A stretch of 64,000 nt of DNA from Promicromonospora sp. AC04 (lineage in GTDB: Bacteria; Actinomycetota; Actinomycetes; Actinomycetales; Cellulomonadaceae): contig NZ_QBUG01000002.1 in NCBI RefSeq assembly GCF_003058225.1, positions 62,001-126,000 on the forward strand. Reading direction: 5' to 3'. A program made the position numbers and the translations under genes. Positions within the stretch are counted from its first letter, which is position 1; each line of letters begins with the position of its first letter. The notes under the pieces are model-generated. The model saw only the letters and a program-made list of their open reading frames with translations. It ran no database searches and was not told the origin of the DNA. Below are positions 1-64,000 of this stretch, piece by piece.

Positions 1-535
1 TGAACACTCGCTGGACCGGCACCACGAGGCGCGCGGTGGCCAGGGGCGCCGAGAGCGCGAAGTTCTTGGGGATCAGCTCGCCGCACACCATGGAGAAGAC
101 GTTCACCAGGACGACCGCCAGCACCCCCGCGAGCCCCGCGGAGACGGCGGTCGGCACGGATGCCGCGCCGAACGCGGCCGACAGCAGGGAGTTCAGCGCG
201 GGCTGGGCGGTGTAGCCGAGCAGGATCGTGGTCAGCGTGATGCCGACCTGGGCGGAGCTCAGCTCCGTCGAGAGGTGGCGCAGCGCGGTGCGCACGCTGC
301 GGTCCCGCAGACCCTGACCCAACGCGGGCCGGGCAGCGTGCGTGGACCGCGAGTCGGACGGGGAAGAAGGCTGGGAAGAAGACCTGGTCCGGCCGGGTCT
401 GTCTCCCTCCGAGTCGTCGGAGTCGCCGAGCACGGCGGGGTCGATGGTGACGAGGGAGAACTCCCCGGCCACGAAGACAGCAGTACCTGCTGTGAGGAGA
501 ACGCCGACGGCGACCATGATCCAGTCACCGGTCAT
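1..535 (-). CDS. CNNM-domain (HlyC/CorC, hemolysin-family) membrane protein, N-terminal part
   Basis: The start (ATG at 535, GGAG a few bases upstream) is inside the window; the C-terminus lies beyond base 1. The visible ~178 residues begin with a hydrophobic helix and FVAGEFSLV, the usual opening of CNNM transmembrane domains, and later contain SSAQVGITLTTILLGY and CGELIPKNFAL, family hallmarks. Known relatives are Mg/Co efflux-associated proteins with CBS and CorC/HlyC domains after the membrane part; those domains would lie outside the window. A Ser/Pro/Arg-rich insertion of about 35 residues (near residues 30-65) separates the first helix from the conserved part. The gene diverges from the response-regulator gene at 721. 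The family is confident; the transported ion is inferred. Confidence 0.85.
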   Translation of the reverse strand, partial: MTGDWIMVAVGVLLTAGTAVFVAGEFSLVTIDPAVLGDSDDSEGDRPGRTRSSSQPSSPSDSRSTHAARPALGQGLRDRSVRTALRHLSTELSSAQVGITLTTILLGYTAQPALNSLLSAAFGAASVPTAVSAGLAGVLAVVLVNVFSMVCGELIPKNFALSAPLATARLVVPVQRVF

Positions 536-720
536 CTCGCGCTCCGGAGGGCACTCTGGGGGGCCAGTATCTTCCAGGGTTTTCGGTCGGGATATCGCTC
601 GATCATCGTGGGTTAGATCGTAGCGGGAACACCGCGCCGGGCAACGTACCGAGCGCCTCTTGGTCCGACTCTCAGGCTGGCTTCAGTGTCTTATCAGGCA
701 GGTGCGGGCATGATTGACCT

Positions 721-1494
721 ATGTCATCTGGTATTCCCCAGCCGTCTGGGGCCCCGCAGCAGCCCGGCCCGGCGTCTGCCGCAGCCTCGACCGGTCAGCA
801 GAGCGCGACCGTTCTCGTGGTGGAGGACGAGCCAACGATCGCCACCGCGATCGCCCAGCGGCTGTCCGCCGAGGGCTGGCGCGTCGAAGTAGCACGCGAC
901 GGCCTCTCCGGCGTCGACGCCGCGTCCCGGCTGCGCCCTGACCTCGTGGTGCTCGACGTGATGCTGCCCGGCATCGACGGGCTCGAGGTCACACGCCGCA
1001 TCCAGGCCGACCATCCGGTCCCGATCCTCATGCTCACCGCGCGTGACGACGAGACCGACATGCTGGTCGGTCTTGGCGTCGGCGCCGACGACTACATGAC
1101 CAAGCCGTTCTCCATGCGCGAGCTGGTGGCCCGCATCAAGGCCCTGCTGCGCCGCGTCGACCGCGCGGCCCAGGCCGCCGCGACCACCCCCGCGGACCCG
1201 CCCATGACCATGGGCGACGTCACGGTGGACCGCGCCCAGCGCCGTGTCTACCGCGGGGGCGAGGAGGTCCACCTGACCCCCACGGAGTTCGAGCTGCTGG
1301 TCATGCTCGCCGGCTCCCCCAAGACCGTGCTCACGCGCGAGCGCCTGCTCGCCGAGGTCTGGGACTGGGCGGACGCCAGCGGCACGCGCACCGTCGACTC
1401 CCACATCAAGGCGCTGCGCCGCAAGCTCGGCCCCGACCTGATCCGTACGGTGCACGGCGTCGGGTACGCGTTCGAGCCGCCGGCGAACCAGTAG
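721..1494 (+). CDS. OmpR/PhoB-family response regulator
   Basis: 257 residues. A low-complexity N-terminal extension of about 28 residues precedes a receiver domain with acidic pocket EDE (35-37), phospho-acceptor Asp79 (VVLDVML), a Thr switch (LTARDD) and Lys128 (MTKPF). A C-terminal winged helix-turn-helix follows (LTPTEFELL; TRTVDSHIKALRRKLG; the ending RTVHGVGYAFE). It should bind DNA as a phosphorylation-induced dimer on direct repeats. The histidine kinase gene starts 13 bases after its stop, so the two form one operon. No clear Shine-Dalgarno precedes the ATG at 721, so translation may be leaderless or weakly initiated. The stimulus cannot be read from sequence. Confidence 0.92.
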   Translation: MSSGIPQPSGAPQQPGPASAAASTGQQSATVLVVEDEPTIATAIAQRLSAEGWRVEVARDGLSGVDAASRLRPDLVVLDVMLPGIDGLEVTRRIQADHPVPILMLTARDDETDMLVGLGVGADDYMTKPFSMRELVARIKALLRRVDRAAQAAATTPADPPMTMGDVTVDRAQRRVYRGGEEVHLTPTEFELLVMLAGSPKTVLTRERLLAEVWDWADASGTRTVDSHIKALRRKLGPDLIRTVHGVGYAFEPPANQ

Positions 1495-1507
1495 CTCAGG
1501 AGTTCCG

Positions 1508-2740
1508 ATGAGACCGCACGTGCCCCGCGTCCCCGACGTGCGGCCGCTCGACCCCCTGCGTTCCCTCAAGATCAAGCTCGGCGTGCTGGTGGCGGCGACC
1601 GTGACGGCCGCAGTGCTCATCACCTGGCTCGGCCTCCAGGCCTCCCTGGGGCCGAGCCGCACGTTCCCCCTGGCGATCATCCTGTCGCTGCTGGTCACCC
1701 AGGTCCTGGCCCGCGGCATGACGTCGCCGCTGCGGGAGATCACCGAGGCCGTCCAGGCGATGGCCGACGGCGACTACACGCGCCGAGTGCGCGCGACGAG
1801 CAGCGACGAGGTGGGGCAGCTCGCGCACGCGTTCAACCGCATGGCCGAGGACCTGGCCTCGGTCGAGCAGACCCGTCGCGACCTGATCGCCAACGTGTCG
1901 CACGAGCTGCGAACGCCCGTCGCCGCGCTCCAGGCGCAGCTGGAGAACATGGTCGACGGCGTCGTGCAGCCCACCCCGGCCGCGCTGGAGCAGGCGCACG
2001 CGCAGACCGAGCGCCTGACCCGGCTCGTCACCTACCTGCTGGACCTCTCTCGGATCGAGGCGGGCGCCTCGGCGCTGAACGTCGGCGAGATCGCCGTGGG
2101 CGACTTCCTCGAGGACTGCGCGGAGGACCTCCAGATGGTCGACGCCGCGAAGGACCTGCACTACGTCGTCGACGTCACGCCGGAGGACCTCGTGATCGAG
2201 GGCGACGCCGAACGCCTGCACCAGGTGGTCATCAACCTGCTGCAGAACGCGATCCGGCACTCGCCGCCGGGCGGCGTCGTCCGCCTGGACGCCTACCCCG
2301 TCGACGGCACGGAGGGGGCCGACGTCGTGCTCGAGGTCAGTGACGAGGGGCCCGGCATCGCCGTCGCCGACCGGGACCGGATCTTCCAGCGGTTCGTCCG
2401 CGGCACCGGACCCACTACCGCCCCGCGCGGCGACGCGAGCAGGAGCGATACCGGCCGGAGCGATACCGGCCGGAGCGGCTGGGGCAGCCGAGGCAGGGGC
2501 GACAAGGTCAGGACCGCGACCTCGGGCGAGACGGTCGTCGACACGATGGACGACACGACGGGCAGTACCGTCGGATCGAGCGGCGGGACCGGGATCGGAC
2601 TCGCGATCGTCCGCTGGGCGGTCGAGCTGCACGGCGGGCACGTCCAGGTGGTCGACTCGGAACAGGGCGCGACGATGCGGGTCACCCTCCCCGCGCGGGC
2701 GCACCCGGCACCGGGTGTCACGACGACGCACACGGTGTGA
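1508..2740 (+). CDS. HAMP-containing sensor histidine kinase
   Basis: 410 residues, cognate partner of the upstream regulator. Two transmembrane helices (about residues 19-40 and 52-72) are separated by only about 10 outside residues, suggesting it senses the membrane or a partner protein and not a soluble ligand. HAMP follows (about 73-125), then HisKA with the phospho-His in NVSHELRTPV, the N box INLLQNAIRHSPPGG, and G boxes SDEGPGIAV and GGTGIGLAIV. The ATP-lid between the two G boxes is expanded by about 60 low-complexity residues that include a 15-bp tandem duplication (2442-2471). RBS: an AGGAG-like sequence just before the ATG. Function as a kinase is confident; the signal is unknown. 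Confidence 0.92.
   Translation: MRPHVPRVPDVRPLDPLRSLKIKLGVLVAATVTAAVLITWLGLQASLGPSRTFPLAIILSLLVTQVLARGMTSPLREITEAVQAMADGDYTRRVRATSSDEVGQLAHAFNRMAEDLASVEQTRRDLIANVSHELRTPVAALQAQLENMVDGVVQPTPAALEQAHAQTERLTRLVTYLLDLSRIEAGASALNVGEIAVGDFLEDCAEDLQMVDAAKDLHYVVDVTPEDLVIEGDAERLHQVVINLLQNAIRHSPPGGVVRLDAYPVDGTEGADVVLEVSDEGPGIAVADRDRIFQRFVRGTGPTTAPRGDASRSDTGRSDTGRSGWGSRGRGDKVRTATSGETVVDTMDDTTGSTVGSSGGTGIGLAIVRWAVELHGGHVQVVDSEQGATMRVTLPARAHPAPGVTTTHTV
2442..2471 (+). repeat. 15-bp tandem duplication inside the kinase ATP lid
   Basis: Two perfect copies of GGAGCGATACCGGCC, with part of a third. They encode the repeated SDTGR segment in the expanded lid of the histidine kinase and keep the reading frame. 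Confidence 0.9.
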
Positions 2741-3130
2741 TCAGGTGCTGCGACCCGGCGCAACGAGCCGGCATGGGCGGGCCGGCGCCCGCGCGAAACC
2801 GAGGAGCCTAGTGGCGCGGGCGGTCAAAGCGTGAGACGGAGTCGCGTGATTTCTGTCACAGACGCCAAAGATTGTCCGTCCGGCGACAAACCCCGTAACG
2901 CCGCGTTGGCGACTTCGAGGCCGAACGTTGCCCCCTTTTTGCTCTGGGTGCGAGAAACATGACGAACCATCTTCCTTGGCCCCGCGACACCCCGCGGCGC
3001 CCGCGCGAACCCGCCCACCAAGGAGCGGGAAGGGCCTACCCTTGGAGGGTCCGAAAACATTCGGGCTGCGCGTGCCGCGGCAATGTGGCGCGCGACGAAC
3101 GCAACTGTGGTGAAGGTGGGCGATCCGCGC
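2741..3130. other. Gene-free region upstream of kgd
   Basis: About 390 bases between the kinase stop and the preferred kgd start, with relatively A/T-richer patches near 2850-2960 for this genome. It presumably holds the kgd promoter and a long leader. No convincing gene, RNA structure or strong sigma-70-like pair was recognised. Short ORFs here have no recognisable features. Confidence 0.5.
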
Positions 3131-6100
3131 GTGTCAGCTAATGCTGGTTCAGAGTCGATCAGCGTGGCGAGCTCGTCATTCGGAGCCAACGAATGGCTTG
3201 TGGACGAGCTCTACCAGCAGTATCTGAAGGACAAGAACGCGGTGGACCCCGCGTGGTGGGACTTCTTCGCCGACTACACACCGGGCGAGAACGGTTCCAC
3301 CAAGGACGGCGCTTCGACAGCCGCCCCGACTCCGGCCTCCTCGACACCGACCGCCGCGGCTCCTGCCGCGCCCACGGCGTCCGCCCCCACCGCTCCTGCT
3401 GCCGCACCGGTAGCGGCCACACCGGCGACGGCGCCGGCGGCGCCCGCCCAGCAGGCCGCCACCCCGGTGACGGGCGGCACCGCCGCCGCGGAGGCCGAGC
3501 AGCCGGTGCGGGAGAAGGCCCTGCCTGCCGACCCGAAGGTCAACCCGGCCAGCCCGATCGCCACCCCGCCCACCACGCACTACGCGGACACGTTCGAGCG
3601 CCCCATTGCGCACCCGGACGCCGTCGACGACATCCAGAAGCTGCGCGGCCCCGCCGCGCGCGTGGTCACGAACATGGAGGCCTCGCTCGAGGTCCCCACC
3701 GCCACCTCGGTGCGCGCCGTGCCCGCCAAGCTGATGGTCGACAACCGCATAGTCATCAACAACCACCTCAAGCGCGGCCGCGGCGGCAAGATCTCGTTCA
3801 CGCACCTCATCGGCTTCGCGCTGGTCGAGGCGCTGGCGGACATGCCCGTCATGAACGCCCACTACGAGCCGGTCGACGGCAAGCCGGGCGTGAACCAGCC
3901 GGCGCACGTGGGCTTCGGCCTCGCGATCGACCTGGCCAAGCCGGACGGCTCGCGCCAGCTCCTGGTGCCGAGCATCAAGAAGGCCGAGGAGCTCGACTTC
4001 GCCGAGTTCTGGGCGGCCTACGAGGAGCTGGTCCGCAAGGCCCGCGGCAACAAGCTCGCCGTGCCCGACTTCCAGGGCACCACGATCTCGCTGACCAACC
4101 CGGGTGGCATCGGCACCGTGCACTCGGTGCCCCGCCTCATGCAGGGCCAGGGCACCATCATCGGCGTCGGCGCCATGGACTACCCGGCGGAGTTCGCCGG
4201 CGCGTCCGAGGAACAGCTCGCCAAGATGGGCATCTCGAAGGTCATGACGATCACGTCGACCTACGACCACCGCATCATCCAGGGCGCCCAGTCCGGCGAG
4301 TTCCTGAAGATCATCGCGGGGAAGCTGCTCGGCCTGGACGGCTTCTACGACCGCGTCTTCGCGGCGCTGCGCGTCCCGTACGAGCCCGTCCGCTGGGTGC
4401 GCGACAACACCGTCGACGCCGACGTCGAGGCCGCCAAGCCGGCCAAGATCGCCGAGGTCATCCAGTCCTACCGCTCGCGCGGCCACCTCATGGCGGACAC
4501 CGACCCGCTCGCCTACCGCCAGCGCAAGCACCCCGACCTGGACATCCAGAACCACGGCCTCACGCTGTGGGACCTGGACCGCACGTTCCCGACGGCGGGC
4601 TTCGGCCCCAAGCCGAAGGCGACGCTGCGCGACGTCCTGGGCCTGCTGCGCGACTCGTACTGCCGCACCATCGGCATCGAGTACATGCACATCGCGGACC
4701 CGGCGCAGCGCAAGTGGCTCCAGGAGCGCCTGGAGGCGGGCTACGCCAAGACGCCGCGTGAGGACCAGCTGCGCATCCTGCGCCGGCTCAACTCCGCCGA
4801 GGCGTTCGAGACGTTCCTGCAGACCAAGTTCGTCGGCCAGAAGCGCTTCTCGCTGGAGGGCGGCGAGTCCCTGATCCCGCTGCTCGACGCGATCCTGTCG
4901 CGCGCCGCCGAGGGCGGCCTCGACGAGGTCGGCATCGGCATGGCCCACCGCGGCCGCCTCAACGTGCTGGCGAACATCGCGGGCAAGAGCTACGGCCAGA
5001 TCTTCAAGGAGTTCGAGGGCCAGCTCGACCCGAAGAGCGTTCAGGGCTCGGGCGACGTCAAGTACCACCTCGGCACCGAGGGCACGTTCACCTCCGAGTC
5101 CGGCGCCACGACGCGCGTCTACCTCGCGGCCAACCCGTCGCACCTGGAGGCCGTGGACCCGGTGCTCGAGGGCATCGTCCGCGCCAAGCAGGACCGCATC
5201 GACCTCGGCGGTGACGGCTTCTCCGTGCTGCCGATCCTCGTGCACGGCGACGCGGCCTTCGCCGGCCAGGGCGTGGTCCCCGAGGTGCTGAACCTGTCGC
5301 AGCTGCGCGGCTACCGCACCGGCGGCACCATCCACGTGGTCGTCAACAACCAGGTGGGCTTCACCACCGGCCCGACGGCGTCGCGGTCGACCACCTACGC
5401 GACGGACGTCGCCAAGGGCTACCAGGTCCCCGTGATGCACGTGAACGGCGACGACCCCGAGGCCGTCGTGCGGACCGCCGAGCTCGCCTTCGCGTTCCGC
5501 GAGCAGTTCGGCCAGGACGTCATCATCGACCTCATCTGCTACCGCCGCCGCGGGCACAACGAGGGCGACGACCCGTCGATGACGCAGCCGCTCATGTACA
5601 ACCTCATCGAGACCAAGCGCTCGGTGCGCAAGCTCTACACCGAGAACCTGGTCGCACGCGGTGACATCACCGTGGAGGAGGCCGAGCACGCGCTGCAGGA
5701 CTACCAGTCGCAGCTCGAGCGGGTCTTCACCGAGACCAAGTCCGGCTTCACCCCCGCCCCGCAGACGGAGCACCTCGCCGGCTTGGAGCGCCCCGAGTCC
5801 CAGCGCCAGGACGCGGGCACCATGGTTGGCTGGCAGACGGCGATCTCCCACGACGCCCTGCAGCGGGTCGGCGACGCGCACGTCACGCCGCCGGAGGGCT
5901 TCACGATCCACCCGAAGCTCGCCCAGCTGCTCGAGAAGCGCCAGCTCATGGCGAAGGACGGCGGCATCGACTGGGGCTTCGGTGAGCTCGTGGCTTTCGG
6001 CTCGCTCCTCATCGAGGGCACCCCGGTGCGCCTCGCCGGGCAGGACTCCCGCCGTGGCACGTTCGTCCAGCGGCACGCGGTGCTCCACGACCGGGAGACC

Positions 6101-6979
6101 GGCGCCGAGTGGACCCCGCTGCTGTACCTCTCGGGCGACCAGGCCAAGTTCTGGGTCTACGACTCCTCGCTGTCGGAGTACGCGGCACTCGGCTTCGAGT
6201 ACGGCTACTCGGTGGAGCGCCCGGACGCCCTGGTGCTCTGGGAGGCGCAGTTCGGCGACTTCGTCAACGGCGCCCAGACGGTGATCGACGAGTTCATCTC
6301 GTCGGCCGAGCAGAAGTGGGGCCAGTCGTCGTCGGTGGTCATGCTGCTGCCGCACGGCTACGAGGGCCAGGGACCGGACCACTCGTCCGCCCGCATCGAG
6401 CGGTTCCTGCAGCTGGGCGCCGAGAACAACATCACTATCGCGCAGCCGTCCACGCCGGCGTCGTACTTCCACCTGCTGCGTCGCCAGGCGTACGCCCGGC
6501 CGCGCCGTCCGCTCGTGGTGTTCACGCCGAAGCAGCTGCTGCGCCTCAAGGCGGCGGCGTCCGCGGTGGAGGACTTCACCGCGGGCACGTTCCAGGAGGT
6601 CATCCCGGACGCGACGGCGGTCCCCGCCAAGGTCGACCGCGTGCTCCTGTGCACCGGCCGCGTGTACTACGACCTCCTCGCCGAGCGCACCAAGCGCGGC
6701 GACGAGGGCGTGGCCATCGTCCGCCTGGAGCAGCTCTACCCGTTCCCGGAGGCGCAGCTTCGCGCGGAGCTCGCCAAGTACGGCGACGCCGAGGTGGTCT
6801 GGGTGCAGGACGAGCCGCAGAACCAGGGTGCGTGGGGCTTCATCCACCTCGCCCTGCCGCTGGACTTCCCGTACGTCAAGGTGGTCTCCCGCCCGGCGTC
6901 GGCATCGACGGCCGCGGGCACCGCGAAGGCGCACCAGGCGCAGCAGAAGACGCTCGTGGAGCAGGCCTTCACCCGCTGA
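3131..6979 (+). CDS. kgd: Multifunctional 2-oxoglutarate decarboxylase / dehydrogenase E1-E2 fusion (Kgd/OdhA type)
   Basis: About 1282 residues. In Actinobacteria this protein carries the E1 activity of the 2-oxoglutarate dehydrogenase complex fused to an E2-like succinyltransferase domain. Order seen: a short N-terminal segment (SSFGANEWLVDELYQQY), an Ala/Pro-rich linker (about residues 55-130), the acyltransferase core ending at the catalytic TSTYDHRIIQGA, then the ThDP domain (GMAHRGRLNVLAN; GDAAF; NNQVGFTT; RRRGHNEGDDP) and a transketolase-type C-terminus. No lipoyl domain is present, as usual for this fusion. I prefer GTG 3131, which has GAAGGTGGG about 10 bases upstream; an in-frame ATG at 3083 lacks an SD. 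Activity of relatives is inhibited by an FHA protein (GarA/OdhI) that is not in this window. Confidence 0.95.
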   Translation: MSANAGSESISVASSSFGANEWLVDELYQQYLKDKNAVDPAWWDFFADYTPGENGSTKDGASTAAPTPASSTPTAAAPAAPTASAPTAPAAAPVAATPATAPAAPAQQAATPVTGGTAAAEAEQPVREKALPADPKVNPASPIATPPTTHYADTFERPIAHPDAVDDIQKLRGPAARVVTNMEASLEVPTATSVRAVPAKLMVDNRIVINNHLKRGRGGKISFTHLIGFALVEALADMPVMNAHYEPVDGKPGVNQPAHVGFGLAIDLAKPDGSRQLLVPSIKKAEELDFAEFWAAYEELVRKARGNKLAVPDFQGTTISLTNPGGIGTVHSVPRLMQGQGTIIGVGAMDYPAEFAGASEEQLAKMGISKVMTITSTYDHRIIQGAQSGEFLKIIAGKLLGLDGFYDRVFAALRVPYEPVRWVRDNTVDADVEAAKPAKIAEVIQSYRSRGHLMADTDPLAYRQRKHPDLDIQNHGLTLWDLDRTFPTAGFGPKPKATLRDVLGLLRDSYCRTIGIEYMHIADPAQRKWLQERLEAGYAKTPREDQLRILRRLNSAEAFETFLQTKFVGQKRFSLEGGESLIPLLDAILSRAAEGGLDEVGIGMAHRGRLNVLANIAGKSYGQIFKEFEGQLDPKSVQGSGDVKYHLGTEGTFTSESGATTRVYLAANPSHLEAVDPVLEGIVRAKQDRIDLGGDGFSVLPILVHGDAAFAGQGVVPEVLNLSQLRGYRTGGTIHVVVNNQVGFTTGPTASRSTTYATDVAKGYQVPVMHVNGDDPEAVVRTAELAFAFREQFGQDVIIDLICYRRRGHNEGDDPSMTQPLMYNLIETKRSVRKLYTENLVARGDITVEEAEHALQDYQSQLERVFTETKSGFTPAPQTEHLAGLERPESQRQDAGTMVGWQTAISHDALQRVGDAHVTPPEGFTIHPKLAQLLEKRQLMAKDGGIDWGFGELVAFGSLLIEGTPVRLAGQDSRRGTFVQRHAVLHDRETGAEWTPLLYLSGDQAKFWVYDSSLSEYAALGFEYGYSVERPDALVLWEAQFGDFVNGAQTVIDEFISSAEQKWGQSSSVVMLLPHGYEGQGPDHSSARIERFLQLGAENNITIAQPSTPASYFHLLRRQAYARPRRPLVVFTPKQLLRLKAAASAVEDFTAGTFQEVIPDATAVPAKVDRVLLCTGRVYYDLLAERTKRGDEGVAIVRLEQLYPFPEAQLRAELAKYGDAEVVWVQDEPQNQGAWGFIHLALPLDFPYVKVVSRPASASTAAGTAKAHQAQQKTLVEQAFTR

Positions 6980-6994
6980 CCCTTACGCCGAGAT

Positions 6995-7038
6995 AGAACT
7001 GGGGCCGGAGCGCTGATCAGCGCTCCGGCCCCAGTTCT
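6995..7038. terminator. Perfect 44-bp palindromic bidirectional terminator
   Basis: 22-base perfect arms meet at a central TGATCA; the core is GGGGCCGGAGCGCTGA and its complement. It begins 16 bases after the kgd stop and ends 34 bases before the stop of the convergent aldo/keto reductase gene, so it can end transcription from both sides. T-rich bases follow on the kgd strand (TTCTTTCT). A close relative lies at 9979-10016. Confidence 0.85.
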
Positions 7039-7071
7039 TTCTCGCCACAGCTCTACCTCGGCGGGATGAGC

Positions 7072-8067
7072 TCACCACTTGTCGTGGACGTGCTCCTTGA
7101 TGCTCTCCTCGTAGATCTCCCGCACGCCCGACATGAACAGCGGGCCCAGCGTCGCGGCGGAGCCCGCGGCGGCGTTGGCCCGGGCCTGCTCCACGTTGCG
7201 CGCGCCCGGGATCACTGACGAGACGCCCGGCCGCTGCCACGCCCAGGCGATCGCCGCCTGGGCCGGGGTGAGGGTGTCGCCGACGAGGTCCCTGGCCAGC
7301 TCGGTGAACCGGGCCGCGGCCTCGAGCCCCACCTCGTAGGGCACGCCGGAGAACGTCTCGCCGACGTCGAACGCGGCGCCGTCGCGGTTGAAGCTGCGGT
7401 GGTCGTTCTCCGCGAACACCGTCTCCTTCGTGTACTTGCCGGAGAGCAGGCCGGAGGCGAGCGGCACGCGCGCGATGATGCCGACGCCCGCCGCCGAGGC
7501 CGCGGGCAGCACCTCCTCGAGCGGCTTGAGCCGGAACGCGTTCAGGATGATCTGCACGGAGGCTACGTTCGGGCGCGCGATGGCCTCCAGGGCCTCCGAC
7601 GTCGTCTCGACGCTCACGCCGTACGCGGCGATGACGCCGTCGGACACGAGCTCGTCCAGCGCGTCGTACACGGCGTCCGTGGAGTAGACGGCAGTGGGCG
7701 GGCAGTGCAGCTGGACCAGGTCCAGCCGGTCGACGCCGAGGTTCCGCCGGGACCGGTCGGTCCACTCGCGGAAGTTCTCCAGCACGTAGTTCTCCGGCAC
7801 CTGGTCCATGCGCCGGCCCATCTTCGTGGCGACGGTGATCCCGGCTTCGGGGTGGTTCTTGAGGAACGCACCGATCAGCTGCTCGCTGCGGCCGTCGCCA
7901 TAGACGTCCGCCGTGTCGAAGAAGGTCACCCCGGCCTCGAGGGAGGCCCCGAGAACGGCGTGGGCGTCGCCCTCGCTGACCTCACCCCAGTCAGCGCCGA
8001 GCTGCCAGGTCCCCAGGCCCACCGCCGATACGAGCCGACCAGTCCGTCCGAGTACCTGCTGTTCCAT
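7072..8067 (-). CDS. Aldo/keto reductase
   Basis: 331 residues. NADPH-linked oxidoreductase with a TIM-barrel fold. It opens with LGRTGRLVSAVGLGTWQLG, followed by the catalytic Asp-Tyr region FFDTADVYGDG, the Lys region VATKMGR, LDLVQLHCPP with the active-site His, and the C-terminal cofactor loop SSVIPGARNVEQARAN. Start ATG 8067 has an excellent AGGAGG six to seven bases upstream, which rules out the longer in-frame ATG at 8157. Convergent with kgd; divergent from the epimerase gene. The substrate is unknown; the subgroup resembles stress-related aldo/keto reductases. Confidence 0.93.
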   Translation of the reverse strand: MEQQVLGRTGRLVSAVGLGTWQLGADWGEVSEGDAHAVLGASLEAGVTFFDTADVYGDGRSEQLIGAFLKNHPEAGITVATKMGRRMDQVPENYVLENFREWTDRSRRNLGVDRLDLVQLHCPPTAVYSTDAVYDALDELVSDGVIAAYGVSVETTSEALEAIARPNVASVQIILNAFRLKPLEEVLPAASAAGVGIIARVPLASGLLSGKYTKETVFAENDHRSFNRDGAAFDVGETFSGVPYEVGLEAAARFTELARDLVGDTLTPAQAAIAWAWQRPGVSSVIPGARNVEQARANAAAGSAATLGPLFMSGVREIYEESIKEHVHDKW

Positions 8068-8222
8068 CGTTCCTCCTACTGCTGGGGCGGGCAGACTTGC
8101 CCGCGCGGACCCGCCTTCAGGTCCAGTTCGTAGCGGGCTGCTTCGCACTGTGTGCAACCCGGCCCTCTAGTCTGCTGTCTCACGCTACGTGGCGCAGGCG
8201 TTATTTGCCCTACGGTTACCGT

Positions 8223-9182
8223 GTGAGTGTGACGACAGAAATTCCTCCGGTTGCTGCCGCAAGGCCCCATCCTTCCGGGGACCAGTTCCGCATCAGCCAC
8301 GAAGGCCCTGGCCAGGAGAGACACCGAGCGACCGTTACCCAGGTGGGTGCGGCGCTGCGAGAGTACTCGGTGGACGGGCGCGATGTCGTGGTGCCCTTCG
8401 ACGTCGACGAGATCAGTCCCGTGTTCAACTGCGCGGTCCTGATCCCCTGGCCCAACCGGCTCCGCGACGGCGCCTACGAGTTCGCCGGCGTGACCCATCA
8501 GCTGCCCGTGACGGAGCCGGCGCGCAACACAGCGCTGCACGGCCTCGCGGCGTGGGAGCGCTGGTCGGTGGTGGAGCACACGGGCTCCGCCGTCACGCTC
8601 GAGCTCGAGCTCGTGGCCCGGCCCGGCTATCCGTTCCAGCTGGTCGCGCAGATGCGCTACGCCCTGTCCGACGCCGGGCTCGAGGTCACCCTCGACGTCA
8701 CCAACGTGGGGCCGAGCACCGCGCCCTACGGGTGCGGGTTCCACCCGTGGCTGTCCACGGGCGGCGCTGACCTGGACGAGTGCACCGTGCGCCTCGACGC
8801 CGCGACCCGCGTCACGACCGACGAGCGGCTGCTGCCGACCGGCACCGAGCCGGCGTCGGGCACCTACGACCTGCGTGAGGCGCGCAGCGCGGCCGGCCTG
8901 GACCTCGACGACGCGTACGTGGACGTGGTGCGGGACGACGACGGCCTGTCCTGGGCCCACCTGACCGCCCCCGACGGCCGCACGGCCGCGGTCTGGATGG
9001 ACGAGTCGCAGGATGTCTGGCAGGTCTGCACGGGCGACCACATCGCCCCGGACCGGCGTCGTATGGGCCTGGCCGCCGAGCCGATGAGCTGCGTCGCCGA
9101 CGCGTTCCGCACGGGCGAACGGCTCGTGCACCTCGACCCGGGCGAGCACCACGGCGTCCGCTGGGGGATGACGCTGCTCTGA
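8223..9182 (+). CDS. Aldose 1-epimerase family protein (galactose-mutarotase fold)
   Basis: About 319 residues. Conserved blocks include VLIPWPNRLRDGAYEF, NTALHGL (the first catalytic His region), APYGCGFHPWLS (the second His region) and EPMSC near the C-terminus. Mutarotases interconvert alpha and beta anomers of sugars in the cytoplasm. The start is uncertain: GTG 8223 and GTG 8229 are both possible, and no Shine-Dalgarno is visible, so initiation may be nearly leaderless. The gene stands alone, divergent from the aldo/keto reductase. Its sugar specificity cannot be inferred. Confidence 0.88.
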   Translation: MSVTTEIPPVAAARPHPSGDQFRISHEGPGQERHRATVTQVGAALREYSVDGRDVVVPFDVDEISPVFNCAVLIPWPNRLRDGAYEFAGVTHQLPVTEPARNTALHGLAAWERWSVVEHTGSAVTLELELVARPGYPFQLVAQMRYALSDAGLEVTLDVTNVGPSTAPYGCGFHPWLSTGGADLDECTVRLDAATRVTTDERLLPTGTEPASGTYDLREARSAAGLDLDDAYVDVVRDDDGLSWAHLTAPDGRTAAVWMDESQDVWQVCTGDHIAPDRRRMGLAAEPMSCVADAFRTGERLVHLDPGEHHGVRWGMTLL

Positions 9183-9353
9183 CATCTGCCCCGACATCGA
9201 CCCCTGACAACCTGGCCTTGATGAATCTGCATCGACACGGGAGCCTCCGCCGTCGGCGCGTTGTCGGGATCGGTTACGGTCCGTGCACCACAATGGGGAA
9301 CCGGCCGTCCGCCAGGCTGCCGGGAACAGGCCGTAACAGGCAAGGAGAGTCCG

Positions 9354-9962
9354 TTGCAGGATCGCGAGGTGCGCATCTGCGTCGTCGGTGACGAGCTGGC
9401 CACGGGCGTCGGAGACGCCCGGGCACTCGGTTGGACCGGCCGCGTCGTCGCGCGCACCCACTTCTCCCGGCCCGCCATGCTCTTCACCCTCGCCGTCCCC
9501 GGCGAGACCAGCACGCAGCTCGGCGCCCGCTGGGAGGCGGAGACGGCCGCGCGGTTCGGGCCGGACTCGGAGACCGAGAACCGCCTGGTGGTGGCCCTGG
9601 GGCGGCACGACGTCGCCTCGGGGCTCACCGTCGCGCGCTCGCGCCTGAACCTGGCGAACATCCTGGACGTCGCGGACGCGAACCGCACGGCGGCGTTCGT
9701 CGTCGGCCCGCCTCCCGGGGCGCCCGCGGAGGGCAACCGGATCGCGGAGCTCTCCGACGCGTTCGCCGACGTCGCGAGCCGGCGCCGGGTGCCGTACGTC
9801 GACACGTACACGCCGCTGGCGCAGCACGAGCAGTGGCTGGCCGACCTGGCGCAGGGCGGGGGCACCTACCCCGGCCAGGCCGGGTACGGGCTCATGGCGT
9901 GGCTCGTGCTGCACACGGGCTGGCACAGCTGGCTTGGCCTCCCCCAGGACGAGGTGGCCTGA
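9354..9962 (+). CDS. SGNH/GDSL-like hydrolase family protein with TTG start
   Basis: 202 residues. It begins with ICVVGDELATGVGD, matching block I of SGNH hydrolases but with Glu replacing the nucleophilic Ser of GDSL. ALGRHD fits the later block, and a C-terminal YPGQAGYGLMA fits the region preceding the catalytic His. The Glu at the nucleophile site makes classical esterase activity doubtful. Start choice: TTG 9354 is preceded by AAGGAGAG at ideal spacing; the next in-frame GTG (9369) is too far from it. A terminator follows at 9979-10016. Family assignment is moderate. Confidence 0.7.
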   Translation: MQDREVRICVVGDELATGVGDARALGWTGRVVARTHFSRPAMLFTLAVPGETSTQLGARWEAETAARFGPDSETENRLVVALGRHDVASGLTVARSRLNLANILDVADANRTAAFVVGPPPGAPAEGNRIAELSDAFADVASRRRVPYVDTYTPLAQHEQWLADLAQGGGTYPGQAGYGLMAWLVLHTGWHSWLGLPQDEVA

Positions 9963-9978
9963 CCCAGGACAAAGTAGG

Positions 9979-10016
9979 AGCGGGGCCGGAGTGCTGATCA
10001 GCACTCCGGCCCCGCT
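9979..10016. terminator. Perfect 38-bp palindromic terminator, sibling of 6995-7038
   Basis: 19-base arms around TGATCA, extendable with one mismatch. It sits 16 bases after the SGNH-like stop and before the convergent DUF4097 stop. The core matches the hairpin at 6995-7038 except that a C:G pair is replaced by T:A on both arms, a compensatory change that preserves the stem. Confidence 0.85.
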
Positions 10017-10044
10017 TCTCCTTCGGGGCAGTCCTACCTCGGCA

Positions 10045-10842
10045 TCAGCCGCGGGTGATCGTTGCCGTTCCCGAGACGGTGTTGGTGGAGATGTAGGCCG
10101 CCGCGCCCGGCTCCGCGTGGTCGACGACGACGGTGCGCTGCGCGCTGGACGTCGCCTGGGCCCCGTCGATCACCACCTTGCCCGTCATGCTCCGCGCACG
10201 GAGATTGACCGGCGACCCGGCGTCGAGCTGCACCGCAGCCGAGCCCGAGACCGTCTTCGCGTTGACCAGCGGCGTGGTGCCGACGGCGGTGACGTCGACG
10301 GCGCCCGAAACGGTCTGGACGGAGACCCGGCCCAGGGCGCCCCTGAGGGACACGGCGCCCGACACCGTCGAGGCCGACGCGTCGCCGGAGTGCTCGGCGA
10401 TCGAGACGGCGCCCGTGCCGGACTTCGCGGCGACGGACCCGGTGGTGCCGGTGACGGTGATGGCGCCGCCCGCGGTCTTGACGTTGACGCCCGCCTGCGC
10501 CCCGGTCACGACGACCTCGGCACCGACGGTTGCGACGTCGACCACGGACGTGGCCGGGACGGTCACCCGTACGACGGCGCTGTCCTTGTCCTTGAGGCCG
10601 CGGAAGCGGTCCACGAAGCCCTCCATGCCCGGGAAGTCGTAGGCCACCCGGAGGTTGCCGTGCTCGGCGAGGATCTGCAGCGGCCGCGTCGAGACCTCAA
10701 GGACCTCGACGACTGCGCCGGACGTGCGGTTCGGGTCGGCCACGATCTCGGCGCGGCCGTTCGTCAGTCGGACGGTCAGGGTTGTGGCGCCGTCGACCTC
10801 GATGGTCTGCGGTGCGGCCACGCTCCAGGACTCGGTGGTCAT
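10045..10842 (-). CDS. DUF4097 beta-strand repeat protein (downstream copy)
   Basis: 265 residues. The sequence is dominated by alternating short beta repeats (TVSGAVSLRGA, TVSGAVDVTAV, TVSGSAAVQLD, TNTVSGTATIT), the parallel beta-helix pattern of DUF4097/DUF4098. No signal peptide or transmembrane helix is visible, so it is probably cytoplasmic. Start ATG 10842 has GGAG about seven bases upstream. It is the last gene of the DUF4097-padR-DUF4097 operon and a diverged paralogue of the gene at 11564-12427, sharing the N-terminal SW.V..PQTIE.DG motif. The function of the family is unknown. Confidence 0.9.
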   Translation of the reverse strand: MTTESWSVAAPQTIEVDGATTLTVRLTNGRAEIVADPNRTSGAVVEVLEVSTRPLQILAEHGNLRVAYDFPGMEGFVDRFRGLKDKDSAVVRVTVPATSVVDVATVGAEVVVTGAQAGVNVKTAGGAITVTGTTGSVAAKSGTGAVSIAEHSGDASASTVSGAVSLRGALGRVSVQTVSGAVDVTAVGTTPLVNAKTVSGSAAVQLDAGSPVNLRARSMTGKVVIDGAQATSSAQRTVVVDHAEPGAAAYISTNTVSGTATITRG

Positions 10843-10871
10843 CGCTGTGCTCCGTTCATGGGGGTGTGGGT

Positions 10872-11564
10872 TCACTGGTGTGGGTCACTGAGTGAGTTGG
10901 TGCGATGCGGCGCGGACGTGCCGGTCGGCAGCGTCCCACGGATAGCGGCACGCGCCGAGTCGAGGACGGTACGCAGCGTGTCGAGGGTCAGCGCCGACAC
11001 CGTACCGGCGACGTCGGCCTCGCGCAGGTCGGCCAGGACGTCGTTGCGGAACCGCTGCAGCACCGCCTCGGCGTCGTGCCGCAGCGAGTTGGACTGCGTG
11101 CGGTGCGGGTCCGGCGCGGTGCCCGGTCCCGGTCGCGGCCGGGAGCGGGCCTCCTGCGCCGCGGCCGCGAGCTCGGCCCGCAGGCCGCGCATCGTGTCGC
11201 GGATGTCCGCCCGGACCTCGTCCGCGAGGCTGCGCACCGTCTCGGCGACGCTGCGCTCCAGGCGCTTGACGTCGTCGAGCCGGGCGTCGATCTCGGCGTG
11301 GCCGGCCGGGGTCAGCTCGTAGGTCGCCTTGCGCCCGGCGCCGGGCGAGCCCGGCGTCTCCGGCGCACCCGGCACGGAGCGGCGCACCAGGCCCTCCTCC
11401 TCGAGCCGGGCGAGGCGCGGGTAGATCGTCCCGGCGCTGGGGCGGTAGGTACCGCCGAATCGCCGGGTGAGCTCGGTGATGAGCTCGTACCCGTGCCGCG
11501 GCCCGTCCAGGAGCAGCACCAGCAGGTACAGGCGCAGCTCACCGTGGGCAAAGACAGGTGGCAT
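10872..11564 (-). CDS. PadR-family transcriptional regulator
   Basis: 230 residues. The N-terminal winged helix has the PadR signature (LRLYLLVLLLDGPRHGYELI; PSAGTIYPRLARLEEEGLVR; KATYELTPAGHAEIDARL). A long C-terminal region rich in Ala, Arg and Glu should form a coiled-coil dimerisation arm. Its ATG overlaps the stop of the upstream DUF4097 gene (TAATG), so translation is coupled. The likely operators are the twin CGATATATCG palindromes upstream of the operon (12475-12509), implying autoregulation. The inducer is unknown. Confidence 0.93.
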   Translation of the reverse strand: MPPVFAHGELRLYLLVLLLDGPRHGYELITELTRRFGGTYRPSAGTIYPRLARLEEEGLVRRSVPGAPETPGSPGAGRKATYELTPAGHAEIDARLDDVKRLERSVAETVRSLADEVRADIRDTMRGLRAELAAAAQEARSRPRPGPGTAPDPHRTQSNSLRHDAEAVLQRFRNDVLADLREADVAGTVSALTLDTLRTVLDSARAAIRGTLPTGTSAPHRTNSLSDPHQ

Positions 11565-12427
11565 TACAGCTCCACGGGCGAGTGGTCCGCGGGCGCGGCC
11601 GGGGCGTCGTCCACGGCGTCCTGCGGCGCGCCGATGACCGTCACGTCGCCGGACACGCCGGTCACCCGAAGCTGCATGCTGCCCGGCTTCGTGGACCGCT
11701 CGCCGCCACCGGTGACCTTCGCGCCTCCGCCGCCGGTGAACTGCAGGCCGCCGATCGTCACGCGCCCGCTGACGCTCTGCACCGACACCTCGACCGCCCG
11801 CTCGTCCGGTACCCGCAGGAGCATGTTCCCGGACACCGAGTTGACCTTCACCGACCGCGGCTGGGTCACCAGGTCGAACGTCACGTCCCCGGAGACCGAC
11901 GACGAGACGACGGAGTCGGCGGACCCGCTGACCACGATGTCGGCGGAGACGGTGTTGCTCGTGACGTCACCCACGTGGTCGCGGACCGTCACCTCGCCGG
12001 AGACGGTGTTCAGCTTGAGGTCGCCTGCGGTGCGGGAGACCAGCAGCGACCCGGACACGGTGGACGCGGACGCGCCCGCCGTCGTCCCCGCCAGGAGGCC
12101 CTCGCCGCGGACGGTGCCGAGCCGCACGGTGGTGCTCGCGGGCACCGCCACGTGGATGTCGGCGCGCGCCTTGCCACCGAAGTCGGCGAACCGCTTCACG
12201 AACGAGCCCCAGCCCGACAGGCCGCTCTCGTGCTCGATCACCAGGCGACCGTCCACGAGGCGCACCTCGAGGGACCGGCCCTCGACGGAGTGCACCTCCA
12301 CCCGGACCACCGGCTCGTCGTGGGCCACGATGTCGAGCCGGCCGTCGACGACGTGGGCGTCGACGGTGGTCACACCGTCGAGCTCGATGGTCTGCGGACC
12401 GGTGACGGTCCAGCTGTCTGCGCTCAT
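11564..12427 (-). CDS. DUF4097 beta-strand repeat protein (first gene of padR operon)
   Basis: 287 residues. It carries repeated beta elements of the DUF4097 type (SASTVSGSLLVS, LNTVSGEVTVRD, VSSSVSGDVTFD, VQSVSGRVTIGG). There is no signal peptide or membrane helix. The start ATG 12427 follows a GGAGGA-like SD. It lies directly behind the twin PadR-type palindromes and overlaps padR by one base. The N-terminus (SWTVTGPQTIELDG) matches the paralogue at 10045-10842, so the two arose by duplication around padR. Family function is unknown. Confidence 0.9.
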   Translation of the reverse strand: MSADSWTVTGPQTIELDGVTTVDAHVVDGRLDIVAHDEPVVRVEVHSVEGRSLEVRLVDGRLVIEHESGLSGWGSFVKRFADFGGKARADIHVAVPASTTVRLGTVRGEGLLAGTTAGASASTVSGSLLVSRTAGDLKLNTVSGEVTVRDHVGDVTSNTVSADIVVSGSADSVVSSSVSGDVTFDLVTQPRSVKVNSVSGNMLLRVPDERAVEVSVQSVSGRVTIGGLQFTGGGGAKVTGGGERSTKPGSMQLRVTGVSGDVTVIGAPQDAVDDAPAAPADHSPVEL

Positions 12428-12474
12428 GGTTCCTCCGGTGCTCGTGACTGGCTCGGACTGTCGATCGCTGGACG

Positions 12475-12509
12475 CGATATATCGCGTTGACCTCAGACAC
12501 GATATATCG
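12475..12509. promoter_or_regulatory. Twin palindromic operators of the padR operon
   Basis: Two copies of the palindrome CGATATATCG (12475-12484 and 12500-12509), 25 bases apart, in the leader of the DUF4097-padR-DUF4097 operon. Both are followed by CGTT and stand out from the GC-rich background. PadR dimers bind such AT-centred palindromes, so these are probable PadR operators; binding is inferred. Confidence 0.75.
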
Positions 12510-12618
12510 CGTTCCCGAAGCCGGCAACCCCTTTTGCCGCGCGGACCCCGTGACGCGACCGCCCCGTGATCTGTGGGACCATGGAGCGATTCAGTCCGTC
12601 ACCTGTCAGGAGACACAG

Positions 12619-12693
12619 ATGAGCAAGCGCGGTCGCAAGCGCCGTAGCCGTGCCGGCAAGGCAGCGAACCACGGCAAGCGTCCCAACACCTGA
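12619..12693 (+). CDS. Ribosomal protein bL37 (24 residues)
   Basis: A 24-residue, extremely basic peptide starting MSKRGRKRRSR and ending ANHGKRPNT. This pattern matches bL37, a tiny 50S-subunit protein found in mycobacterial ribosomes and encoded in many Actinobacteria. AGGAGA lies five bases before the ATG, and a strong hairpin (12740-12777) follows. It is too short for routine gene finders and easily missed. It lies between the padR operon and the convergent rsrA-sigR pair. Confidence 0.88.
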   Translation: MSKRGRKRRSRAGKAANHGKRPNT

Positions 12694-12739
12694 GCCGGCT
12701 CGAGCGTCCGTCAGGACCGCGAGCCGCCCAGCTGGGCAC

Positions 12740-12777
12740 ACGAAAGGGCCGGAACCCTATGGGTCCCGGCCCTTCGT
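12740..12777. terminator. Bidirectional hairpin terminator between bL37 and rsrA
   Basis: A stem of about 17 pairs with a TAT loop, built on GGGCCGG and CCGGCCC and flanked by ACGAA/TTCGT, with minor mismatches. It lies after the bL37 stop and before the rsrA stop on the other strand. Confidence 0.8.
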
Positions 12778-12804
12778 CATGCCCGGTGTCCTGTTGCTAC
12801 GCCG

Positions 12805-13080
12805 TCACTCGGCTACCGACATCACCGTCAGCTGCTCGTGGATGCGTATCCGCAGCGTGTCCGGCGCGCGCTCGCTGCACGACCGGCGTACCAGCTGCTT
12901 CACGAGGTCCTCGACGCTCAGCTCCGCCAGGCACGGCGAGCAGTGGGCGACGTGTGCGCGCATGCGCTGCTCGTCGTCCGGCGTCATCTCGGAGTCCAGG
13001 TACTCGTACAGGTGCTTGAGTGCGTGCTCGCACTCGGACTCCCCCGCGGTGTCGTGCGGGATGGGTTCGACGTTGTTCAC
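12805..13080 (-). CDS. rsrA: Mycothiol-system zinc-binding anti-sigma factor RsrA
   Basis: 91 residues. Redox-sensing anti-sigma factor that holds SigR and releases it on disulfide stress. It has the ZAS motif H-x3-C-x2-C (HVAHCSPC), an upstream Cys (GESECEHA) and a further Cys (RRSCSE), matching the zinc/thiol ligand layout of Streptomyces RsrA; the extreme N-terminal Cys of that protein is absent. The start is GTG 13080, overlapping the sigR stop by four bases (GTGA), which indicates translational coupling and stoichiometric synthesis with the sigma factor. Confidence 0.93.
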
Positions 13081-13916
13081 TGCGCACCTCCGGGCGCCTG
13101 GCTGACGAGTCCTCGCTGCGCGGCGTAGTCGGCGAGGAGCTCACGCAGCTGCCGGCGTCCGCGGTGGAGTCGGGACATCACGGTCCCGATGGGAGTCCCC
13201 ATGATCTCCGCGATCTCCTTGTAGGGGAAGCCTTCGACGTCGGCGTAGTAGACGACCATCCGACGGTCCTCCGGGAGCTCGGCGAGCGCCCGCTTCACAT
13301 CGCTGTCCGGGAGCCGGTCCAGCGCCTCGGCCTCGGCCGAGCGCAGCCCGCGCGACGTGTGCGACGCCGCCCGCGCGATCTGCCAGTCCTCGACGTCCTC
13401 GGTCTGGGACTGCTGCGGCTCGCGCTGCTTCTTGCGGTAGCTGTTGATGAACGTGTTCGTCAGGATGCGGTACAGCCATGCCTTCAGGTTGGTGCCCGGC
13501 CGGTACTGGTGGAACGCGGCGAACGCCTTGGCGAACGTCTCCTGCACCAGGTCCTCGGCGTCCGCGGGGTTACGCGTCATGCGCAGCGCCGCGGAGTAGA
13601 GCTGGTCGAGGTACTGGAGGGCGTCCCGCTCGAAGCGCGCGGCACGGGCCGTCGCGTCCTCCTCCTGCGGGGATCGCTCGGTGCCCTCCTCTTCGCCGGC
13701 GATCTCGTCGCTGGTCGCCTGGCTGCCGGTGGCCCGTTCGCCGGTGACCGGGCTGTCGACGGCCGGGCTCGTGCGCTCGATGGTGCTCTCGGCCGCGGTC
13801 GCTTCCGTGGTCCCGACAACACCCTCGCTCGCGTTCTTGCCGGGGCGCGCCCCGGCATCGGCGCCGACGGTGTCGCCGCCGGTGCCCTGGTTCTGCTCGC
13901 GGGAAGTGTCAGTCAT
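13077..13916 (-). CDS. sigR: Oxidative-stress ECF sigma factor SigR (SigH), with possible longer isoform
   Basis: 279 residues from ATG 13916. Sigma-2 region: [20 protein letters not shown] and [19 protein letters not shown]; sigma-4 region: [20 protein letters not shown] and [12 protein letters not shown]. These closely follow Streptomyces SigR. An acidic, Thr/Glu-rich N-terminal tail of about 95 residues precedes the core. The frame stays open upstream to GTG 14198, which would give 373 residues, and a SigR-type promoter sits only about 10 bases upstream of that GTG. This resembles the Streptomyces SigR' arrangement, in which the stress-induced promoter yields an N-terminally extended isoform. 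Neither start has a strong SD. Coupled to rsrA. Confidence 0.93.
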
Positions 13917-14207
13917 CGCACTTGAGCCTAGCCGCGTCGGCCATCCGGTGTTCGCCAGGGCCGCCGACAGAGCATCCGCGGTGGACTTCGCCGAGTCCGC
14001 ACCGGTGTCCAGCAGATGCGCCGGGACCGCTCCGAACATCAGGGGAGCGCCCTGCGCGGCCGCCGTCGGGCTCGCTGCCCCCGCCACCGGATCGGTCAGC
14101 GCGCCCGTGGCCGGGCTTGTCACTGCACTCGCTACTGCGTTTGTCACCGTACCGATCACCGTGTTCTTCACCGCATCCTTCTCGAGGCATCGCTCCACGT
14201 CCGGTTC

Positions 14208-14233
14208 AACCCTTGCCCGCGGCGTCGAATTCC
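14208..14233 (-). promoter_or_regulatory. SigR-type autoregulatory promoter of sigR
   Basis: On the minus strand GGAAT (14233-14229) is followed by exactly 18 bases and GTT (14210-14208), an exact match to the known SigR consensus GGAAT-N18-GTT. The expected start of transcription falls at about 14199-14203, at or just before GTG 14198 of the long sigR frame. SigR autoregulation is established in related genera; here it is inferred from the match. Confidence 0.82.
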
Positions 14234-14374
14234 CGGTGTGTCGGGGGCCATGCGTGCTCCTGCCTTGTCCCTGGGGTTCTCGCCGGGCCTACCGCTGGGG
14301 GCCGCCGTCACCTGTGCGCCATTCCGCACCGGCATCCTGCTGCATCGATCGCCCTCATCTGCCAAGGTGGAGGC

Positions 14375-14848
14375 ATGCTGCTTCGACACATCGCGCGACC
14401 CCTGCTGGCCTCATCGTTCATCTACGACGGACTGCAGGCTGCCCGGAAGCCGAGCGAGCACGTGGCCGCCGCGAAGACGGGCTCCGCCCTGGCCACCCAG
14501 GCGCTCGGGGCGGAACCGCTCAGCGAGAAGCAGGTCACCGCGCTCGTGCGCGCGCACGGGGTGGCGACCGCCACCGCCGGCGTGCTGCTCGCGCTCGGGA
14601 AGGCGCCCCGCGCGTCCGCCGTCGCGCTGGCGCTGCTCACGCTGCCGCTCGCCGTGGTGAACCAGCCCTTCACCGCCCCCAAGGAGGAGCGCGGCCCGCG
14701 CACGGACCGGTTCCTGCGCAACCTCGCCGCCGTGGGCGCGGCGCTCATCGCGGGCGCGGACCTCGAGGGCCGGCCCGGCCTGACGTGGCGCGTCCAGCAG
14801 GCGCGTGCGGCGCGCGCGGACGCGAAGGCGGCCGCCGCCGAGGCGTGA
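14375..14848 (+). CDS. DoxX-family small membrane protein
   Basis: 157 residues from ATG 14375, preceded by GGTGGAGG. The DoxX-like opening LLRHIARPLLASSFIYDGLQAARKP is followed by the helices VATATAGVLLALG and SAVALALLTLPLAVV and a conserved loop with NQPF. The fold is four short membrane helices in the cytoplasmic membrane. It is divergent from sigR; in mycobacteria, DoxX proteins have been linked to thiol/oxidative-stress complexes, which would fit the SigR neighbourhood but is inference. A hairpin follows at 14877-14900. Confidence 0.85.
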   Translation: MLLRHIARPLLASSFIYDGLQAARKPSEHVAAAKTGSALATQALGAEPLSEKQVTALVRAHGVATATAGVLLALGKAPRASAVALALLTLPLAVVNQPFTAPKEERGPRTDRFLRNLAAVGAALIAGADLEGRPGLTWRVQQARAARADAKAAAAEA

Positions 14849-14876
14849 CCCGCCCGCAACGGACGAGCAGTGTCAC

Positions 14877-14900
14877 CACGGGCCACTCGGGTGGCCCGTG
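14877..14900 (+). terminator. Short GC hairpin after the DoxX-like gene
   Basis: Ten-base perfect arms CACGGGCCAC / GTGGCCCGTG with a TCGG tetraloop, 28 bases after the DoxX stop and 51 bases before aroA. There is no T-tract, so termination is probable but not certain. Confidence 0.6.
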
Positions 14901-14950
14901 CGTCTGACACGGAGCGGCCGCTCCGGTGCGGTCCGCGATAATCTCGGCAC

Positions 14951-16285
14951 ATGACTTCCTCCACCACCGCGCCCGCACCGACATGGGAGGCGCCGCTCGC
15001 CGGCGCCCCGCTGGACGCGACGGTCGAGATACCGGGCAGCAAGTCGCTCACCAACCGGCTCCTGGTGCTCGCCGCCCTCGCGGACGCCCCCGGCACCCTG
15101 CGCGGGGCCCTGCGCAGCCGGGACGCCGACCTCATGATCGGCGCGCTGCGCGCGCTCGGCGCGCACATCGAGGAGGGCGACCACCCGAGCACGCTGCACG
15201 TGACGCCCGGACCGGTCACCGGCGGCACCGAGGTCGACACCGGGCTGGCCGGCACGGTGATGCGGTTCCTGCCGCCCTTCGCGGCCCTCGCCGACGGCCC
15301 GGTCCGGTTCGACGGCGACCCCGAGGCCCGTGTCCGCCCGATGCTGCCGGTACTCGCCGCGCTGAGCGCGCTCGGCGTCACCGTGCACGACCGTTCGGCG
15401 GGCCCGACCGGCTCGGGCACTGCGGACCTGCCGACCCACCTCCCCTTCACGGTGGAGGGCCGGGGCGGAGTGCGGGGCGGCGCCGTCGACGTCGACGCCT
15501 CCGGGTCCTCCCAGTTCGTGTCCGGGCTCCTGCTCGCCGCGCCGCGCTTCGAGCGCGGCCTCACGCTGCGACACATCGGCGCGACGCTGCCGAGCCTGCC
15601 GCACATCGAGATGACGGTCGCCACGCTGCGCGACGCCGGCGTCGTCGTCGACGACTCCCGTGACGGCATGTGGGACGTCTCCCCCGGTCCCATCGCCGGC
15701 CGCGACGTCCGCGTCGAGCCCGACCTGTCCAACGCCGCACCGTTCCTCGCGTCCGCGCTGGTGGCGGGCGGCACCGTCCGCGTCCCCGGCTGGCCGACGC
15801 TGACCACCCAGCCCGGCGCCATGGTCCCCGAGCTGCTGGAGCGCATGGGCGGCACGTTCACCCTGGCCGACGGCGTGCTGAGCGTCACCGGCACGGGCGA
15901 GGTGCACGGGATCGACGTCGACCTGCACGCCGGCGGCGAGCTCGCGCCGACGTTCGCGGCGCTGGCCGCGCTGGCCGACTCCCCGTCCAGGCTGCGCGGG
16001 ATCGCGCACCTCCGGGGCCACGAGACCGACCGCCTGGCCGCGCTGGCCCGCGAGATCACCCGGCTCGGCGGGCAGGCGGAGGAGACCCGCGACGGCCTGG
16101 TCATCACCCCGCGGCCGCTGCGCGGCGACGTCGTGCGCACGTATGCCGACCACCGGATGGCGACGTCCGCCGCGCTGCTCGGCCTGCGCGTGCCCGGGGT
16201 GCTGGTGGAGAACGTCGGCACCACGGCCAAGACCCTGCCTGACTTCACCGGCATGTGGCTGGGCATGCTCGGCTCGGCCGCCTGA
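14951..16285 (+). CDS. aroA: 3-phosphoshikimate 1-carboxyvinyltransferase (EPSP synthase)
   Basis: 444 residues. Sixth step of the shikimate pathway: joins phosphoenolpyruvate to shikimate-3-phosphate. Motifs: [17 protein letters not shown] (substrate binding), [16 protein letters not shown] (equivalent of the NAGTAMR region), [32 protein letters not shown], and [15 protein letters not shown] with [16 protein letters not shown] at the C-terminus. It is full length for the family. rsgA follows after 41 bases in the same direction, suggesting an operon, as is common in actinobacterial sigR-aroA neighbourhoods. Confidence 0.97.
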
Positions 16286-16326
16286 TGGGCGCTCGCTGAT
16301 GGGACGCGTCCGATGAGGCCGGCCTG

Positions 16327-17568
16327 ATGGGCCGGCGTGACGTCCGCGACGAGTCGGACTTCCATTCCCGGCCGTCCAAGCGCGGCTCACGCCCCCGGAC
16401 CAAGCAGCGTCCGGAGCACTCCGACGCCGTGACCGGCCTCGTCACGGGCGTGGACCGCGGGCGCTACACGCTCCTCGTCGGGGGCGTGGCGGGCGGCGTG
16501 GCGGACGGCACGGCGGGCGGCGCGGCGGGCAAAGCGCCGGACGGCGTGGCGGGCAAGTCTCCGGGCAGAGCGGTGGGCAAGACCGCCGGCAAAGCGCCAG
16601 GCACGACTGCCGGCAGCGCGTCCGACGAGACGATAGTGACCGCGATGAAGGCGCGGGAGCTCACCCGGACGCGCGTGGTCGTGGGCGACCGGGTCGACGT
16701 CGTAGGCGACGTCTCCGGCGGGGAGGGATCGCTCGCGCGCATCGTGCGCATCCAGGAACGCACCTCCACGCTGCGCCGCACCGCCGACGACACGGACCCG
16801 TACGAGCGAATAGTCGTCGCCAACGCGGACCAGCTCGTCATCGTGACGGCGCTGGCCCAGCCCGAGCCCCGCACCGGCATGATCGACCGCTGCGTGGTGG
16901 CCGCCTACGACGCCGGGATGTCGGTGCTGCTCTGCCTGACGAAGGCCGACCTCGCCTCCCCCGACGTGCTCCGCGAGCTCTACGAGCCGCTGGGGGTAGA
17001 GGTCGTGGTGACGCGGCGGGCGCCGTCCGATGGCGAGGCTGACGACGCGGCCGACGGCGCGAACAGCGCAGGCGAGACGGCCGGTGGTATGGCCCTGGCG
17101 CCCGAGTCCGTCGAGGAGGTTCGGGACCGGCTGCGCGGCCTCGTGTCAGTGCTGGTGGGCCACTCCGGCGTGGGCAAGTCGACACTGATCAACGCCCTGG
17201 TGCCCGAGGCCATGCGCGCCACCGGGGTCGTCAACGACGTGACGGGCCGGGGCCGGCACACCTCGACGTCGGCGGTGGCGCTGCGGCTGCCCGTGGCGGA
17301 GACGTTCGACGGCTGGGTGGTCGACACGCCAGGCGTGCGCTCGTTCGGGCTGGCTCACGTCGAGGTAGGGCACCTGCTGCACGCGTTCGAGGACCTCGAC
17401 GAGGTGGCACAGGAGTGCCCGCGCGGCTGCACGCACCTCGCGGACGCCCCGGACTGCGCCCTCGACGACTGGATCGAGGCCTCCCCGGAGGACGAACGGC
17501 CGGCCCGCGCGGCCCGGCTGACGTCGTTCCGCCGCCTGCTCTCCTCCAGAACGGGCTCGGACGCCTGA
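16327..17568 (+). CDS. rsgA: Ribosome small-subunit-dependent GTPase RsgA
   Basis: 413 residues. Late-stage 30S assembly factor with an OB fold and a circularly permuted GTPase: G4 LCLTKADLA comes first, then G1 GHSGVGKSTLIN, G3 VVDTPGVRSFGL, and a C-terminal zinc-binding cluster (CPRGCTHLADAPDC). Two insertions are unusual. A Gly/Ala/Lys-rich repeat of about 45 residues lies in the OB-fold segment (16481-16620), and an acidic Ala/Gly loop of about 25 residues lies between G4 and G1. All catalytic motifs are intact, so the enzyme should work. It probably shares transcription with aroA. Confidence 0.95.
   Translation: MGRRDVRDESDFHSRPSKRGSRPRTKQRPEHSDAVTGLVTGVDRGRYTLLVGGVAGGVADGTAGGAAGKAPDGVAGKSPGRAVGKTAGKAPGTTAGSASDETIVTAMKARELTRTRVVVGDRVDVVGDVSGGEGSLARIVRIQERTSTLRRTADDTDPYERIVVANADQLVIVTALAQPEPRTGMIDRCVVAAYDAGMSVLLCLTKADLASPDVLRELYEPLGVEVVVTRRAPSDGEADDAADGANSAGETAGGMALAPESVEEVRDRLRGLVSVLVGHSGVGKSTLINALVPEAMRATGVVNDVTGRGRHTSTSAVALRLPVAETFDGWVVDTPGVRSFGLAHVEVGHLLHAFEDLDEVAQECPRGCTHLADAPDCALDDWIEASPEDERPARAARLTSFRRLLSSRTGSDA
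16481..16620 (+). repeat. Degenerate in-frame repeats in the rsgA OB-fold loop
   Basis: A run of imperfect units based on GGCGTGGCGGGC or GGCACGGCGGGC, later GGCAAAGCGCC, about 140 bases long. It encodes the GGVAGGVADGTAGG and AGKAPG-type stretch. The frame is preserved. Confidence 0.75.
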
Positions 17569-17600
17569 CGAGGACACGCTCGGACGCCAGACCGCGCCGC

Positions 17601-17923
17601 GAACCGCAAGTTGATGCTTCATCGGACCGGCGAACGGCGTCGAACCGCAACCTGCACGTCCACCCGGGCGCCGAACCGCAAGAAGTTCGTCCATCGGCCC
17701 CAAGTTGATGGTTCATCGGACCGGCCGGCGGCGTCGAACCGCAAGAAGTTCGTCCATAGGCCCCGCGAGCGGCGTCGAACCGCAACCTGCTGGTCAGCCC
17801 AGTCACCGAACCGCAAGTCGGTGGTCATCCCAGGCGCCCAACCGCAACTTGCTCGTCGATATGACGCCCAATGGACGCGCAGCCTTCGGTTCGGCGCCCG
17901 GATCGAACATCGGCTTGCGGTTC
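17601..17923. repeat. Helically phased GAACCGCAA repeat array
   Basis: The 495 bases between rsgA and the endonuclease gene hold no convincing gene. The nonamer GAACCGCAA starts at 17601, 17642, 17673, 17736, 17777 and 17808, a one-mismatch copy starts at 17839, and an inverted copy lies at 17915-17923. Spacings are 41, 31, 63, 41, 31 and 31 bases; a degenerate unit near 17695 splits the 63 into 22 and 41. Flanking text falls into three types: a GTTGATG..TCATCGGACCGG unit, an AAGTTCGTCCAT unit and a CCTGC unit. The near whole-turn spacing suggests an array of protein-binding sites, or a decayed duplication cluster. Confidence 0.75.
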
Positions 17924-18064
17924 GGCGTCGCCGGGCCGGGTCGGGTCGGGCGGACGCTGCCGGCCTCTGGCACTGGCCGGCGCCCGATCGTCAATGCGCG
18001 CGAGACTCGAGCCAGCGGGCCCGCGCAGCTCACACCGGGTTTCTGTCCACGTCAGACTGTGCGT

Positions 18065-18646
18065 GTGACTGACGAACTCAGCGCGGCGCCCGTAGCGGGC
18101 AGCACCACGCGCTTCGGCGCGGTGGACGTGCAGTACCTGGACGACGGCGGGGCGCGGGCCGCGCTGGTCGTCGCCGAGGACCCGGCATTCGCCGCCGTGG
18201 TGGACGAGCGCACAGTGCTCGTCGAGCAGGTGGCGGAGTACCGGCCCGGAAGGTTCTACGAGCGCGAGCTGCCACCGCTGCGGCAGGTGCTGTCCGGCGT
18301 CTTGCCCTTGGACCTGCTGATCGTGGACGGATACGTGGACCTCGACCCCGCCGGGAGCCCCGGGCTGGGTGCACACGTTGCCGACGCCGGCCTGGCGCCC
18401 GTGGTGCTCGGCGTCGCCAAGACCCGGTTCCGGGCCGCGACGCACGCCGCCGAGGTGCTGCGCGGGCAGTCCGCCAGGCCGCTGTACGTCACGGCGTCGG
18501 GGATGGCGCTCGACGCCGCAGCGGATCTGGTGCGAGAGATGGCGGGCGACGCCCGGTTCCCCGATGCGCTCCGACGTGTGGACCGGCTGGCCCGCGGCGC
18601 GACGCCAGCCGCACCTGAACCGCGGCGCGACGACGGCCGCCCCTGA
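18065..18646 (+). CDS. nfi: Endonuclease V family protein
   Basis: About 193 residues. Repair nuclease that nicks near deaminated bases, especially inosine. Matches: an early Asp motif FGAVDVQYLDD, the substrate loop YRPGRFYERELPPL, DLLIVDGYVDLDP (catalytic Asp region), PVVLGVAKTRF and PLYVTASGM. It is a compact variant compared with E. coli Nfi. The start is uncertain: GTG 18059 and GTG 18065 are both possible, without an SD. The C-terminal tail and stop codon lie inside a 28-bp tandem repeat, so the tail sequence probably evolved by repeat slippage. Confidence 0.85.
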   Translation: MTDELSAAPVAGSTTRFGAVDVQYLDDGGARAALVVAEDPAFAAVVDERTVLVEQVAEYRPGRFYERELPPLRQVLSGVLPLDLLIVDGYVDLDPAGSPGLGAHVADAGLAPVVLGVAKTRFRAATHAAEVLRGQSARPLYVTASGMALDAAADLVREMAGDARFPDALRRVDRLARGATPAAPEPRRDDGRP

Positions 18647-18704
18647 ACCGCGGCGCGACGCCAGCCGCACCTAAGCCGCAGCGCGACGCCGGCCGCCCTG
18701 AGCG
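18594..18704 (+). repeat. 28-bp tandem repeat, about four copies, spanning the endonuclease V stop
   Basis: Units begin at 18594, 18622, 18650 and 18678; each starts GCGGCGCGACG and ends CCTGAACC or a close variant. The unit length is not a multiple of three. The stop codon TGA at 18644-18646 lies inside the second unit. The rest of the gap to the VOC gene (to 18794) shows nothing else. Confidence 0.88.
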
Positions 18705-18794
18705 GGCGCCGGCGCGAGCCTCAGAACAAGCACCAGATCAAGCACCGCGCTGAGCAGCCCGACCGGGCCGCCCAATCGGCCTACCGCCGCCGGC

Positions 18795-19241
18795 TCACGG
18801 CTGGAGGAACATCCAGCGGTGGCCCTCCACGTCCTCCGCCCGGTACAGCCTGCCGTACGGTTCCTCCTCGATCTTCGAGAGCAGCCCGGCGCCGGCCGCC
18901 TGCGCACGGGCGTAGTGGGCGTCGACGTCGGCCACGTGGACCAGGACGCCGTCGATCACCCAGGGTGTCGACAGCCAGGCGTCCGCCGCCGCGCAGTGCC
19001 GACGATGCGCGGTGGGCCCTTCGTAGGACGCGAGCTCGGAGAGCATCACGCGCCCGCCTCCGGCGTGGAGCTCGCCGTGGGAGAGGTGGCCGTCGTCGTC
19101 CAGCCAGCGCTCCGCCTCGGTGAAGCCGAACGCCTCGATGAGCCAGTCCATGGCGGCGACGCCGTCCTGGTAGGACAGCATGGGAATCACTGCGGGTTCT
19201 GCCACGACAGCTGGTTCAGGCAGGACTGTGGGTTCAGGCAT
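18795..19241 (-). CDS. VOC-superfamily (glyoxalase/bleomycin-resistance-like) protein
   Basis: 148 residues. After a Pro/Val-rich lead of about 20 residues comes the beta-alpha-beta-beta-beta pattern of VOC proteins: MLSYQDGVAAMDWLIEAFGF, HGELHAGGGRVMLSEL, VHVADVDAHYARAQAAGA, and the terminal AEDVEGHRWMFLQP. Start ATG 19241 has AGGAGG eight bases upstream; the upstream ATG at 19268 has none. Such single-module proteins usually dimerise around a metal or bind small molecules without catalysis. Substrate unknown. Convergent with the endonuclease gene. Confidence 0.88.
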   Translation of the reverse strand: MPEPTVLPEPAVVAEPAVIPMLSYQDGVAAMDWLIEAFGFTEAERWLDDDGHLSHGELHAGGGRVMLSELASYEGPTAHRRHCAAADAWLSTPWVIDGVLVHVADVDAHYARAQAAGAGLLSKIEEEPYGRLYRAEDVEGHRWMFLQP

Positions 19242-19307
19242 GTGACAGACCTCCTCGCTTTCGAACAACTGTACGAGTTTTTTCAGGATCTGTCGAGCGC
19301 GGAACCG

Positions 19308-19943
19308 CTACACGACCTGGAAGCCGAACAGCTCGACGGCCCACGGGTCCAGCCGCCCGGCGGACGGGCCGCCGTCGTCGGCCCCCTCGCCGCTGAAGCC
19401 GAAGAACTCGCGGAGGGCGTGGTCGCCCAGGACCAGCGGATGGAACGGGAACGGATAGGCGTCGCCTCCCGGGCCGGGATGCTGCCCCGCCCAGAACGGC
19501 TCCTCGAAGGCGAGCCGCTCCCCCGTGTTCTCCAGGACGCCGTCGTCCGGCGACAGGCTCAGCGACCGGACGAGCGTGCCGTCCCGCCACACCGCGAAGG
19601 CGAACCAGTCCACCGCGCTGTGCATCGCGTGCAGGTACAGGGTGCGGCCAACGCTCGCATCGACCAGGTGCGCGGGTAGCCGGGAGGGTCGGTCGAGCAT
19701 CAGCGCCTGGTCGCACAGGATGTCCACCTCCGGCGTCGAGAGCGCACACGCCCGGCCCTCCGGCGGGAACACGGCGTCGCCGAGGTCCCACGGCTCCTCG
19801 CCGTCCGGCCGGATCCGCGCTGGTGGCCACAGCAGCGCGAGCAGCTCGGCCGCGCTCGCCTCGTCCGCGAACTCGGCAGCCCCCTCCAGCCCTGTCGCCA
19901 CGTCTCCGTCCGCGTACACCAGCATCGCGGTCTTCACTCCCAC
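19308..19943 (-). CDS. DUF6928-like conserved actinobacterial protein
   Basis: 211 residues. Conserved-looking blocks are MLVYADGDV at the N-terminus, PSRLPAHLVDASVGRTLYLHAMHSAVDWFAFAVW in the middle (recognisable as segments), LSLSPDDGVLENTGE and FEEPFWAGQHP. These match my memory of the DUF6928 family of Actinobacteria, for which no function is established. No signal peptide or transmembrane helix. It lies upstream of the VOC gene on the same strand (66 bases apart) and may be co-transcribed with it. Confidence 0.72.
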   Translation of the reverse strand: MGVKTAMLVYADGDVATGLEGAAEFADEASAAELLALLWPPARIRPDGEEPWDLGDAVFPPEGRACALSTPEVDILCDQALMLDRPSRLPAHLVDASVGRTLYLHAMHSAVDWFAFAVWRDGTLVRSLSLSPDDGVLENTGERLAFEEPFWAGQHPGPGGDAYPFPFHPLVLGDHALREFFGFSGEGADDGGPSAGRLDPWAVELFGFQVV

Positions 19944-20259
19944 ACGTCCCCCTCGTTGCTCGCCGACAGGCTAGCGAGACCCTACCGACGCGCATCTCGA
20001 ACGGCGGAGCGACGGCCAAGATCACCCGATCGCTCTCGGCCCTCGCGACCAGCCGGTCCACGGCATCCGCCGTGAGAATGCGCTCCAGGATGAGCCCGGA
20101 CGCCGCCGAGCGCCTCGGTCGAGGAACCACCACGGCCCTCCCGGACGTCCGGCACGGCCGAGACGTTCGGCAGGCAGGCCGCCCACGACGAACAGCAATG
20201 ACCCTAGGGTGGCCACCAGGACACGACGTGCCACACGAAGAGACAAGGCAGGATCGCTC
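19944..20259. other. Gene-free divergent region
   Basis: 316 bases between the DUF6928-like gene (minus) and the first Gfo/Idh/MocA gene (plus). A minus-strand ORF from ATG 20264 to about 20022 encodes 79 residues with one hydrophobic stretch (VLVATLGSLLFVVGGL), but it overlaps the oxidoreductase start and its tail looks like shadow coding. I do not call it a gene. CCTAGG and nearby A/T-richer bases around 20195-20215 may belong to the oxidoreductase promoter. Confidence 0.4.
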
Positions 20260-21252
20260 ATGACCACTGTCGGACTTCTCGGCGCCGGCGGAATCGCCGG
20301 CGCCCACATCGCCGGCTGGCTCCAGCTCGGGGTGGACGTCGTCGTCCACAGCCGGGAGGGCGCACCGAAGCTGGTCGCCCGGTACGGCGGACGGGTCGCC
20401 TCGTCGCTGGACGACCTGCTCGCCCAGTGCGACATCGTCGACGTCTGCACCCCGACGTTCACGCACCGGGCGCTGGTGGAGGCCGCGGCCGCGGCCGGTC
20501 GTGACGTGGTGTGCGAGAAGCCCTTCGCGCTCACCGTCGAGGACACGGAGGCGATGATCGCCGCGTGCGCGGACGCCGGCGTCGCCCTCTACCCGGCCCA
20601 CGTGGTGCGGTACTTCCCCGAGCACGTGGCGGTGCACGACGCCGTCGAGCGCGGCGACCTGGGGACGGTCGCCGTGCAGCGCTACGACCGCCAGGGCACC
20701 ATGCCGGTCTCCCCCTGGTTCCTCGACGACGAGCTCTCGGGCGGGATCGTCACGGACCTGATGATTCACGACATCGACTTCGCACGGTGGAACGCGGGAC
20801 CCGTTGCGTCCCTGCGTGCGGTGCGTTCCGTGCCGGACGAGTCGGGCACGGTCGCGGCCCAGCTCGTCCTCACCCACGCCTCGGGCAGCGTGAGCAGCAT
20901 CGGCGGGGTCTGGTCTGCCCGGCCGGTGGCCTTCCGCACCCGCTTCGAGGTGGCCGGGACCGGCGGGGTGCTGCGGTACGACTCCACCACCAACCCCACG
21001 ACCTGGGTCAACGGGGGCGCGGCGGCGGGAGCCGACGGTTATGCGCCGAAGGCGACGCTCGGCGAGAGCCCGTACGTGACCGAGCTGCGGGAGTTCCTCG
21101 CGGCGATCCACGGTGGCCCGCAGCCCCGCGTCACCGCCGCCGACGGGCTCGCGGCCGTCCGCATAGTGGATGCCGCGCGCCGCTCCCTCGCCCTGGGCGA
21201 GGTCGTCAACCTGGACACCAGCCTCGACACCACCCTGGAGGGAGCACGATGA
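20260..21252 (+). CDS. Gfo/Idh/MocA-family oxidoreductase (first of pair)
   Basis: 330 residues. NAD(P)-dependent sugar or cyclitol dehydrogenase family. The Rossmann motif is at the start (VGLLGAGGIAGAHIAG), followed by DIVDVCTPTFTHRALVEAA, the catalytic Lys motif CEKPFAL, and GGIVTDLMIHDIDFARW (active-site region with the HDID motif). Start ATG 20260 has AGGA upstream. The stop overlaps the ATG of the next gene (ATGA), so the two oxidoreductases are translationally coupled. Substrate unknown; no sugar transporter is adjacent. Confidence 0.9.
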   Translation: MTTVGLLGAGGIAGAHIAGWLQLGVDVVVHSREGAPKLVARYGGRVASSLDDLLAQCDIVDVCTPTFTHRALVEAAAAAGRDVVCEKPFALTVEDTEAMIAACADAGVALYPAHVVRYFPEHVAVHDAVERGDLGTVAVQRYDRQGTMPVSPWFLDDELSGGIVTDLMIHDIDFARWNAGPVASLRAVRSVPDESGTVAAQLVLTHASGSVSSIGGVWSARPVAFRTRFEVAGTGGVLRYDSTTNPTTWVNGGAAAGADGYAPKATLGESPYVTELREFLAAIHGGPQPRVTAADGLAAVRIVDAARRSLALGEVVNLDTSLDTTLEGAR

Positions 21253-22286
21253 AGGTCGCCCTGATGTCGTTCGCGCACACGCACGCCCTCGGGTACGCAC
21301 GCCTGCTCGCTGCGATGCCCGGCGTCGAGCTGCTCACCTCCGACCCGGACGCCGTCACGCGCCCGGCCGGCGAGTCCGGCGGCGCCGCGCTGGCCGCGGA
21401 GCTCGGCGTCGACTACGTGGACACCTACGACGAGCTGCTGGCCTGGGGTCCGGACGCCGTCGTCGTCTGCTCCGAGAACACACGCCACCGCGCGCACGTC
21501 GAGGCCGCGGCCGCGGCGGGCGCGGCGGTGCTCTGCGAGAAGCCGCTGGCGACGTCGGTCGCCGACGCCGAGGCGATGGTCGCCGCCTGCGCGACCGCGG
21601 GCGTGCCGCTGATGGTCGCGTTCCCGGTCCGCTTCTCCCCCGCGTTCACCGACCTCGCCGATCAGTACCGGGCGGGCGCGCTCGGCAAGGTCCACGCGAT
21701 CACCGGCACGAACAACGGCCAGGTGCCCGCGGCGCGGGCCTGGTTCACCGATCCCGTGCTGGCGGGCGGGGGCGCGATGACCGACCACACGGTGCACCTC
21801 GCCGACCTGGTCGACGCCCTGCTCAGCGGCGTGCCCGCCGTGCGTGTGCACGCCACGGCCAACAACCTGCTGCACCCGGACGCCGCGGTGGAGACGGCGG
21901 GCATCGTCACGGTCACCTACGCGGACGGCACCAACCTCACCATCGACTGCAGCTGGTCGCGCCCGGCCTCGCACTCGATCTGGGGCGGCCTGACGCTCTC
22001 CGTGGTGTCCGACGCCGGCCTGGTCGACGTCGACCCGTTCGCGCCCCGGGTCTCCGGCTGGTCGGAGTCCGCCGCCAACGAGCTGGCGCTCGGCTACGGG
22101 CCGGACCTCGACGAGGCACTCCTGGTGACGTTCCTGGACGCGGTGCGCACCGGGGCGACGCCCCAGCCGGACGGCCACGTGGGAGTCCGCACCACCGCGA
22201 TCGTCGAGGCTGCCTACCGGTCGTGGCGCGAGGGCCGCGCGGTCGACGTGGACCCGGCCGGGCGACCGGCGTCGGCGGGCGTATGA
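21249..22286 (+). CDS. Gfo/Idh/MocA-family oxidoreductase (second of pair)
   Basis: 345 residues, a diverged paralogue of the preceding protein. Its nucleotide-binding motif is replaced by MSFAHTHALGYARLL, an HTHALGY-type start seen in some Gfo/Idh members instead of GxGxxG. Then come DAVVVCSENTRHRAHVEAA, the Lys motif CEKPLAT, and GGGAMTDHTVHLADLVDAL. The altered N-terminal motif may change cofactor handling, possibly with a tightly bound cofactor or a partner role; this is inference. Coupled by a four-base overlap to the upstream gene. Confidence 0.88.
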   Translation: MKVALMSFAHTHALGYARLLAAMPGVELLTSDPDAVTRPAGESGGAALAAELGVDYVDTYDELLAWGPDAVVVCSENTRHRAHVEAAAAAGAAVLCEKPLATSVADAEAMVAACATAGVPLMVAFPVRFSPAFTDLADQYRAGALGKVHAITGTNNGQVPAARAWFTDPVLAGGGAMTDHTVHLADLVDALLSGVPAVRVHATANNLLHPDAAVETAGIVTVTYADGTNLTIDCSWSRPASHSIWGGLTLSVVSDAGLVDVDPFAPRVSGWSESAANELALGYGPDLDEALLVTFLDAVRTGATPQPDGHVGVRTTAIVEAAYRSWREGRAVDVDPAGRPASAGV

Positions 22287-22341
22287 GGGTCACGCCGCCG
22301 CGTCGGCCACGCCGTCGCCTGATCGGCGGCAGACTGAGCAC

Positions 22342-22893
22342 ATGCGCATCTACGTGCCCGCCACGCTCGACGAGCTCGACGCCGTCACCCACGCCACCGA
22401 CGCGACCCGCTGGACCGTAGCCCCGCGCCGCGCGCACGCCGTCACGAAGGACCTCGAGGCCGCCCTGCCCGACGAGGACGCCGAGGGCCTCGAGTACATC
22501 GCCGCGCTCAATGCCGCCGACGACTCCCTTGCGCTGATCGCCGGCCGTCCCGATGCCCCGCACCAGCGCGTGATCATCACGGTGGAGGTCCCGGACGCGG
22601 CGATCGGCCTTGTCTCGGAGGCATCGGACGACGACGAGCCGGTCGCCTCCGAGATCCAGGTGACCAGCACCGTCGAGCACGTCGCGATCATCTGCGTGCA
22701 CGTCGACGAGGTGGAGGCGGCCGCAGACATCGCGGACGTGCTCGCCGCCGCGGACGAGGAGAGCGATGCCGAGGCGACGGCGGAGGTCGGCGAGGAGTCG
22801 GAGACCGCTCTCGACGAGGCGCTGCAGCGCGTCACCGACCGCGACCTGCTCTGGTACGACTGGAGCGAGCTGAAGGACGTCCCCCGCGCCTGA
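22342..22893 (+). CDS. DUF6912-like conserved actinobacterial protein
   Basis: 183 residues starting MRIYVPATLDELDAV, a start typical of the actinobacterial family I recall as DUF6912. The rest is acidic and Ala/Glu-rich, with a Val/Ile-rich centre (VEHVAIICVHVDEV) and the C-terminal segment DRDLLWYDWSELKDV. No catalytic motif, signal peptide or membrane segment is seen. The gene is 55 bases after the Gfo/Idh pair and convergent with hisN. Function unknown. Confidence 0.75.
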   Translation: MRIYVPATLDELDAVTHATDATRWTVAPRRAHAVTKDLEAALPDEDAEGLEYIAALNAADDSLALIAGRPDAPHQRVIITVEVPDAAIGLVSEASDDDEPVASEIQVTSTVEHVAIICVHVDEVEAAADIADVLAAADEESDAEATAEVGEESETALDEALQRVTDRDLLWYDWSELKDVPRA

Positions 22894-22915
22894 GAACGCG
22901 GCGGGCGCAGGGCCC

Positions 22916-22944
22916 CGCCCGGCCCGGCCCGGCCCGGCCCGGGG
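22916..22944. repeat. CCCGG pentanucleotide run
   Basis: Five to six consecutive copies of CCCGG between the convergent DUF6912-like and hisN genes. Likely a slippage-prone simple repeat. Confidence 0.85.
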
Positions 22945-22971
22945 AAGGCTCGCAGAGGGCACAGCGCCTGA

Positions 22972-23772
22972 TCAGGACAGGAAGTCGAGCGCTTCCTTGT
23001 GCAGCTTGCCGTTGGTAGCGATCGCGTTGCCGCCCCACGGTCCGGGCTTGCCCTCGAGCGACGTGAAGGTGCCGCCGGCCTCGGTGACGATCGGCACGAG
23101 CGCGGCCATGTCGTACACCTCGAGCTCGGGCTCGGCGGCGATGTCGACGCCGCCGTCGGCCACCAGCATGTACGACCAGAAGTCGCCGAACCCGCGGGTA
23201 CGCGCGCACGCCCGCGTCAGGTTGAGGAACCCGTCGAGCTTGCCGCGCTCCTCCCAGCCGCCGAGGGACGCGTAGCTGAACGACGCGTCGGCCACGCGCG
23301 AGATCCCGGAGACCGACATGCGCGACGCGGCGGCCAACGACTTGCCCGTCCACGCGCCCGAGCCCTTCGCGGCCCACCAGCGCCGGCCCAGTGCTGGCGC
23401 GCTGACCAGGCCCACGACCACCTCTTCGCCGTCGGCCAGGGCGATCAGCGTGGCCCAGACGGGGACTCCGCGCACGAAGTTCTTGGTGCCGTCGATCGGG
23501 TCGATGATCCAGCGGCGCGCGCCGTTGCCGGCGGAGCCGTACTCCTCCCCGACTATCGCGTCGCGAGTGCGGGCGCGGGCGAGCTGGCCGCGGATGAAGT
23601 CCTCGGCCGCGCGGTCGGCGTCGGACACCGGCGTCAGGTCCGGCTTGGTCTCCACCTTGAGGTCCAGCGCCCGGAAGCGGGACATGGTGATGGAATCGAC
23701 CTGGTCGGCGATCACGTGCGCCAGACGCAGGTCGTCGGCGTAGTTGTCCTTCGTCACGGCGGCCACGGGCAC
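22972..23772 (-). CDS. hisN: Histidinol-phosphatase, inositol-monophosphatase type
   Basis: 266 residues, start GTG 23772. Removes phosphate from histidinol phosphate in histidine synthesis. Metal-site motifs of the IMPase fold: PVSDADRAAEDFI, GEEYG, WIIDPIDGTKNFVRGVPVW (as DPIDGT) and the C-terminal EVYDMAALVPIVTEAGG. In Actinobacteria HisN is commonly encoded close to aroA and rsgA; here it lies about 5 kb away, after an accessory block. A general IMPase role cannot be excluded, but context supports HisN. Confidence 0.9.
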   Translation of the reverse strand: MPVAAVTKDNYADDLRLAHVIADQVDSITMSRFRALDLKVETKPDLTPVSDADRAAEDFIRGQLARARTRDAIVGEEYGSAGNGARRWIIDPIDGTKNFVRGVPVWATLIALADGEEVVVGLVSAPALGRRWWAAKGSGAWTGKSLAAASRMSVSGISRVADASFSYASLGGWEERGKLDGFLNLTRACARTRGFGDFWSYMLVADGGVDIAAEPELEVYDMAALVPIVTEAGGTFTSLEGKPGPWGGNAIATNGKLHKEALDFLS

Positions 23773-23878
23773 AACCTAGCGCCGGATGTCACAGTTATGT
23801 CGCCAAGCCGCGCCGGTCGGGCGGATTGTTACGCGGGAAGTCCCTGCTCGGGGTCGAAGCGGCTCCGGGCGGGTGCGG

Positions 23879-25228
23879 TCAGACGGCCGCAGGCACCTGC
23901 TCCCGGACCCGGGCGGCGAGCCCCTCGAACGCGGCCCGCGCCGGCGATCCCGGCGCGCACTCCGCGAGCGCCCGCCCCGCCAGCAGCGCGGCGTCGAGCC
24001 CGGCGGGGTCGTCCGGCACGAGGTGCAAGTCGTCGACGCCCCCGTAGCGTGCGAGCGCGTCGCGCACCTGGGCCTCGGCCCGCCGTCCGACGACGGCGGC
24101 GCGCACCCGGTTCACCACCACGAGGCGCGCGGCGGCGACCGGGACCGCGACCTCGCGCAGGTCCTCCAGGCCGCGCACCAGGCGCTGGAGGCCAACGGGG
24201 TCGGCCCCGCCGACCACCACGACGACGTCCGCCGCCGCCAGGGCGCTCAGGGTCGCGCCGTTACGCTGCGGCGCGCGCGTGTCGTACATGAGGTCCTCGT
24301 CGGTCTCGAGCACCGAACCGCAGTCGACCACGGTCCAGGACGCGAGCTCGCGGCACCGCTGGAACACCACGTCGAGCGAGCTGGCCGGCAGCTCGGGCCA
24401 GCGCGACGCGCGCGTGATGCCAGTCAGTACGCGCACGCCCGGCAGCACGACCGGGCTGTGCCCGGCCAGGGTCACGACGTCGAGCACACCCTGCCCGGCC
24501 GCGCGGGCTGCGGCGGCCAGGCCGGGGGCGTCGTCGAGCAGCCCGAGGCGGGAGGTCACCGAGGAGGCGTAGGTGTCGGCGTCGGCCAGGAGCACCGTGC
24601 TCGATCCTTGGGGCCCCGAGCCGTTGGGCCCCGAACCGCGTGGCCTCGAACCGGCCCGCGGAACTGCGGGGCGTGACCGGCGCAGCAGGCCGGACTGGCG
24701 CAGCAGGCCGGAACGGCGCGGCGGCGCGGCACCCACCCCCGCGAGGGCTGCGGCGAGCTCGATCGCGGTGGTGGTCCGGCCGGGCGACCCCGCCGGTCCC
24801 CAGACGGCGATGACGGTGCCCGGCCGGGCGCCGAGGTCGGGCTCCGCCGAGGCCACGGGCTCGCCGGTCTCCGGGGCGTCGCCGCGAATCGCGGCAACCA
24901 GGTTCTCCGCGTCCCCGCCCGCGACGACGGCGTCGCAGCCCAGCCCCCCGAGCCGTTCCGCCGGCGCGGCCGGATCCTCGATCGCGACCACCCGCAGGCC
25001 CGCTCGGCGCAGCCTCGCCACCGCGTCGCGGTCCAGCCCGGGCAGGTCCCCCGAGACGACGGCGGCCGTGCCGGCTCCGGCCTCGGCCGCCGCCAGGAGC
25101 TCGGTGAGCTCCGCGCACCGCCGGGCCACGGTCACCTGCGGCTGTGCGCCGAGCACGGTAACGGCTGCCGCTTCCTCCTCGGGCACCTGCACCGCGACCA
25201 GGACGGTGACCACCCGCTCGTCGCTCAT
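23879..25228 (-). CDS. CpaE-like MinD/ParA-type ATPase
   Basis: 449 residues. The N-terminal half resembles the degenerate receiver of CpaE proteins (VVSGDLPGLDRDAVARLRRAGLRVV). The C-terminal half is a deviant-Walker P-loop ATPase: GPAGSPGRTTTAIELAAAL, later VLLADADTYASSVTSRLGLLDD and VVVVGGADPVGLQRLVRGLEDL. A Ser/Arg/Gly-rich loop of about 45 residues with repeated SGLLRQSG and SGPNGSG units follows the P-loop helix. In Flp/Tad systems CpaE positions the secretion apparatus; no TadA, TadB or pilin gene is in the window, so another localisation role is possible. Coupled to the SAF gene by an ATGA overlap. Confidence 0.85.
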   Translation of the reverse strand: MSDERVVTVLVAVQVPEEEAAAVTVLGAQPQVTVARRCAELTELLAAAEAGAGTAAVVSGDLPGLDRDAVARLRRAGLRVVAIEDPAAPAERLGGLGCDAVVAGGDAENLVAAIRGDAPETGEPVASAEPDLGARPGTVIAVWGPAGSPGRTTTAIELAAALAGVGAAPPRRSGLLRQSGLLRRSRPAVPRAGSRPRGSGPNGSGPQGSSTVLLADADTYASSVTSRLGLLDDAPGLAAAARAAGQGVLDVVTLAGHSPVVLPGVRVLTGITRASRWPELPASSLDVVFQRCRELASWTVVDCGSVLETDEDLMYDTRAPQRNGATLSALAAADVVVVVGGADPVGLQRLVRGLEDLREVAVPVAAARLVVVNRVRAAVVGRRAEAQVRDALARYGGVDDLHLVPDDPAGLDAALLAGRALAECAPGSPARAAFEGLAARVREQVPAAV

Positions 25229-25914
25229 CGGACGCCGCCCGCCACGGGCACGACGGCGACGGTGCCGGCGTCCGAGAGCGCGGCCAGCACGGTCGGCAGC
25301 ACGTCGGTCGGGACGAGCACGTGCAGCGTGACGGTGCCGTCCACGACTATCGCGCCGTCCTCGGCGTCGACCTGCTCGACCACCACGTTCTTGGCGAGCG
25401 TGCTCGGGTCCGGTTCGTCGGCACCCGCCTCCGGCGTGACCGGCGCGTCCGGCACGAACCACAGGTCCACCACCGCGCCGGCCCGGATCCGGTCCGAGAG
25501 GCCCGAGGCGACGGGCACGGCGACGGACCGGACGTCGGCGCCCGCGCCGAGGGCCGTGAGCGGGACCAGCTCGCCGTCGTCCACCACGCGGAGCACCACC
25601 AGGTCGGTCGGCAGCGGCTCGTCGGCGGGAAGGTAGCGGCTCGTCCCGGCACCGAGCCGGACGTCGACGGCGCGGACCAGGTCGGCGGTGAGGGGCTCGC
25701 CGGGAGTCAGGGCGCCGTCCGCCACGAAGACCGGGACCATGCGGCTCGCCGCCGAGACCACCCACGAACCGAACGCGACCGACAGCGCGACGATGACGAC
25801 ACCGGTCAGGAGCCGCGGGTCGCGCCAGCGGGGTCGGCGCAGCCGGGTCGCGGCCGGTTCGGGAAGGCCCTGACCCGGGTCGGTGCGCGCTGGGGCGGCC
25901 GGGGCATACGTCAT
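25225..25914 (-). CDS. SAF-domain (CpaB/RcpC-like) membrane-anchored protein
   Basis: 229 residues from ATG 25914 (AAGGACCGAGAG upstream). Pro/Arg-rich cytoplasmic tail, one transmembrane helix (LLTGVVIVALSVAFGSWVVSAA, given as segment 25-46 of the hydrophobic region), then an external SAF domain (PVFVADGALTPGEPLTADLV; DDGELVPLTALG) and a beta-rich C-terminus (VDLWFVPDAPV; VTLHVLVPTDVLP). CpaB-like proteins line up with the outer part of Tad machines; in Gram-positives their job is unclear. First gene of a two-gene operon with the CpaE-like ATPase, divergent from the BldC-like gene. Confidence 0.85.
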   Translation of the reverse strand: MTYAPAAPARTDPGQGLPEPAATRLRRPRWRDPRLLTGVVIVALSVAFGSWVVSAASRMVPVFVADGALTPGEPLTADLVRAVDVRLGAGTSRYLPADEPLPTDLVVLRVVDDGELVPLTALGAGADVRSVAVPVASGLSDRIRAGAVVDLWFVPDAPVTPEAGADEPDPSTLAKNVVVEQVDAEDGAIVVDGTVTLHVLVPTDVLPTVLAALSDAGTVAVVPVAGGVR

Positions 25915-25938
25915 CTCTCGGTCCTTCCGCGTACTTTC

Positions 25939-25960
25939 GTAGACTTTGGGTAGACCTTCG
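25939..25960. promoter_or_regulatory. 11-bp direct repeats upstream of the SAF gene
   Basis: GTAGACTTTGG (25939-25949) is followed directly by GTAGACCTTCG (25950-25960), with a shorter related GTACTTTC just before. The 11-bp phase puts the copies on one face of the helix. BldC-type proteins bind head-to-tail on direct repeats, and a BldC-like gene is divergent here, so this is a candidate operator. Inferred only. Confidence 0.5.
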
Positions 25961-26065
25961 ACTACAAGTGAAGGGCGAACCCACACAGAATGGTGCACAG
26001 CCTGGGCAGAGCGCCGGAACCATAGTGATCGAACGTCGCTGATCCGGCATCAGATAAACACTTCT

Positions 26066-26074
26066 TGTGGATAA
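26066..26074. promoter_or_regulatory. Consensus DnaA box
   Basis: TGTGGATAA, the exact complement of TTATCCACA, in the divergent region 36 bases upstream of the BldC-like ATG. It is a single isolated box, so a regulatory or DnaA-titrating site is more likely than an origin. Confidence 0.55.
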
Positions 26075-26110
26075 CCCCCTCATGTCGGTGTCTCGTGCCA
26101 CACTGTTCCC

Positions 26111-26329
26111 ATGGAAAAGCGCTTTCTCTCTCTGGCCGATGTGGTCGAGACCCTGAACATCTCGATGGCCCAGGGCTATGCACTGGTTCGGACCGGCGAC
26201 CTTCCCGCCATCCAGGTGGGCCCTAAGAAGGTCTGGCGCGTCGAAGCAGCCGAGCTCGAGTCATACATCGAGCGTATGTACGCAAAGAGCCGTGAGCGGC
26301 TCAAGGGTTCCGCGGCCACGGACGGCTGA
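26111..26329 (+). CDS. BldC-like MerR-type helix-turn-helix protein
   Basis: 72 residues. FLSLADVVETLNISMAQGYALVRTGDLPAIQVGPKKVWRVE shows (in segments) the excisionase/BldC winged-helix pattern: a helix-turn-helix, then a wing ending in the WRV motif, then a C-terminal helix ELESYIERMYA. BldC-type proteins bind DNA as head-to-tail oligomers and act as developmental regulators in Streptomyces. The divergent placement from the SAF/CpaE-like operon, with 11-bp direct repeats between, suggests it may control that operon. An excisionase role is unlikely, as no integrase or phage gene is near. Confidence 0.88.
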   Translation: MEKRFLSLADVVETLNISMAQGYALVRTGDLPAIQVGPKKVWRVEAAELESYIERMYAKSRERLKGSAATDG

Positions 26330-26349
26330 AAGGCCTCACCGCACACCGA

Positions 26350-26388
26350 CGGGACCGGCGCACTCCAAGCGGAGTGACACCGGTCCCG
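26350..26388 (+). terminator. Hairpin terminator after the BldC-like gene
   Basis: An outer stem CGGGACCGG / CCGGTCCCG and an inner stem CACTCC / GGAGTG with an AAGC loop, separated by a small bulge, about 20 bases after the stop. T-rich TCTCCATTT follows. Confidence 0.75.
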
Positions 26389-26418
26389 CTCTCCATTTGC
26401 CGGGTTTTCTCGACGCCT

Positions 26419-26973
26419 TCAGGGCGCCTCGCTCACGACGAGCAAGGCCGTGAACGGGACCAGCCGAGTTCCGCGATCATCGAGCACGTCGATGTCCAGG
26501 TGGTCACGGCCGACCCGCCCGATCCGGCCGCCCACGGCGCCGCTCAGCGTGCGCACCGTGACACGCGCCCGATCACGCTGGAGGGTCCGCAGCACCGGCC
26601 CCAGCCCGAGCGTGTCCCGCCGCGACGTCGCGGACGCCGCTTGACGGGCAAGGCCGCGCACGCCCGCCACCGCGCCCAACGGCACGAGGTGCTGGCTTGC
26701 CGGTTCGGGCCGGACCCCCTGCAGCAGCACCCACTCGTCCGCCACCTCCCGCACGACGCCGCGCAACGGTGCGCCGTCGAGCAGCTCGAGCGTGACCACC
26801 GTCCCGACCGCGGCGCGGAACCGGTCCGCGAGCGTCATCGTCGCGTGCTCGGCACGCGTCATCTCGGACACGAGCGCGTCGGCCTCGGCCGCTGACTGCG
26901 CGCGAGCCTGCGCCTCGAGATCGCTGAAGAGCGACTCCCAGCGCGTAGGACTGGCCGGGTGCAGGGACGTCAT
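26419..26973 (-). CDS. Conserved hypothetical protein, small beta-barrel-like
   Basis: 184 residues from ATG 26973 (ATG 26985 is also possible; neither has a strong SD). It begins with an amphipathic Ala/Glu-rich helix (RWESLFSDLEAQARAQS). The middle is beta-rich, with a repeated Val/Gly pattern (VTLELLDGAPLRGVVREVADEWVLL as segments; VTVRTLSGAVGGRIGRVGRDHLDIDV), reminiscent of two Sm-like or SH3-like folds. No signal or membrane helix. Convergent with the BldC-like gene. I do not recognise a named family, and its function is unknown. Confidence 0.7.
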   Translation of the reverse strand: MTSLHPASPTRWESLFSDLEAQARAQSAAEADALVSEMTRAEHATMTLADRFRAAVGTVVTLELLDGAPLRGVVREVADEWVLLQGVRPEPASQHLVPLGAVAGVRGLARQAASATSRRDTLGLGPVLRTLQRDRARVTVRTLSGAVGGRIGRVGRDHLDIDVLDDRGTRLVPFTALLVVSEAP

Positions 26974-26988
26974 GGACACAACCATGCG

Positions 26989-26997
26989 CTATCCACA
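26989..26997. promoter_or_regulatory. Near-consensus DnaA box
   Basis: CTATCCACA, one mismatch from TTATCCACA, just upstream of the minus-strand hypothetical gene. The 26986-27126 interval also contains repeated CATCAAC words (27060-27080) and is A/T-rich for this genome, so it is the likely divergent promoter region. Confidence 0.4.
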
Positions 26998-27126
26998 GGC
27001 ATCTCGCCCCCCGGTAGACACCCTGTCGACACCGATGTTGAATATCGATCGCCGGACAACATCAACAGGCATCAACATCGCCTGATGGGCTCATCATGTT
27101 CGAAATCGGATACTGCAGGGGGAACC

Positions 27127-28143
27127 ATGTCGACCAATGCCCTCAACCACACACCTTCCGCGGGTCGCGTCAGGGATCGCCGGGCGGAGCCTCAGGGAGA
27201 CCGGCTACCGGCGGGCATCGCAGACACGGCCGAGAACACGACGGAGAACGGGCCGCGGAACACGGCGGGCACCAGGCGCGGGCTCCTCGGACTGCTTGCC
27301 GTCGGCGCCGCGCTCACCGCGGCGGCCGGCGCGCTCGGGGCGCGCACGTGGCAGGTCGGCGCGGGCCTCGGCTCGGCGCTCTTCCCGATCGAGGACATCG
27401 TCGAGCTCGCCGCGGTCGCCGTCGGCACGGTGGTTGCGGGCTGGGTCGGGCTGCACGCGCTCGTCGCGCTGACGTGCGTCCTTGCGGATCGGCGCGGCGT
27501 GCGCTGGGCGGCGGGCGAACGGACCGTGGCGCGGCACGCACCGGCAGTGGTGCGCCGCCTCGCTCGCGTGGCCGCGGGCGCCGGGCTCGGTCTCGCACTC
27601 ACAACCCCCACGGCGATGGCCCTGCCCGACCCACCCGGAACCCCCGCGGCGGCGGACGCCGGGCCCGCCGTCGTGCTCGACCTCGGCTGGCAGCCGACGA
27701 GCCACGAGACGACGGACCGGAAGGCGACCGACCAGCAGAAGACCAGCCAGCAGAAGACCCGTGAGCAGAAGACCGGTGGGAGAGCGACCGATCAGGAACC
27801 GCCGGCCAACCGCACACGGAGCCGCTCCGTGTCGCCGCTGCACGATCCCGCACCCGATCGATCGTCGCTGGTAAACCGGGGCGGGCACACGGGATCGGTG
27901 CGTGAGCCGCTGGTCGTGGTCGAGTCAGGCGACACCCTGTGGGCGATCGCCGCGGACCAGCTCGCAGCGGACCGGCACGCCACGACACCGGCCACCGCTG
28001 GCGACGGCGTCGACCACACCGACACCGCGCCGTCCGACGCCGAGATCGCCGAGGCGGTCGCTCAGTGGCACGACGCCAACCGCCGGGTGCTGGGCACGAA
28101 CCCCGACCTGATCCTTCCGGGCACAGCGCTGCATCGGCCCTGA
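27127..28143 (+). CDS. LysM-domain membrane protein
   Basis: 338 residues from ATG 27127 with AGGGGGAA upstream. Two or three hydrophobic helices occupy the N-terminal half (GLLGLLAVGAALTAAAGALG; VELAAVAVGTVVAGWVGLHA region; a third ending ALTTPTAMALP that may serve as a cleavage region). Then come a polar linker with 15-bp repeats giving (D/S)QQKT and REQKT, and a C-terminal LysM domain (VVVESGDTLWAIAADQLA ... NPDLILPGTAL) for peptidoglycan binding. An acidic insertion of about 30 residues splits the LysM motif. It probably sits at the membrane-wall interface. Followed by the Rv3235-like gene after 54 bases. Confidence 0.87.
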   Translation: MSTNALNHTPSAGRVRDRRAEPQGDRLPAGIADTAENTTENGPRNTAGTRRGLLGLLAVGAALTAAAGALGARTWQVGAGLGSALFPIEDIVELAAVAVGTVVAGWVGLHALVALTCVLADRRGVRWAAGERTVARHAPAVVRRLARVAAGAGLGLALTTPTAMALPDPPGTPAAADAGPAVVLDLGWQPTSHETTDRKATDQQKTSQQKTREQKTGGRATDQEPPANRTRSRSVSPLHDPAPDRSSLVNRGGHTGSVREPLVVVESGDTLWAIAADQLAADRHATTPATAGDGVDHTDTAPSDAEIAEAVAQWHDANRRVLGTNPDLILPGTALHRP

Positions 28144-28197
28144 CAGCTCCACCATCCCGACCGGCTCCCGATCCGCATCGTCCCCAGGAGATCCCGC

Positions 28198-28827
28198 GTG
28201 ACCACACTCGACGTCCCGCCCGAGACCGCACCCGCGCGGCCCCGTCCCGACACCCCGGCCCCGGCCCCGGCGCAACTCGCCATCGGCACGGCGCCGCGCA
28301 CCACCAGCAGCACGGTGACGCCGACCCGGCGGCCTGTCACACCGCCGGTCGGACCCGTCACCGGGCCGGGGATCGGTCAGCGGCTGCGGCGCATGCGGAT
28401 CGGCGGCACGCCGTACCCCGAGCTGCAGAACGCGGCCGCGGCCCTCGAAGCACTGTCCGGACGCCCGGTACCCGAGCCGGACCCCACCCTGCCCGACCCC
28501 ACCGCGCAGGTGTGCCGCGTGGTCCGCGCCGCCGTGGAGGTGCTCCGCGGCGAGCGTCCCGCGGCTCAGCTCGCGCGCTGGGTCACGCCGCAGGTCTACG
28601 ACCAGCTGCTGGAACGAGGCCGGCTCATGCGGGAGGCCCGGCAGGTGCGGCCGCCTCGGCCCAAGGCGCATGCGGCGGTGGTCCGGCGCGTGCGGATGGT
28701 CCGGCTGGGCGCGACGTCGGCGGAGGCGACTGTGATCCTGCACGACGAGGGCCGGGTGCGCGCCGCCGCGGTCCGGCTGGAGGCGCGGCGGGGAGTCTGG
28801 CGGGTAGCGGTCCTGGAGATCGGCTGA
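28198..28827 (+). CDS. Rv3235-family protein
   Basis: 209 residues, GTG start at 28198 with AGGAG eight bases upstream. A disordered Pro/Thr-rich N-terminus of about 75 residues is followed by a compact alpha-beta domain (AQVCRVVRAAVEVLRGERPAAQLARWVTPQVYDQL in segments; VRMVRLGATSAEATVILHDEGRVRAAAVRLE). This matches the actinobacterial Rv3235 family, which I recall as often encoded near secA; no secA is in this window. The domain looks like a small ligand- or protein-binding fold; function unknown. Confidence 0.8.
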   Translation: MTTLDVPPETAPARPRPDTPAPAPAQLAIGTAPRTTSSTVTPTRRPVTPPVGPVTGPGIGQRLRRMRIGGTPYPELQNAAAALEALSGRPVPEPDPTLPDPTAQVCRVVRAAVEVLRGERPAAQLARWVTPQVYDQLLERGRLMREARQVRPPRPKAHAAVVRRVRMVRLGATSAEATVILHDEGRVRAAAVRLEARRGVWRVAVLEIG

Positions 28828-28858
28828 GCAGCTTCGGCCGGGCACGGATCCGCGCCGG

Positions 28859-29497
28859 CTACGCCCACTCGACGATCAGGTCGGCGGCGTCCCGGGTGGT
28901 CGCGATGACGTCCGCGTTGCGCTGGTCGGAACCACGCGCCCACGCCTCGGCGTCGGACGGAGGCTTGCCGAAGGCCCGATGGCGCGCGACGAGGCGCCGC
29001 AGGCGCTCGGCGTCGGGCAGGTCGATGTACCAGACCTCTGCCATCCGGGCGCGGGCCGCGGGCCAGGCGCCGCCGGGGGCGAGGAGGTAGTTGCCCTCCG
29101 TGATCACCAGGGGCTCGTCGGTGACGGCGGTGCCGGCCGCTATCGGCTCCTCGATCTCGCGGCGGAACTCCGGCGCGTAGACGGGCGGGCTGCCCGGCCG
29201 ACGGTCCGCGATCCGGTCGATCAGGGCGGCGTAACCGGCGTCGTCGAACGTGTCGATCGCGCCCTTGCGGGCGCGGCTGCCGTGGGCCTCCAGGACCCTG
29301 TTCGACAGGTGGAAGCCGTCCATGCCGACCACCACGGCCGTGCCGGACGGGAGGCCCGCGGCAAGGGCGGTGGCCAGCGTCGACTTCCCGGCGCCGGGCG
29401 GTCCGGTGATCCCGAGGACACGCGCCCCGCCCGCCCGAGCGGCCTCGGCGGCGAGCCCGGCCGCGCGCTCGACGAGCTCGCCGGTGGTCAGGCGCAC
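28859..29497 (-). CDS. Uridine kinase/phosphoribulokinase-like nucleoside kinase
   Basis: 212 residues from GTG 29497. P-loop GITGPPGAGKSTLATALAA, then MDGFHLSNRVLEAHGSRARKGAIDTFD (in segments; the DGFHL motif binds substrate), PVYAPEFRREIEEPI, and VITEGNYLLAPGGAW. This pattern is that of the PanK/uridine kinase-like group, including fructose- or pantothenate-type kinases annotated as nucleoside/nucleotide kinase family. The start lies ten bases inside the PfkB gene, so the two kinases are translationally coupled. Substrate unknown; pairing with a PfkB kinase suggests sugar or nucleoside salvage. Confidence 0.85.
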   Translation of the reverse strand: MRLTTGELVERAAGLAAEAARAGGARVLGITGPPGAGKSTLATALAAGLPSGTAVVVGMDGFHLSNRVLEAHGSRARKGAIDTFDDAGYAALIDRIADRRPGSPPVYAPEFRREIEEPIAAGTAVTDEPLVITEGNYLLAPGGAWPAARARMAEVWYIDLPDAERLRRLVARHRAFGKPPSDAEAWARGSDQRNADVIATTRDAADLIVEWA

Positions 29498-30372
29498 GAC
29501 AGGTGCTCCAGCCAGGAGCGAGGGCCGACGTACTGCACCCGGATGGTCGCGACCCGCACCGCCTCCTCGACCGCGGCCTCCAGGCCGGCGCCTCGGGCGA
29601 GCGCCACCGACAGCGCGCCGTGGAAGGCGTCCCCCGCGCCGAGGGTGTCGCGCACGGCGACCGTCGGCACGTCGGTGGATCCGCGCCGGCCGTCCTTGTC
29701 GCACCAGGTCACGGGCCCGGGACCGTGCGTCGCGACGACGGCTCGGGACTGCTCGACACCGTCCGGCGCGCGGAAGTCCGCGGACCGGGCCGTGACGTCC
29801 GCCGAGCCGAGGAGGTCGGCGAAGACCGGGCGCCACCGGCCGGCGTCGAGCACGATCAGGGGGCGGGGTTCGAGGGACTTCGCGTACGCGAGCACGCTCC
29901 TGGCCAGGTCGGGATGGTGGCCGTCGAGCAGGACGACGTCGGGCCGGGGCAGAGCGTCGAGGGCTGCGTGCGTGACGTCGAAGCCGGCGGCGAGGGCAGC
30001 GTCGGGCGAGACCACCGACCTGTCGCCGGTCTCCTGGTCGACCATCACGGCCGACACGGCGAGGGGAATCTCGCGCCCCTCCGCCGCGTCGAGGATCTCC
30101 ACGCCGTGGCGCTCCAGGTCGCCCCGTGCGGCCGAGGCAACCGGACCCGAACCCATCGCGCTGATCAGCAGCGCCCGCGCCCCGAGCGTCGCGGCCGTGA
30201 CCGCGGCGTTTGCCGCGGGACCGCCCGCCGACACGTCCTGACGGACAGCCGTGACCTTCTGGTTGGGCCCCGGCCGGACGGCGCTGCGATGGATCACATC
30301 CAGCGTCGCCAAACCAGCAAACCAGCAGGTCACAGGCAGTTTTTGATGAGCTTCGGCTGGAGCGTCGGACAT
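29488..30372 (-). CDS. PfkB-family carbohydrate kinase
   Basis: 294 residues. Ribokinase-like fold: the N-terminal GLATLDVIHRSAVRPGPNQK, the first PfkB signature region AGGPAANAAVTAATLGA, and the C-terminal anion-hole motif VRDTLGAGDAFHGAL with the catalytic Asp. ATP-dependent phosphorylation of a sugar or nucleoside is expected; the exact substrate is not readable. It is in the same direction as, and downstream of, the TipA-like regulator, with a terminator between, so it probably has its own promoter. Its last ten bases overlap the following kinase gene. Confidence 0.9.
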   Translation of the reverse strand: MSDAPAEAHQKLPVTCWFAGLATLDVIHRSAVRPGPNQKVTAVRQDVSAGGPAANAAVTAATLGARALLISAMGSGPVASAARGDLERHGVEILDAAEGREIPLAVSAVMVDQETGDRSVVSPDAALAAGFDVTHAALDALPRPDVVLLDGHHPDLARSVLAYAKSLEPRPLIVLDAGRWRPVFADLLGSADVTARSADFRAPDGVEQSRAVVATHGPGPVTWCDKDGRRGSTDVPTVAVRDTLGAGDAFHGALSVALARGAGLEAAVEEAVRVATIRVQYVGPRSWLEHLSCA

Positions 30373-30507
30373 GTGCAGAGGCTACCTTTGAAACCGAGTG
30401 TCAGAGACCGGGCATACCGCGCAAACATGACGACGACCAGGCCGACCATACCTCCGCGGCGCCGCTGACACCCGTAAAGAGCTCGGCGCTCGCCGTCCTT
30501 GGGGGTC

Positions 30508-30540
30508 CCGCCGGTGGGCAACGTCATTGCCCACCGGCGG
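30508..30540 (-). terminator. Hairpin after the TipA-like regulator gene
   Basis: Perfect 14-base arms (CCGCCGGTGGGCAA and its complement) with a CGTCA loop, seven bases beyond the regulator stop on the minus strand. A CCCCCAAGG tail follows rather than a T-run. Confidence 0.75.
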
Positions 30541-30546
30541 AGCCTC

Positions 30547-31317
30547 TCAGTAGACCTGGTCCGCGTAGACGCGCAGCACGTCCCGAACGAACGTCGCCCC
30601 TTCGGTGCCGCCGTAGTTCGCGGCGAACCGCTCGTCCGCGACGTACATGTCGGCCAGGCCGAGCAGGTAGCCCCGGTCGGGGCGACCCTGCTCGTGGCCG
30701 GGCGTGCCGGGGACGGCGACGAGCCACTCGGCGTGCCGGGCGGCAATCGCCTGTGCCTCGTCCGAAGCCGGGTCCAGGCCCGCCTCCGCCGCGTCGGTCC
30801 AGGCCTTGATCAGCGTTTCCAGCCGCGCCTTCCATTGCTGCTGCCCCTGCTCACCAAGCCCGCGCCACCACGCGTCGCTCTTCTGGTACGCGTCGCGGCC
30901 CCAGCGCTCGGTCACCTCCTGCTCGTACTGCGTGTGGTCAAAACCGTCGAACATGTCCTTCGCCATGATGTCCTCCTTCGTGTCCGGGTCCTTCTCGAGA
31001 GCTGCGACGGTCCGTTCGACCGACGCGATCTGCCGCGCCAGCCGGTCCTGCTCCGCCCGCAACGAGACGAGATGGGTGCGTAGCGCCTCCGCCTCGCCCT
31101 GGTCGGTGTCGAGCACCTCGGCGATGTCGCCGAGACCGAGCCCGAGGTCGCGCAGCAGCAGGATCCGCTGCAGCCGCACCAGCGCGGTGCGGTCGTAGCG
31201 GCGCGGGCCGCTCGCCGTCGTCCGGGCGGCGGGCAGCAGCCCGACGGCGTCGTAGTGGCGCAGCGTCCGGCTCGTGACGCCGGTCAGCCGCGCTATCTCC
31301 TGGATGGACCATTGCAT
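30547..31317 (-). CDS. MerR-family regulator with TipAS antibiotic-recognition domain
   Basis: About 256 residues. The N-terminal MerR winged helix (SIQEIARLTGVTSRTLRHYDAVGLLP in segments; RRYDRTALVRLQRILLLRDLGL) is followed by a coiled-coil dimer helix (residues about 75-115), then a TipAS domain (MFDGFDHTQYEQEVTERWGRDAY in segments; ARHAEWL; YVADERFAANYGG). TipAL-type regulators bind thiopeptides and cationic drugs and activate their own promoter. An in-frame internal ATG at the coiled-coil/TipAS junction (IMAKDMFDGF) could yield a short TipAS form, as in Streptomyces tipA. The start is probably ATG 31317; ATG 31326 is the alternative. Confidence 0.92.
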   Translation of the reverse strand: MQWSIQEIARLTGVTSRTLRHYDAVGLLPAARTTASGPRRYDRTALVRLQRILLLRDLGLGLGDIAEVLDTDQGEAEALRTHLVSLRAEQDRLARQIASVERTVAALEKDPDTKEDIMAKDMFDGFDHTQYEQEVTERWGRDAYQKSDAWWRGLGEQGQQQWKARLETLIKAWTDAAEAGLDPASDEAQAIAARHAEWLVAVPGTPGHEQGRPDRGYLLGLADMYVADERFAANYGGTEGATFVRDVLRVYADQVY

Positions 31318-31333
31318 GTGCACCACGGTAGAG

Positions 31334-31350
31334 GTTGACGCCGCGTCAAC
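31334..31350 (-). promoter_or_regulatory. MerR-type palindrome upstream of the TipA-like gene
   Basis: GTTGACGCCGCGTCAAC is a 7-3-7 inverted repeat located 17-33 bases upstream of the start. It includes a TTGAC -35-like word. MerR proteins bind dyads within the promoter spacer, so autoregulation is likely; inferred. Confidence 0.65.
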
Positions 31351-31397
31351 TTCAACCCCTATTTTTCAACGGGCGCGCGGCGCTGGCGATGACCACC

Positions 31398-31406
31398 TGT
31401 GGATAA
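31398..31406. promoter_or_regulatory. Consensus DnaA box
   Basis: TGTGGATAA (complement TTATCCACA), an isolated exact box 38 bases upstream of the ATG at 31444. Significance unknown. Confidence 0.45.
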
Positions 31407-31443
31407 CGGCCCGGCGGCAGCCAGCGGGGTAATACTGAGCCGC

Positions 31444-31857
31444 ATGACATCATCAAACGAGATCATCCCGGATCAACCGCTAGTCGACGACGCCGCGCTG
31501 CTCGCCTTCGCAAACTTCCTGCACGACGACGTCACGCCCCGCCGCCGCACGCTCTGGTTCGTCATGCTCGACGGCGAGCGCCGTCCGCTGCCGGTGATCG
31601 TCCCGGTCGACCACGTGCCGGACGAGCCCGACCCGCACATGGTGAACGACCTGGGCAGCGCCTGGCGCGAGATCCTGCAGGGCGAGCCCGGTGCGTCGAT
31701 CCTGCTCATGCTCGAGCGGCCCGGCTCGGCGGCGGCTTCGTTCGAGGACCACGCCTGGCGGGTGGCGCTCCGCGCGGCGGCCGCGGAGCACGACCTCGCG
31801 GTCGCCGCGTTCTTCCTCGCGACGGTGGACGGCGTCGTGGCCCTGTCCCCCGACTGA
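31444..31857 (+). CDS. Conserved hypothetical protein
   Basis: 137 residues from ATG 31444. An N-terminal segment DDAALLAFANFLHDDVTPRRRTLWFVMLDGERRPLPVIVPVDHVPD (in segments) is followed by an alpha-beta C-terminus with ASILLMLERPGSAAASFEDHAWRVALRAAA and LATVDGVVAL. No signal peptide, membrane helix or metal motif. The alternating strand-helix pattern suggests a small globular fold. I do not recognise the family. It stands alone; the flanking regions are non-coding. Confidence 0.72.
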   Translation: MTSSNEIIPDQPLVDDAALLAFANFLHDDVTPRRRTLWFVMLDGERRPLPVIVPVDHVPDEPDPHMVNDLGSAWREILQGEPGASILLMLERPGSAAASFEDHAWRVALRAAAAEHDLAVAAFFLATVDGVVALSPD

Positions 31858-32162
31858 CCGATCCGCATCGAGATCGTCGCGTGCTGCGTGACCGACGCGC
31901 GTCCCCAGGTCGGCGCGGCGCCGTGCGCGGCGTCGGGGGCCCGGTCGATCTCGTCGGCGTCGTCGGCGTCGCCGCGGGCCACCTCGGTGAAGGTCTGGGT
32001 TGCAGATAGCTGCAACCGGACCGTGACCTCGCGGCGCAAGCCGCGCGGGCGACGGGACAAATGGACTGCAGAGGACAGATCGGCGGACCGACGAAGCCGG
32101 ACACGACGAGCCGGGCACCCTGCCCGGACCACCCTGCCCAGACCACGATGAGAGGCGTCCCC
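31858..32162. other. Gene-free region upstream of the vWA lipoprotein gene
   Basis: 305 bases. It contains short GTCGGCGTC-like repeats near 31945-31970 and a lower-GC stretch (GGTTGCAGATAGCTGCAACC, 31997-32016), an inverted repeat with eight-base arms that could be an operator or hairpin. No gene recognised. Confidence 0.5.
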
Positions 32163-33875
32163 ATGACCCCCGCACCCGACCGGACCCACCGCACCGCAGG
32201 CGCACGACCGCGAGCCGTGCCACCGACGGTGCCACTGATGGTGCCGCTGGCCGCGGCGCTGACCGTGGTGCTGGCACTCACGGGCTGCACCGCCCAGGGC
32301 GAGCCGTCAGAGACCACCGTCGACTCGGCGGAGCTGCCGGCTCCGGCCCTGGAGGCGCCCAGCGACACGGAGGCGCTGAGCGGCGCCGAGGCCGCGCCGT
32401 TGCTCCCAGGGCCGGCGCAGACCGGCCCCGCGACAGACCAGCGGCAGCTGATCGAGGAGCAGGAGGAGTACGACGACTCCCCCGAGACTCCGTTCCAGGA
32501 CGTCGCCACGAGCCCGCTGTCCACGTTCTCGGCCGACGTCGACACGGCGTCGTACTCGAACCTGCGCCGCCAGGTGAACCAGGGAGTGGCGCCCGAGGGC
32601 GTGCGCATCGAGGAGCTGGTCAACTACTTCGACTACGACTACCCGGCGCCCGACGCCGGTGCGGAGCACCCGTTCTCGGTGTCGACCCAGGTAGCGAGGG
32701 CGCCGTGGAACCCGGAACACCAGCTCGCGATGGTGGGCGTGCAGGCCACGGAGGCGATACCGACGTCGGAGGGCAACAACATCGTCTTCCTGCTGGACGT
32801 GTCCGGGTCGATGGACGAGCCGAACAAGCTGCCGCTGCTTGCGGAGTCGTTCGCACTCCTGGTGGAGCAGCTCGACGAGGACGACCGGGTGTCGATAGTG
32901 ACCTACGCGGGCGACAACCAGGTGGTCGCGGACTCGGTGCCGGGTTCGGAGCACGGCGTGCTCGTGGACCACCTGCGGTCGCTGCGCGCCGGCGGGTCCA
33001 CGGGCGGGGCGGCCGGGCTGCGGACGGCGTACGAGCTGGCCGAGAAGAACTTCGTCGAGGGCGGCAACAACCGGGTGATCCTCGCGACCGACGGCGACTT
33101 CAACGTGGGCCCGTCCACGCCCGAGGAGCTCACCGAGCTGATCGAGACCGAGCGCGAGTCCGGGGTCTACCTGTCCGTGCTGGGCTTCGGCATGTACAAC
33201 CTGAAGGACAACACGATGGAGGCGATCGCCGACCACGGGAACGGCAACTACGCCTACATCGACACCCTTGCCGAGGCGCGCAAGGTCCTGGTCGACGAGT
33301 ACGGCTCGACCATGTTCGTGGTGGCCAAGGACCTGAAGCTGCAGGTCGAGCTCAACCCGGCCGCCGTCGCCTCCTACCGGCTGATCGGGTACGACAACCG
33401 GCGCCTTGAGGACGAGGACTTCGACGACGACACCAAGGACGCGGGCGACGTCGGGGCGGGGCACTCCGTCACCGCGTTCTACGAGCTGGTCCCTGCAGAC
33501 GCGGACGGCGACGACACCTCGGACGACGGCGAGCTGAAGTACTCCGACCGGGAGGTCGGCACGAGCGACGACTTCATGACCGTGCACGTGCGGTACAAGG
33601 AGCCGGGCGGCAACGAGACCACCACCGGCACCGCTGCCAGCACCGAGGTCGAGTTCCCCGTCGGCGCCGACGCGTTCACGACGACACCGACGGCGGACTT
33701 CGCCTTCGCCTCGGCGGTGGCCGAGCTCGGGCTGATCGCCACGGGCTCCGAGTACAAGGCCGGGGCGAACCTCGACGCGGTCCAAGAGCGGGCGGCTGGC
33801 GCCCTGGGCGAGGACCCGTACGGGCTGCGGGCGGAGTTCGTCGACCTGGTGGACGCCTACCGCGGCCTGGCGTGA
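32163..33875 (+). CDS. von Willebrand factor type A lipoprotein (YfbK type)
   Basis: 570 residues from ATG 32163. A twin-Arg-free lipoprotein signal with lipobox LALTGC, then an acidic linker, a YfbK N-terminal region (SPLSTFSADVDTASYSNLRRQ in segments; RIEELVNYFDYDYP), a VWA domain with an intact MIDAS motif (FLLDVSGSMDEPNKL, the later Thr in RAGGSTGG, and ATDGDFN), and a C-terminal DUF3520-like region (VELNPAAVASYRLIGYDNR in segments). It should be anchored on the outer face of the membrane and bind a partner via a metal ion. No nearby sigma or kinase partner. Function inferred only as adhesion or complex assembly. Confidence 0.9.
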   Translation: MTPAPDRTHRTAGARPRAVPPTVPLMVPLAAALTVVLALTGCTAQGEPSETTVDSAELPAPALEAPSDTEALSGAEAAPLLPGPAQTGPATDQRQLIEEQEEYDDSPETPFQDVATSPLSTFSADVDTASYSNLRRQVNQGVAPEGVRIEELVNYFDYDYPAPDAGAEHPFSVSTQVARAPWNPEHQLAMVGVQATEAIPTSEGNNIVFLLDVSGSMDEPNKLPLLAESFALLVEQLDEDDRVSIVTYAGDNQVVADSVPGSEHGVLVDHLRSLRAGGSTGGAAGLRTAYELAEKNFVEGGNNRVILATDGDFNVGPSTPEELTELIETERESGVYLSVLGFGMYNLKDNTMEAIADHGNGNYAYIDTLAEARKVLVDEYGSTMFVVAKDLKLQVELNPAAVASYRLIGYDNRRLEDEDFDDDTKDAGDVGAGHSVTAFYELVPADADGDDTSDDGELKYSDREVGTSDDFMTVHVRYKEPGGNETTTGTAASTEVEFPVGADAFTTTPTADFAFASAVAELGLIATGSEYKAGANLDAVQERAAGALGEDPYGLRAEFVDLVDAYRGLA

Positions 33876-34136
33876 TCTCGACCTTGCTCGGCCTTCTCCA
33901 CGCCCTGTGATTTCGACGCGGCGCATCGAAAGACATACAGAATGCACGGGAAGTTGTTTTCGACCTGTGGTCGGTCGCGGAATTTTCGGCCGACCGTGAT
34001 CGCTGCAGAATCACGGACTTCTCCGGGATCTGTCCCGCTTCGAGAATGCCTTTGGTTACCGATCTGGGCGCATTCTGGCGCCCGAGGTCATTCTCGATGC
34101 GGACCGATTGACCGAGAGCCGGGTGACGCGGATCGG

Positions 34137-34763
34137 TCAGGATCCGTCGTGCGACGTGAGCTGCGTCCGGTTGCCGACCGGATCCCGGGAGTCCAGGACG
34201 CCCTGCGCGCCCTGCGACTGCTGGACCATGTCGACGGCGACGCGGAGGTCCTCCGTGGCCCAGTCGAGCGAGCTCTCCATGTGGGTGGCCTGGGCGAGCA
34301 GGGTACGGGCCTGCGTCACGGAGGTCGGCGGGGCATCGGTCATGCGCTGGGCCACGGCCTGGCGGGCTTCGGCGAGCGCCTGGGCGAGGACGTCACGGGT
34401 GGCGGGGTCCGCGACCTGGCCGGCGGAGTGCTCGTAGACCCGCTCGGCCGTGTCCATGACTGCGGCCAGGTCGTGGGAGCGGGCGGAGGTGCTGGTGACC
34501 TGGCTGTCGATCTGGGCGGCGAGGGTCAGGAGGTGGCTGGCCTCGTCGGCGCGGGCCGACACGGCCCAGAGGCTGATCGCGACTGCGACACCGGTGACCA
34601 TCGCCGCGCCGAAGGTCCAGCGCCGGCGGCCGCGGGCACCGGCCAGATCGAGGGGCGGAGGTTCGGGTGTGTCGAGCGCCGGCAGCGCGGGGAGCTGAGC
34701 CGGCGCGAGCTCGGGTAGTTGGAGAGCCGGACTGTCGCCCGGCTCTTCGTCCGTTCCTGACAT
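34137..34763 (-). CDS. Hypothetical single-pass membrane protein
   Basis: 208 residues from ATG 34763. A Pro/Leu-rich cytoplasmic N-terminus (LQLPELAPAQLPALPALDTP) is followed by RRRWTF and one transmembrane helix (AAMVTGVAVAISLWAVSA), then an external helical domain rich in Ala, Gln and Glu with predicted long amphipathic helices (DEASHLLTLAAQIDSQVTS; ALAEARQAVAQRM). The helical outside part might be a sensor or peptidoglycan-associated domain. Not recognised as a named family. The region 33876-34136 downstream is A/T-rich and has small dyads (GGGCGC..GGCGCCC near 34067-34085) but no gene. Confidence 0.65.
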   Translation of the reverse strand: MSGTDEEPGDSPALQLPELAPAQLPALPALDTPEPPPLDLAGARGRRRWTFGAAMVTGVAVAISLWAVSARADEASHLLTLAAQIDSQVTSTSARSHDLAAVMDTAERVYEHSAGQVADPATRDVLAQALAEARQAVAQRMTDAPPTSVTQARTLLAQATHMESSLDWATEDLRVAVDMVQQSQGAQGVLDSRDPVGNRTQLTSHDGS

Positions 34764-34926
34764 GGTGGGTTCCGGCCTGACTAAAGCGACGGTGTTCAAC
34801 TCTTCCCCCAAAGAGAGTTCGATGAAAACAAACTGTCGGACTCGAGGCCCGCTAAACAACCGGTGCGAATGACGCTAGGACTACTTTCTCGGTCTCGCGC
34901 GGCGAAGCCGTAATGCATCTGTGATC

Positions 34927-34977
34927 TGTGGAAAACCGCCCTGAGACGGTGGATAACTTGGGGATAACGGTGGACGA
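34927..34977. promoter_or_regulatory. Cluster of DnaA-box-like sequences
   Basis: TGTGGAAAA (34927), GGTGGATAA (34948), TGGGGATAA (34959) and GGTGGACGA (34969) lie in one orientation within 51 bases. Two are one mismatch from TGTGGATAA, and the others are weaker. This could be a DnaA-titrating locus; an origin is unlikely without dnaA or dnaN nearby. Confidence 0.4.
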
Positions 34978-35051
34978 CCTGTTGATGACCATGGTCCGGT
35001 GCCTACACTGGCGTGGTTCGACAACGGCGTCGGGACAGGTTCGGGGGCAGC

Positions 35052-35190
35052 ATGACGCAGGTGCCACACCGGGACGCGATCTGGGTTCGCGCGGCATATG
35101 AGAGCTTCGTCGGTTCTGCTGGCGCGCAGGAGCCCGACGGGATCGACCCCGTCGTCGCGGCCTCGTGGCGGCGTGGACGCACCTGGCCCC
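35052..35190 (+). pseudogene. Possible relic of a GAF-type regulator N-terminus
   Basis: From ATG 35052 the frame reads about 45 residues containing [13 protein letters not shown] and [14 protein letters not shown]. The [11 protein letters not shown] motif is typical of the N-terminus of GAF-domain transcription regulators (RpfR/FhlA-like 'SWRR' motif). The frame then runs into compositionally odd Arg/Cys-rich sequence, so the rest appears lost. This may equally be chance; low confidence. Confidence 0.3.
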
Positions 35191-35376
35191 TCTGGCGGAA
35201 CCGGGCGGGCCGCAGTCGGCGCGAGCGTGGGCGCACCCGGGCGTGCTGGAGCGGCAGCTGTCGTGACCGTCGGTGCGGTTGCGGCCGACCACTCCGCCGT
35301 CGAGCAACCCGGGATCTTTTTGACGCGGCCCCGTGTTGCCCCTCTTGTCAGTGCACGCGCTCTACGAGGAGGAATC

Positions 35377-36270
35377 ATGCCCGCCCCCATCGACCCGTCG
35401 GACAAGATCGCGCAGTACGCCCACCCCGAACGCCTCGTGAGCACCACCTGGCTGGCCCAGCGCCTGAAGGACCCGGGGATCGTCGTGGTCGAGTCCGACG
35501 AGGACGTCCTGCTCTACGAGACCGGGCACATCCCGGGCGCTGTAAAGGTCGACTGGCACACCGAGCTGCAGCACCCCGAGATGCGCGACTACCTGGACGG
35601 CGCGGCGTTCGCCGCCCTGATGGGCAGCAAGGGCATCACGCGCGACACCACGATCGTGCTGTACGGCGACAAGAACAACTGGTGGGCCGCGTACACGGCG
35701 TGGGTCTTCACGCTGTTCGGCCACTCGGACGTGCGCCTGCTCGACGGCGGCCGCGGGCTCTGGAGCGCCGAGGGCCGCGAGCTCACCACCGACGTCCCGG
35801 CGCCCGCGCCGGTCGAGTACCCGACGGTCGAGCGCGACGACACCACGATCCGCGCCTTCCGCGAGGATGTCCTGGCGCACCTGGGCAACGGCCCGCTCGT
35901 CGACATCCGCTCCCCGCAGGAGTACACCGGCGAGCGCATCGCCATCCCGGACTACCCGGAGGAGGGCGTGCTGCGCGGCGGCCACATCCCGACGGCGCGC
36001 AACGTCCCGTGGGCGACGGCGGTCGCCGAGGACGGCACCTACAAGACGCGCGCGGAGCTCGACGCGATCTACACGTCCGGCCTGGGCCTGAGCGCGGACG
36101 ACGCAGTGATCACCTACTGCCGCATCGGCGAGCGCTCCAGCCACACCTGGTTCGCGCTCACCTACCTGCTCGGCTATACAGCCGTGCGCAACTACGACGG
36201 CTCGTGGACCGAGTGGGGTAACGCAGTACGGGTCCCGGTCGCCACGGGCGCCGAGGCAGGCACCGTCTGA
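35377..36270 (+). CDS. sseA: Thiosulfate/3-mercaptopyruvate sulfurtransferase (rhodanese)
   Basis: 297 residues from ATG 35377 with GAGGAGGAATC upstream. Two tandem rhodanese domains: the inactive N-terminal one ([31 protein letters not shown]) and the C-terminal one with the active Cys in [15 protein letters not shown]. It transfers sulfane sulfur to cyanide or thiols; the CRIGERS loop favours thiosulfate as donor. sufE follows 41 bases downstream, pointing to a sulfur-trafficking operon. Confidence 0.93.
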
Positions 36271-36311
36271 CGCCGCCACGACCGGCGGACGAGCGGTGGG
36301 AGGATGAAGAG

Positions 36312-36767
36312 ATGAGCACCAACGACGTCGACCTGCCCGAGGCCCTCGCCGAGCTCCGGGACGCCTTCCTGGACACGCCCGAGCGCGACCGCCTCCAGCT
36401 GCTGCTGGAGGTGTCGCGCGAGCTGCCGCCACTGCCCGACAGGTACGCGGACGCGCCGGAGCGACTGGAGCGGGTCCAGGAGTGCCAGTCCCCGGTCTAC
36501 GCCTTCGCCGAGGTGGACGACGCCGGAGTGGTCGCCTTCCACGCGACCGCACCGGAGGAGGCGCCCACCACGCGGGGCTTCGCGTCGATCCTGGCGCAGG
36601 GCCTGACCGGGCTGACCGCCCAGCAGGTGCTGGACGTGCCGGAGGACTTCCCGCTGCAGTTCGGTCTGACGAAGCTGGTCAGCCCGCTGCGCCTGAACGG
36701 CATGGCGGGCATGCTGACCCGCGCCAAGCGCCAGGTCCGGGAGCAGCTCGCGGCGGCGCAGGTCTGA
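36312..36767 (+). CDS. sufE: SufE-family sulfur-acceptor protein
   Basis: 151 residues. GGAGGATGAAGAG precedes the ATG. Conserved layout: FLDTPERDRLQLLLEVSRELPPLP at the N-terminus (in segments), the sulfur-accepting Cys in VQECQSPVYAF, and the C-terminal helix LNGMAGMLTRAKRQV. SufE receives persulfide from a cysteine desulfurase for iron-sulfur assembly; in this operon it may instead shuttle sulfur with the rhodanese. No sufS in the window. Confidence 0.92.
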   Translation: MSTNDVDLPEALAELRDAFLDTPERDRLQLLLEVSRELPPLPDRYADAPERLERVQECQSPVYAFAEVDDAGVVAFHATAPEEAPTTRGFASILAQGLTGLTAQQVLDVPEDFPLQFGLTKLVSPLRLNGMAGMLTRAKRQVREQLAAAQV

Positions 36768-36781
36768 GCCGCGCGGTCGCG

Positions 36782-36861
36782 GAAAGTCCGCTTCCACCAA
36801 GCAGTTAGGCCTGAAAACCTCGCGATTACCAGGCCTAACTGCTTGCTGGAGGCGGACTTTC
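36782..36861. terminator. 80-bp inverted repeat between sufE and metG
   Basis: 32-base arms with two mismatches around a 16-base A/T-richer loop. The inner arm reads CAAGCAGTTAGGCCTG. It lies 14 bases beyond the sufE stop and 5 bases from the metG stop, so it can act as a bidirectional terminator. The arms are much longer than needed, suggesting an intergenic repeat element. Confidence 0.75.
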
Positions 36862-36866
36862 TGGTG

Positions 36867-38585
36867 TCAGGCCTCGCCGCCGCCGAAGCGGTCGCGGTAG
36901 GCGTCCAGGTCTTCGTCGGTGATCTTGGCGAACAGGACCGGCGGGACGGTGAAGGCCGTCCCGGGCGGGACGGCGTCGAGCGACGTCGCGGCCTCGGGGG
37001 TGAACCAGGTCGTGGCGTCGGTGTCGAGGGCGAACACGCCGCGGAGCGTCGCGGCGGTCTCCGGGATGAACGGCTCGGAGACCACCGCGTACAGGTGGAT
37101 CAGGTTCATCGCGGTGCGCAGCGAGACCGCAGCGGCCTCGGGGTCGACCTTGACCTGCTTCCAGGGCTCCTTCTCGACGAGGTACGCGTTGCCCGCCGAC
37201 CACAGCGCGCGCAGCGCGTTCGTGGCCTTGCGGTACTGGAGGGCCTCCATGTGCTCCTCGAGCTCCGCGAGGAGCCGGGCCACCTCCGCGCCGAGCCGCT
37301 CCTCGGCCGCACCCGGCTCGCCGCCCGCGGGGACGGTGTCCCCGAACCGCTTGGCGGAGAACGTCAGGACCCGGTTGACGAAGTTGCCGAGCGTGTCCGC
37401 CAGGTCCTTGTTCACCGTCCCGGCGAAGTGCTCCCACGTGAACGACGAGTCGTCGGACTCAGGCGCGTTCGCGACCAGGAAGTACCGCCAGTAGTCGGCC
37501 GGCAGGATCTCCAGCGCGGCGTCGGTGAAGACGCCCCGCTTCTGCGACGTCGAGAACTTGCCGCCGTAGTAGGTCAGCCAGCTGAAGCCCTTGACGTAGT
37601 CGACCATGGTCCACGGCTCGCGGACGCCGAGCTGCGTGGCGGGGAACATCACCGTGTGGAACGGGACGTTGTCCTTGGCCATGAACTGCGTGTAGCGCAC
37701 GTCGTCGGCCTCGTACCACCAGGACTTCCAGTCCCGGGTCTCGCCCGGCGCGGCGGCGTCCGCCCACTCCTGGGTGGAGCCGATGTACTCGATCGGGGCG
37801 TCGAACCAGACGTAGAAGACCTTGCCCTCCGCCGCGAGCTCCGGCCACGTGTCGGCCGGGACGGGCACGCCCCACTCCAGGTCACGCGTGATCGCGCGGT
37901 CCTGGAGGCCCTCGGTGAGCCACTTGCGCGCGATCGACGTCGACAGCAGGGGCCAGTCCTTGCTGTTCTGGTCGATCCACGCCTCGACCTCGCCCTGGAG
38001 CTTCGACTGGAGCAGGAACAGGTGCTTGGTCTCGCGCACCTCCAGGTCGGTGGAGCCGCTGATCGCCGAGCGGGGCTCGATCAGGTCGGTGGGGTCCAGC
38101 ACGCGCGTGCAGTTCTCGCACTGGTCGCCGCGCGCCCGGTCGTACCCGCAGTGTGGGCACGTGCCCTCGACGTAGCGGTCGGGCAGGAACCGGCCGTCGA
38201 CCGGCGAGTACACCTGCCGGATCGCGCGCTCCTCGATGAAGCCGTTCTCGTGCAGGCGGCGCGCGAAGTGCTGCGTCGTCTCGGCGTTCTGCGCCGACGA
38301 GCTCCGCCCGAAGTAGTCGAACGACAGCCCGAAGCCGTCGTAGATCTTCTTCTGCGTCTCGTGCGCCTGCGCGCAGAACTCCGCGACCGGAAGGCCCGCC
38401 TCGGCCGCCGCGAGCTCGGCCGGCGTGCCGTGCTCGTCCGTGGCGCAGATGTACAGCACGTCGTGGCCGCGCTGCCGCAGGTACCGCGCGTAGACGTCGG
38501 CCGGGAGCATCGACCCGACCATGTTCCCCAGGTGCTTGATGCCGTTGATGTACGGAAGCGCACTGGTGACAAGGTGGCGAGCCAT
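36867..38585 (-). CDS. metG: Methionyl-tRNA synthetase
   Basis: 572 residues from ATG 38585 (GGAGC upstream; the in-frame ATG at 38654 would add 23 unconserved residues). Class I synthetase: HIGH-type motif in [18 protein letters not shown] (as HLGN), zinc knuckle CPHCGY and CENCTR, the tRNA-facing [15 protein letters not shown], and the KMSKS-equivalent KFSTSQKRG, a natural variant in this subgroup. The anticodon-binding domain is C-terminal; no EMAP-like extension. Essential for translation; single-gene unit. Convergent with sufE. Confidence 0.96.
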
Positions 38586-38660
38586 CGCTGGATGCTCCAA
38601 TTTCGTAGGTTCTGGTCCTGGATCCGACGGCGCGCGGAGCGAGCCGTCGCCCAAGACTAG

Positions 38661-39731
38661 TTACTCAGCGTTGTTGATGCGGTCACGCAGCCACGGGATG
38701 CACGCCTCGGCCTGGATCCGCTGGAACGCCCGAAGGTGCGGGATGCCGGGCGGCGGGTCCTGCAGGGAGTTTCGCGCGAAGTAGGCGGTCAGCACCGCCA
38801 CCCAGACGGTGACGGCCTCGGGGTCGAAACCGTTCGGGAGCGGCGTCCGCTCCAGGACCTCGTGCGGGGCGGGGCCACCGGTGGCGTGCACGGCCGGGAG
38901 CATGCCGGTCTGGTCCAGGAACGGCGCACCGCGCAGGGCGTGCGGCCAGTCGACGGCCACCGCTTCCTCCCCGGCCGGCCGCCGGACGATGAGCGCGTTG
39001 TCGGCGCGCAGGTCGGCGTGCACCAGGTGCGGTCCGGCGAACGCCTCGGCCTGCCGCTCGGGCGCGGCCAGCGCGGCGACCTGGTCGAGGTTCGCCGCGA
39101 GCCAGGGATCGTAGGTCGTCAGCCCGGCCGGTCGTTCGTCGGCCAGCAGGGCGGCGTCAGGCCATACCTTGTCGCTGAAGGCGGGGAAAACGCCGCCGGC
39201 CGGGACCTCGTGCTCGGCGATGCGGCAAGCGAGGTGTTGCAGGCGGTCGAGGTCGTCCAGGTCCCACGGCTCGGTGCGGGGCACCCGCCCGTGGACGACG
39301 TCGGACGCGATCACCACCCACGCGGGATCCGCCACTCCGGGGTCAACCGCACCGCGGTCAACCACGGCAGGCTCCACCGCACCAGGGTCAACCGCACCGC
39401 GGTCAACCACGGCACGGTCCACCGCGGCACGGTCCGCCGCACCGGCGTCGGGCAGCTCCATGATCCAGCGGAAGGCGGGCGCGGGGACGCCGTCGGGCAA
39501 CGCCGCGGCGCGCTGGGCCTCGCGGCGGTGCAGGCGCGCCGCGACCTCGTACTCGGTCGAGGCGACCTTCACGAAGGCGCTGCCGGACGCCGACTCCAGC
39601 GAGAGCGCCCAGCCGGGCGAGTATCCGCCGTCGTGCGACGCCCACGCTGTGACCGGGCCGCCGAGCTTCGCGACGATGGCGTCGCGTACGTGCGCGGGGA
39701 GGTCTGGCCAGGTGGGTCGGACGCGGGTCAT
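38661..39731 (-). CDS. Aminoglycoside phosphotransferase (APH)-fold kinase with repeat insertion
   Basis: 356 residues. N-lobe ending with VKVASTEYEVAARLHRREAQ (ATP-binding Lys region), C-lobe with the catalytic HADLRADNALI (HxDxxxxN) and metal-binding VDWPHALRG. Between the lobes lies a run of seven 15-bp repeats (39341-39445) coding AVDRG/AVDPG units in the hinge. Members phosphorylate small molecules of many kinds, so drug resistance cannot be assumed. It is downstream of, and in the same direction as, the membrane protein at 39813. Confidence 0.87.
   Translation of the reverse strand: MTRVRPTWPDLPAHVRDAIVAKLGGPVTAWASHDGGYSPGWALSLESASGSAFVKVASTEYEVAARLHRREAQRAAALPDGVPAPAFRWIMELPDAGAADRAAVDRAVVDRGAVDPGAVEPAVVDRGAVDPGVADPAWVVIASDVVHGRVPRTEPWDLDDLDRLQHLACRIAEHEVPAGGVFPAFSDKVWPDAALLADERPAGLTTYDPWLAANLDQVAALAAPERQAEAFAGPHLVHADLRADNALIVRRPAGEEAVAVDWPHALRGAPFLDQTGMLPAVHATGGPAPHEVLERTPLPNGFDPEAVTVWVAVLTAYFARNSLQDPPPGIPHLRAFQRIQAEACIPWLRDRINNAE
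39341..39445 (-). repeat. Seven 15-bp tandem units inside the APH gene
   Basis: Plus-strand units of the form GGTCAACCGCACCGC, GGTCAACCACGGCAG and GCTCCACCGCACCAG recur in order, giving a 45-bp higher-order period (39341 and 39386). They encode repeated (A/V)VDRG, AVDPG and AVEPA pentapeptides. All copies keep the frame. Confidence 0.92.
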
Positions 39732-39812
39732 GCGGCGATCATGCCAACCGCCCGCGCGCCCTGACGAGGAGAAATCGCGGGCGGGCGACTCACCTGGGTC
39801 GGTCGGCGTGTG

Positions 39813-40724
39813 TCAGCGCTGCGGCGGGGCCAGGTGCGGTACGAGGACGACGGTCCGGTTGCGGATCGTGGCGGCGGCGATCGCCTGGAGCATGAGCATC
39901 CCAGGGACGTGCGAGCACACCTGGTCCACCGTGTCGACGACGCCGCGCGTTACGAGGGTCTCCCCCGCCGCGGTGTACGCCCCGTGCAGCATTTCCCGCT
40001 CCTCGGCAGCAAGGTCTCGGTGGAGCTCCTCAAGGCTGGTGCGGTACCGGGTCAGCGCGGACTCGGCGACTGCTTCGCGCTGCGCGGAGACGTCGTCGAC
40101 CTGGCGCTCGACGGCACTGTGCTCCTCCGTTCCGAGACGGAGCCAGGTCACCGTGACCAGCGCGGACGCCGCGCAGCAAACCCCGGCGAGCACGAGGTTC
40201 ACGCCGAGCGAGGTGCGTGCCGCCCCCGGAAGCTCCGAGAAGGTGATGAAGAAGAGCGGAGCGACCGCCGCGGCGGTGGCAAAGCCCGCGAGCAACCACG
40301 AACGCTGGACGAGACCACGCGTGGCCGGGGCCGAGCGTCGGACCGGGAGCAGCGCCATCAGTACACCGACGGTCCCGGCCGCGAGGAACGCCGACGACCA
40401 CGGGAGGACGGCGACCAGGTCGAAGTCGGCTCGGCTGAAGAAGAACGCGAACGCACCACCGATGCCGAGCGCGCCGAGCACGGTGCCGACGGTACGCCGC
40501 GGGGAACGGAGATCGGCCACCGCGGGATCCACGCGGCGAGTCCGAGCGTCGATCTCCGTCCGCGCGTCCCGGACCTCGACGTGGTAGTCGCCCACGACTG
40601 CGTCGACGGCGGCCGCGTAGTGGGGCAACCCTCGCAACACCTGTCGGTCCAGCTCCGCGGTCCGCCGCCAGAACGCCGTCGGCGAGATCTCCTGGGCCCA
40701 GTGCTGCGCGAACCGGGTCGACAT
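39813..40724 (-). CDS. Hypothetical four-helix membrane protein
   Basis: 303 residues from ATG 40724 (GGAGAAC adjacent). An N-terminal cytoplasmic helical region (RTAELDRQVLRGLPHYAAAV; EVRDARTEIDARTRRVD) leads to four transmembrane helices at about residues 80-200, then a C-terminal helical domain with a charged coiled-coil (VERQVDDVSAQREAVAESAL; SLEELHRDLAAEEREML) and the ending LVPHLAPP. The shape, four helices flanked by coiled coils, resembles a signalling or scaffolding protein. No family recognised. It lies upstream of the APH gene on the same strand. Confidence 0.62.
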   Translation of the reverse strand: MSTRFAQHWAQEISPTAFWRRTAELDRQVLRGLPHYAAAVDAVVGDYHVEVRDARTEIDARTRRVDPAVADLRSPRRTVGTVLGALGIGGAFAFFFSRADFDLVAVLPWSSAFLAAGTVGVLMALLPVRRSAPATRGLVQRSWLLAGFATAAAVAPLFFITFSELPGAARTSLGVNLVLAGVCCAASALVTVTWLRLGTEEHSAVERQVDDVSAQREAVAESALTRYRTSLEELHRDLAAEEREMLHGAYTAAGETLVTRGVVDTVDQVCSHVPGMLMLQAIAAATIRNRTVVLVPHLAPPQR

Positions 40725-40791
40725 GTTCTCCACGGCGACAGTCTGCCAGCGTGCGGCGGGCAACCGGAGAGGGTTCCGCACCGCCGGGAGG

Positions 40792-42369
40792 TCACCTCGC
40801 TGTGGCGACTGGTGCGGGGTTGACGATCCCCGCGATCCGGCGCACCGCCTCGTGCAGCCGGTCCGGGGTGTTCGCGGCATAGCCGATCACCAGCCCGGGC
40901 GGCCCGTCGCCCACCCGGTGCGCCGACAGGGGGTGCACTCGAACCCCGGCCTCGGCAGCCCGTCGGGCCACGGCGGCGTCGTCGACGCCCGGCAGCGTGA
41001 CCAGCAGGTGCAGGCCGGCGGCCACGCCGTGGGCGGTGCCGCCGGGCAGGTGGGCCGCGAGCGCCGTCAGCAGGGCGTCGCGGCGGGCGCGGTGCCGACG
41101 TCGGACCTGGCGCAGGTGCCGCTCGAACCCGCCCGAGGTGATGAAGTGCGCCAGCGCGAGCTGGGGCAGCGCGGGACTGGCGAGATCGGTCCAGTACCGG
41201 GCCTCGACGAGCTCGGACTGGAGTGCGGCGGGCGCGAGCAGCCAGCCGATCCGGATGGCCGGGGCCAGCGTCTTGGAGACGCTGCCCAGGTGCACCACGT
41301 GGTCGGGTGCGAGGGCGCGCAACGCCGGGACCGGCGGGCGGTCGTAGCGGTGCTCGGCGTCGTAGTCGTCCTCGATGACCAGGCGTCCGGGCAGCCCGCC
41401 GGGGCCCGACGGCGGCCCGGCTCGCGCCCAGGCGATCAGGGCCCGGCGGCGGTCCGGAGCGAGCACGACGCCCGTGGGGAACTGGTGCGCGGGCGTGACC
41501 AGGACGGCGTCGAGCCCTGTGCTGGCGAGTGCCTCCACGTCGAGCCCGTCCTGGTCCACCCGGACGGGAACGGGTTCCAGGTCCCACCGCCGGAGGTGCT
41601 CGCGCGCGCCGAACGAGCCCGGGTCCTCGAACCCGATCCGGCTCGCTCCGCGGAGGCTGAGCGCCCTGGCGAGGAGCATCAGGCCCTGCGACACCCCGGT
41701 GACCACGAGGATGTCGTCCGGGTGCGCGCGCAGCCCCCGCGTCCGGGCGAGCCAGCCCGCCAGCGCCTCGCGGAGCGCGGGCAGGCCGCGCGGGTCGCCG
41801 TAGCCGAGCTCGCTCGATGCCAGGCCGCTCAGCGCCGCGCGCTCGGCGCGAGCCCAGGCGGCGCGCGGGAAGGCGGACAGGTCGGGCAGGCCGGGTGAGA
41901 GGTCGATGAGGTTGGTTGCCGAGGTGTCCGGGCCGGTCAGGTCCGGCGGCATCGCGCTCGCCATGCCCGACGGCGCAGCGTGCCCGACGACGCCGGCGGG
42001 CCGTACCCCAGTGCTGGCCGGCCGCGTCCTCGCACCGGCGGGCTGTGCTCCGGGGTCGGCGGGGCGCGCTCCGGGGCCGGCGAGCCGCGCCAACGAGTCG
42101 GACGACGGTGCCCAGGCGGAACGGACCGTCGTGCCACCACCGTGCCGACCCGACAGCAGGCCCTCGTCCGTGAGCCGCCGATAGGCGTCGACCACCACTC
42201 CGCGTGAGCAGCCGAGCTGGTCGGCCAGCACGCGGGTGGCGGGCAGCCGGTCGCCCGGGGCGAGACGACCGTCGGCCACCGCGCCCCGCACGGCCTCGGC
42301 GAGCCACGCTGTCAGGCTCCCGGGGCGGGCCTGGGCGGGGTCGAGCTGGAGGAAGTCGGCACCAACCAT
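40792..42369 (-). CDS. MocR-family regulator (GntR HTH fused to aminotransferase)
   Basis: 525 residues from ATG 42369 (GAGGGGACCAAG upstream). The N-terminal GntR HTH (LTAWLAEAVRGAVADGRLAPGDRLPATRVLADQLGCSRGVVVDAYRRL in segments) is joined by an Ala/Pro/Gly-rich linker of about 60 residues to a fold-type I aminotransferase-like domain with the PLP Lys in LGSVSKTLAPAIRIGW and DYDAEHRYDRPPVPAL. MocR proteins sense PLP or amino-acid aldimines; PdxR controls pyridoxal synthesis. Divergence from the EamA transporter suggests it controls that export gene. Confidence 0.93.
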   Translation of the reverse strand: MVGADFLQLDPAQARPGSLTAWLAEAVRGAVADGRLAPGDRLPATRVLADQLGCSRGVVVDAYRRLTDEGLLSGRHGGGTTVRSAWAPSSDSLARLAGPGARPADPGAQPAGARTRPASTGVRPAGVVGHAAPSGMASAMPPDLTGPDTSATNLIDLSPGLPDLSAFPRAAWARAERAALSGLASSELGYGDPRGLPALREALAGWLARTRGLRAHPDDILVVTGVSQGLMLLARALSLRGASRIGFEDPGSFGAREHLRRWDLEPVPVRVDQDGLDVEALASTGLDAVLVTPAHQFPTGVVLAPDRRRALIAWARAGPPSGPGGLPGRLVIEDDYDAEHRYDRPPVPALRALAPDHVVHLGSVSKTLAPAIRIGWLLAPAALQSELVEARYWTDLASPALPQLALAHFITSGGFERHLRQVRRRHRARRDALLTALAAHLPGGTAHGVAAGLHLLVTLPGVDDAAVARRAAEAGVRVHPLSAHRVGDGPPGLVIGYAANTPDRLHEAVRRIAGIVNPAPVATAR

Positions 42370-42418
42370 CTTGGTCCCCTCGAAAGACACGATCTTGGCT
42401 CTGTCAGGTATACCAAAG
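42368..42418. promoter_or_regulatory. Candidate MocR operator in the divergent promoter
   Basis: ATCTTGG occurs at 42368-42374 and again at 42392-42398, and ACCAAAG (an inverted near-copy) at 42412-42418. MocR regulators typically bind direct repeats plus one inverted copy near the promoter. The first copy overlaps the regulator start, implying autorepression. Inferred from pattern. Confidence 0.6.
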
Positions 42419-42437
42419 CGCAGGCAGGCTCGCGGGC

Positions 42438-43490
42438 ATGACAACCAGGACGCGACCGGCGGCGGAGTCCCCCGGACCCGGCGGCGCTGTCGGACCGGCC
42501 GGCGCCGTCGGACCCGGCGACGCCGTCGGACCCGCCGGCGCAGAGCACGGCACCGCGAACGGCACGCACAACAGCACCGACGGCAGCACCCGACCGGGCC
42601 CGCATGCGCGGTCCTGGTCGGGCCCGCTGTTCGCGGGGCTCGGCATGGCGCTGGTGGGCAGCCAGGTAGCGGTGTCGGGGGTGCTCGCCGACGCGCCGCT
42701 CTTCGCCGTGCAGGCCGTCCGGTACACGCTGGCGGCCCTGGCGCTGCTGCTGGTCCTGCGGGCCACCGGCCGGGCGGTTCCCGTGCCGCGCGGCCGGGAG
42801 TGGGCATGGCTGGTGGGTGTGGCGCTGAGCGGGCTGGTGCTGTTCAACGTGGGCGTCGTGCGCGGCGTCGCGCACGCCGAGCCCGCGGTGATCGGTGTGG
42901 CGGTCGCCGCCGTGCCCGTGCTGCTTGCGCTGGTGGGGCCGCTGCTCGGGCGGACCCGGCCCACGCCGTCGGTGGTGGTCGCCGCGCTCGTGGTGACGCT
43001 GGGCGCCGTCCTGGTCACCGGTGGCGGACGCACGGACGCCGCGGGGCTGGGCTACGCGGCCCTCACGCTGGTCTGCGAGGCCGGGTTCACGCTGCTGGCG
43101 GTGCCGGTGCTGCGCCGGCTCGGGCCGCACGGCGTCTCGCTCCACGCCGTGTGGATCGCGGCGGTGGCCCTGTGGGCGCTGACCCTGACGACGGAGGGCC
43201 CATCCGCCGTCCTGACCCTGCGGGCCGAGCACGTGCCCGCCACGCTGCACCTCGCGCTGTCCGTCACCGTCGTGGCGTTCCTGCTCTGGTACACGGCGGT
43301 CGGCCGGATCGGCCCGGGGCGCGCCGGGCTGTTCACCGGGGTGGTGCCCGTGGCGTCGGCGGTGGGCGGCGTGCTGCTGGGCGGCCCGGTGCCCGGCCCG
43401 GTCGTGTGGCTCGGCGTCGCCGTGGTGGTCGCCGGCGTCGTGCTGGGGATGCGCACGGGCCCTGCCCGGTCCACACCCTCCACATCTTGA
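42438..43490 (+). CDS. EamA/DMT-superfamily transporter
   Basis: 350 residues from ATG 42438. After a disordered N-terminus with three 18-bp repeats come about ten hydrophobic helices in two EamA halves (GPLFAGLGMALVGSQVAVSGV; FAVQAVRYTLAALALLLVLRA; LLALVGPLLGRTRP; VVVAALVVTLGAVLVTGGG; SVTVVAFLLWYTAVGRIGPG; GVVPVASAVGGVLLG). Members export amino acids, nucleosides or other metabolites. With a MocR regulator opposite, a role in amine or amino-acid efflux is plausible. Topology is clear, substrate unknown. Confidence 0.92.
   Translation: MTTRTRPAAESPGPGGAVGPAGAVGPGDAVGPAGAEHGTANGTHNSTDGSTRPGPHARSWSGPLFAGLGMALVGSQVAVSGVLADAPLFAVQAVRYTLAALALLLVLRATGRAVPVPRGREWAWLVGVALSGLVLFNVGVVRGVAHAEPAVIGVAVAAVPVLLALVGPLLGRTRPTPSVVVAALVVTLGAVLVTGGGRTDAAGLGYAALTLVCEAGFTLLAVPVLRRLGPHGVSLHAVWIAAVALWALTLTTEGPSAVLTLRAEHVPATLHLALSVTVVAFLLWYTAVGRIGPGRAGLFTGVVPVASAVGGVLLGGPVPGPVVWLGVAVVVAGVVLGMRTGPARSTPSTS
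42483..42536 (+). repeat. Three 18-bp in-frame units in the transporter N-terminus
   Basis: GGCGCTGTCGGACCGGCC at 42483, then close variants at 42501 and 42519. They encode GAVGPA and similar hexapeptides in the disordered tail. Confidence 0.9.
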
Positions 43491-43581
43491 CGTCTTGTAG
43501 AGATATACGTGACCCTCGTAGAGGGCATCGCGCGAGCCCGGTACCAGTCCGTTCCATTCGTTCCATGCAGAGGAGACAAAT

Positions 43582-43803
43582 ATGAGCGACAACCCTCAGC
43601 TTGTTCATGTGGCCACGTTCTGCGGCAAGTGCGACTGCGGCTGCCCGGAGCTGTTCGTCGACCCGACCGCCGAGCCCGAGAAGCGGATCGTGATCACCGA
43701 CGACTTCGGGCAGCGGATCCAGATGAGCCAGGACCAGCTCGAAGACCTGGTGGAGCAGGCCCGCAGCGGCGCGCTGGACGCGCCTGCGCTCCTGCCGGCC
43801 TGA
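43582..43803 (+). CDS. Small Cys-rich (CxxCxCxC-like) conserved protein
   Basis: 73 residues. FCGKCDCGCPELFVDP holds four Cys in C-x2-C-x-C-x-C spacing, a likely metal- or cluster-binding knuckle, followed by the conserved-looking RIVITDDFGQRIQMSQDQLEDLVEQ (in segments). AGAGGAGACAAAT precedes the ATG. No membrane segment. I have no named family, though the pattern looks conserved. It stands 100 bases upstream of the BlaI-type gene; a dyad lies between them, so a common control region is possible. Confidence 0.7.
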   Translation: MSDNPQLVHVATFCGKCDCGCPELFVDPTAEPEKRIVITDDFGQRIQMSQDQLEDLVEQARSGALDAPALLPA

Positions 43804-43838
43804 CCCCGGGCCAGGGTCCGACTCACCGGACGACGCCG

Positions 43839-43874
43839 CAGGTGGCTGCCCACTACCGAGTGGGCAGTCACCTG
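43839..43874. promoter_or_regulatory. Near-perfect palindrome upstream of the BlaI-type gene
   Basis: 16-base arms with one mismatch: CAGGTGgCTGCCCACT, a four-base centre, and the complement, 29 bases upstream of the BlaI-type ATG. BlaI dimers bind dyads at their own promoters, so an operator is likely; a hairpin ending the small Cys-rich gene is the alternative. Confidence 0.6.
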
Positions 43875-43902
43875 AGGAGTAGGGTCCTGCCAGGAGGGCA
43901 AC

Positions 43903-44295
43903 ATGTCTGGCAGGACTCGCGAGCGCGGTCAGCTCGAGGCGGAGGTCATGCGCATCCTGTGGGATCACGAGGGTGCGATCGGAGCGCGAGTGATCCAGGA
44001 GGCGTTCGGGGACGGTCACGTCCCGGCGTACACGACGCTCCTGACGGTGCTCGATCGGCTCCAGAAAAAGGGCGAGGTGGTCCGGATCGCGACCTCCCCC
44101 CGAAAGGTCCGCTTCAGGCCGACCCGGTCGGACGGCGAACGCGCGGGAGCGGCGATGCTGTCGGCGCTCGAAGGCACGGGTGACCGCGAGGAAGCACTTG
44201 TCCGGTTCGCGGACCACTTGACCGCGCGGGACGTCGAGACGCTGGAACGTGCGCTGCGGCCGAGGCACGCCCTGCGCAGGCGTCAGGCAGGGTGA
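43903..44295 (+). CDS. BlaI/MecI/CopY-family transcriptional regulator
   Basis: 130 residues. Winged helix with the BlaI signature (LEAEVMRILWDHEG; YTTLLTVLDRLQKKGEVVR; FRPTRSDGERAGAAMLSAL) and a C-terminal dimerisation helix. In resistance loci such repressors are inactivated by an M56 membrane protease; none is encoded beside this gene, where a convergent DUF5134-like membrane gene occurs instead. AGGAGGGCAAC precedes the ATG. Targets unknown; autoregulation through the upstream palindrome is likely. Confidence 0.9.
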   Translation: MSGRTRERGQLEAEVMRILWDHEGAIGARVIQEAFGDGHVPAYTTLLTVLDRLQKKGEVVRIATSPRKVRFRPTRSDGERAGAAMLSALEGTGDREEALVRFADHLTARDVETLERALRPRHALRRRQAG

Positions 44296-44310
44296 GCCGG
44301 CGGTGGCCGG

Positions 44311-44937
44311 TCAGCCGACAAGCATGAGCCCGCACATGGCGACCGTCCCGAAGCTCGCGAGAGCGCTCGCGAGGTAGTCGGTGCCGGTGCGGTCCAGGAC
44401 CGAGCCGCGCTCACGCAGGTGCCGGGCGAGGTAGACGAGGAACAGGGCGCCGCCGGCCACGAGCGCCGCGGCGAGCACCGCTCCCGCGACGGTCGCCCAG
44501 GTGCCCAGCTGCGCGCGGCCCGCCCCGTGACCGATGTGCTGGGCCCCGACGGAGTGCGTCCGGCTCATGACCGCCACCGCCCACACCATCGCCAGCATCA
44601 TGACGGCGTGCACCGCCTGAGCCCGGGCGTCCCGGTGATGACTCGTCCGCCGTCGGCCCGTCGCCGGGCCCTGGGACAGCGCGTCGACCGCGTGCCACCC
44701 CGCGGCAGCCGCGAAGAACGCCACCGCCACGACGAAGAACGCGAGCTGCGGAAGGGCCGGTAGCCGGGTCCACCACGGCCACACCATGACCACCATGCCG
44801 AGGTTCATACCCAGGTGGAACAGGTAGCCCAGCCCGACGAACGGTTTCCGGGCGGCGACCAGGCGCCAGAGGGAGTGAGCGCTCAACGCGATGAAGACAC
44901 CTGTTACGGCCCACTGCACGACCGGGTCCGACGTCAC
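44311..44937 (-). CDS. DUF5134-like multi-helix membrane protein
   Basis: 208 residues from GTG 44937 (AGGGGGCC upstream). About five hydrophobic helices: VVQWAVTGVFIALSAHSLWR, FHLGMNLGMVVMVWPWW, LAFFVVAVAFFAAAAGWHAV, VHAVMMLAMVWAVAVM and a C-terminal pair ending LASFGTVAMCGLMLVG. His residues near HLGMN, SAHSLW and VHAVMM recall metal- or haem-linked DUF5134 proteins of Actinobacteria. It converges with the BlaI-type gene (16 bases between stops), and the pair may be functionally linked. Confidence 0.7.
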   Translation of the reverse strand: MTSDPVVQWAVTGVFIALSAHSLWRLVAARKPFVGLGYLFHLGMNLGMVVMVWPWWTRLPALPQLAFFVVAVAFFAAAAGWHAVDALSQGPATGRRRTSHHRDARAQAVHAVMMLAMVWAVAVMSRTHSVGAQHIGHGAGRAQLGTWATVAGAVLAAALVAGGALFLVYLARHLRERGSVLDRTGTDYLASALASFGTVAMCGLMLVG

Positions 44938-45148
44938 TGGCGGCCCCCTGTGTTCTCCACGATGCACTACAGATGAGATCTCCGGTTGATACACCAGGAG
45001 CCGACCCAATCGAACTTATCAGCCGCGAGACGCGGAAGGGGTCGTGAAGACGCCGATCCGGTCCGCACCCCGTCAGGCAGCGGCGTCGCCGCGAGATGGA
45101 TCGGGAGCGCGCGTTTCACAATGCACCCAGCACGGAAACGACGCGCCG

Positions 45149-46072
45149 TCACCCGAGCAGCGCCTCGAGCTCCGGAAGCCGGCCGAACATGTCGGGGAGA
45201 CCGCGAATGCCGTTGCGCGCGGACTCGTGCGACAACGCGAGGTCGGGACCGGTGGTCGCCTCGGCGCCGGCGAGGCAGCGGAGGATGTTCCACCTCGTGT
45301 GCCCGAGCCAGCCGCCGATCATGAAGACGAACCAGCTCGGGCCCGACGGCGGCAGCGTCCCGCCCCCCGCGACGTACCCGTCGAGGACCGACCGGAAGAT
45401 GGCGGGCTCGATGGTGTCGAAGCCAGGTCCTTTCGCGAGGCTCAGCGCGGTCGAGCCGAGCTCACCGGACAGGTCCAGCATCCCCGAGAGCTCCCAGTCG
45501 AGCAGTACCGGCCGACCGTCTCGAGCGAGCAGGTTCCACGGTTGGACGTCCTTGTGGGTCAGCACGACGGGGCCCGGCCGTTCGCAGGTGTCGACGAAGC
45601 GGGCGATCGCGAGGAACGTCTCGACGTGGGAGGCGAGCTCGTCGGCCCACGGCTGCCCGGTCGCCGCCGCCCGCTCGGCCAGCTCGGGCCAGTCCCGTGC
45701 CGTCGGGTCCTCGATCGGCACGTGGGTCCACTCGACGTCGAGCGCGTGGATGCGCGCGAGGATCTCACCGATCTCGGACCCGTACGCCGCCGACACCGGC
45801 GCCTCGGGCATCTTCTCTCCCTCGACCCACCGGTGGACGAGCGTGTCGTGGCTGGCCGAGATCGGCTCCGGCATCGGGACGCCGGCGGCGAAGGCCGCCC
45901 GCTCGAACCTGAACACGTCCTCGACGTGGTAGGTCGAGCGGCGGTCGACGACGTTGAGCTCCTTCACCGCGAACGATCCCTGGTCGGTGTCGAGCCGGTA
46001 CATCCGGTTGGCGAACCCGCCGTGGACGCGGGTCATCGGCCCGATCGGCGTCCCGAGATGCGAGAGGTTCAC
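45149..46072 (-). CDS. Phosphotransferase of the APH/choline-kinase fold
   Basis: 307 residues from GTG 46072 (ATG 46108 also possible; no SD at either). N-lobe with VHGGFANRMYRLDTDQGSFAVKELNV (in segments), C-lobe with the catalytic LTHKDVQPWNLL (HxDxxxxN) and LLDWELSGMLDLSGELG. The N-lobe hinge and shape are more like homoserine/choline kinases than aminoglycoside kinases. Substrate unknown. Isolated gene with no operon partner; the 211 bases before the DUF5134-like start hold no gene. Confidence 0.86.
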   Translation of the reverse strand: MNLSHLGTPIGPMTRVHGGFANRMYRLDTDQGSFAVKELNVVDRRSTYHVEDVFRFERAAFAAGVPMPEPISASHDTLVHRWVEGEKMPEAPVSAAYGSEIGEILARIHALDVEWTHVPIEDPTARDWPELAERAAATGQPWADELASHVETFLAIARFVDTCERPGPVVLTHKDVQPWNLLARDGRPVLLDWELSGMLDLSGELGSTALSLAKGPGFDTIEPAIFRSVLDGYVAGGGTLPPSGPSWFVFMIGGWLGHTRWNILRCLAGAEATTGPDLALSHESARNGIRGLPDMFGRLPELEALLG

Positions 46073-46255
46073 GCCACGCAATCTAGGGTTCGCGGTTCGT
46101 CGACGCACCGGAATTACCCGGTGCCTACGGGGCGCGGGTCCGCCCGGACGGTCACCCTGTTCGGGTGACTCGGCCCGACCACCGGTTGCCTAGCGTCGGC
46201 CGGGTGGCCGATCGGATCTGGACGGCCAGGTCCGTCCCGGATGGAGGTGGCCGGT

Positions 46256-46927
46256 GTGAGCGCGGCGATCGGTCAGTCCCTGCCCATTGCGGTGGGAGTG
46301 CTCGTCAGTCCCCTGCCGATCGTCGCGGTCGTGCTGATGCTTGTCAGCGAGCGGGCGCGTGCGAACGCGCTGGCGTTCGTGGTCGCTTGGTTCCTGGCAG
46401 TCCTCGTACTGGTCGGCGTGGTCGCGCTGCTGGCCGGGACCGCTGCGCCCGACGACGACGGGCCCGCCGCGTGGACGGGCTGGCTGAAGGTCGTCCTCGG
46501 TGTCCTGTTGCTGTTCCTCAGCGTGCGGCAGTGGCAGGGCAGGCCACGGCACGGCGCCGAGCCGCCGGCCCCGAAGTGGATGGCGGCCATCGAGCAGTTC
46601 ACTCCGGTGAAGTCCGCCGGGCTCGCGGTGCTGCTCGGCGCCGTCAACCCGAAGAACCTGCTCCTGACCGTGTCCGGTGGAGTGGCCATCGCGGCAGCGC
46701 AGCCCGCGGACACCACAGCGACGGTCGTGGCCTCGATCGTGTTCGCGGTGGTGGCCAGCGCCGGCGTGGTCACGCCGGTCGTCATCTACTTCTCCATGGG
46801 GGCCCGGGCGGCCCAGGTCCTCGATGAGCTGAAGACGTGGATGATCCACAACAACGCGGCGATCATGGCCGTCCTGCTCCTGGTCATCGGCGCGAAGATG
46901 CTGGGAGACGGCATCTCCGTCCTGTGA
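46256..46927 (+). CDS. GAP-family (Sap, PF11139-type) membrane protein
   Basis: 223 residues from GTG 46256 with GGAGGTG at good spacing; ATG 46241 is the alternative. Six hydrophobic helices in the LysE/Cad-like arrangement: SLPIAVGVLVSPLPIVAVVL, ANALAFVVAWFLAVLVLVGV, KVVLGVLLLFLSVRQW, then AVNPKNLLLTVSGGVAIAAA, IVFAVVASAGVVTPVVIY, NNAAIMAVLLLVIGAKMLGDG (read as separate segments). In mycobacteria, a relative aids glycopeptidolipid export. Substrate here unknown. Confidence 0.85.
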   Translation: MSAAIGQSLPIAVGVLVSPLPIVAVVLMLVSERARANALAFVVAWFLAVLVLVGVVALLAGTAAPDDDGPAAWTGWLKVVLGVLLLFLSVRQWQGRPRHGAEPPAPKWMAAIEQFTPVKSAGLAVLLGAVNPKNLLLTVSGGVAIAAAQPADTTATVVASIVFAVVASAGVVTPVVIYFSMGARAAQVLDELKTWMIHNNAAIMAVLLLVIGAKMLGDGISVL

Positions 46928-47011
46928 TGCACCAACTTCCGGTGAGCTCCTTCGCCGGCCGCACGGCCAGGCCGATCCGACCGCGCAGTGCGCCGACAAC
47001 CGGCAAGCGCC

Positions 47012-48961
47012 TCAGCCCACGTGCACGTGCGGGCGCAGCGCGCGGTCGGGCTGGGCCCGGCGGAGGACCTCGCGCGTGACGGGGGCGACCTCGCCCACGC
47101 CGAACAGCAAGAACCGCAGCAGGTTCGGCACCGGGTTGCCCTCGGTCCACTCGAAGTAGATGTGCGGCTTGACGCCCGTGTGCGCCTGGACGTGCAGGAG
47201 CAGCGCGGCCAGGCCGTTGGGAACGCTCGGCGCCTCCATGGTGATCACCCGGAACCGGCCGTCGCGGACCTCGCCGTGGGCCTCGACCACGGACTCGAAG
47301 TCCGAGGGGTCGGTGACGGTGACCTCGACGAAGATGATGTCGTTCTCGTCGGGCAGGTCGTTGTCCTCGACGATCTGCTCCACCTTGGCGAGGTACTCGG
47401 CGGTGTCGCGCTCCTCGGGCTCGTTGGCGACCAGGCGGATGCTGCGCCGGGCGCAGTCGCGCAGGAACGCCTCCGCACGGTGGTCGAGGACGACGTGCGT
47501 GGTGCGCAGCTCGAACGCGCGGGTGAGGCGGGAGGCCAGGGAGACGGCGACGATGGCGAGCACGAAGCAGGCGCCGATCTTGACGCCGTCGGGCCGCTCC
47601 ACGACGTTCACGGCGGTGGTGTAGAGGAAGATGACCGTGATGACCGCGAACGCCCACATGAGCCGGTGCTGCCCGGCGCGGCGCGCCGCCAGCGTGACCG
47701 CCACGCACGCGGACGAGAACAGCACCAGGACACCGGTGGCGTAGGCGCCGCCCTGCGCGTTGACGTCGGCGTCGAAGATCCAGGTGATCAGGAAGGCGAT
47801 GGCGGTGATGACCACGACCAGCGGCCGCACCGCCGCCGTCCACTCGGGGGCCATGCCGTAGCGCGGCAGGTACCGCGGGATGAGGTTGAGCAGGCCGGCC
47901 ATGGCCGACGCCCCGGCGAACCACAGGATCGCGATGGTCGACACATCGTAGACGGTGCCGAACCAGTCGCCCAGGTACTGGTGCGCCAGGAACGCGAGCG
48001 CCCGGCCCGACGCCGCCCCGCCGTCCTGGAACTCCTCGGCCGGGATGAGCCACGTGGTCACGACGCTGCTCGCCAGGAGGAAGCAGCTCATGGTGATCGC
48101 CGCGGCCGTGAGGAGCTTCTTCGTGTTCCGGATGCGGCCGGCGGGCCGGGCCTCCGTATCGCCCGGGTCGCCCTTGACGTGGGTCATGACCGCTACGCCC
48201 GTCTCGAAGCCGGACATACCCAGTGCCAGCTTGGGAAAGACGAGCAGGGCGAGCGCGACGATCATGACCGGGTTGCCGTGCTGCGTGATGAGCGCCGTGG
48301 ACCAGGCGGTGATGACGAACGGCTCGGCGACGACGTGCACCAGCGAGACGGCGATCACCACGACGTTCAGGGCGAGGTAGACCGCGACGATCGCGACGGC
48401 CACCCCGATCGCCTCGGTGAACCCGCGCAGGAAGACCGCGCCGAGCAGGGCGATCAGGCCCAGCGTGATCCACATCTCGCCACCGTGGAACAGTTCCGCC
48501 ACGTGCGGGTTCTCGACGACGTGCGCGGCGCCGTCGGCGGCGGACAGGGTGATCGTGATGACGAAGTCGGTAGCGGCGAAGCCCAGCAGGACCAGCACGA
48601 ACAGCTTGCCGTTCCAGAAGGTGAGGAGCCGCTCGAGCATGGCGATCGAGCCCTGGCCGTGCGGGCTCTCGGCGGCCACCCGGCGGTAGACGGGCAGCGC
48701 GCCGAGGAGGGTGAGCGCCACGAGCACGAGCGTCGCCACCGGGGAGAGCAGCCCTGCGGCTACCGCCGCGATCCCTGGCTGGTAGCCAAGCGTGGAGAAG
48801 TAGTCCACGCCCGTCAGGCACATGACCTTCCACCACGAGTGGGTCTTCTCCGGCTCACGCTGGTCGGCGTGGGGCCCCAGATGCTCTGGCCGCTGAGGTC
48901 CGTCGGCGAGGAGCCAGGTGTTGAGCCGGCTCAGGAGCGGGGCCGAAGTGCGCGCATTCAC
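47012..48961 (-). CDS. APC-superfamily permease with large cytoplasmic domain
   Basis: 649 residues from GTG 48961. The first conserved block is [24 protein letters not shown] (in segments), then [20 protein letters not shown], an [16 protein letters not shown] loop, and ten to twelve helices, with a C-terminal soluble domain of about 180 residues ([39 protein letters not shown]). This layout is that of APC permeases often called amino-acid transporters, but it also parallels KimA-like potassium importers. An 18-bp site shared with the kdp promoter lies exactly 42 bp upstream, supporting a potassium role. No SD is visible. Confidence 0.88.
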
Positions 48962-49002
48962 TGGCTGAGTCAAACAGAGGTGCCGGGCACCTTGGCGCGG
49001 CT

Positions 49003-49020
49003 TTAACGGAACCTTGACGC
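49003..49020 (-). promoter_or_regulatory. KdpE-type direct-repeat site upstream of the APC permease
   Basis: Plus strand TTAACGGAACCTTGACGC. On the minus strand it reads as two CGTCAA/CGTTAA words 11 bases apart. It matches the kdp site at 59187-59204 at 15 of 18 positions, in the same orientation and at the same distance (42 bases) from the start codon. OmpR-family regulators bind such direct repeats. Confidence 0.75.
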
Positions 49021-49121
49021 CAATCGCAGCTTGTCTCGTCCGCTCCACGCGAACGACCGTGGTCGCAGGCAGTCCGTAACCAGACCGTCCGACGCCGTTC
49101 GCCCTATACGGTTGCGGCGTG

Positions 49122-50081
49122 ATGCAACACCTGCGTGTGGTCAGCCCGTCCGCGACCACTGCCGACGTCGTGGACCTGTTGAAGTCCAGCCCCGCCGCGA
49201 CCAACGTGGTGGTGCTCCCTGACTGCGCGGTCGACCCGCCGGGCGACGTCGTCATGGCCGACATCGCACGCGAGGCGCTCCACCCGATCCTGGACCGGCT
49301 GACCGACATGGGCCTGCACCGCGAGGGCTCCCTTGCGGTGGAGGCGGTGGACACCTCACTGTCACAACACGCCACGCGCGCGGAGGACGCCGCCCCCGGT
49401 CTCTCGGAGGACGCGCTCGTGTGGCACGAGGTCGTGGACCGCACGGAAGCCGAGTCGCGCACCTCGCTGGGTTATCTCGCCCTCATGGCCCTGGCCACGA
49501 CCATCGGCATGATCGGCGTCCTGTTCGACCAGCCGATCCTCGTCGTCGGCGCCATGGTGGTCGGCCCCGACTTCGGCCCGCTCGCCGCGATCTCGGTAGC
49601 TCTGGTCGGACGGCGCTGGCGCACTGCCGGGCGCGCCGTGGCCACGCTGGCGGCCGGGTTCGGGGCCGGCTTCGCGGCGTCGGTCGTCATGGCCCTGCTC
49701 CTGCAGGCGTGGGGCCTGGCCGACCAGGCGACACTGCTGGCCGACCGGCCGCAGACGTCGTTCATCTGGGCACCCGACGCACTGAGCTGGGTGGTCGGCG
49801 CCCTCGCCGGGGCGGCCGGCATGATCTCGCTGACCACTGGCCGGTCCGGCGTCCTCGTGGGCGTGCTCATCTCCGTGACCACGGTCCCGGCCGTGGGCAA
49901 CGCCGCCGTCGCGCTCGCCTACGGCGTCGGCGAGGAGACCGTGGGCTCGCTGGCCCAGTTCGCCATCAACGTCACCATGATCGTGGCCGGCGCGGTGCTG
50001 TGCCTCGTGATCCAGCGCACCTGGTGGCGCTTCCAGGGAAGGTCCGCCGCCCACCGTGCCATGGTGACGAGCGACCGGTAG
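49122..50081 (+). CDS. DUF389 membrane protein
   Basis: 319 residues from ATG 49122 (GTG 49119 is adjacent). A soluble N-terminus of about 110 residues with [23 protein letters not shown] (in segments), then the DUF389 membrane core: [68 protein letters not shown]389 proteins have unknown activity and are thought to act in stress or lipid contexts. A TATACG -10-like word close to the start suggests a short leader. It shares the divergent region, and thus possibly KdpE control, with the APC permease. Confidence 0.88.
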
Positions 50082-50213
50082 CCGTCGATCAGCGGCATCG
50101 CCCGCTCTGCGGAGCCCGGCGTCGCGATGCTGCTCGTGAAGGTTCCAGCGCTCGCGTGGGATCACCGTGAGCGCCACCATGATGGGAAACTTGACGTAGA
50201 GGTGGGGAGCAGC

Positions 50214-50987
50214 ATGACCGGAAGCGTCTCGGCATGGCCTCAAGCGGCGTGGTGGCGTCCGTCAGTGCGGGTGACGGCGGTGCTGGCACCACTGCTGGCT
50301 TGCGCGATCCTGTCGACGGTCCGCGACGATGTCACCGCTGCGACGTCGGTGCTGGTCCTGGTCGTGCTGGTCGTGGCTGCCGCGGCCACCGGTGACCGGC
50401 CGGCCGCCCTCCTCGCCGCATTCTCGGCAGGGGCGTGGTTCGACTTCTTCCTCACCGAGCCGTACTTGCGCTTCACCATCGCCGACGCCGACGACATCGA
50501 AGCGACCGTTCTTCTCGTCGTGATCAGTCTTGTGGTGACGGAGATCGCTCTGTGGGGGAACCGTCAGCAACGACGAGCTGCCCGGCGCTCCGGCTACCTT
50601 GCGGGAGTGCTTGGCGCCGCACGCGCGGCGGCCGAGGGCATGCCCAGAGAAACGGTGATCGATCTCGTCGCACGTCAGATCACCGACGTGCTCGGCGCTG
50701 ACGACTGCACCTACGTCGTGGGCCCGGTGCGAGACACGCGCAACGCCGTCCTGGACCAGGACGGCGTCCTGACCCGGAACGGTCGTGCGGTCGACGTCGA
50801 TCGTGTCGGTCTGCCGACCGACGAGTACATCGCCGTCCTGGTGCGTCGGGGCCCTGAGGTCATCGGCCACTTCCTGGTCACCGCGGTGTCGAGCTTGACC
50901 TTCGCGACTCGCGAACAACGATTGATCGCGGTCCTCCTGGCTGACCAGGTCGCCGCCGTGCGCGACGAAGGAAAAGCTACGACCTGA
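50214..50987 (+). CDS. KdpD-like DUF4118/GAF protein lacking a kinase domain
   Basis: 257 residues from ATG 50214 (GGGGAGC upstream). The membrane part has four short helices with the KdpD-type WFDFFLTEPYLRFTIADADD, followed by a soluble GAF-like domain (ETVIDLVARQITDVLGADDCTYVVG in segments; IGHFLVTAVSSLTFATREQ). No HisKA or HATPase is present, so it cannot phosphorylate KdpE by itself. It may dimerise with KdpD or bind its ligands. The kdpDE genes follow immediately, convergent with it. Confidence 0.85.
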   Translation: MTGSVSAWPQAAWWRPSVRVTAVLAPLLACAILSTVRDDVTAATSVLVLVVLVVAAAATGDRPAALLAAFSAGAWFDFFLTEPYLRFTIADADDIEATVLLVVISLVVTEIALWGNRQQRRAARRSGYLAGVLGAARAAAEGMPRETVIDLVARQITDVLGADDCTYVVGPVRDTRNAVLDQDGVLTRNGRAVDVDRVGLPTDEYIAVLVRRGPEVIGHFLVTAVSSLTFATREQRLIAVLLADQVAAVRDEGKATT

Positions 50988-51024
50988 CCATCGCCGGCGT
51001 GCCGGCGACCTCGAGGCGCCCGGG

Positions 51025-51744
51025 TCACTCCTCGAACCGGTACCCCGCCCCCGGGTGGGTGAGGATGTGGCGCGGGTGCGACGCGTCCTTCTCCAGCTTG
51101 CGCCGCAGCTGCGCCGTGTAGACGCGGAGGTAGTTGGTCTCCGTCGAGTACGCCGGACCCCAGACCTCGTGCAGCAGCTGCTTGCGGTCCACGAGCCGGC
51201 CGCGGTTGCGCACGAGCACCTCCAGCAGCGCCCACTCGGTCGGGCTCAGCCGCACGTCGGCCCCGCCACGCGACACCTGCCGCCGGGCCAGGTCGATCCG
51301 CAGCTCGCCCGCCATGACCACTGGCTCCTCCGACTGCGTCGGCAAGGCCCGGCGCACGGCGGCGCGCAGCCGCGCGAGCAGCTCGTTCATCGCGAACGGC
51401 TTGGTCACGTAGTCGTCGGCGCCGGCGTCGAGGGCGTCGACCTTGTCGTCGCCGAGCTGCCGGGCCGACAGCACCACTATCGGCACCCGGGTCCAGCCCC
51501 GGATCCCCTCGATGACGTCGAGCCCGGGCATGTCGGGCAGGCCGAGGTCGAGCAGCACCACGTCAGGCCGAGCCGACGCCACGGCGTCCAGCGCGGCCGC
51601 ACCCGTCGGCGCGGCCGTCACGTCCCAGCCGTGCGCTCGCAGGTTGATGGTCAGTGCGCGGGCCAGCGCGGCGTCGTCGTCCACCACGAGCACGCGGTTG
51701 CCGAACGCCGCCTGCTCGCCCTCGCCGTCCGACTCACCGGTCAC
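51025..51744 (-). CDS. kdpE: Response regulator KdpE
   Basis: 239 residues, GTG 51744. Receiver with DDD (acidic pocket), phospho-Asp in VVLLDLGLPDMPG, a Ser switch (VVLSARQ) and Lys in DYVTKPFAMNEL. The C-terminal OmpR-type winged helix includes LSPTEWALLEVLVRNRGRLVDRKQLL (in segments) and ETNYLRVYTAQLRRKLE, typical of KdpE. The adjacent kdpD, 44 bases upstream, forms the cognate pair. Likely targets are the two 18-bp sites at 49003 and 59187. Confidence 0.94.
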   Translation of the reverse strand: MTGESDGEGEQAAFGNRVLVVDDDAALARALTINLRAHGWDVTAAPTGAAALDAVASARPDVVLLDLGLPDMPGLDVIEGIRGWTRVPIVVLSARQLGDDKVDALDAGADDYVTKPFAMNELLARLRAAVRRALPTQSEEPVVMAGELRIDLARRQVSRGGADVRLSPTEWALLEVLVRNRGRLVDRKQLLHEVWGPAYSTETNYLRVYTAQLRRKLEKDASHPRHILTHPGAGYRFEE

Positions 51745-51788
51745 GGGACCATCCCATCACGCAACTACCCCCATCGCTCGAAACCACA

Positions 51789-54374
51789 TCACTCGGCGAC
51801 CACATCATCGGGGACCACATCATCGGGGGCCGCGTCCTCAGCAACCCGTTCGCGCGGCACCGTCAGCACCATCGTCAGGCCCCCTCCGGGAGTGTCCTCG
51901 GCCGCGATCCGCGCGCCGACGGCGGTCGCGAGCCCCGACGCCACGGCCAGGCCGAGGCCCAGGCCTCCTGTGCTGGTGTCGTCGAGCCGCTGGAACGGCT
52001 CGAACATGGTGGCCTTGCGGTCGTCGGGCACGCCGGGGCCGGTATCGGCGACGCGGAGCTCCACCGAGTCCCGCACGGCGGACGCCGTGAACAGCACCTT
52101 CGCGCCGGGCGGGGAGTGCCGCACCGCGTTGGAGACCACGTTCGCCACGACCCGCTCGAACAGGCCGGGATCGGTGTGCACGAGCGGCAGGTCCTCCGGT
52201 ACGTCCAGCGCGAGGTCGGACAGCCACGGCTCGACGGCGATCGGCACCACCTCCTCCAGGGACGCGGCACGCAGGGTCGGCCGCACCGCGCCGGTCTGCA
52301 GGCGGGACAGGTCCAGGAGGTTGCCGATGAGCCGCTCCAGCCGGTAGGTCGAGTCGGCGATCGTGGCCGTGAGGACGTCTCGGTCCTCCCGGTCGAGCTC
52401 GACGTCGGGTGAGCCGAGGCCGTCCACGGCCGTGCGGATCACCGCGAGCGGCGTCCGCAGGTCGTGCGAGACGGCGGCGAGCAGCGCGGTCCTGGTGCTC
52501 TCGGTCCGCTCCAGCACCTCGGCCTGCGCGGCCTGCTCACGCAGCCGCCGGTGCTCCAGCACGATGCCGGCCTGCGCCCCGAACGCCTCGACCACCTGCC
52601 GGTCGCTCGCCGGGAGCACCCGGCCGACGAGGACGAGCCGATGCAGGTCGTCGATCGCCACCTCGGTGACGCCCTCTCCCGAGCCGGCCGGTGTGGCGCC
52701 CGACCCCGCCCCGGATCCCGGTTCGGTAACCCATCTCTCGTGCGCCACCACGGTCCACGGCGAGCGGTCGTCGTCCCGCTCCTCGATGCGCACCTCGGCC
52801 ATCGCGAAGGTCTGCGCAAGTCGCTGCACGATCGCCTGCGCCGTGTCCTGCCCCGACAGCACGGAGCGGGACAGCGCGGCCAGCGTGGACGCCTCCGCGC
52901 GCGCCCGGTAGGCCTGGGTCGTGCGCCGCGCCGCAAGGTCGACCACCGAGGCGACGGCGACGGCGACCACCACGAACACGGCCAGGGCGAACACGTTCTC
53001 CGCCTCGGCGATCGTCAGGCGGCCCACCGGCGGCGCGAAGAAGTAGTTGAGGCACAGGTTGGACACGATCGCGGCCACGACCGCGGGCCACAGCCCGCCG
53101 ATCAGCGCCACCCCGACCACGCCCGCCAGGAGCAGCATGGCGTCCGTGGCCAAAGCCACGTCGCCCCTGCCGATCAGCAGCAGACCGGTCGTCAGGACCG
53201 CGGGTACCACCAGGGACGACCCCCAGCCCGCCGCCCGGCGGGCTGGTGACAGCGACGAGTACCGCGAGCGCACACCAACGCCGCCACGCGCCTGCTCGTG
53301 TGTCACCAGGTGCACGTCGATAGTGCCGGACAGCCGCGCGATCTCCGCGCTCGACGAGCCGAGAAGCGCCTGCCGCCACACGGGGTGCCGGGACACGCCC
53401 ACCACGATCATCGTCGCGTTGACCCCGTGCGCGAAGTCCACGACGGCGGTCGGCACGTCCTCGCCCACCACAGTGTGGAACACGCCGCCGAGCGACTCGG
53501 CGAGCGCGCGGTGGGCTGCGATGGTGGCCGACGGCGTCGACGGCAGCCCGTCGGTGGGCAGCACGTGCACCGCGAGCAGCTCGGTGCCTGCGGCCCGCTG
53601 GGCGATGCGCGAGGCCCGGCGCAGCAGCGTCTCCGTCTCCGGACCGCCGGTGACGGCCACCACTATGCGCTCGCGGGCGGGCCACGTGCCGCCGATCGCG
53701 TGGTCGGCGCGGTACCTGGTCAGGGCGTCGTCGACGCGGTCGGCGAGCCACAGCAGGGCGAGCTCGCGCAGCGCCGTCAGGTTCCCGACGCGGAAGAACG
53801 ACGACATCGAGGCGTCGATCTGCTCCGCCCGGTAGACGTTGCCGTGCGCGAGCCGGCGCCGCAGCTGCTCCGGGGAGAGGTCCACGAGCTGGATCTGGTC
53901 CGCCTCGCGCACCACCTTGTCGGGCACCGTCTCACGCTGCCGGACGCCGGTGATGGCCTCGACGTCGTCCGTCAGCGACGCGAGGTGCTGCACGTTGACC
54001 GTGGTCACCACGTCGATACCCGCGTCCAGCAGGTCGTGCACGTCCTGCCAGCGCTTCGGGTGCTCCGATCCCGGGGCGTTGGTGTGCGCGAGCTCGTCCA
54101 CGAGCGCCACCTCGGGCGCGCGCCGCAGCACGGCCTGGACGTCGAGCTCGGTGAGCGTGGTCCCGCGGTGCTCGACGAGCCGCCGCTGGAGCATCTCGAG
54201 ATCGCCGATCCGGTCGATCGTCGCGGCCCGGCCGTGCGTCTCCACGAGACCGATCACGACGTCGGTTCCCCGCGCGCGGCGCCGGTGCGCCTCGTCGAGC
54301 ATGCCGTAGGTCTTGCCCACGCCCGGGGCCGCCCCCAGGTAGACGGTGAGGCGGCCCCGGCGTCCGGTGGTCAT
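51789..54374 (-). CDS. kdpD: Potassium/turgor sensor kinase KdpD
   Basis: 861 residues from ATG 54374 (ATG 54392 and ATG 54431, which overlaps kdpC, are alternatives). N-terminal KdpD domain with VYLGAAPGVGKTYGML (Walker A) and LVDELAHTNAPGS; a universal-stress-like domain; four membrane helices (LVVPAVLTTGLLLIGRG; LLLAGVVGVALIGGLWPAVV; NLCLNYFFAPPVG; FALAVFVVVAVAVASVVDL); GAF; HisKA with AAVSHDLRTPLAVIRT; HATPase with NAVRHSPPGAKV, ADTGPGVPDD and GGLGLGLAVA. It senses low potassium, and in other bacteria c-di-AMP or ions may act on its N-terminal part. Confidence 0.94.
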   Translation of the reverse strand: MTTGRRGRLTVYLGAAPGVGKTYGMLDEAHRRRARGTDVVIGLVETHGRAATIDRIGDLEMLQRRLVEHRGTTLTELDVQAVLRRAPEVALVDELAHTNAPGSEHPKRWQDVHDLLDAGIDVVTTVNVQHLASLTDDVEAITGVRQRETVPDKVVREADQIQLVDLSPEQLRRRLAHGNVYRAEQIDASMSSFFRVGNLTALRELALLWLADRVDDALTRYRADHAIGGTWPARERIVVAVTGGPETETLLRRASRIAQRAAGTELLAVHVLPTDGLPSTPSATIAAHRALAESLGGVFHTVVGEDVPTAVVDFAHGVNATMIVVGVSRHPVWRQALLGSSSAEIARLSGTIDVHLVTHEQARGGVGVRSRYSSLSPARRAAGWGSSLVVPAVLTTGLLLIGRGDVALATDAMLLLAGVVGVALIGGLWPAVVAAIVSNLCLNYFFAPPVGRLTIAEAENVFALAVFVVVAVAVASVVDLAARRTTQAYRARAEASTLAALSRSVLSGQDTAQAIVQRLAQTFAMAEVRIEERDDDRSPWTVVAHERWVTEPGSGAGSGATPAGSGEGVTEVAIDDLHRLVLVGRVLPASDRQVVEAFGAQAGIVLEHRRLREQAAQAEVLERTESTRTALLAAVSHDLRTPLAVIRTAVDGLGSPDVELDREDRDVLTATIADSTYRLERLIGNLLDLSRLQTGAVRPTLRAASLEEVVPIAVEPWLSDLALDVPEDLPLVHTDPGLFERVVANVVSNAVRHSPPGAKVLFTASAVRDSVELRVADTGPGVPDDRKATMFEPFQRLDDTSTGGLGLGLAVASGLATAVGARIAAEDTPGGGLTMVLTVPRERVAEDAAPDDVVPDDVVAE

Positions 54375-54399
54375 GTCTTCAGTCTGCGGCATTTCCGCG

Positions 54400-55044
54400 C
54401 TACTCGGTCGCCGCACCACTGTCCGCGGCATCGAGGGCCAGGTTGAGCTCCAGGACGTTCACCCGCGGCTCGCCCAGCACGCCCAGGTCGCGCCCGGCGG
54501 TGTGCTCCGCCACGAGGGCCTCCACGTCGGCGTCGGACAGGCCGCGCGCCTTGGCGACCCGCGCCACCTGGATGGCCGCGTACTCAGGGCTGATCTGCGG
54601 GTCCAGGCCCGAGCCCGACGCCGTGACGGCGTCAGCCGGCACGTCGGCGGGGTCCACACCCTCCTCCTCGGCGACCGCGGCCTTGCGCTCCTCGATCGTC
54701 GCCACCAGGTCGGGGTTGAGGGGCCCCAGGTTCGACCCGGCGGAGGCCAGCGTGTCGTACCCGTCGCCCGCTGCCGACGGCCGCGGGTGGAAGTACTCCT
54801 CGCCCGTGAAGCCCTGGGCGATGAGCGCGGAGCCCACCGCATCGGAGCGCGAGGTGGTGCGGGCGCCGTCGGCCTGGACGAGCGAGCCGTTGGCCTGCCA
54901 GGGGAAGGCCACCTGCCCGACGGCGGTCATCGCGAGCGGGTAGGCCAGCCCCGTCACGAGGGTGAAGGCGAGCAGCATGCGCAGCCCGGCCATCGAGTGG
55001 CGGGTCAGCGTCGCGAGGTCGCTCGCCACTGTTGTCGTTGCCAT
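54400..55044 (-). CDS. kdpC: Potassium-transporting ATPase subunit KdpC
   Basis: 214 residues. Single N-terminal helix ([19 protein letters not shown]), then the KdpC body with [28 protein letters not shown] (in segments), [27 protein letters not shown] and [28 protein letters not shown] (in segments). It stabilises the KdpFABC complex and increases ATP affinity. Spaced 34 bases after kdpB and tightly followed by kdpD. Confidence 0.96.
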
Positions 55045-55078
55045 GTCAGTTCCTTTCTCAGCCGATGCGAGGGCCGGG

Positions 55079-57252
<2,174 letters not shown>

Positions 57253-57256
<4 letters not shown>

Positions 57257-58920
57257 GACAGGGACTCCACGATGGGACCGAGGGAAAGTACGGGGATGAA
57301 GGTGAGCCCGACGACGACGAGCGCCACGGCGCCCACCAGGCCCACGAACAGCGGCTGGTGCGTCGGCAGGGTGCCAACGGTCGCGGGCACCGACTTCTGG
57401 CTCGCCAGCCGGCCGGCGAGGGCCAGCACGAGGGCGATCGGGATGAACCGCCCGGCGAGCATCGCCAGGCCCTGCGTCACCTCGTAGAACGGGGTGCCGG
57501 TGGTCAGGCCGCCGAACGCCGAGCCGTTGTTGTTGGCCGCCGACGCGTACGCGTACAGCACCTCGGACAGGCCGTGCGGACCCGACTCCTGGATACCCAC
57601 GAGGCCCGGCTCGACGACGACGGCGATCGACGTGCCCACCAGGATCAGCGCGGGCACCGTCAGCACGTACAGCGCGACCAGCGTCATCTCCTGCCGGCCG
57701 ATCTTCTTGCCCAGGTACTCGGGCGTGCGGCCCACCATGAGGCCCGCGATGAACACCGCGACCACGGCCAGGACGAGCATGCCGTACAGCCCTGCGCCCA
57801 CCCCGCCCGGCGAGACCTCGCCCAGCAGCATGTTGAACAGGACGACACCTCCGCCCGGCGCCGTGAACGAGTCGTGCATGGAGTTCACCGCGCCTGTCGA
57901 CGTCGCCGTCGTCGCGGCCGCGAACAGGGCGCTGCCGGCGAGCCCGAACCGGGTCTCCTTGCCCTCCATGGCGGCGCCCGCCGCCTGGGGCGCCGCGCCC
58001 GGCCCGGCCAGCTCGGCCCAGGTGGCGAGCGCTACCGACACGGCGAACAGGCCGGCCATCACGCCCAGGATCGCCCAGCCCTGGCGCTTGTCGCCGACCA
58101 TGATGCCGAACGTGCGGGGCAGCGTGAACGGGATGAGCAGCAGCAGGAAGATCTCGACGATGTTCGTGAACGGTGTCGGGTTCTCGAACGGGTGCGCGGA
58201 GTTCGCGTTGAACGGGCCGCCACCGTTGGTGCCGAGCTCCTTGATGGCCTCCTGGGAGGCGATCGGGCCGCCGAGCGCGTGCTGCGTGGCGCCCTCGACA
58301 GTGGTGAGCGCGGTGTGCGGGTCGAGGTTCTGGATCACGCCGCCGGCGATGAGCACGATCGCCGCTACCACGGACAGGGGCAGCAGGATGCGGATCACGC
58401 CGCGGGTCAGGTCGGACCAGAAGTTGCCGATGCGGGCGTCGGTCCCGGAGCGGGCGAAGCCGCGCACCAGGGCGATCGCGACAGCCAGGCCCACGGCCGC
58501 CGAGACGAAGTTCTGCACGGCCAGCCCGGCCATCTGCACCAGGTGGCCAGCGGCCGCCTCGCCCGAGTACCACTGCCAGTTGGTGTTCGTGGTGAAGCTG
58601 ACCGCGGTGTTCCAGGCGCCGGCCGGGTCGAACCCGGTGAAGCCGAGGCTCAGCGGCAGGTACGCCTGCAGGCGCAGCATCCCGTAGAGGAAGAGGACGG
58701 AGACGAGCGAGAAACCCAGCAGGGACATCAGGTAGGTGGTCCAGCGCTGCTCGGCGTCCGGATCCACGCGGACCGCGCGGTACCAGAGGCGCTCGACCCG
58801 CAGGTGCTTGGGGCTGGTGAAGGTGCGCGCCATGTACGCGCCGAGCGGCGCGTGCACGGCGGCGAGGGCGGCGACCAGGACGAGGATCTGCGCCACTGCC
58901 ATGAGGACTGCGGTGTTCAC
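57253..58920 (-). CDS. kdpA: Potassium-transporting ATPase subunit KdpA
   Basis: 555 residues, GTG 58920. Ten-helix channel-like subunit derived from four M-P-M repeats. Filter-related motifs include [34 protein letters not shown] and [10 protein letters not shown], all expected in KdpA. It conducts K+ from the outside into the complex. It starts seven bases after kdpF. Confidence 0.97.
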
Positions 58921-58927
58921 GGTGTGA

Positions 58928-59020
58928 TCACCGCGTCCGGTCGGCGCGGATCAGCGCGACGAAGAGGTATACGAGGCCGGCGAGGGTAAGCACCAGGCCC
59001 ACGGCGTCGAACGGGTTCAT
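58928..59020 (-). CDS. kdpF: KdpF single-helix stabilising subunit
   Basis: 30 residues: [20 protein letters not shown] followed by VALIRADR. One transmembrane helix plus a short basic tail, the size and pattern of KdpF, which stabilises the KdpABC complex. GGAGGCGGAG directly precedes the ATG. Its start overlaps the stop of the upstream small ORF. Confidence 0.9.
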
Positions 59021-59145
59021 CTCCGCCTCCCCTGAGGGTCGACGGAGTCGCGCGTGGCGGGCTCGTGCGTTGCGGCGCGACGCGCCACCACGGCCACCGC
59101 GGCGAAGAACACCACGGTCAGGAGGATGAAGGCCAGATCGGTCAT
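59017..59145 (-). CDS. Small membrane protein leading the kdp operon
   Basis: 42 residues: MTDLAFILLTVVFFAAVAVV is one transmembrane helix, followed by a basic tail (ARRAATHEPATRDSVDPQG). ATG 59145; its stop TGA overlaps the kdpF ATG (ATGA), so it is translationally coupled to the kdp cistrons. The 18-bp KdpE-type site lies 42 bases upstream, making this the first gene of the operon. Small ORFs in this place are present in other actinobacterial kdp operons to my recollection, but no function is known. Confidence 0.8.
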   Translation of the reverse strand: MTDLAFILLTVVFFAAVAVVARRAATHEPATRDSVDPQGRRR

Positions 59146-59186
59146 GCCACTGGTCTACGCCGGTGCGCGACCCGTAGAAGCGGTCC

Positions 59187-59204
59187 TTGACGGAATGTTG
59201 ACGC
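59187..59204 (-). promoter_or_regulatory. KdpE-type direct-repeat site of the kdp operon
   Basis: Plus strand TTGACGGAATGTTGACGC; on the minus strand, two CGTCAA words 11 bases apart, one helical turn. Located 42 bases upstream of the first kdp ORF and near-identical to the site at 49003-49020. A KdpE (OmpR-family) operator is the simplest reading. Confidence 0.8.
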
Positions 59205-59240
59205 GGGCTTCGAGGACCCTGACGTCCCTCTGATGCCCGT

Positions 59241-60083
59241 CTACCTCGCCAGGGTCGGGTCGGCGGCCGCGACGGCGCGGGCCACCTCGATCGGTCCGGG
59301 CTGGTTGCCGTCGGAGAGCACGGACAGCGCCACGTGATCGGCTCCGGCATCCAGGTGTGCCCGTACCCCGGCGACTATCGCCTCCACGTCGCCGGTGGTC
59401 GCGATCGCGTCGACGAGGTTGTCGGTCAGGCCGGCGATGTCGTCGTCGCCGAAGCCCATCCGGCGCGCGTTCGCCGCGTAGCCGCCGATGCTCAGCAGGA
59501 AGCCCAGCGGTCCGCGCACGGTCTGCCGCGCGCGTTCGGCGTCGGTGTCCAGGACCACCAGCTGGTGCACGACCAGCGTCGCGTCCGGGCCGAGAAGCTC
59601 CCGGGCCCATGCCGTGTGGCCGGGCGTCACCAGCATCATGATGGCGCCCGCCGCGCGCTCCCGCGCGAGCTCCAGCTTGCGGGGGCCGAGCGCTGCGATC
59701 AGCCGGCGCCCGGCCGGCAGCAACACCTCCGCGGCATCGAGCTCGTCCAGGAACTCCCGCATTCCAGCGAGCGGCCGAGCCGCCCGCTGGGACGCGCCGA
59801 AGCCCGCGACCAGCCGCTCTGCCTCGCCGTCGTCCAGCAGGTCGACGAGGCGGACGACGTCCGCGACACCGTGGACGTCCAGCGCGATGATCCCTGGGGC
59901 GACCGCTACCTTCTCCGTGGCGCGCAGCAGCTCGACCAGCGGCTCCAACGACTCCAGCTGGCCGCCGGGCAGCCATAGCGTGGAGAAGCCCAGCCGTTCG
60001 GCCTCGGCGGCCTGCTCGATGTGGGCACGGTCCTCCGCCACATTGAGGACAAGGCCCAGCGGCCCCAGCTCGAACTCGCTCAT
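59241..60083 (-). CDS. LLM-class (F420-dependent type) oxidoreductase
   Basis: 280 residues. Luciferase-like TIM barrel: LGLVLNVAEDRAHIEQAAEAERLGFSTLWLP at the start (in segments), VAVAPGIIALDVHGVADVVRL, RLVAGFGASQ, PAGRRLIAALGPRKLELARERAAGAIMMLVTPGH (in segments). In Actinobacteria these usually use coenzyme F420 and act on varied substrates. A MerR-type promoter with a 19-bp spacer lies upstream (60138-60168). It ends 95 bases before the kdp leader ORF. Substrate unknown. Confidence 0.88.
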   Translation of the reverse strand: MSEFELGPLGLVLNVAEDRAHIEQAAEAERLGFSTLWLPGGQLESLEPLVELLRATEKVAVAPGIIALDVHGVADVVRLVDLLDDGEAERLVAGFGASQRAARPLAGMREFLDELDAAEVLLPAGRRLIAALGPRKLELARERAAGAIMMLVTPGHTAWARELLGPDATLVVHQLVVLDTDAERARQTVRGPLGFLLSIGGYAANARRMGFGDDDIAGLTDNLVDAIATTGDVEAIVAGVRAHLDAGADHVALSVLSDGNQPGPIEVARAVAAADPTLAR

Positions 60084-60137
60084 CAGCAGCTCCCGTCGCA
60101 GATCGCGGACCTGGTCCGCACGTCCTGTCTGCGCTGG

Positions 60138-60168
60138 ACGCTAAGACCTCAAGCGCACTTGAGGTCAA
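60138..60168 (-). promoter_or_regulatory. MerR/SoxR-type promoter with dyad
   Basis: Minus strand TTGACC (60168-60163), a 19-base spacer, then TAGCGT (60143-60138). The dyad GACCTCAAG-CGCA-CTTGAGGTC (60145-60166) fills the spacer. A 19-bp spacer with a dyad is the mark of MerR-family control and closely resembles the SoxR site. No MerR gene is adjacent. Confidence 0.75.
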
Positions 60169-60192
60169 GCGCGGCGGGCTCGCCACTGCGCG

Positions 60193-60313
60193 GTCGGCGG
60201 CTTGCCCGTCGAGGTCGGCAGCCGCCTGAACGTTCGACGGTCTGCACAACGGAGTCGGCAGCTTGCATCGAGGTCGGCCCAGCACTGGACCGACCTCGAT
60301 GCAAGCTGCCGAC
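60193..60313. repeat. Intergenic inverted repeat element downstream of the zf-TFIIB gene
   Basis: Perfect 24-base arms at 60254-60277 and 60290-60313 (GTCGGCAGCTTGCATCG outwards) with a 12-base loop. A diverged third copy lies at 60193-60218. On the minus strand it follows the zf-TFIIB stop by about 20 bases, so it may terminate transcription, but the arm length and extra copy suggest a repeat family. Confidence 0.8.
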
Positions 60314-60333
60314 GTCACACGAGAGTGCCGACC

Positions 60334-60756
60334 TCAGAAGTCGAAGAGGTCCTCGAGGAACGACTCCTTGCGCTTCTTCTTGTACCGCGGGTCGTGCCGG
60401 CGGTCGCCGCTGTACGAGTCGTACCGGCGGTCGTCGTCGTACCGGCGGTCACGGTCATAGCGGCGGTCGTCGTCGCGACGGCGGTCGTCGTACCGCGGGT
60501 CGTAGGCCGGCTGCGGCGAGCCGTACGCCGGACCCGCCTGCACGGGGTTCGGCACCGGCGGCGCGACGGGAACGGCGGGGGCGGACGGCGTCGTCGGCCG
60601 GTTCTCTGCGGCGATCTCGTTCTCGACCGAACGGTCGATGACCTTGTCGAGCTCACCACGGTCGAGCCACACGCCACGGCACGTGGGGCAGTAGTCGATC
60701 TCGATCCCCTTGCGCTCGGACATGACGAGCGTGGTCTGGTCGATTGGGCACAGCAT
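60334..60756 (-). CDS. zf-TFIIB domain protein with Arg/Asp/Tyr repeat tail
   Basis: 140 residues. The N-terminal zinc ribbon CPIDQTTLVMSERKGIEIDYCPTCRGVWLDRGEL (as C-x2-D... and C-x2-C) is the zf-TFIIB motif. Then come a Pro-rich middle and a tail of RRYDDD/RRYDRD repeats ending KKKRKESFLEDLFDF. The repeat tail is likely disordered and highly charged, possibly binding nucleic acid or forming a condensate. Likely part of the cluster with the zinc-ribbon and SPFH genes upstream; its own promoter may also exist (64 bases). Confidence 0.85.
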   Translation of the reverse strand: MLCPIDQTTLVMSERKGIEIDYCPTCRGVWLDRGELDKVIDRSVENEIAAENRPTTPSAPAVPVAPPVPNPVQAGPAYGSPQPAYDPRYDDRRRDDDRRYDRDRRYDDDRRYDSYSGDRRHDPRYKKKRKESFLEDLFDF

Positions 60757-60820
60757 CGGGATGGTCTCCTTGCGGTCGTCGTCTGCTGGTCAACCAACGG
60801 ACGGGCCGGTAGTGCGGTTC

Positions 60821-62017
60821 CTACAACCCCGGATCCGCGTAGAGCCCCACGCTCTCACGGGTCGCTGGATGTCCGCTGAGCGCAAGATCCGAGTTGACGA
60901 CACTCACCGTCCAGCCGCCCTGCGCCGCCACAACCGCCCATACGATCGCGCCGATCAGGAGCAGCCCCGCGAGGACGGTGAGCACGATCTTCCAGGCCGA
61001 CCACGGCCGCTGCCCCACCACCTCGGCAGTGCGCGCGTTGACCAGCACCTGGAACGGCTTGCCGCCGTACAGGTAGGTGGCGATCCACACCGGCAGCAGC
61101 AGGAGCTTGTACGTCACGTCGGCGTAACCGGTGCTTACCTGGTGCACGCGTTGCACGTCGCCGCCGATGTCCCGCTCGCAGTCGTTCTCGATGACCGGCG
61201 CCATCTCCTGCTTGGCCACGTCCAGCCCGGCCTCGGGCTCGACGTCGTACCGCAGGGTCTCGTAGCCGGCGAGATAGTCGGGCTGGTACGACAGCGCCTT
61301 GTCCAGCGGCCACGGGCTGAGCTTCGCCAAGTGCTCGGGCATGACCCGCCCGGTCCCGGCGACGAGCACGTCGTCGAAGTCCCGTGCCACCGTGCCCGAC
61401 GCGTGGTACCACCGGGTCTTCTGCACCTGCCGGGTGTGGGTCTGGCTCCGGCCCTCGGAGTCGGTGGTGGTGTATGTCTCGGTGACCCAGTAGTGCTCGC
61501 CCCGCTGCCCGACGTAGTCGGAGCGCGTCCGTGCGTCGAAGGTCCAGTGCGGCAGGTAGACGCCGTGCGCCTGCTCGGCGGACACCACCTTCTTCAGGGC
61601 CGACGGCGCGAACCACCGCGAGCGCACCCACTTCTGCAGGGCACTCTGCATGGATGCCCTGTCGACCTCGAAGGGGAGCACGGCCTCCGGCTCGACCAGC
61701 CCGAGGGTCTCCACCTCGGCGACCATCGGCGACCCGCAGAACCCGCACTTCTGTGACAGGTGGTCGCTGGTCGTGACGGCGCCGCACTTGCCGCACCGGT
61801 AGTCCTGCGTGGCCGGTGCGACGGGCCGCTGCGTCGCGGCCAGCGTCGCGAAGTCGTGCTCGCGCACCTCCCGGGTGCCGACGTCGACCTGCTGCGCGTG
61901 CCCGCAGTACGGGCAGGTCAGCGTCCCGGTCCCGGCCGCGAACTCGACGCTGGCCCCGCACTGCTCGCACGGGTAGGCGTGGTGGGCGGTAGTGCCACCG
62001 TCGATGAGCTCGGCCAT
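60821..62017 (-). CDS. TFIIB-type zinc-ribbon membrane protein
   Basis: 398 residues from ATG 62017. Two zinc ribbons (YPCEQCGASVEF with CPYCGHAQQV; YRCGKCGAVTT with CGFCGSPMV), a beta-rich middle (VYLPHWTFDARTRSDYVGQRG in segments; YHASGTVARDFDDVLVAGTG), then IATYLYGGKPFQVLVNARTAEV and one C-terminal membrane helix (WKIVLTVLAGLLLIGAIVWAVV). It begins two bases after the SPFH gene stop. Such proteins co-occur with SPFH proteins; a membrane-stress or assembly role is inferred. Function unknown. Confidence 0.85.
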   Translation of the reverse strand: MAELIDGGTTAHHAYPCEQCGASVEFAAGTGTLTCPYCGHAQQVDVGTREVREHDFATLAATQRPVAPATQDYRCGKCGAVTTSDHLSQKCGFCGSPMVAEVETLGLVEPEAVLPFEVDRASMQSALQKWVRSRWFAPSALKKVVSAEQAHGVYLPHWTFDARTRSDYVGQRGEHYWVTETYTTTDSEGRSQTHTRQVQKTRWYHASGTVARDFDDVLVAGTGRVMPEHLAKLSPWPLDKALSYQPDYLAGYETLRYDVEPEAGLDVAKQEMAPVIENDCERDIGGDVQRVHQVSTGYADVTYKLLLLPVWIATYLYGGKPFQVLVNARTAEVVGQRPWSAWKIVLTVLAGLLLIGAIVWAVVAAQGGWTVSVVNSDLALSGHPATRESVGLYADPGL

Positions 62018-62019
62018 GC

Positions 62020-63141
62020 TCAGGCCTGCGGCGGGAGCGGCGGCGGTGTCGCGCCGAGGTGCTTCGCGACGTCGGGCACGGACGACGCCGGCTCCCAGCC
62101 GGCCATCCCGGCGCGCCAGATGAGCGTGGCGGGCGTGAGGGTGCCTGCCGCTACCTGGCCGGCGAGCGCGGCGTCGTCGAACGGGCCGCTCTGTGAGCCG
62201 CCGTTGCCCAGGTACCACCCGGGCAGGGGCGGCGGGCCCGACGTCGGCGCGGGCGCGGACGGCGCCGCCGGCGCGGGCTGGGCGGGCGGAACTATCGCGT
62301 TGCCCACCGACTGCCCGAGCCCCATGCCGATCACGGCGCCGGCGCTGCCGCCGCCGTCGGCCGCCGCCTCCATCGCCTGGCCGGCCTGGAACTGCTGGAA
62401 GGCGGCCATGCTGCCCACGGTTCCGGACGAGACGATGCCCATGGAAGTGCGCTTGTCGAGTGCCTCCTCGACCTCGGGCGGCAGCGAGATGTTCTCGATG
62501 ACGAAGTTGGGCACGGAGATGCCCAGCTCCGCCAGCTCGTCGGTGAGCCTGGCCGCGAGCTGGTCGCCGAGGTCACCGTGGTGGGCGGCGAGCTCGACGA
62601 CGGGGATGCCGGCCGAGGCGAGCACGCTCGCGAAGTGGCTCACCACGTTCTGGCGCAGGTACTCGTGCACCTCGTCGGTGCGGAACTGCGGGTCCGTGCC
62701 GACCAGCTCGCGCAGCAGCTTCTGCGGGTCGGTGACCCGGACCGAGTACGCGCCGAAGGCACGCACCCGCACCATGCCGAGCTCCGGGTCCCGCATCATG
62801 ACGGGGTTCTTGGTGCCCCACTTCATGTCGGTGAACTGGCGGGTGCTGACGAAGTACACCTCGGCCTTGAACGGCGAGTGGAAGCCGTGCTTCCAGCCCT
62901 TGAGCGTCGACAGCACGGGCAGGTTCTGGGTCTCGAGCGTGTACGTGCCGGGCTCGAACACGTCGGCGATCTGGCCTTCGTTGACGAAGACGGCGGTCTG
63001 GGACTCGCGCACCACGAGCCGCGCGCCCATCTTGATCTCGTTCTCGTAGCGGGGGAACCGCCACACGATCGTGTCCCGCGTGTCGTCGAGCCATTCGACG
63101 ATGTCGACCAGCTCGCCCTTGATCTTGTCCAGCAGGCCCAT
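62020..63141 (-). CDS. SPFH-domain (virion core protein-like) protein with C-terminal GYF_2 domain
   Basis: 373 residues from ATG 63141 (GAGGGAGC upstream). An N-terminal helix (GLLDKIKGELVDIVEWLDD), an SPFH core (RLVVRESQTAVFVNEGQIADVFEPGTYTLETQNLPV in segments; FKAEVYFVSTRQFTDMKWGT; RVRAFGAYSVRV), an Ala/Gly-rich and Pro-rich stretch, and a GYF_2 domain (GWYLGNGGSQSGPFDDAALAGQVAAGTLTPATLIWRAGMAGWEPAS in segments). It matches YdjI-like SPFH proteins that sit at the membrane edge and aid stress responses in Bacillus. Two bases separate it from the zinc-ribbon gene. Confidence 0.9.
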   Translation of the reverse strand: MGLLDKIKGELVDIVEWLDDTRDTIVWRFPRYENEIKMGARLVVRESQTAVFVNEGQIADVFEPGTYTLETQNLPVLSTLKGWKHGFHSPFKAEVYFVSTRQFTDMKWGTKNPVMMRDPELGMVRVRAFGAYSVRVTDPQKLLRELVGTDPQFRTDEVHEYLRQNVVSHFASVLASAGIPVVELAAHHGDLGDQLAARLTDELAELGISVPNFVIENISLPPEVEEALDKRTSMGIVSSGTVGSMAAFQQFQAGQAMEAAADGGGSAGAVIGMGLGQSVGNAIVPPAQPAPAAPSAPAPTSGPPPLPGWYLGNGGSQSGPFDDAALAGQVAAGTLTPATLIWRAGMAGWEPASSVPDVAKHLGATPPPLPPQA

Positions 63142-63389
63142 GCCGCGCTCCCTCGTCTGTTTCCCGCCCGGACGCTGCGGGCACTCGGACTTTACAAGCC
63201 GTGTACGACACGGGGAAGAAAAGCAGCCTTTCCGCAGGTCAACGTCACCCCCGCCCGAGCGGGTCGCACTATTGCGTCCTGCTGCAATACCTGGTCCGCC
63301 GCATCGGCCGGGCACTAGCGTCACGGCGATCTGCTCTCGGCGCTGCCCGAGCCGGCACGCCGTCCGCGACCACGAGGGGGAAGACCGAA

Positions 63390-64000
63390 GTGAACCTGCC
63401 CGAGACCCGAGATCCCGAGCCGGTACGCCACCACTGGTGGAAACGTCCTGGAAGGCCCCTGCTCCGCATCGTCGCCGTCGGCGTGACCGCCGCCGTCGGC
63501 GGGGCGGTGCTTGTACCGGTACTCGATCTACCGGACGCGCGGGCGCACTCGCACACGGAGCTCTGCTCGGAGCTCGTCGAACAGTCCGAGGAGTACATCT
63601 ACGAGGAGTTCCCCGAGGAGGGGGCCCCGCCCGTCGAGACCGACGGCGAGAACTACGACTACGAGGCCGAGCTCGACGCGATCCTCGACTCCTATGTGGA
63701 ACCGACCAGGGAGTATCTGGACCGGGCCCCCGACGAGTGGGCCGCCGAGCCGATGGACACCAGGAAGCGCCTCGACTGGGAGTACAAGACTCATCTCGCT
63801 GGGGAGGGCCCCCATCTGTCTTGGGATCAGTGGAAGGGGCTCTACGGGGGCGTCAACCGTGACCAGAGCCGAGGCCTGGCCTACGAGCGGGCGGCGCTCT
63901 CGGCCTTCCACCCGATGGACACCGCCGAATGGCTGTGCCGGGACACCAAACTGCAGAACGGCCGGACCACGAGTGCGGTCAACAACCGGACGCGACAGTT
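63390..64000 (+). CDS. Hypothetical membrane-anchored or exported protein, C-terminal part beyond window
   Basis: The frame runs from GTG 63390 (GAGGGGGAAG upstream) to the window edge without a stop, giving 203 residues so far. N-terminus: basic (HHWWKRPGRPLL), then one hydrophobic helix (IVAVGVTAAVGGAVLVPVL), then an acidic, Tyr/Glu-rich region (EEYIYEEFPEEGAPP; YDYEAELDAILDSYVEP) and a mixed tail with MDTAEWLCRDTK. This looks like an exported or single-pass protein. No family recognised. The region 63142-63389 before it holds no gene. Confidence 0.65.
   Translation, partial: MNLPETRDPEPVRHHWWKRPGRPLLRIVAVGVTAAVGGAVLVPVLDLPDARAHSHTELCSELVEQSEEYIYEEFPEEGAPPVETDGENYDYEAELDAILDSYVEPTREYLDRAPDEWAAEPMDTRKRLDWEYKTHLAGEGPHLSWDQWKGLYGGVNRDQSRGLAYERAALSAFHPMDTAEWLCRDTKLQNGRTTSAVNNRTRQ

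What the first reader, a model, noticed from the sequence alone, without database searches (positions are those of the whole stretch)
48961..59204. Shared KdpE-type operator links an APC permease to the kdp operon
TTAACGGAACCTTGACGC (49003-49020) and TTGACGGAATGTTGACGC (59187-59204) match at 15 of 18 bases, lie in the same orientation, and both sit exactly 42 bases upstream of their gene starts (GTG 48961; ATG 59145). Each contains two CGT(C/T)AA words 11 bases apart, the direct-repeat phase of OmpR-family regulators, and kdpE is encoded between them. This predicts that KdpE controls both a high-affinity K+ ATPase and a KimA-like K+ permease, and supports both start calls.
Basis: partly seen in the sequence, partly recalled or inferred. 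Interest (0 to 1): 0.85.

Follow-up and report, generated by a model that had tools for sequence, protein, structure and literature searches.

The report
KdpE switch shared by potassium importers
Two matching DNA switches in an actinobacterium, one before the potassium pump operon and one before a separate KimA-like transporter, look like docking sites for the low-potassium regulator KdpE, and comparison with other genomes suggests one regulator turns on several different potassium importers.

Summary
The half-site grammar shared by the mapped E. coli and M. smegmatis KdpE sites, YRTNAA-N5-YRTNAA, occurs only twice in the window, at these places (expected 0.05).

In 119 genomes a strict motif has 35 hits (control 6); 23 lie before kdpA, the permease, or a kimA beside kdpE. 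Of 30 kimA copies examined only the 3 beside kdpE carry it. KdpE residue 204 tracks the operator: N/Q with CGTYAAG, H/G/T with CGTNAGG, also at permease promoters of 11 of 12 named loci. Independent contrasts are few, so this is support, not proof.

The equal spacing fits leaderless promoters. The permease is not KimA by sequence, but KimA is its nearest fold and key K+-site residues are kept. Some genomes without kdpFABC pair KdpE with a kinase lacking the KdpD sensor domain.

Against: 21 of 98 permease promoters lack the motif, 60 carry it inverted, and nothing was measured.

The parts
49003..49020 (-). predicted KdpE operator of the permease gene, GCGTCAAGGTTCCGTTAA on the gene strand (two CGTYAA half-sites, 11 bp phase)
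   Evidence: motif conserved in relatives
48968..48973 (-). -10-like hexamer TTGACT, 12 bases upstream of GTG 48961 (predicted leaderless start)
   Evidence: position class supported
47012..48961 (-). APC-superfamily permease, 649 aa (P0001), predicted KimA-like K+ importer
   Evidence: no sequence-family hit
51025..51744 (-). kdpE, OmpR-family response regulator; N204 and R207 in the recognition helix
51789..54431 (-). kdpD sensor kinase (KdpD, Usp, DUF4118, HisKA, HATPase_c)
   Evidence: best NCBIfam model is KdpD but below its cut-off (507.7 against 1123 bits)
54400..55044 (-). kdpC
   Evidence: open frame; called kdpC by gene order between kdpB and kdpD, no family scan
55079..57225 (-). 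kdpB (start codon not settled)
   Evidence: open frame between kdpA and kdpC; called kdpB by gene order, no family scan
57253..58920 (-). kdpA
58928..59020 (-). kdpF, 30 aa
   Evidence: translation; called kdpF by position and size
59017..59145 (-). 42-aa one-helix peptide, first gene of the kdp operon
59152..59157 (-). -10-like hexamer TAGACC, 12 bases upstream of ATG 59145 (predicted leaderless start)
   Evidence: position class supported
59187..59204 (-). predicted KdpE operator of the kdp operon, GCGTCAACATTCCGTCAA on the gene strand
   Evidence: motif conserved in relatives

Best explanation
The two 18-mers are operators for phosphorylated KdpE. A KdpE dimer sits on two CGTYAA half-sites, 11 bp apart, just upstream of or overlapping the -35 region and activates two promoters whose transcripts start at, or within a few bases of, the start codon (leaderless). 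One drives the kdp operon, the other a KimA-like permease, so low potassium would raise a high-affinity ATPase pump and a second, probably proton-coupled, K+ importer together. Shown: the sites, their rarity, their conservation and their tracking of kdpE and of the KdpE helix. Inferred: binding, activation, leaderless starts, and K+ as the permease's substrate.
For: Grammar shared with experimentally mapped KdpE sites: E. coli half-sites TTTATA/TTTACA with 5 bp between (PMC3264566) read on the other strand are TATAAA/TGTAAA; the M. smegmatis minimal site CCGTAAAGAAACCATCAAGGCC (PMC5401905) fits too; only the two sites fit in the window. Upstream of kdpA, 31 of 50 regions (the window's own included) hold the motif at 2 or fewer mismatches against 1 of 50 for the reversed pattern; for permease relatives 67 of 95 against 3 of 95. 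Genome-wide in 119 genomes the strict pattern gives 35 hits, 16 within 600 bp upstream of kdpA, 5 of the permease, 2 of kdpE-linked kimA; reversed control 6. Of 30 kimA copies only the 3 kdpE-linked ones carry it, reversed control 1 of 30. KdpE residue 204 ranks first of 223 columns for association with the operator's sixth base (eta2 0.70; N/Q with A 18, H/G/T with G 18, 1 discordant), and the rule held at permease promoters of 11 of 12 named loci, the other being mixed. Start codons at +57/58 from the motif in 16 of 61 direct operators, the window's two included (random offsets mean 3.8, maximum 11 in 2000 draws).
Against: No binding or expression data. 21 of 98 permease promoters lack the motif and 60 carry it inverted relative to the gene, 51 of these in Streptomyces. 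12 of 35 genome-wide hits lie elsewhere. On the KdpE tree only 3 independent contrasts exist on supported branches (2 agree, 0 oppose, 1 tie; sign test p 0.5). E. coli KdpE has H at the equivalent residue yet A-rich half-sites. The M. smegmatis kdp transcript has a 120-nt leader and a SigF-type promoter, unlike the leaderless model. 7 of the 39 kdpA regions of KdpE-bearing genomes examined show no operator at 1 or fewer mismatches.
Confidence: 0.8

Rival explanations
1. Another OmpR-family regulator (for example MtrA, PhoP or GlnR, named from recall) binds the sites and kdpE is only a neighbour.
For: The genome has 17 matches to KdpE at E 1e-30 or better, KdpE itself included, and direct repeats of about 11 bp are common in the family (recalled).
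Against: Among 30 kimA copies the motif is confined to the 3 beside kdpE; the operator base tracks a KdpE helix residue; G073, with a permease but no KdpE ortholog, has no motif.
Confidence: 0.1
2. The kdp site is a real KdpE operator but the permease site is a chance or decayed copy without function.
For: 21 of 98 permease promoters lack it; orientation differs between genera.
Against: Same spacing as at kdp, rarity in the genome, conservation at permease promoters of Nocardioides, Streptomyces and relatives, with half-site bases that follow the host's own KdpE in 11 of 12 loci.
Confidence: 0.07
3. The permease is co-regulated with kdp but carries another substrate (an amino acid or another cation), serving osmotic balance rather than K+ uptake. 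This can be true together with KdpE control.
For: No match to KimA by sequence profile; the genome has a separate KimA-family gene; many APC-superfamily members carry amino acids (recalled).
Against: KimA gives the top three fold matches; D53, Y60, T136 and S140, aligned with KimA D36, Y43, T121 and S125, are invariant.
Confidence: 0.3

Closest known systems
KdpE-kdpFABC operator of Mycobacterium smegmatis (PMC5401905, passages read)
   Same: Actinobacterial KdpE, two half-sites in 11-bp phase (CGTAAAG...CATCAAG), upstream of kdp, positive control at low K+
   Different: Half-site bases differ (2 departures from CGTYAAG-N4-CGTYAAG); the authors mapped a 120-nt leader and a SigF-type promoter; the words permease and KimA do not occur in its main text
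E. coli KdpE-kdpFABC site (PMC3264566, passages read)
   Same: [quoted passage not shown] KdpE R193 (window R207) conserved
   Different: T-rich; fits the same grammar only when read on the opposite strand
P. acnes kdp promoter (PMC3848588, passages read)
   Same: [quoted passage not shown] kdp raised about 100-fold by K+ downshift
   Different: Only kdp was described as a KdpE target in the passages read; repeat letters not seen (figure)
KimA of Bacillus subtilis (PDB 6s3k; PMC6994465, passages read)
   Same: Nearest fold to the window permease; K+-site residues D36, Y43, T121, S125 kept
   Different: No detectable sequence-level family match; in Bacillus KimA is controlled by a c-di-AMP riboswitch (recalled), and no Rfam family reached threshold in the window

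Membership tests
KdpE response regulators | Receiver plus winged-helix Trans_reg_C architecture | tested here: met
   Pfam PF00072 and PF00486 above cut-off; top NCBIfam model is KdpE but below its curated cut-off (231.6 against 325 bits)
KdpE response regulators | Arginine equivalent to E. coli R193, reported as conserved only in KdpE orthologs | tested here: met
   R207 in the window; R in 46 of 47 orthologs, the other a gap; paper passages
KdpE response regulators | Encoded with kdpD and kdpFABC | tested here: met
   (kdpB, kdpC and kdpF by gene order)
KdpE operators | Two direct half-sites in 11-bp phase upstream of kdp, same grammar as mapped sites | tested here: met
KdpE operators | Binding by KdpE in vitro | not testable with these tools
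   needs gel shift or footprint
KimA (KUP-family K+ transporters) | Sequence-profile match to KimA or to K_trans/AA_permease_2 | tested here: not met
   pairwise BLASTP E 0.66
KimA (KUP-family K+ transporters) | KimA fold | tested here: inconclusive
   Top three Foldseek hits are KimA (E 1e-8 to 1e-7, TM about 0.4) but the model is weak (pLDDT 59.6, pTM 0.53); hhalign probability 91.6, E 8e-7
KimA (KUP-family K+ transporters) | K+-site residues D36, Y43, T121, S125 | tested here: met
   D53, Y60, T136, S140 invariant in 14 of 14 and 25 of 25 rows; E233 aligns with E253 but not; Y377 and T230 not examined
KimA (KUP-family K+ transporters) | Proton-coupled K+ uptake | not testable with these tools
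   needs transport or complementation assay

The most novel reading that the evidence does not exclude
In actinobacteria KdpE is the regulator of a potassium regulon, not of the Kdp pump alone. Lineages swap the importer behind the operator (kdpFABC, a KimA-like permease family, or a duplicate kimA) and swap the sensor (KdpD-like kinases without the KdpD sensor domain), while the operator follows the KdpE recognition helix by a simple residue-base rule, and many of these promoters are leaderless with one fixed geometry.
Probability: 0.55. Interest if true: 0.7.

Novelty: new variant of a known kind. Interest (0 to 1): 0.58.

Why it matters
It also offers a natural experiment on how a two-component system keeps its targets after losing its best-known sensor domain and its best-known target operon.

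Tried and rejected
Riboswitch control: no Rfam family in the window at gathering score. Reading the sites as -35 boxes of divergent promoters: they lie at one fixed distance from two minus-strand genes, and by eye no matching -10 was seen for the divergent direction at 49003; this was not tested formally. The third exact hit in the genome (C14:72769) was viewed by ORFs only and taken as chance, in line with the control count of 1. Plain identity to the M. smegmatis 22-mer does not single out the window sites: they score 15 and 14 of 22, one unrelated place scores 16 and five others 14. A better fold for the permease was not tried: the alignment allowed was too close, and pdb_via was not on the machine. 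The test on independent pairs could not reach significance.

Literature: searches. In the titles and abstract beginnings listed I saw no link of KdpE to this permease family or to KimA in actinobacteria; most listed papers were not opened, and the library holds open-licence papers only, so absence is weak. Five papers were opened, all as passages found by terms (PMC3264566, PMC10117811, PMC5401905, PMC3848588, PMC6994465); none was read whole. PMC10117811 says KdpDE had not been analysed in any Streptomyces model.
Full report
What was claimed. Two near-identical 18-mers, 10 kb apart, lie 42 bases before a permease gene and before the kdp operon, with kdpE between them. Sequence, coordinates, strand, identity (15 of 18) and distances are all as written. 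The permease frame runs from GTG 48961 to 47012 (649 aa). KdpA, KdpD and KdpE are clear by Pfam; kdpB, kdpC and kdpF are named by gene order and size.

Is it more than chance? In the 6.85 Mb genome CGTYAA-N5-CGTYAA has 3 exact hits, 2 of them these sites; the reversed control has 1. With three mismatches allowed on the longer pattern the genome gives 16 hits against 13 for the control; the two window sites have no mismatch and the other 14 have three. A grammar fixed from published KdpE sites is more telling. E. coli KdpE binds TTTATA and TTTACA with 5 bp between (PMC3264566, passages); on the other strand these are TATAAA and TGTAAA. M. smegmatis KdpE needs CCGTAAAGAAACCATCAAGGCC (PMC5401905, passages). 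Both fit YRTNAA-N5-YRTNAA, although the M. smegmatis authors saw no noticeable similarity to other KdpE motifs. The window holds that grammar exactly twice, at the two sites; 100 shuffles gave a mean of 0.05 and none reached 2. By plain identity to the 22-mer the window sites score 15 and 14 of 22, one unrelated place scores 16 and five others 14, so identity alone would not have picked them. I chose the grammar after seeing the sites and the two published ones.

Conservation. Permease relatives occur in 18 of 119 genomes of the order, KdpA in 42, the KdpD sensor domain over cut-off in 40, KdpE orthologs at E 1e-58 in 46. Upstream of kdpA the motif (CGTYAA-N5-CGTYAA, 2 or fewer mismatches) is in 31 of 50 regions, the window's own among them, against 1 for the reversed pattern; upstream of permease relatives in 67 of 95 against 3. 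With the wider form CGTYAR-N5-CGTYARG it is in 77 of 98 permease promoters (17 direct, 60 inverted; window not among them) against 7 of 98 for the control. Of the 60 inverted ones 51 are Streptomyces (51 of 63 Streptomyces rows). A more distant permease group in the order (57% identity or less) has it in 3 of 8 rows, and closer relatives in 6 of 10. So the link is common but not universal, and its orientation has changed in evolution.

Genome-wide specificity. The pattern CGTYAA-N5-CGTYAAGA has 14 hits in 119 genomes (control 2): 7 at kdp, 4 at permeases, 1 at a kimA beside kdpE, 2 elsewhere (placed). The wider CGTYARG-N4-CGTYARGA has 35 hits (control 6): 16 within 600 bp upstream of kdpA, 5 of the permease, 2 of kdpE-linked kimA, 12 elsewhere. 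The control hits were not placed.

The motif follows KdpE. G005, G024 and G041 have permeases but neither KdpA nor the KdpD sensor domain, yet carry the motif at a permease: G005 at both copies, one of them 442 bases up; G024 with one mismatch; G041 at one of its two copies. They do have a KdpE ortholog (57-59%, next best match in those genomes 43% or less), paired with a histidine kinase that matches KdpD only in its C-terminal part and lacks PF02702. G073 has a permease, no KdpE ortholog and no motif. In G023 and G030, which have no KdpA match, the motif stands before a KimA relative (G023's copy matches PDB 6s3k at 3.5e-116; G030's is 71% identical to it), followed by such a kinase and KdpE. 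KimA relatives are in 94 of 119 genomes at E 1e-100. Of the 30 copies whose DNA was fetched, the motif (2 or fewer mismatches) is upstream of 3, exactly those beside kdpE (G023, G030, G015), and of 0 of 27 others; reversed control 1 of 30 (linkage from coordinates). In G015 it points towards the divergent kinase-kdpE pair.

A helix-operator rule. For 47 KdpE orthologs the recognition stretch was set against the operator found at kdp, kimA or permease. Ten genomes were dropped: G034 (helix missing from the match), seven without an operator at 1 or fewer mismatches, and G040 and G114 (no operator region examined). In the remaining 37 genomes (23 genera) residue 204 is the column most associated with the sixth operator base, first of 223 (eta2 0.70; next 199 with 0.54 and 201 with 0.50, in the stretch just before it). 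N or Q goes with A in 18, H, G or T with G in 18, and 1 is discordant (G060). Genomes with mixed half-sites, at one half or more A, were counted as A. Residue 204 matches E. coli H190 by the alignment, next to Y191, whose PhoB equivalent contacts bases. The rule came mostly from kdp promoters. In the 12 named loci that hold both KdpE and the permease it was then seen at the permease operator: 5 with N (four A/A, one mixed) in Streptomyces and Streptacidiphilus, and 7 with G (all G/G) in Nocardioides and relatives. Their operators had been printed before the rule was formed, their KdpE residues had not. The tree allows only 3 independent contrasts on supported branches, 2 in favour, 0 against, 1 tie, p 0.5, so shared ancestry is not excluded. 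E. coli is an exception (H with A-rich half-sites).

Why 42 bases twice. Counting from the first C of the motif, 16 of 61 direct operators (the window's two included) have ATG or GTG at +57/58; random offsets give a mean of 3.8 and a maximum of 11 in 2000 draws. A -10-like hexamer peaks at +45 (10 of 61, mean 0.58 per offset) with a second peak at +77 (8 of 61), which would fit promoters that carry a second operator about 32 bp closer. In the window the hexamers are TTGACT and TAGACC, each 12 bases before the start; they are weak -10 boxes. That is the layout of a leaderless promoter with KdpE bound at the -35 region. The P. [quoted passage not shown] M. smegmatis kdp, with a 120-nt leader, does not follow it. 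Some of the 16 coincidences will be chance.

The permease. No Pfam or NCBIfam family and no PDB sequence match, single or profile. Against the KimA family hhalign gives probability 91.6 and E 8e-7. An AlphaFold model is weak (pLDDT 59.6, pTM 0.53), but its three best PDB matches are KimA. KimA residues D36 and Y43, essential there, and T121 and S125 (PMC6994465, passages) align with D53, Y60, T136 and S140, invariant in both alignments. The position of KimA D117 is D in 7 of 14 rows of one alignment and 25 of 25 of the other. The proton-coupling E233 aligns with E253 in one method and not in the other. I therefore predict a K+ importer that works like KimA but do not file it as KimA. The genome's own KimA relative is at C7:383251-385185 and carries no operator.

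Verdict. A known regulator with an extended regulon that our paper searches did not turn up. The strongest points are the motif's restriction, among 30 kimA copies, to those beside kdpE, and the helix-operator match at permease promoters. The weakest are the missing experiments, the inverted Streptomyces sites and the few independent contrasts.

Noticed in passing
window 50127-50987 (+): A free-standing 286-aa protein with a DUF4118 domain, the domain also found in KdpD, lies next to kdpE on the opposite strand.
   Followed up: no
window 49119-50081 (+): A DUF389 membrane protein is divergent from the permease, with the permease operator in the shared gap about 100 bases from its start; TATACG lies shortly before its GTG.
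   Followed up: no
L052, L054, L058, L056 and Streptomyces loci such as L139: Several kdp promoters carry two operator-like pairs about 32 bp apart, near three helical turns.
   Followed up: partly
L116:8901-8961 (G005): The operator lies in the gap between the permease and a divergent TrkH-type K+ transporter.
   Followed up: partly
L123:7570-7630 (G049 C118): Two operator-like sites about 42 bp apart (one with a mismatch) beside a VTT-domain frame; target unclear.
   Followed up: partly
L309:14540 (own genome C1:1098521): A strict operator-like site about 50 bases before an ATG in a frame matching an ABC transporter ATPase; may be chance.
   Followed up: partly
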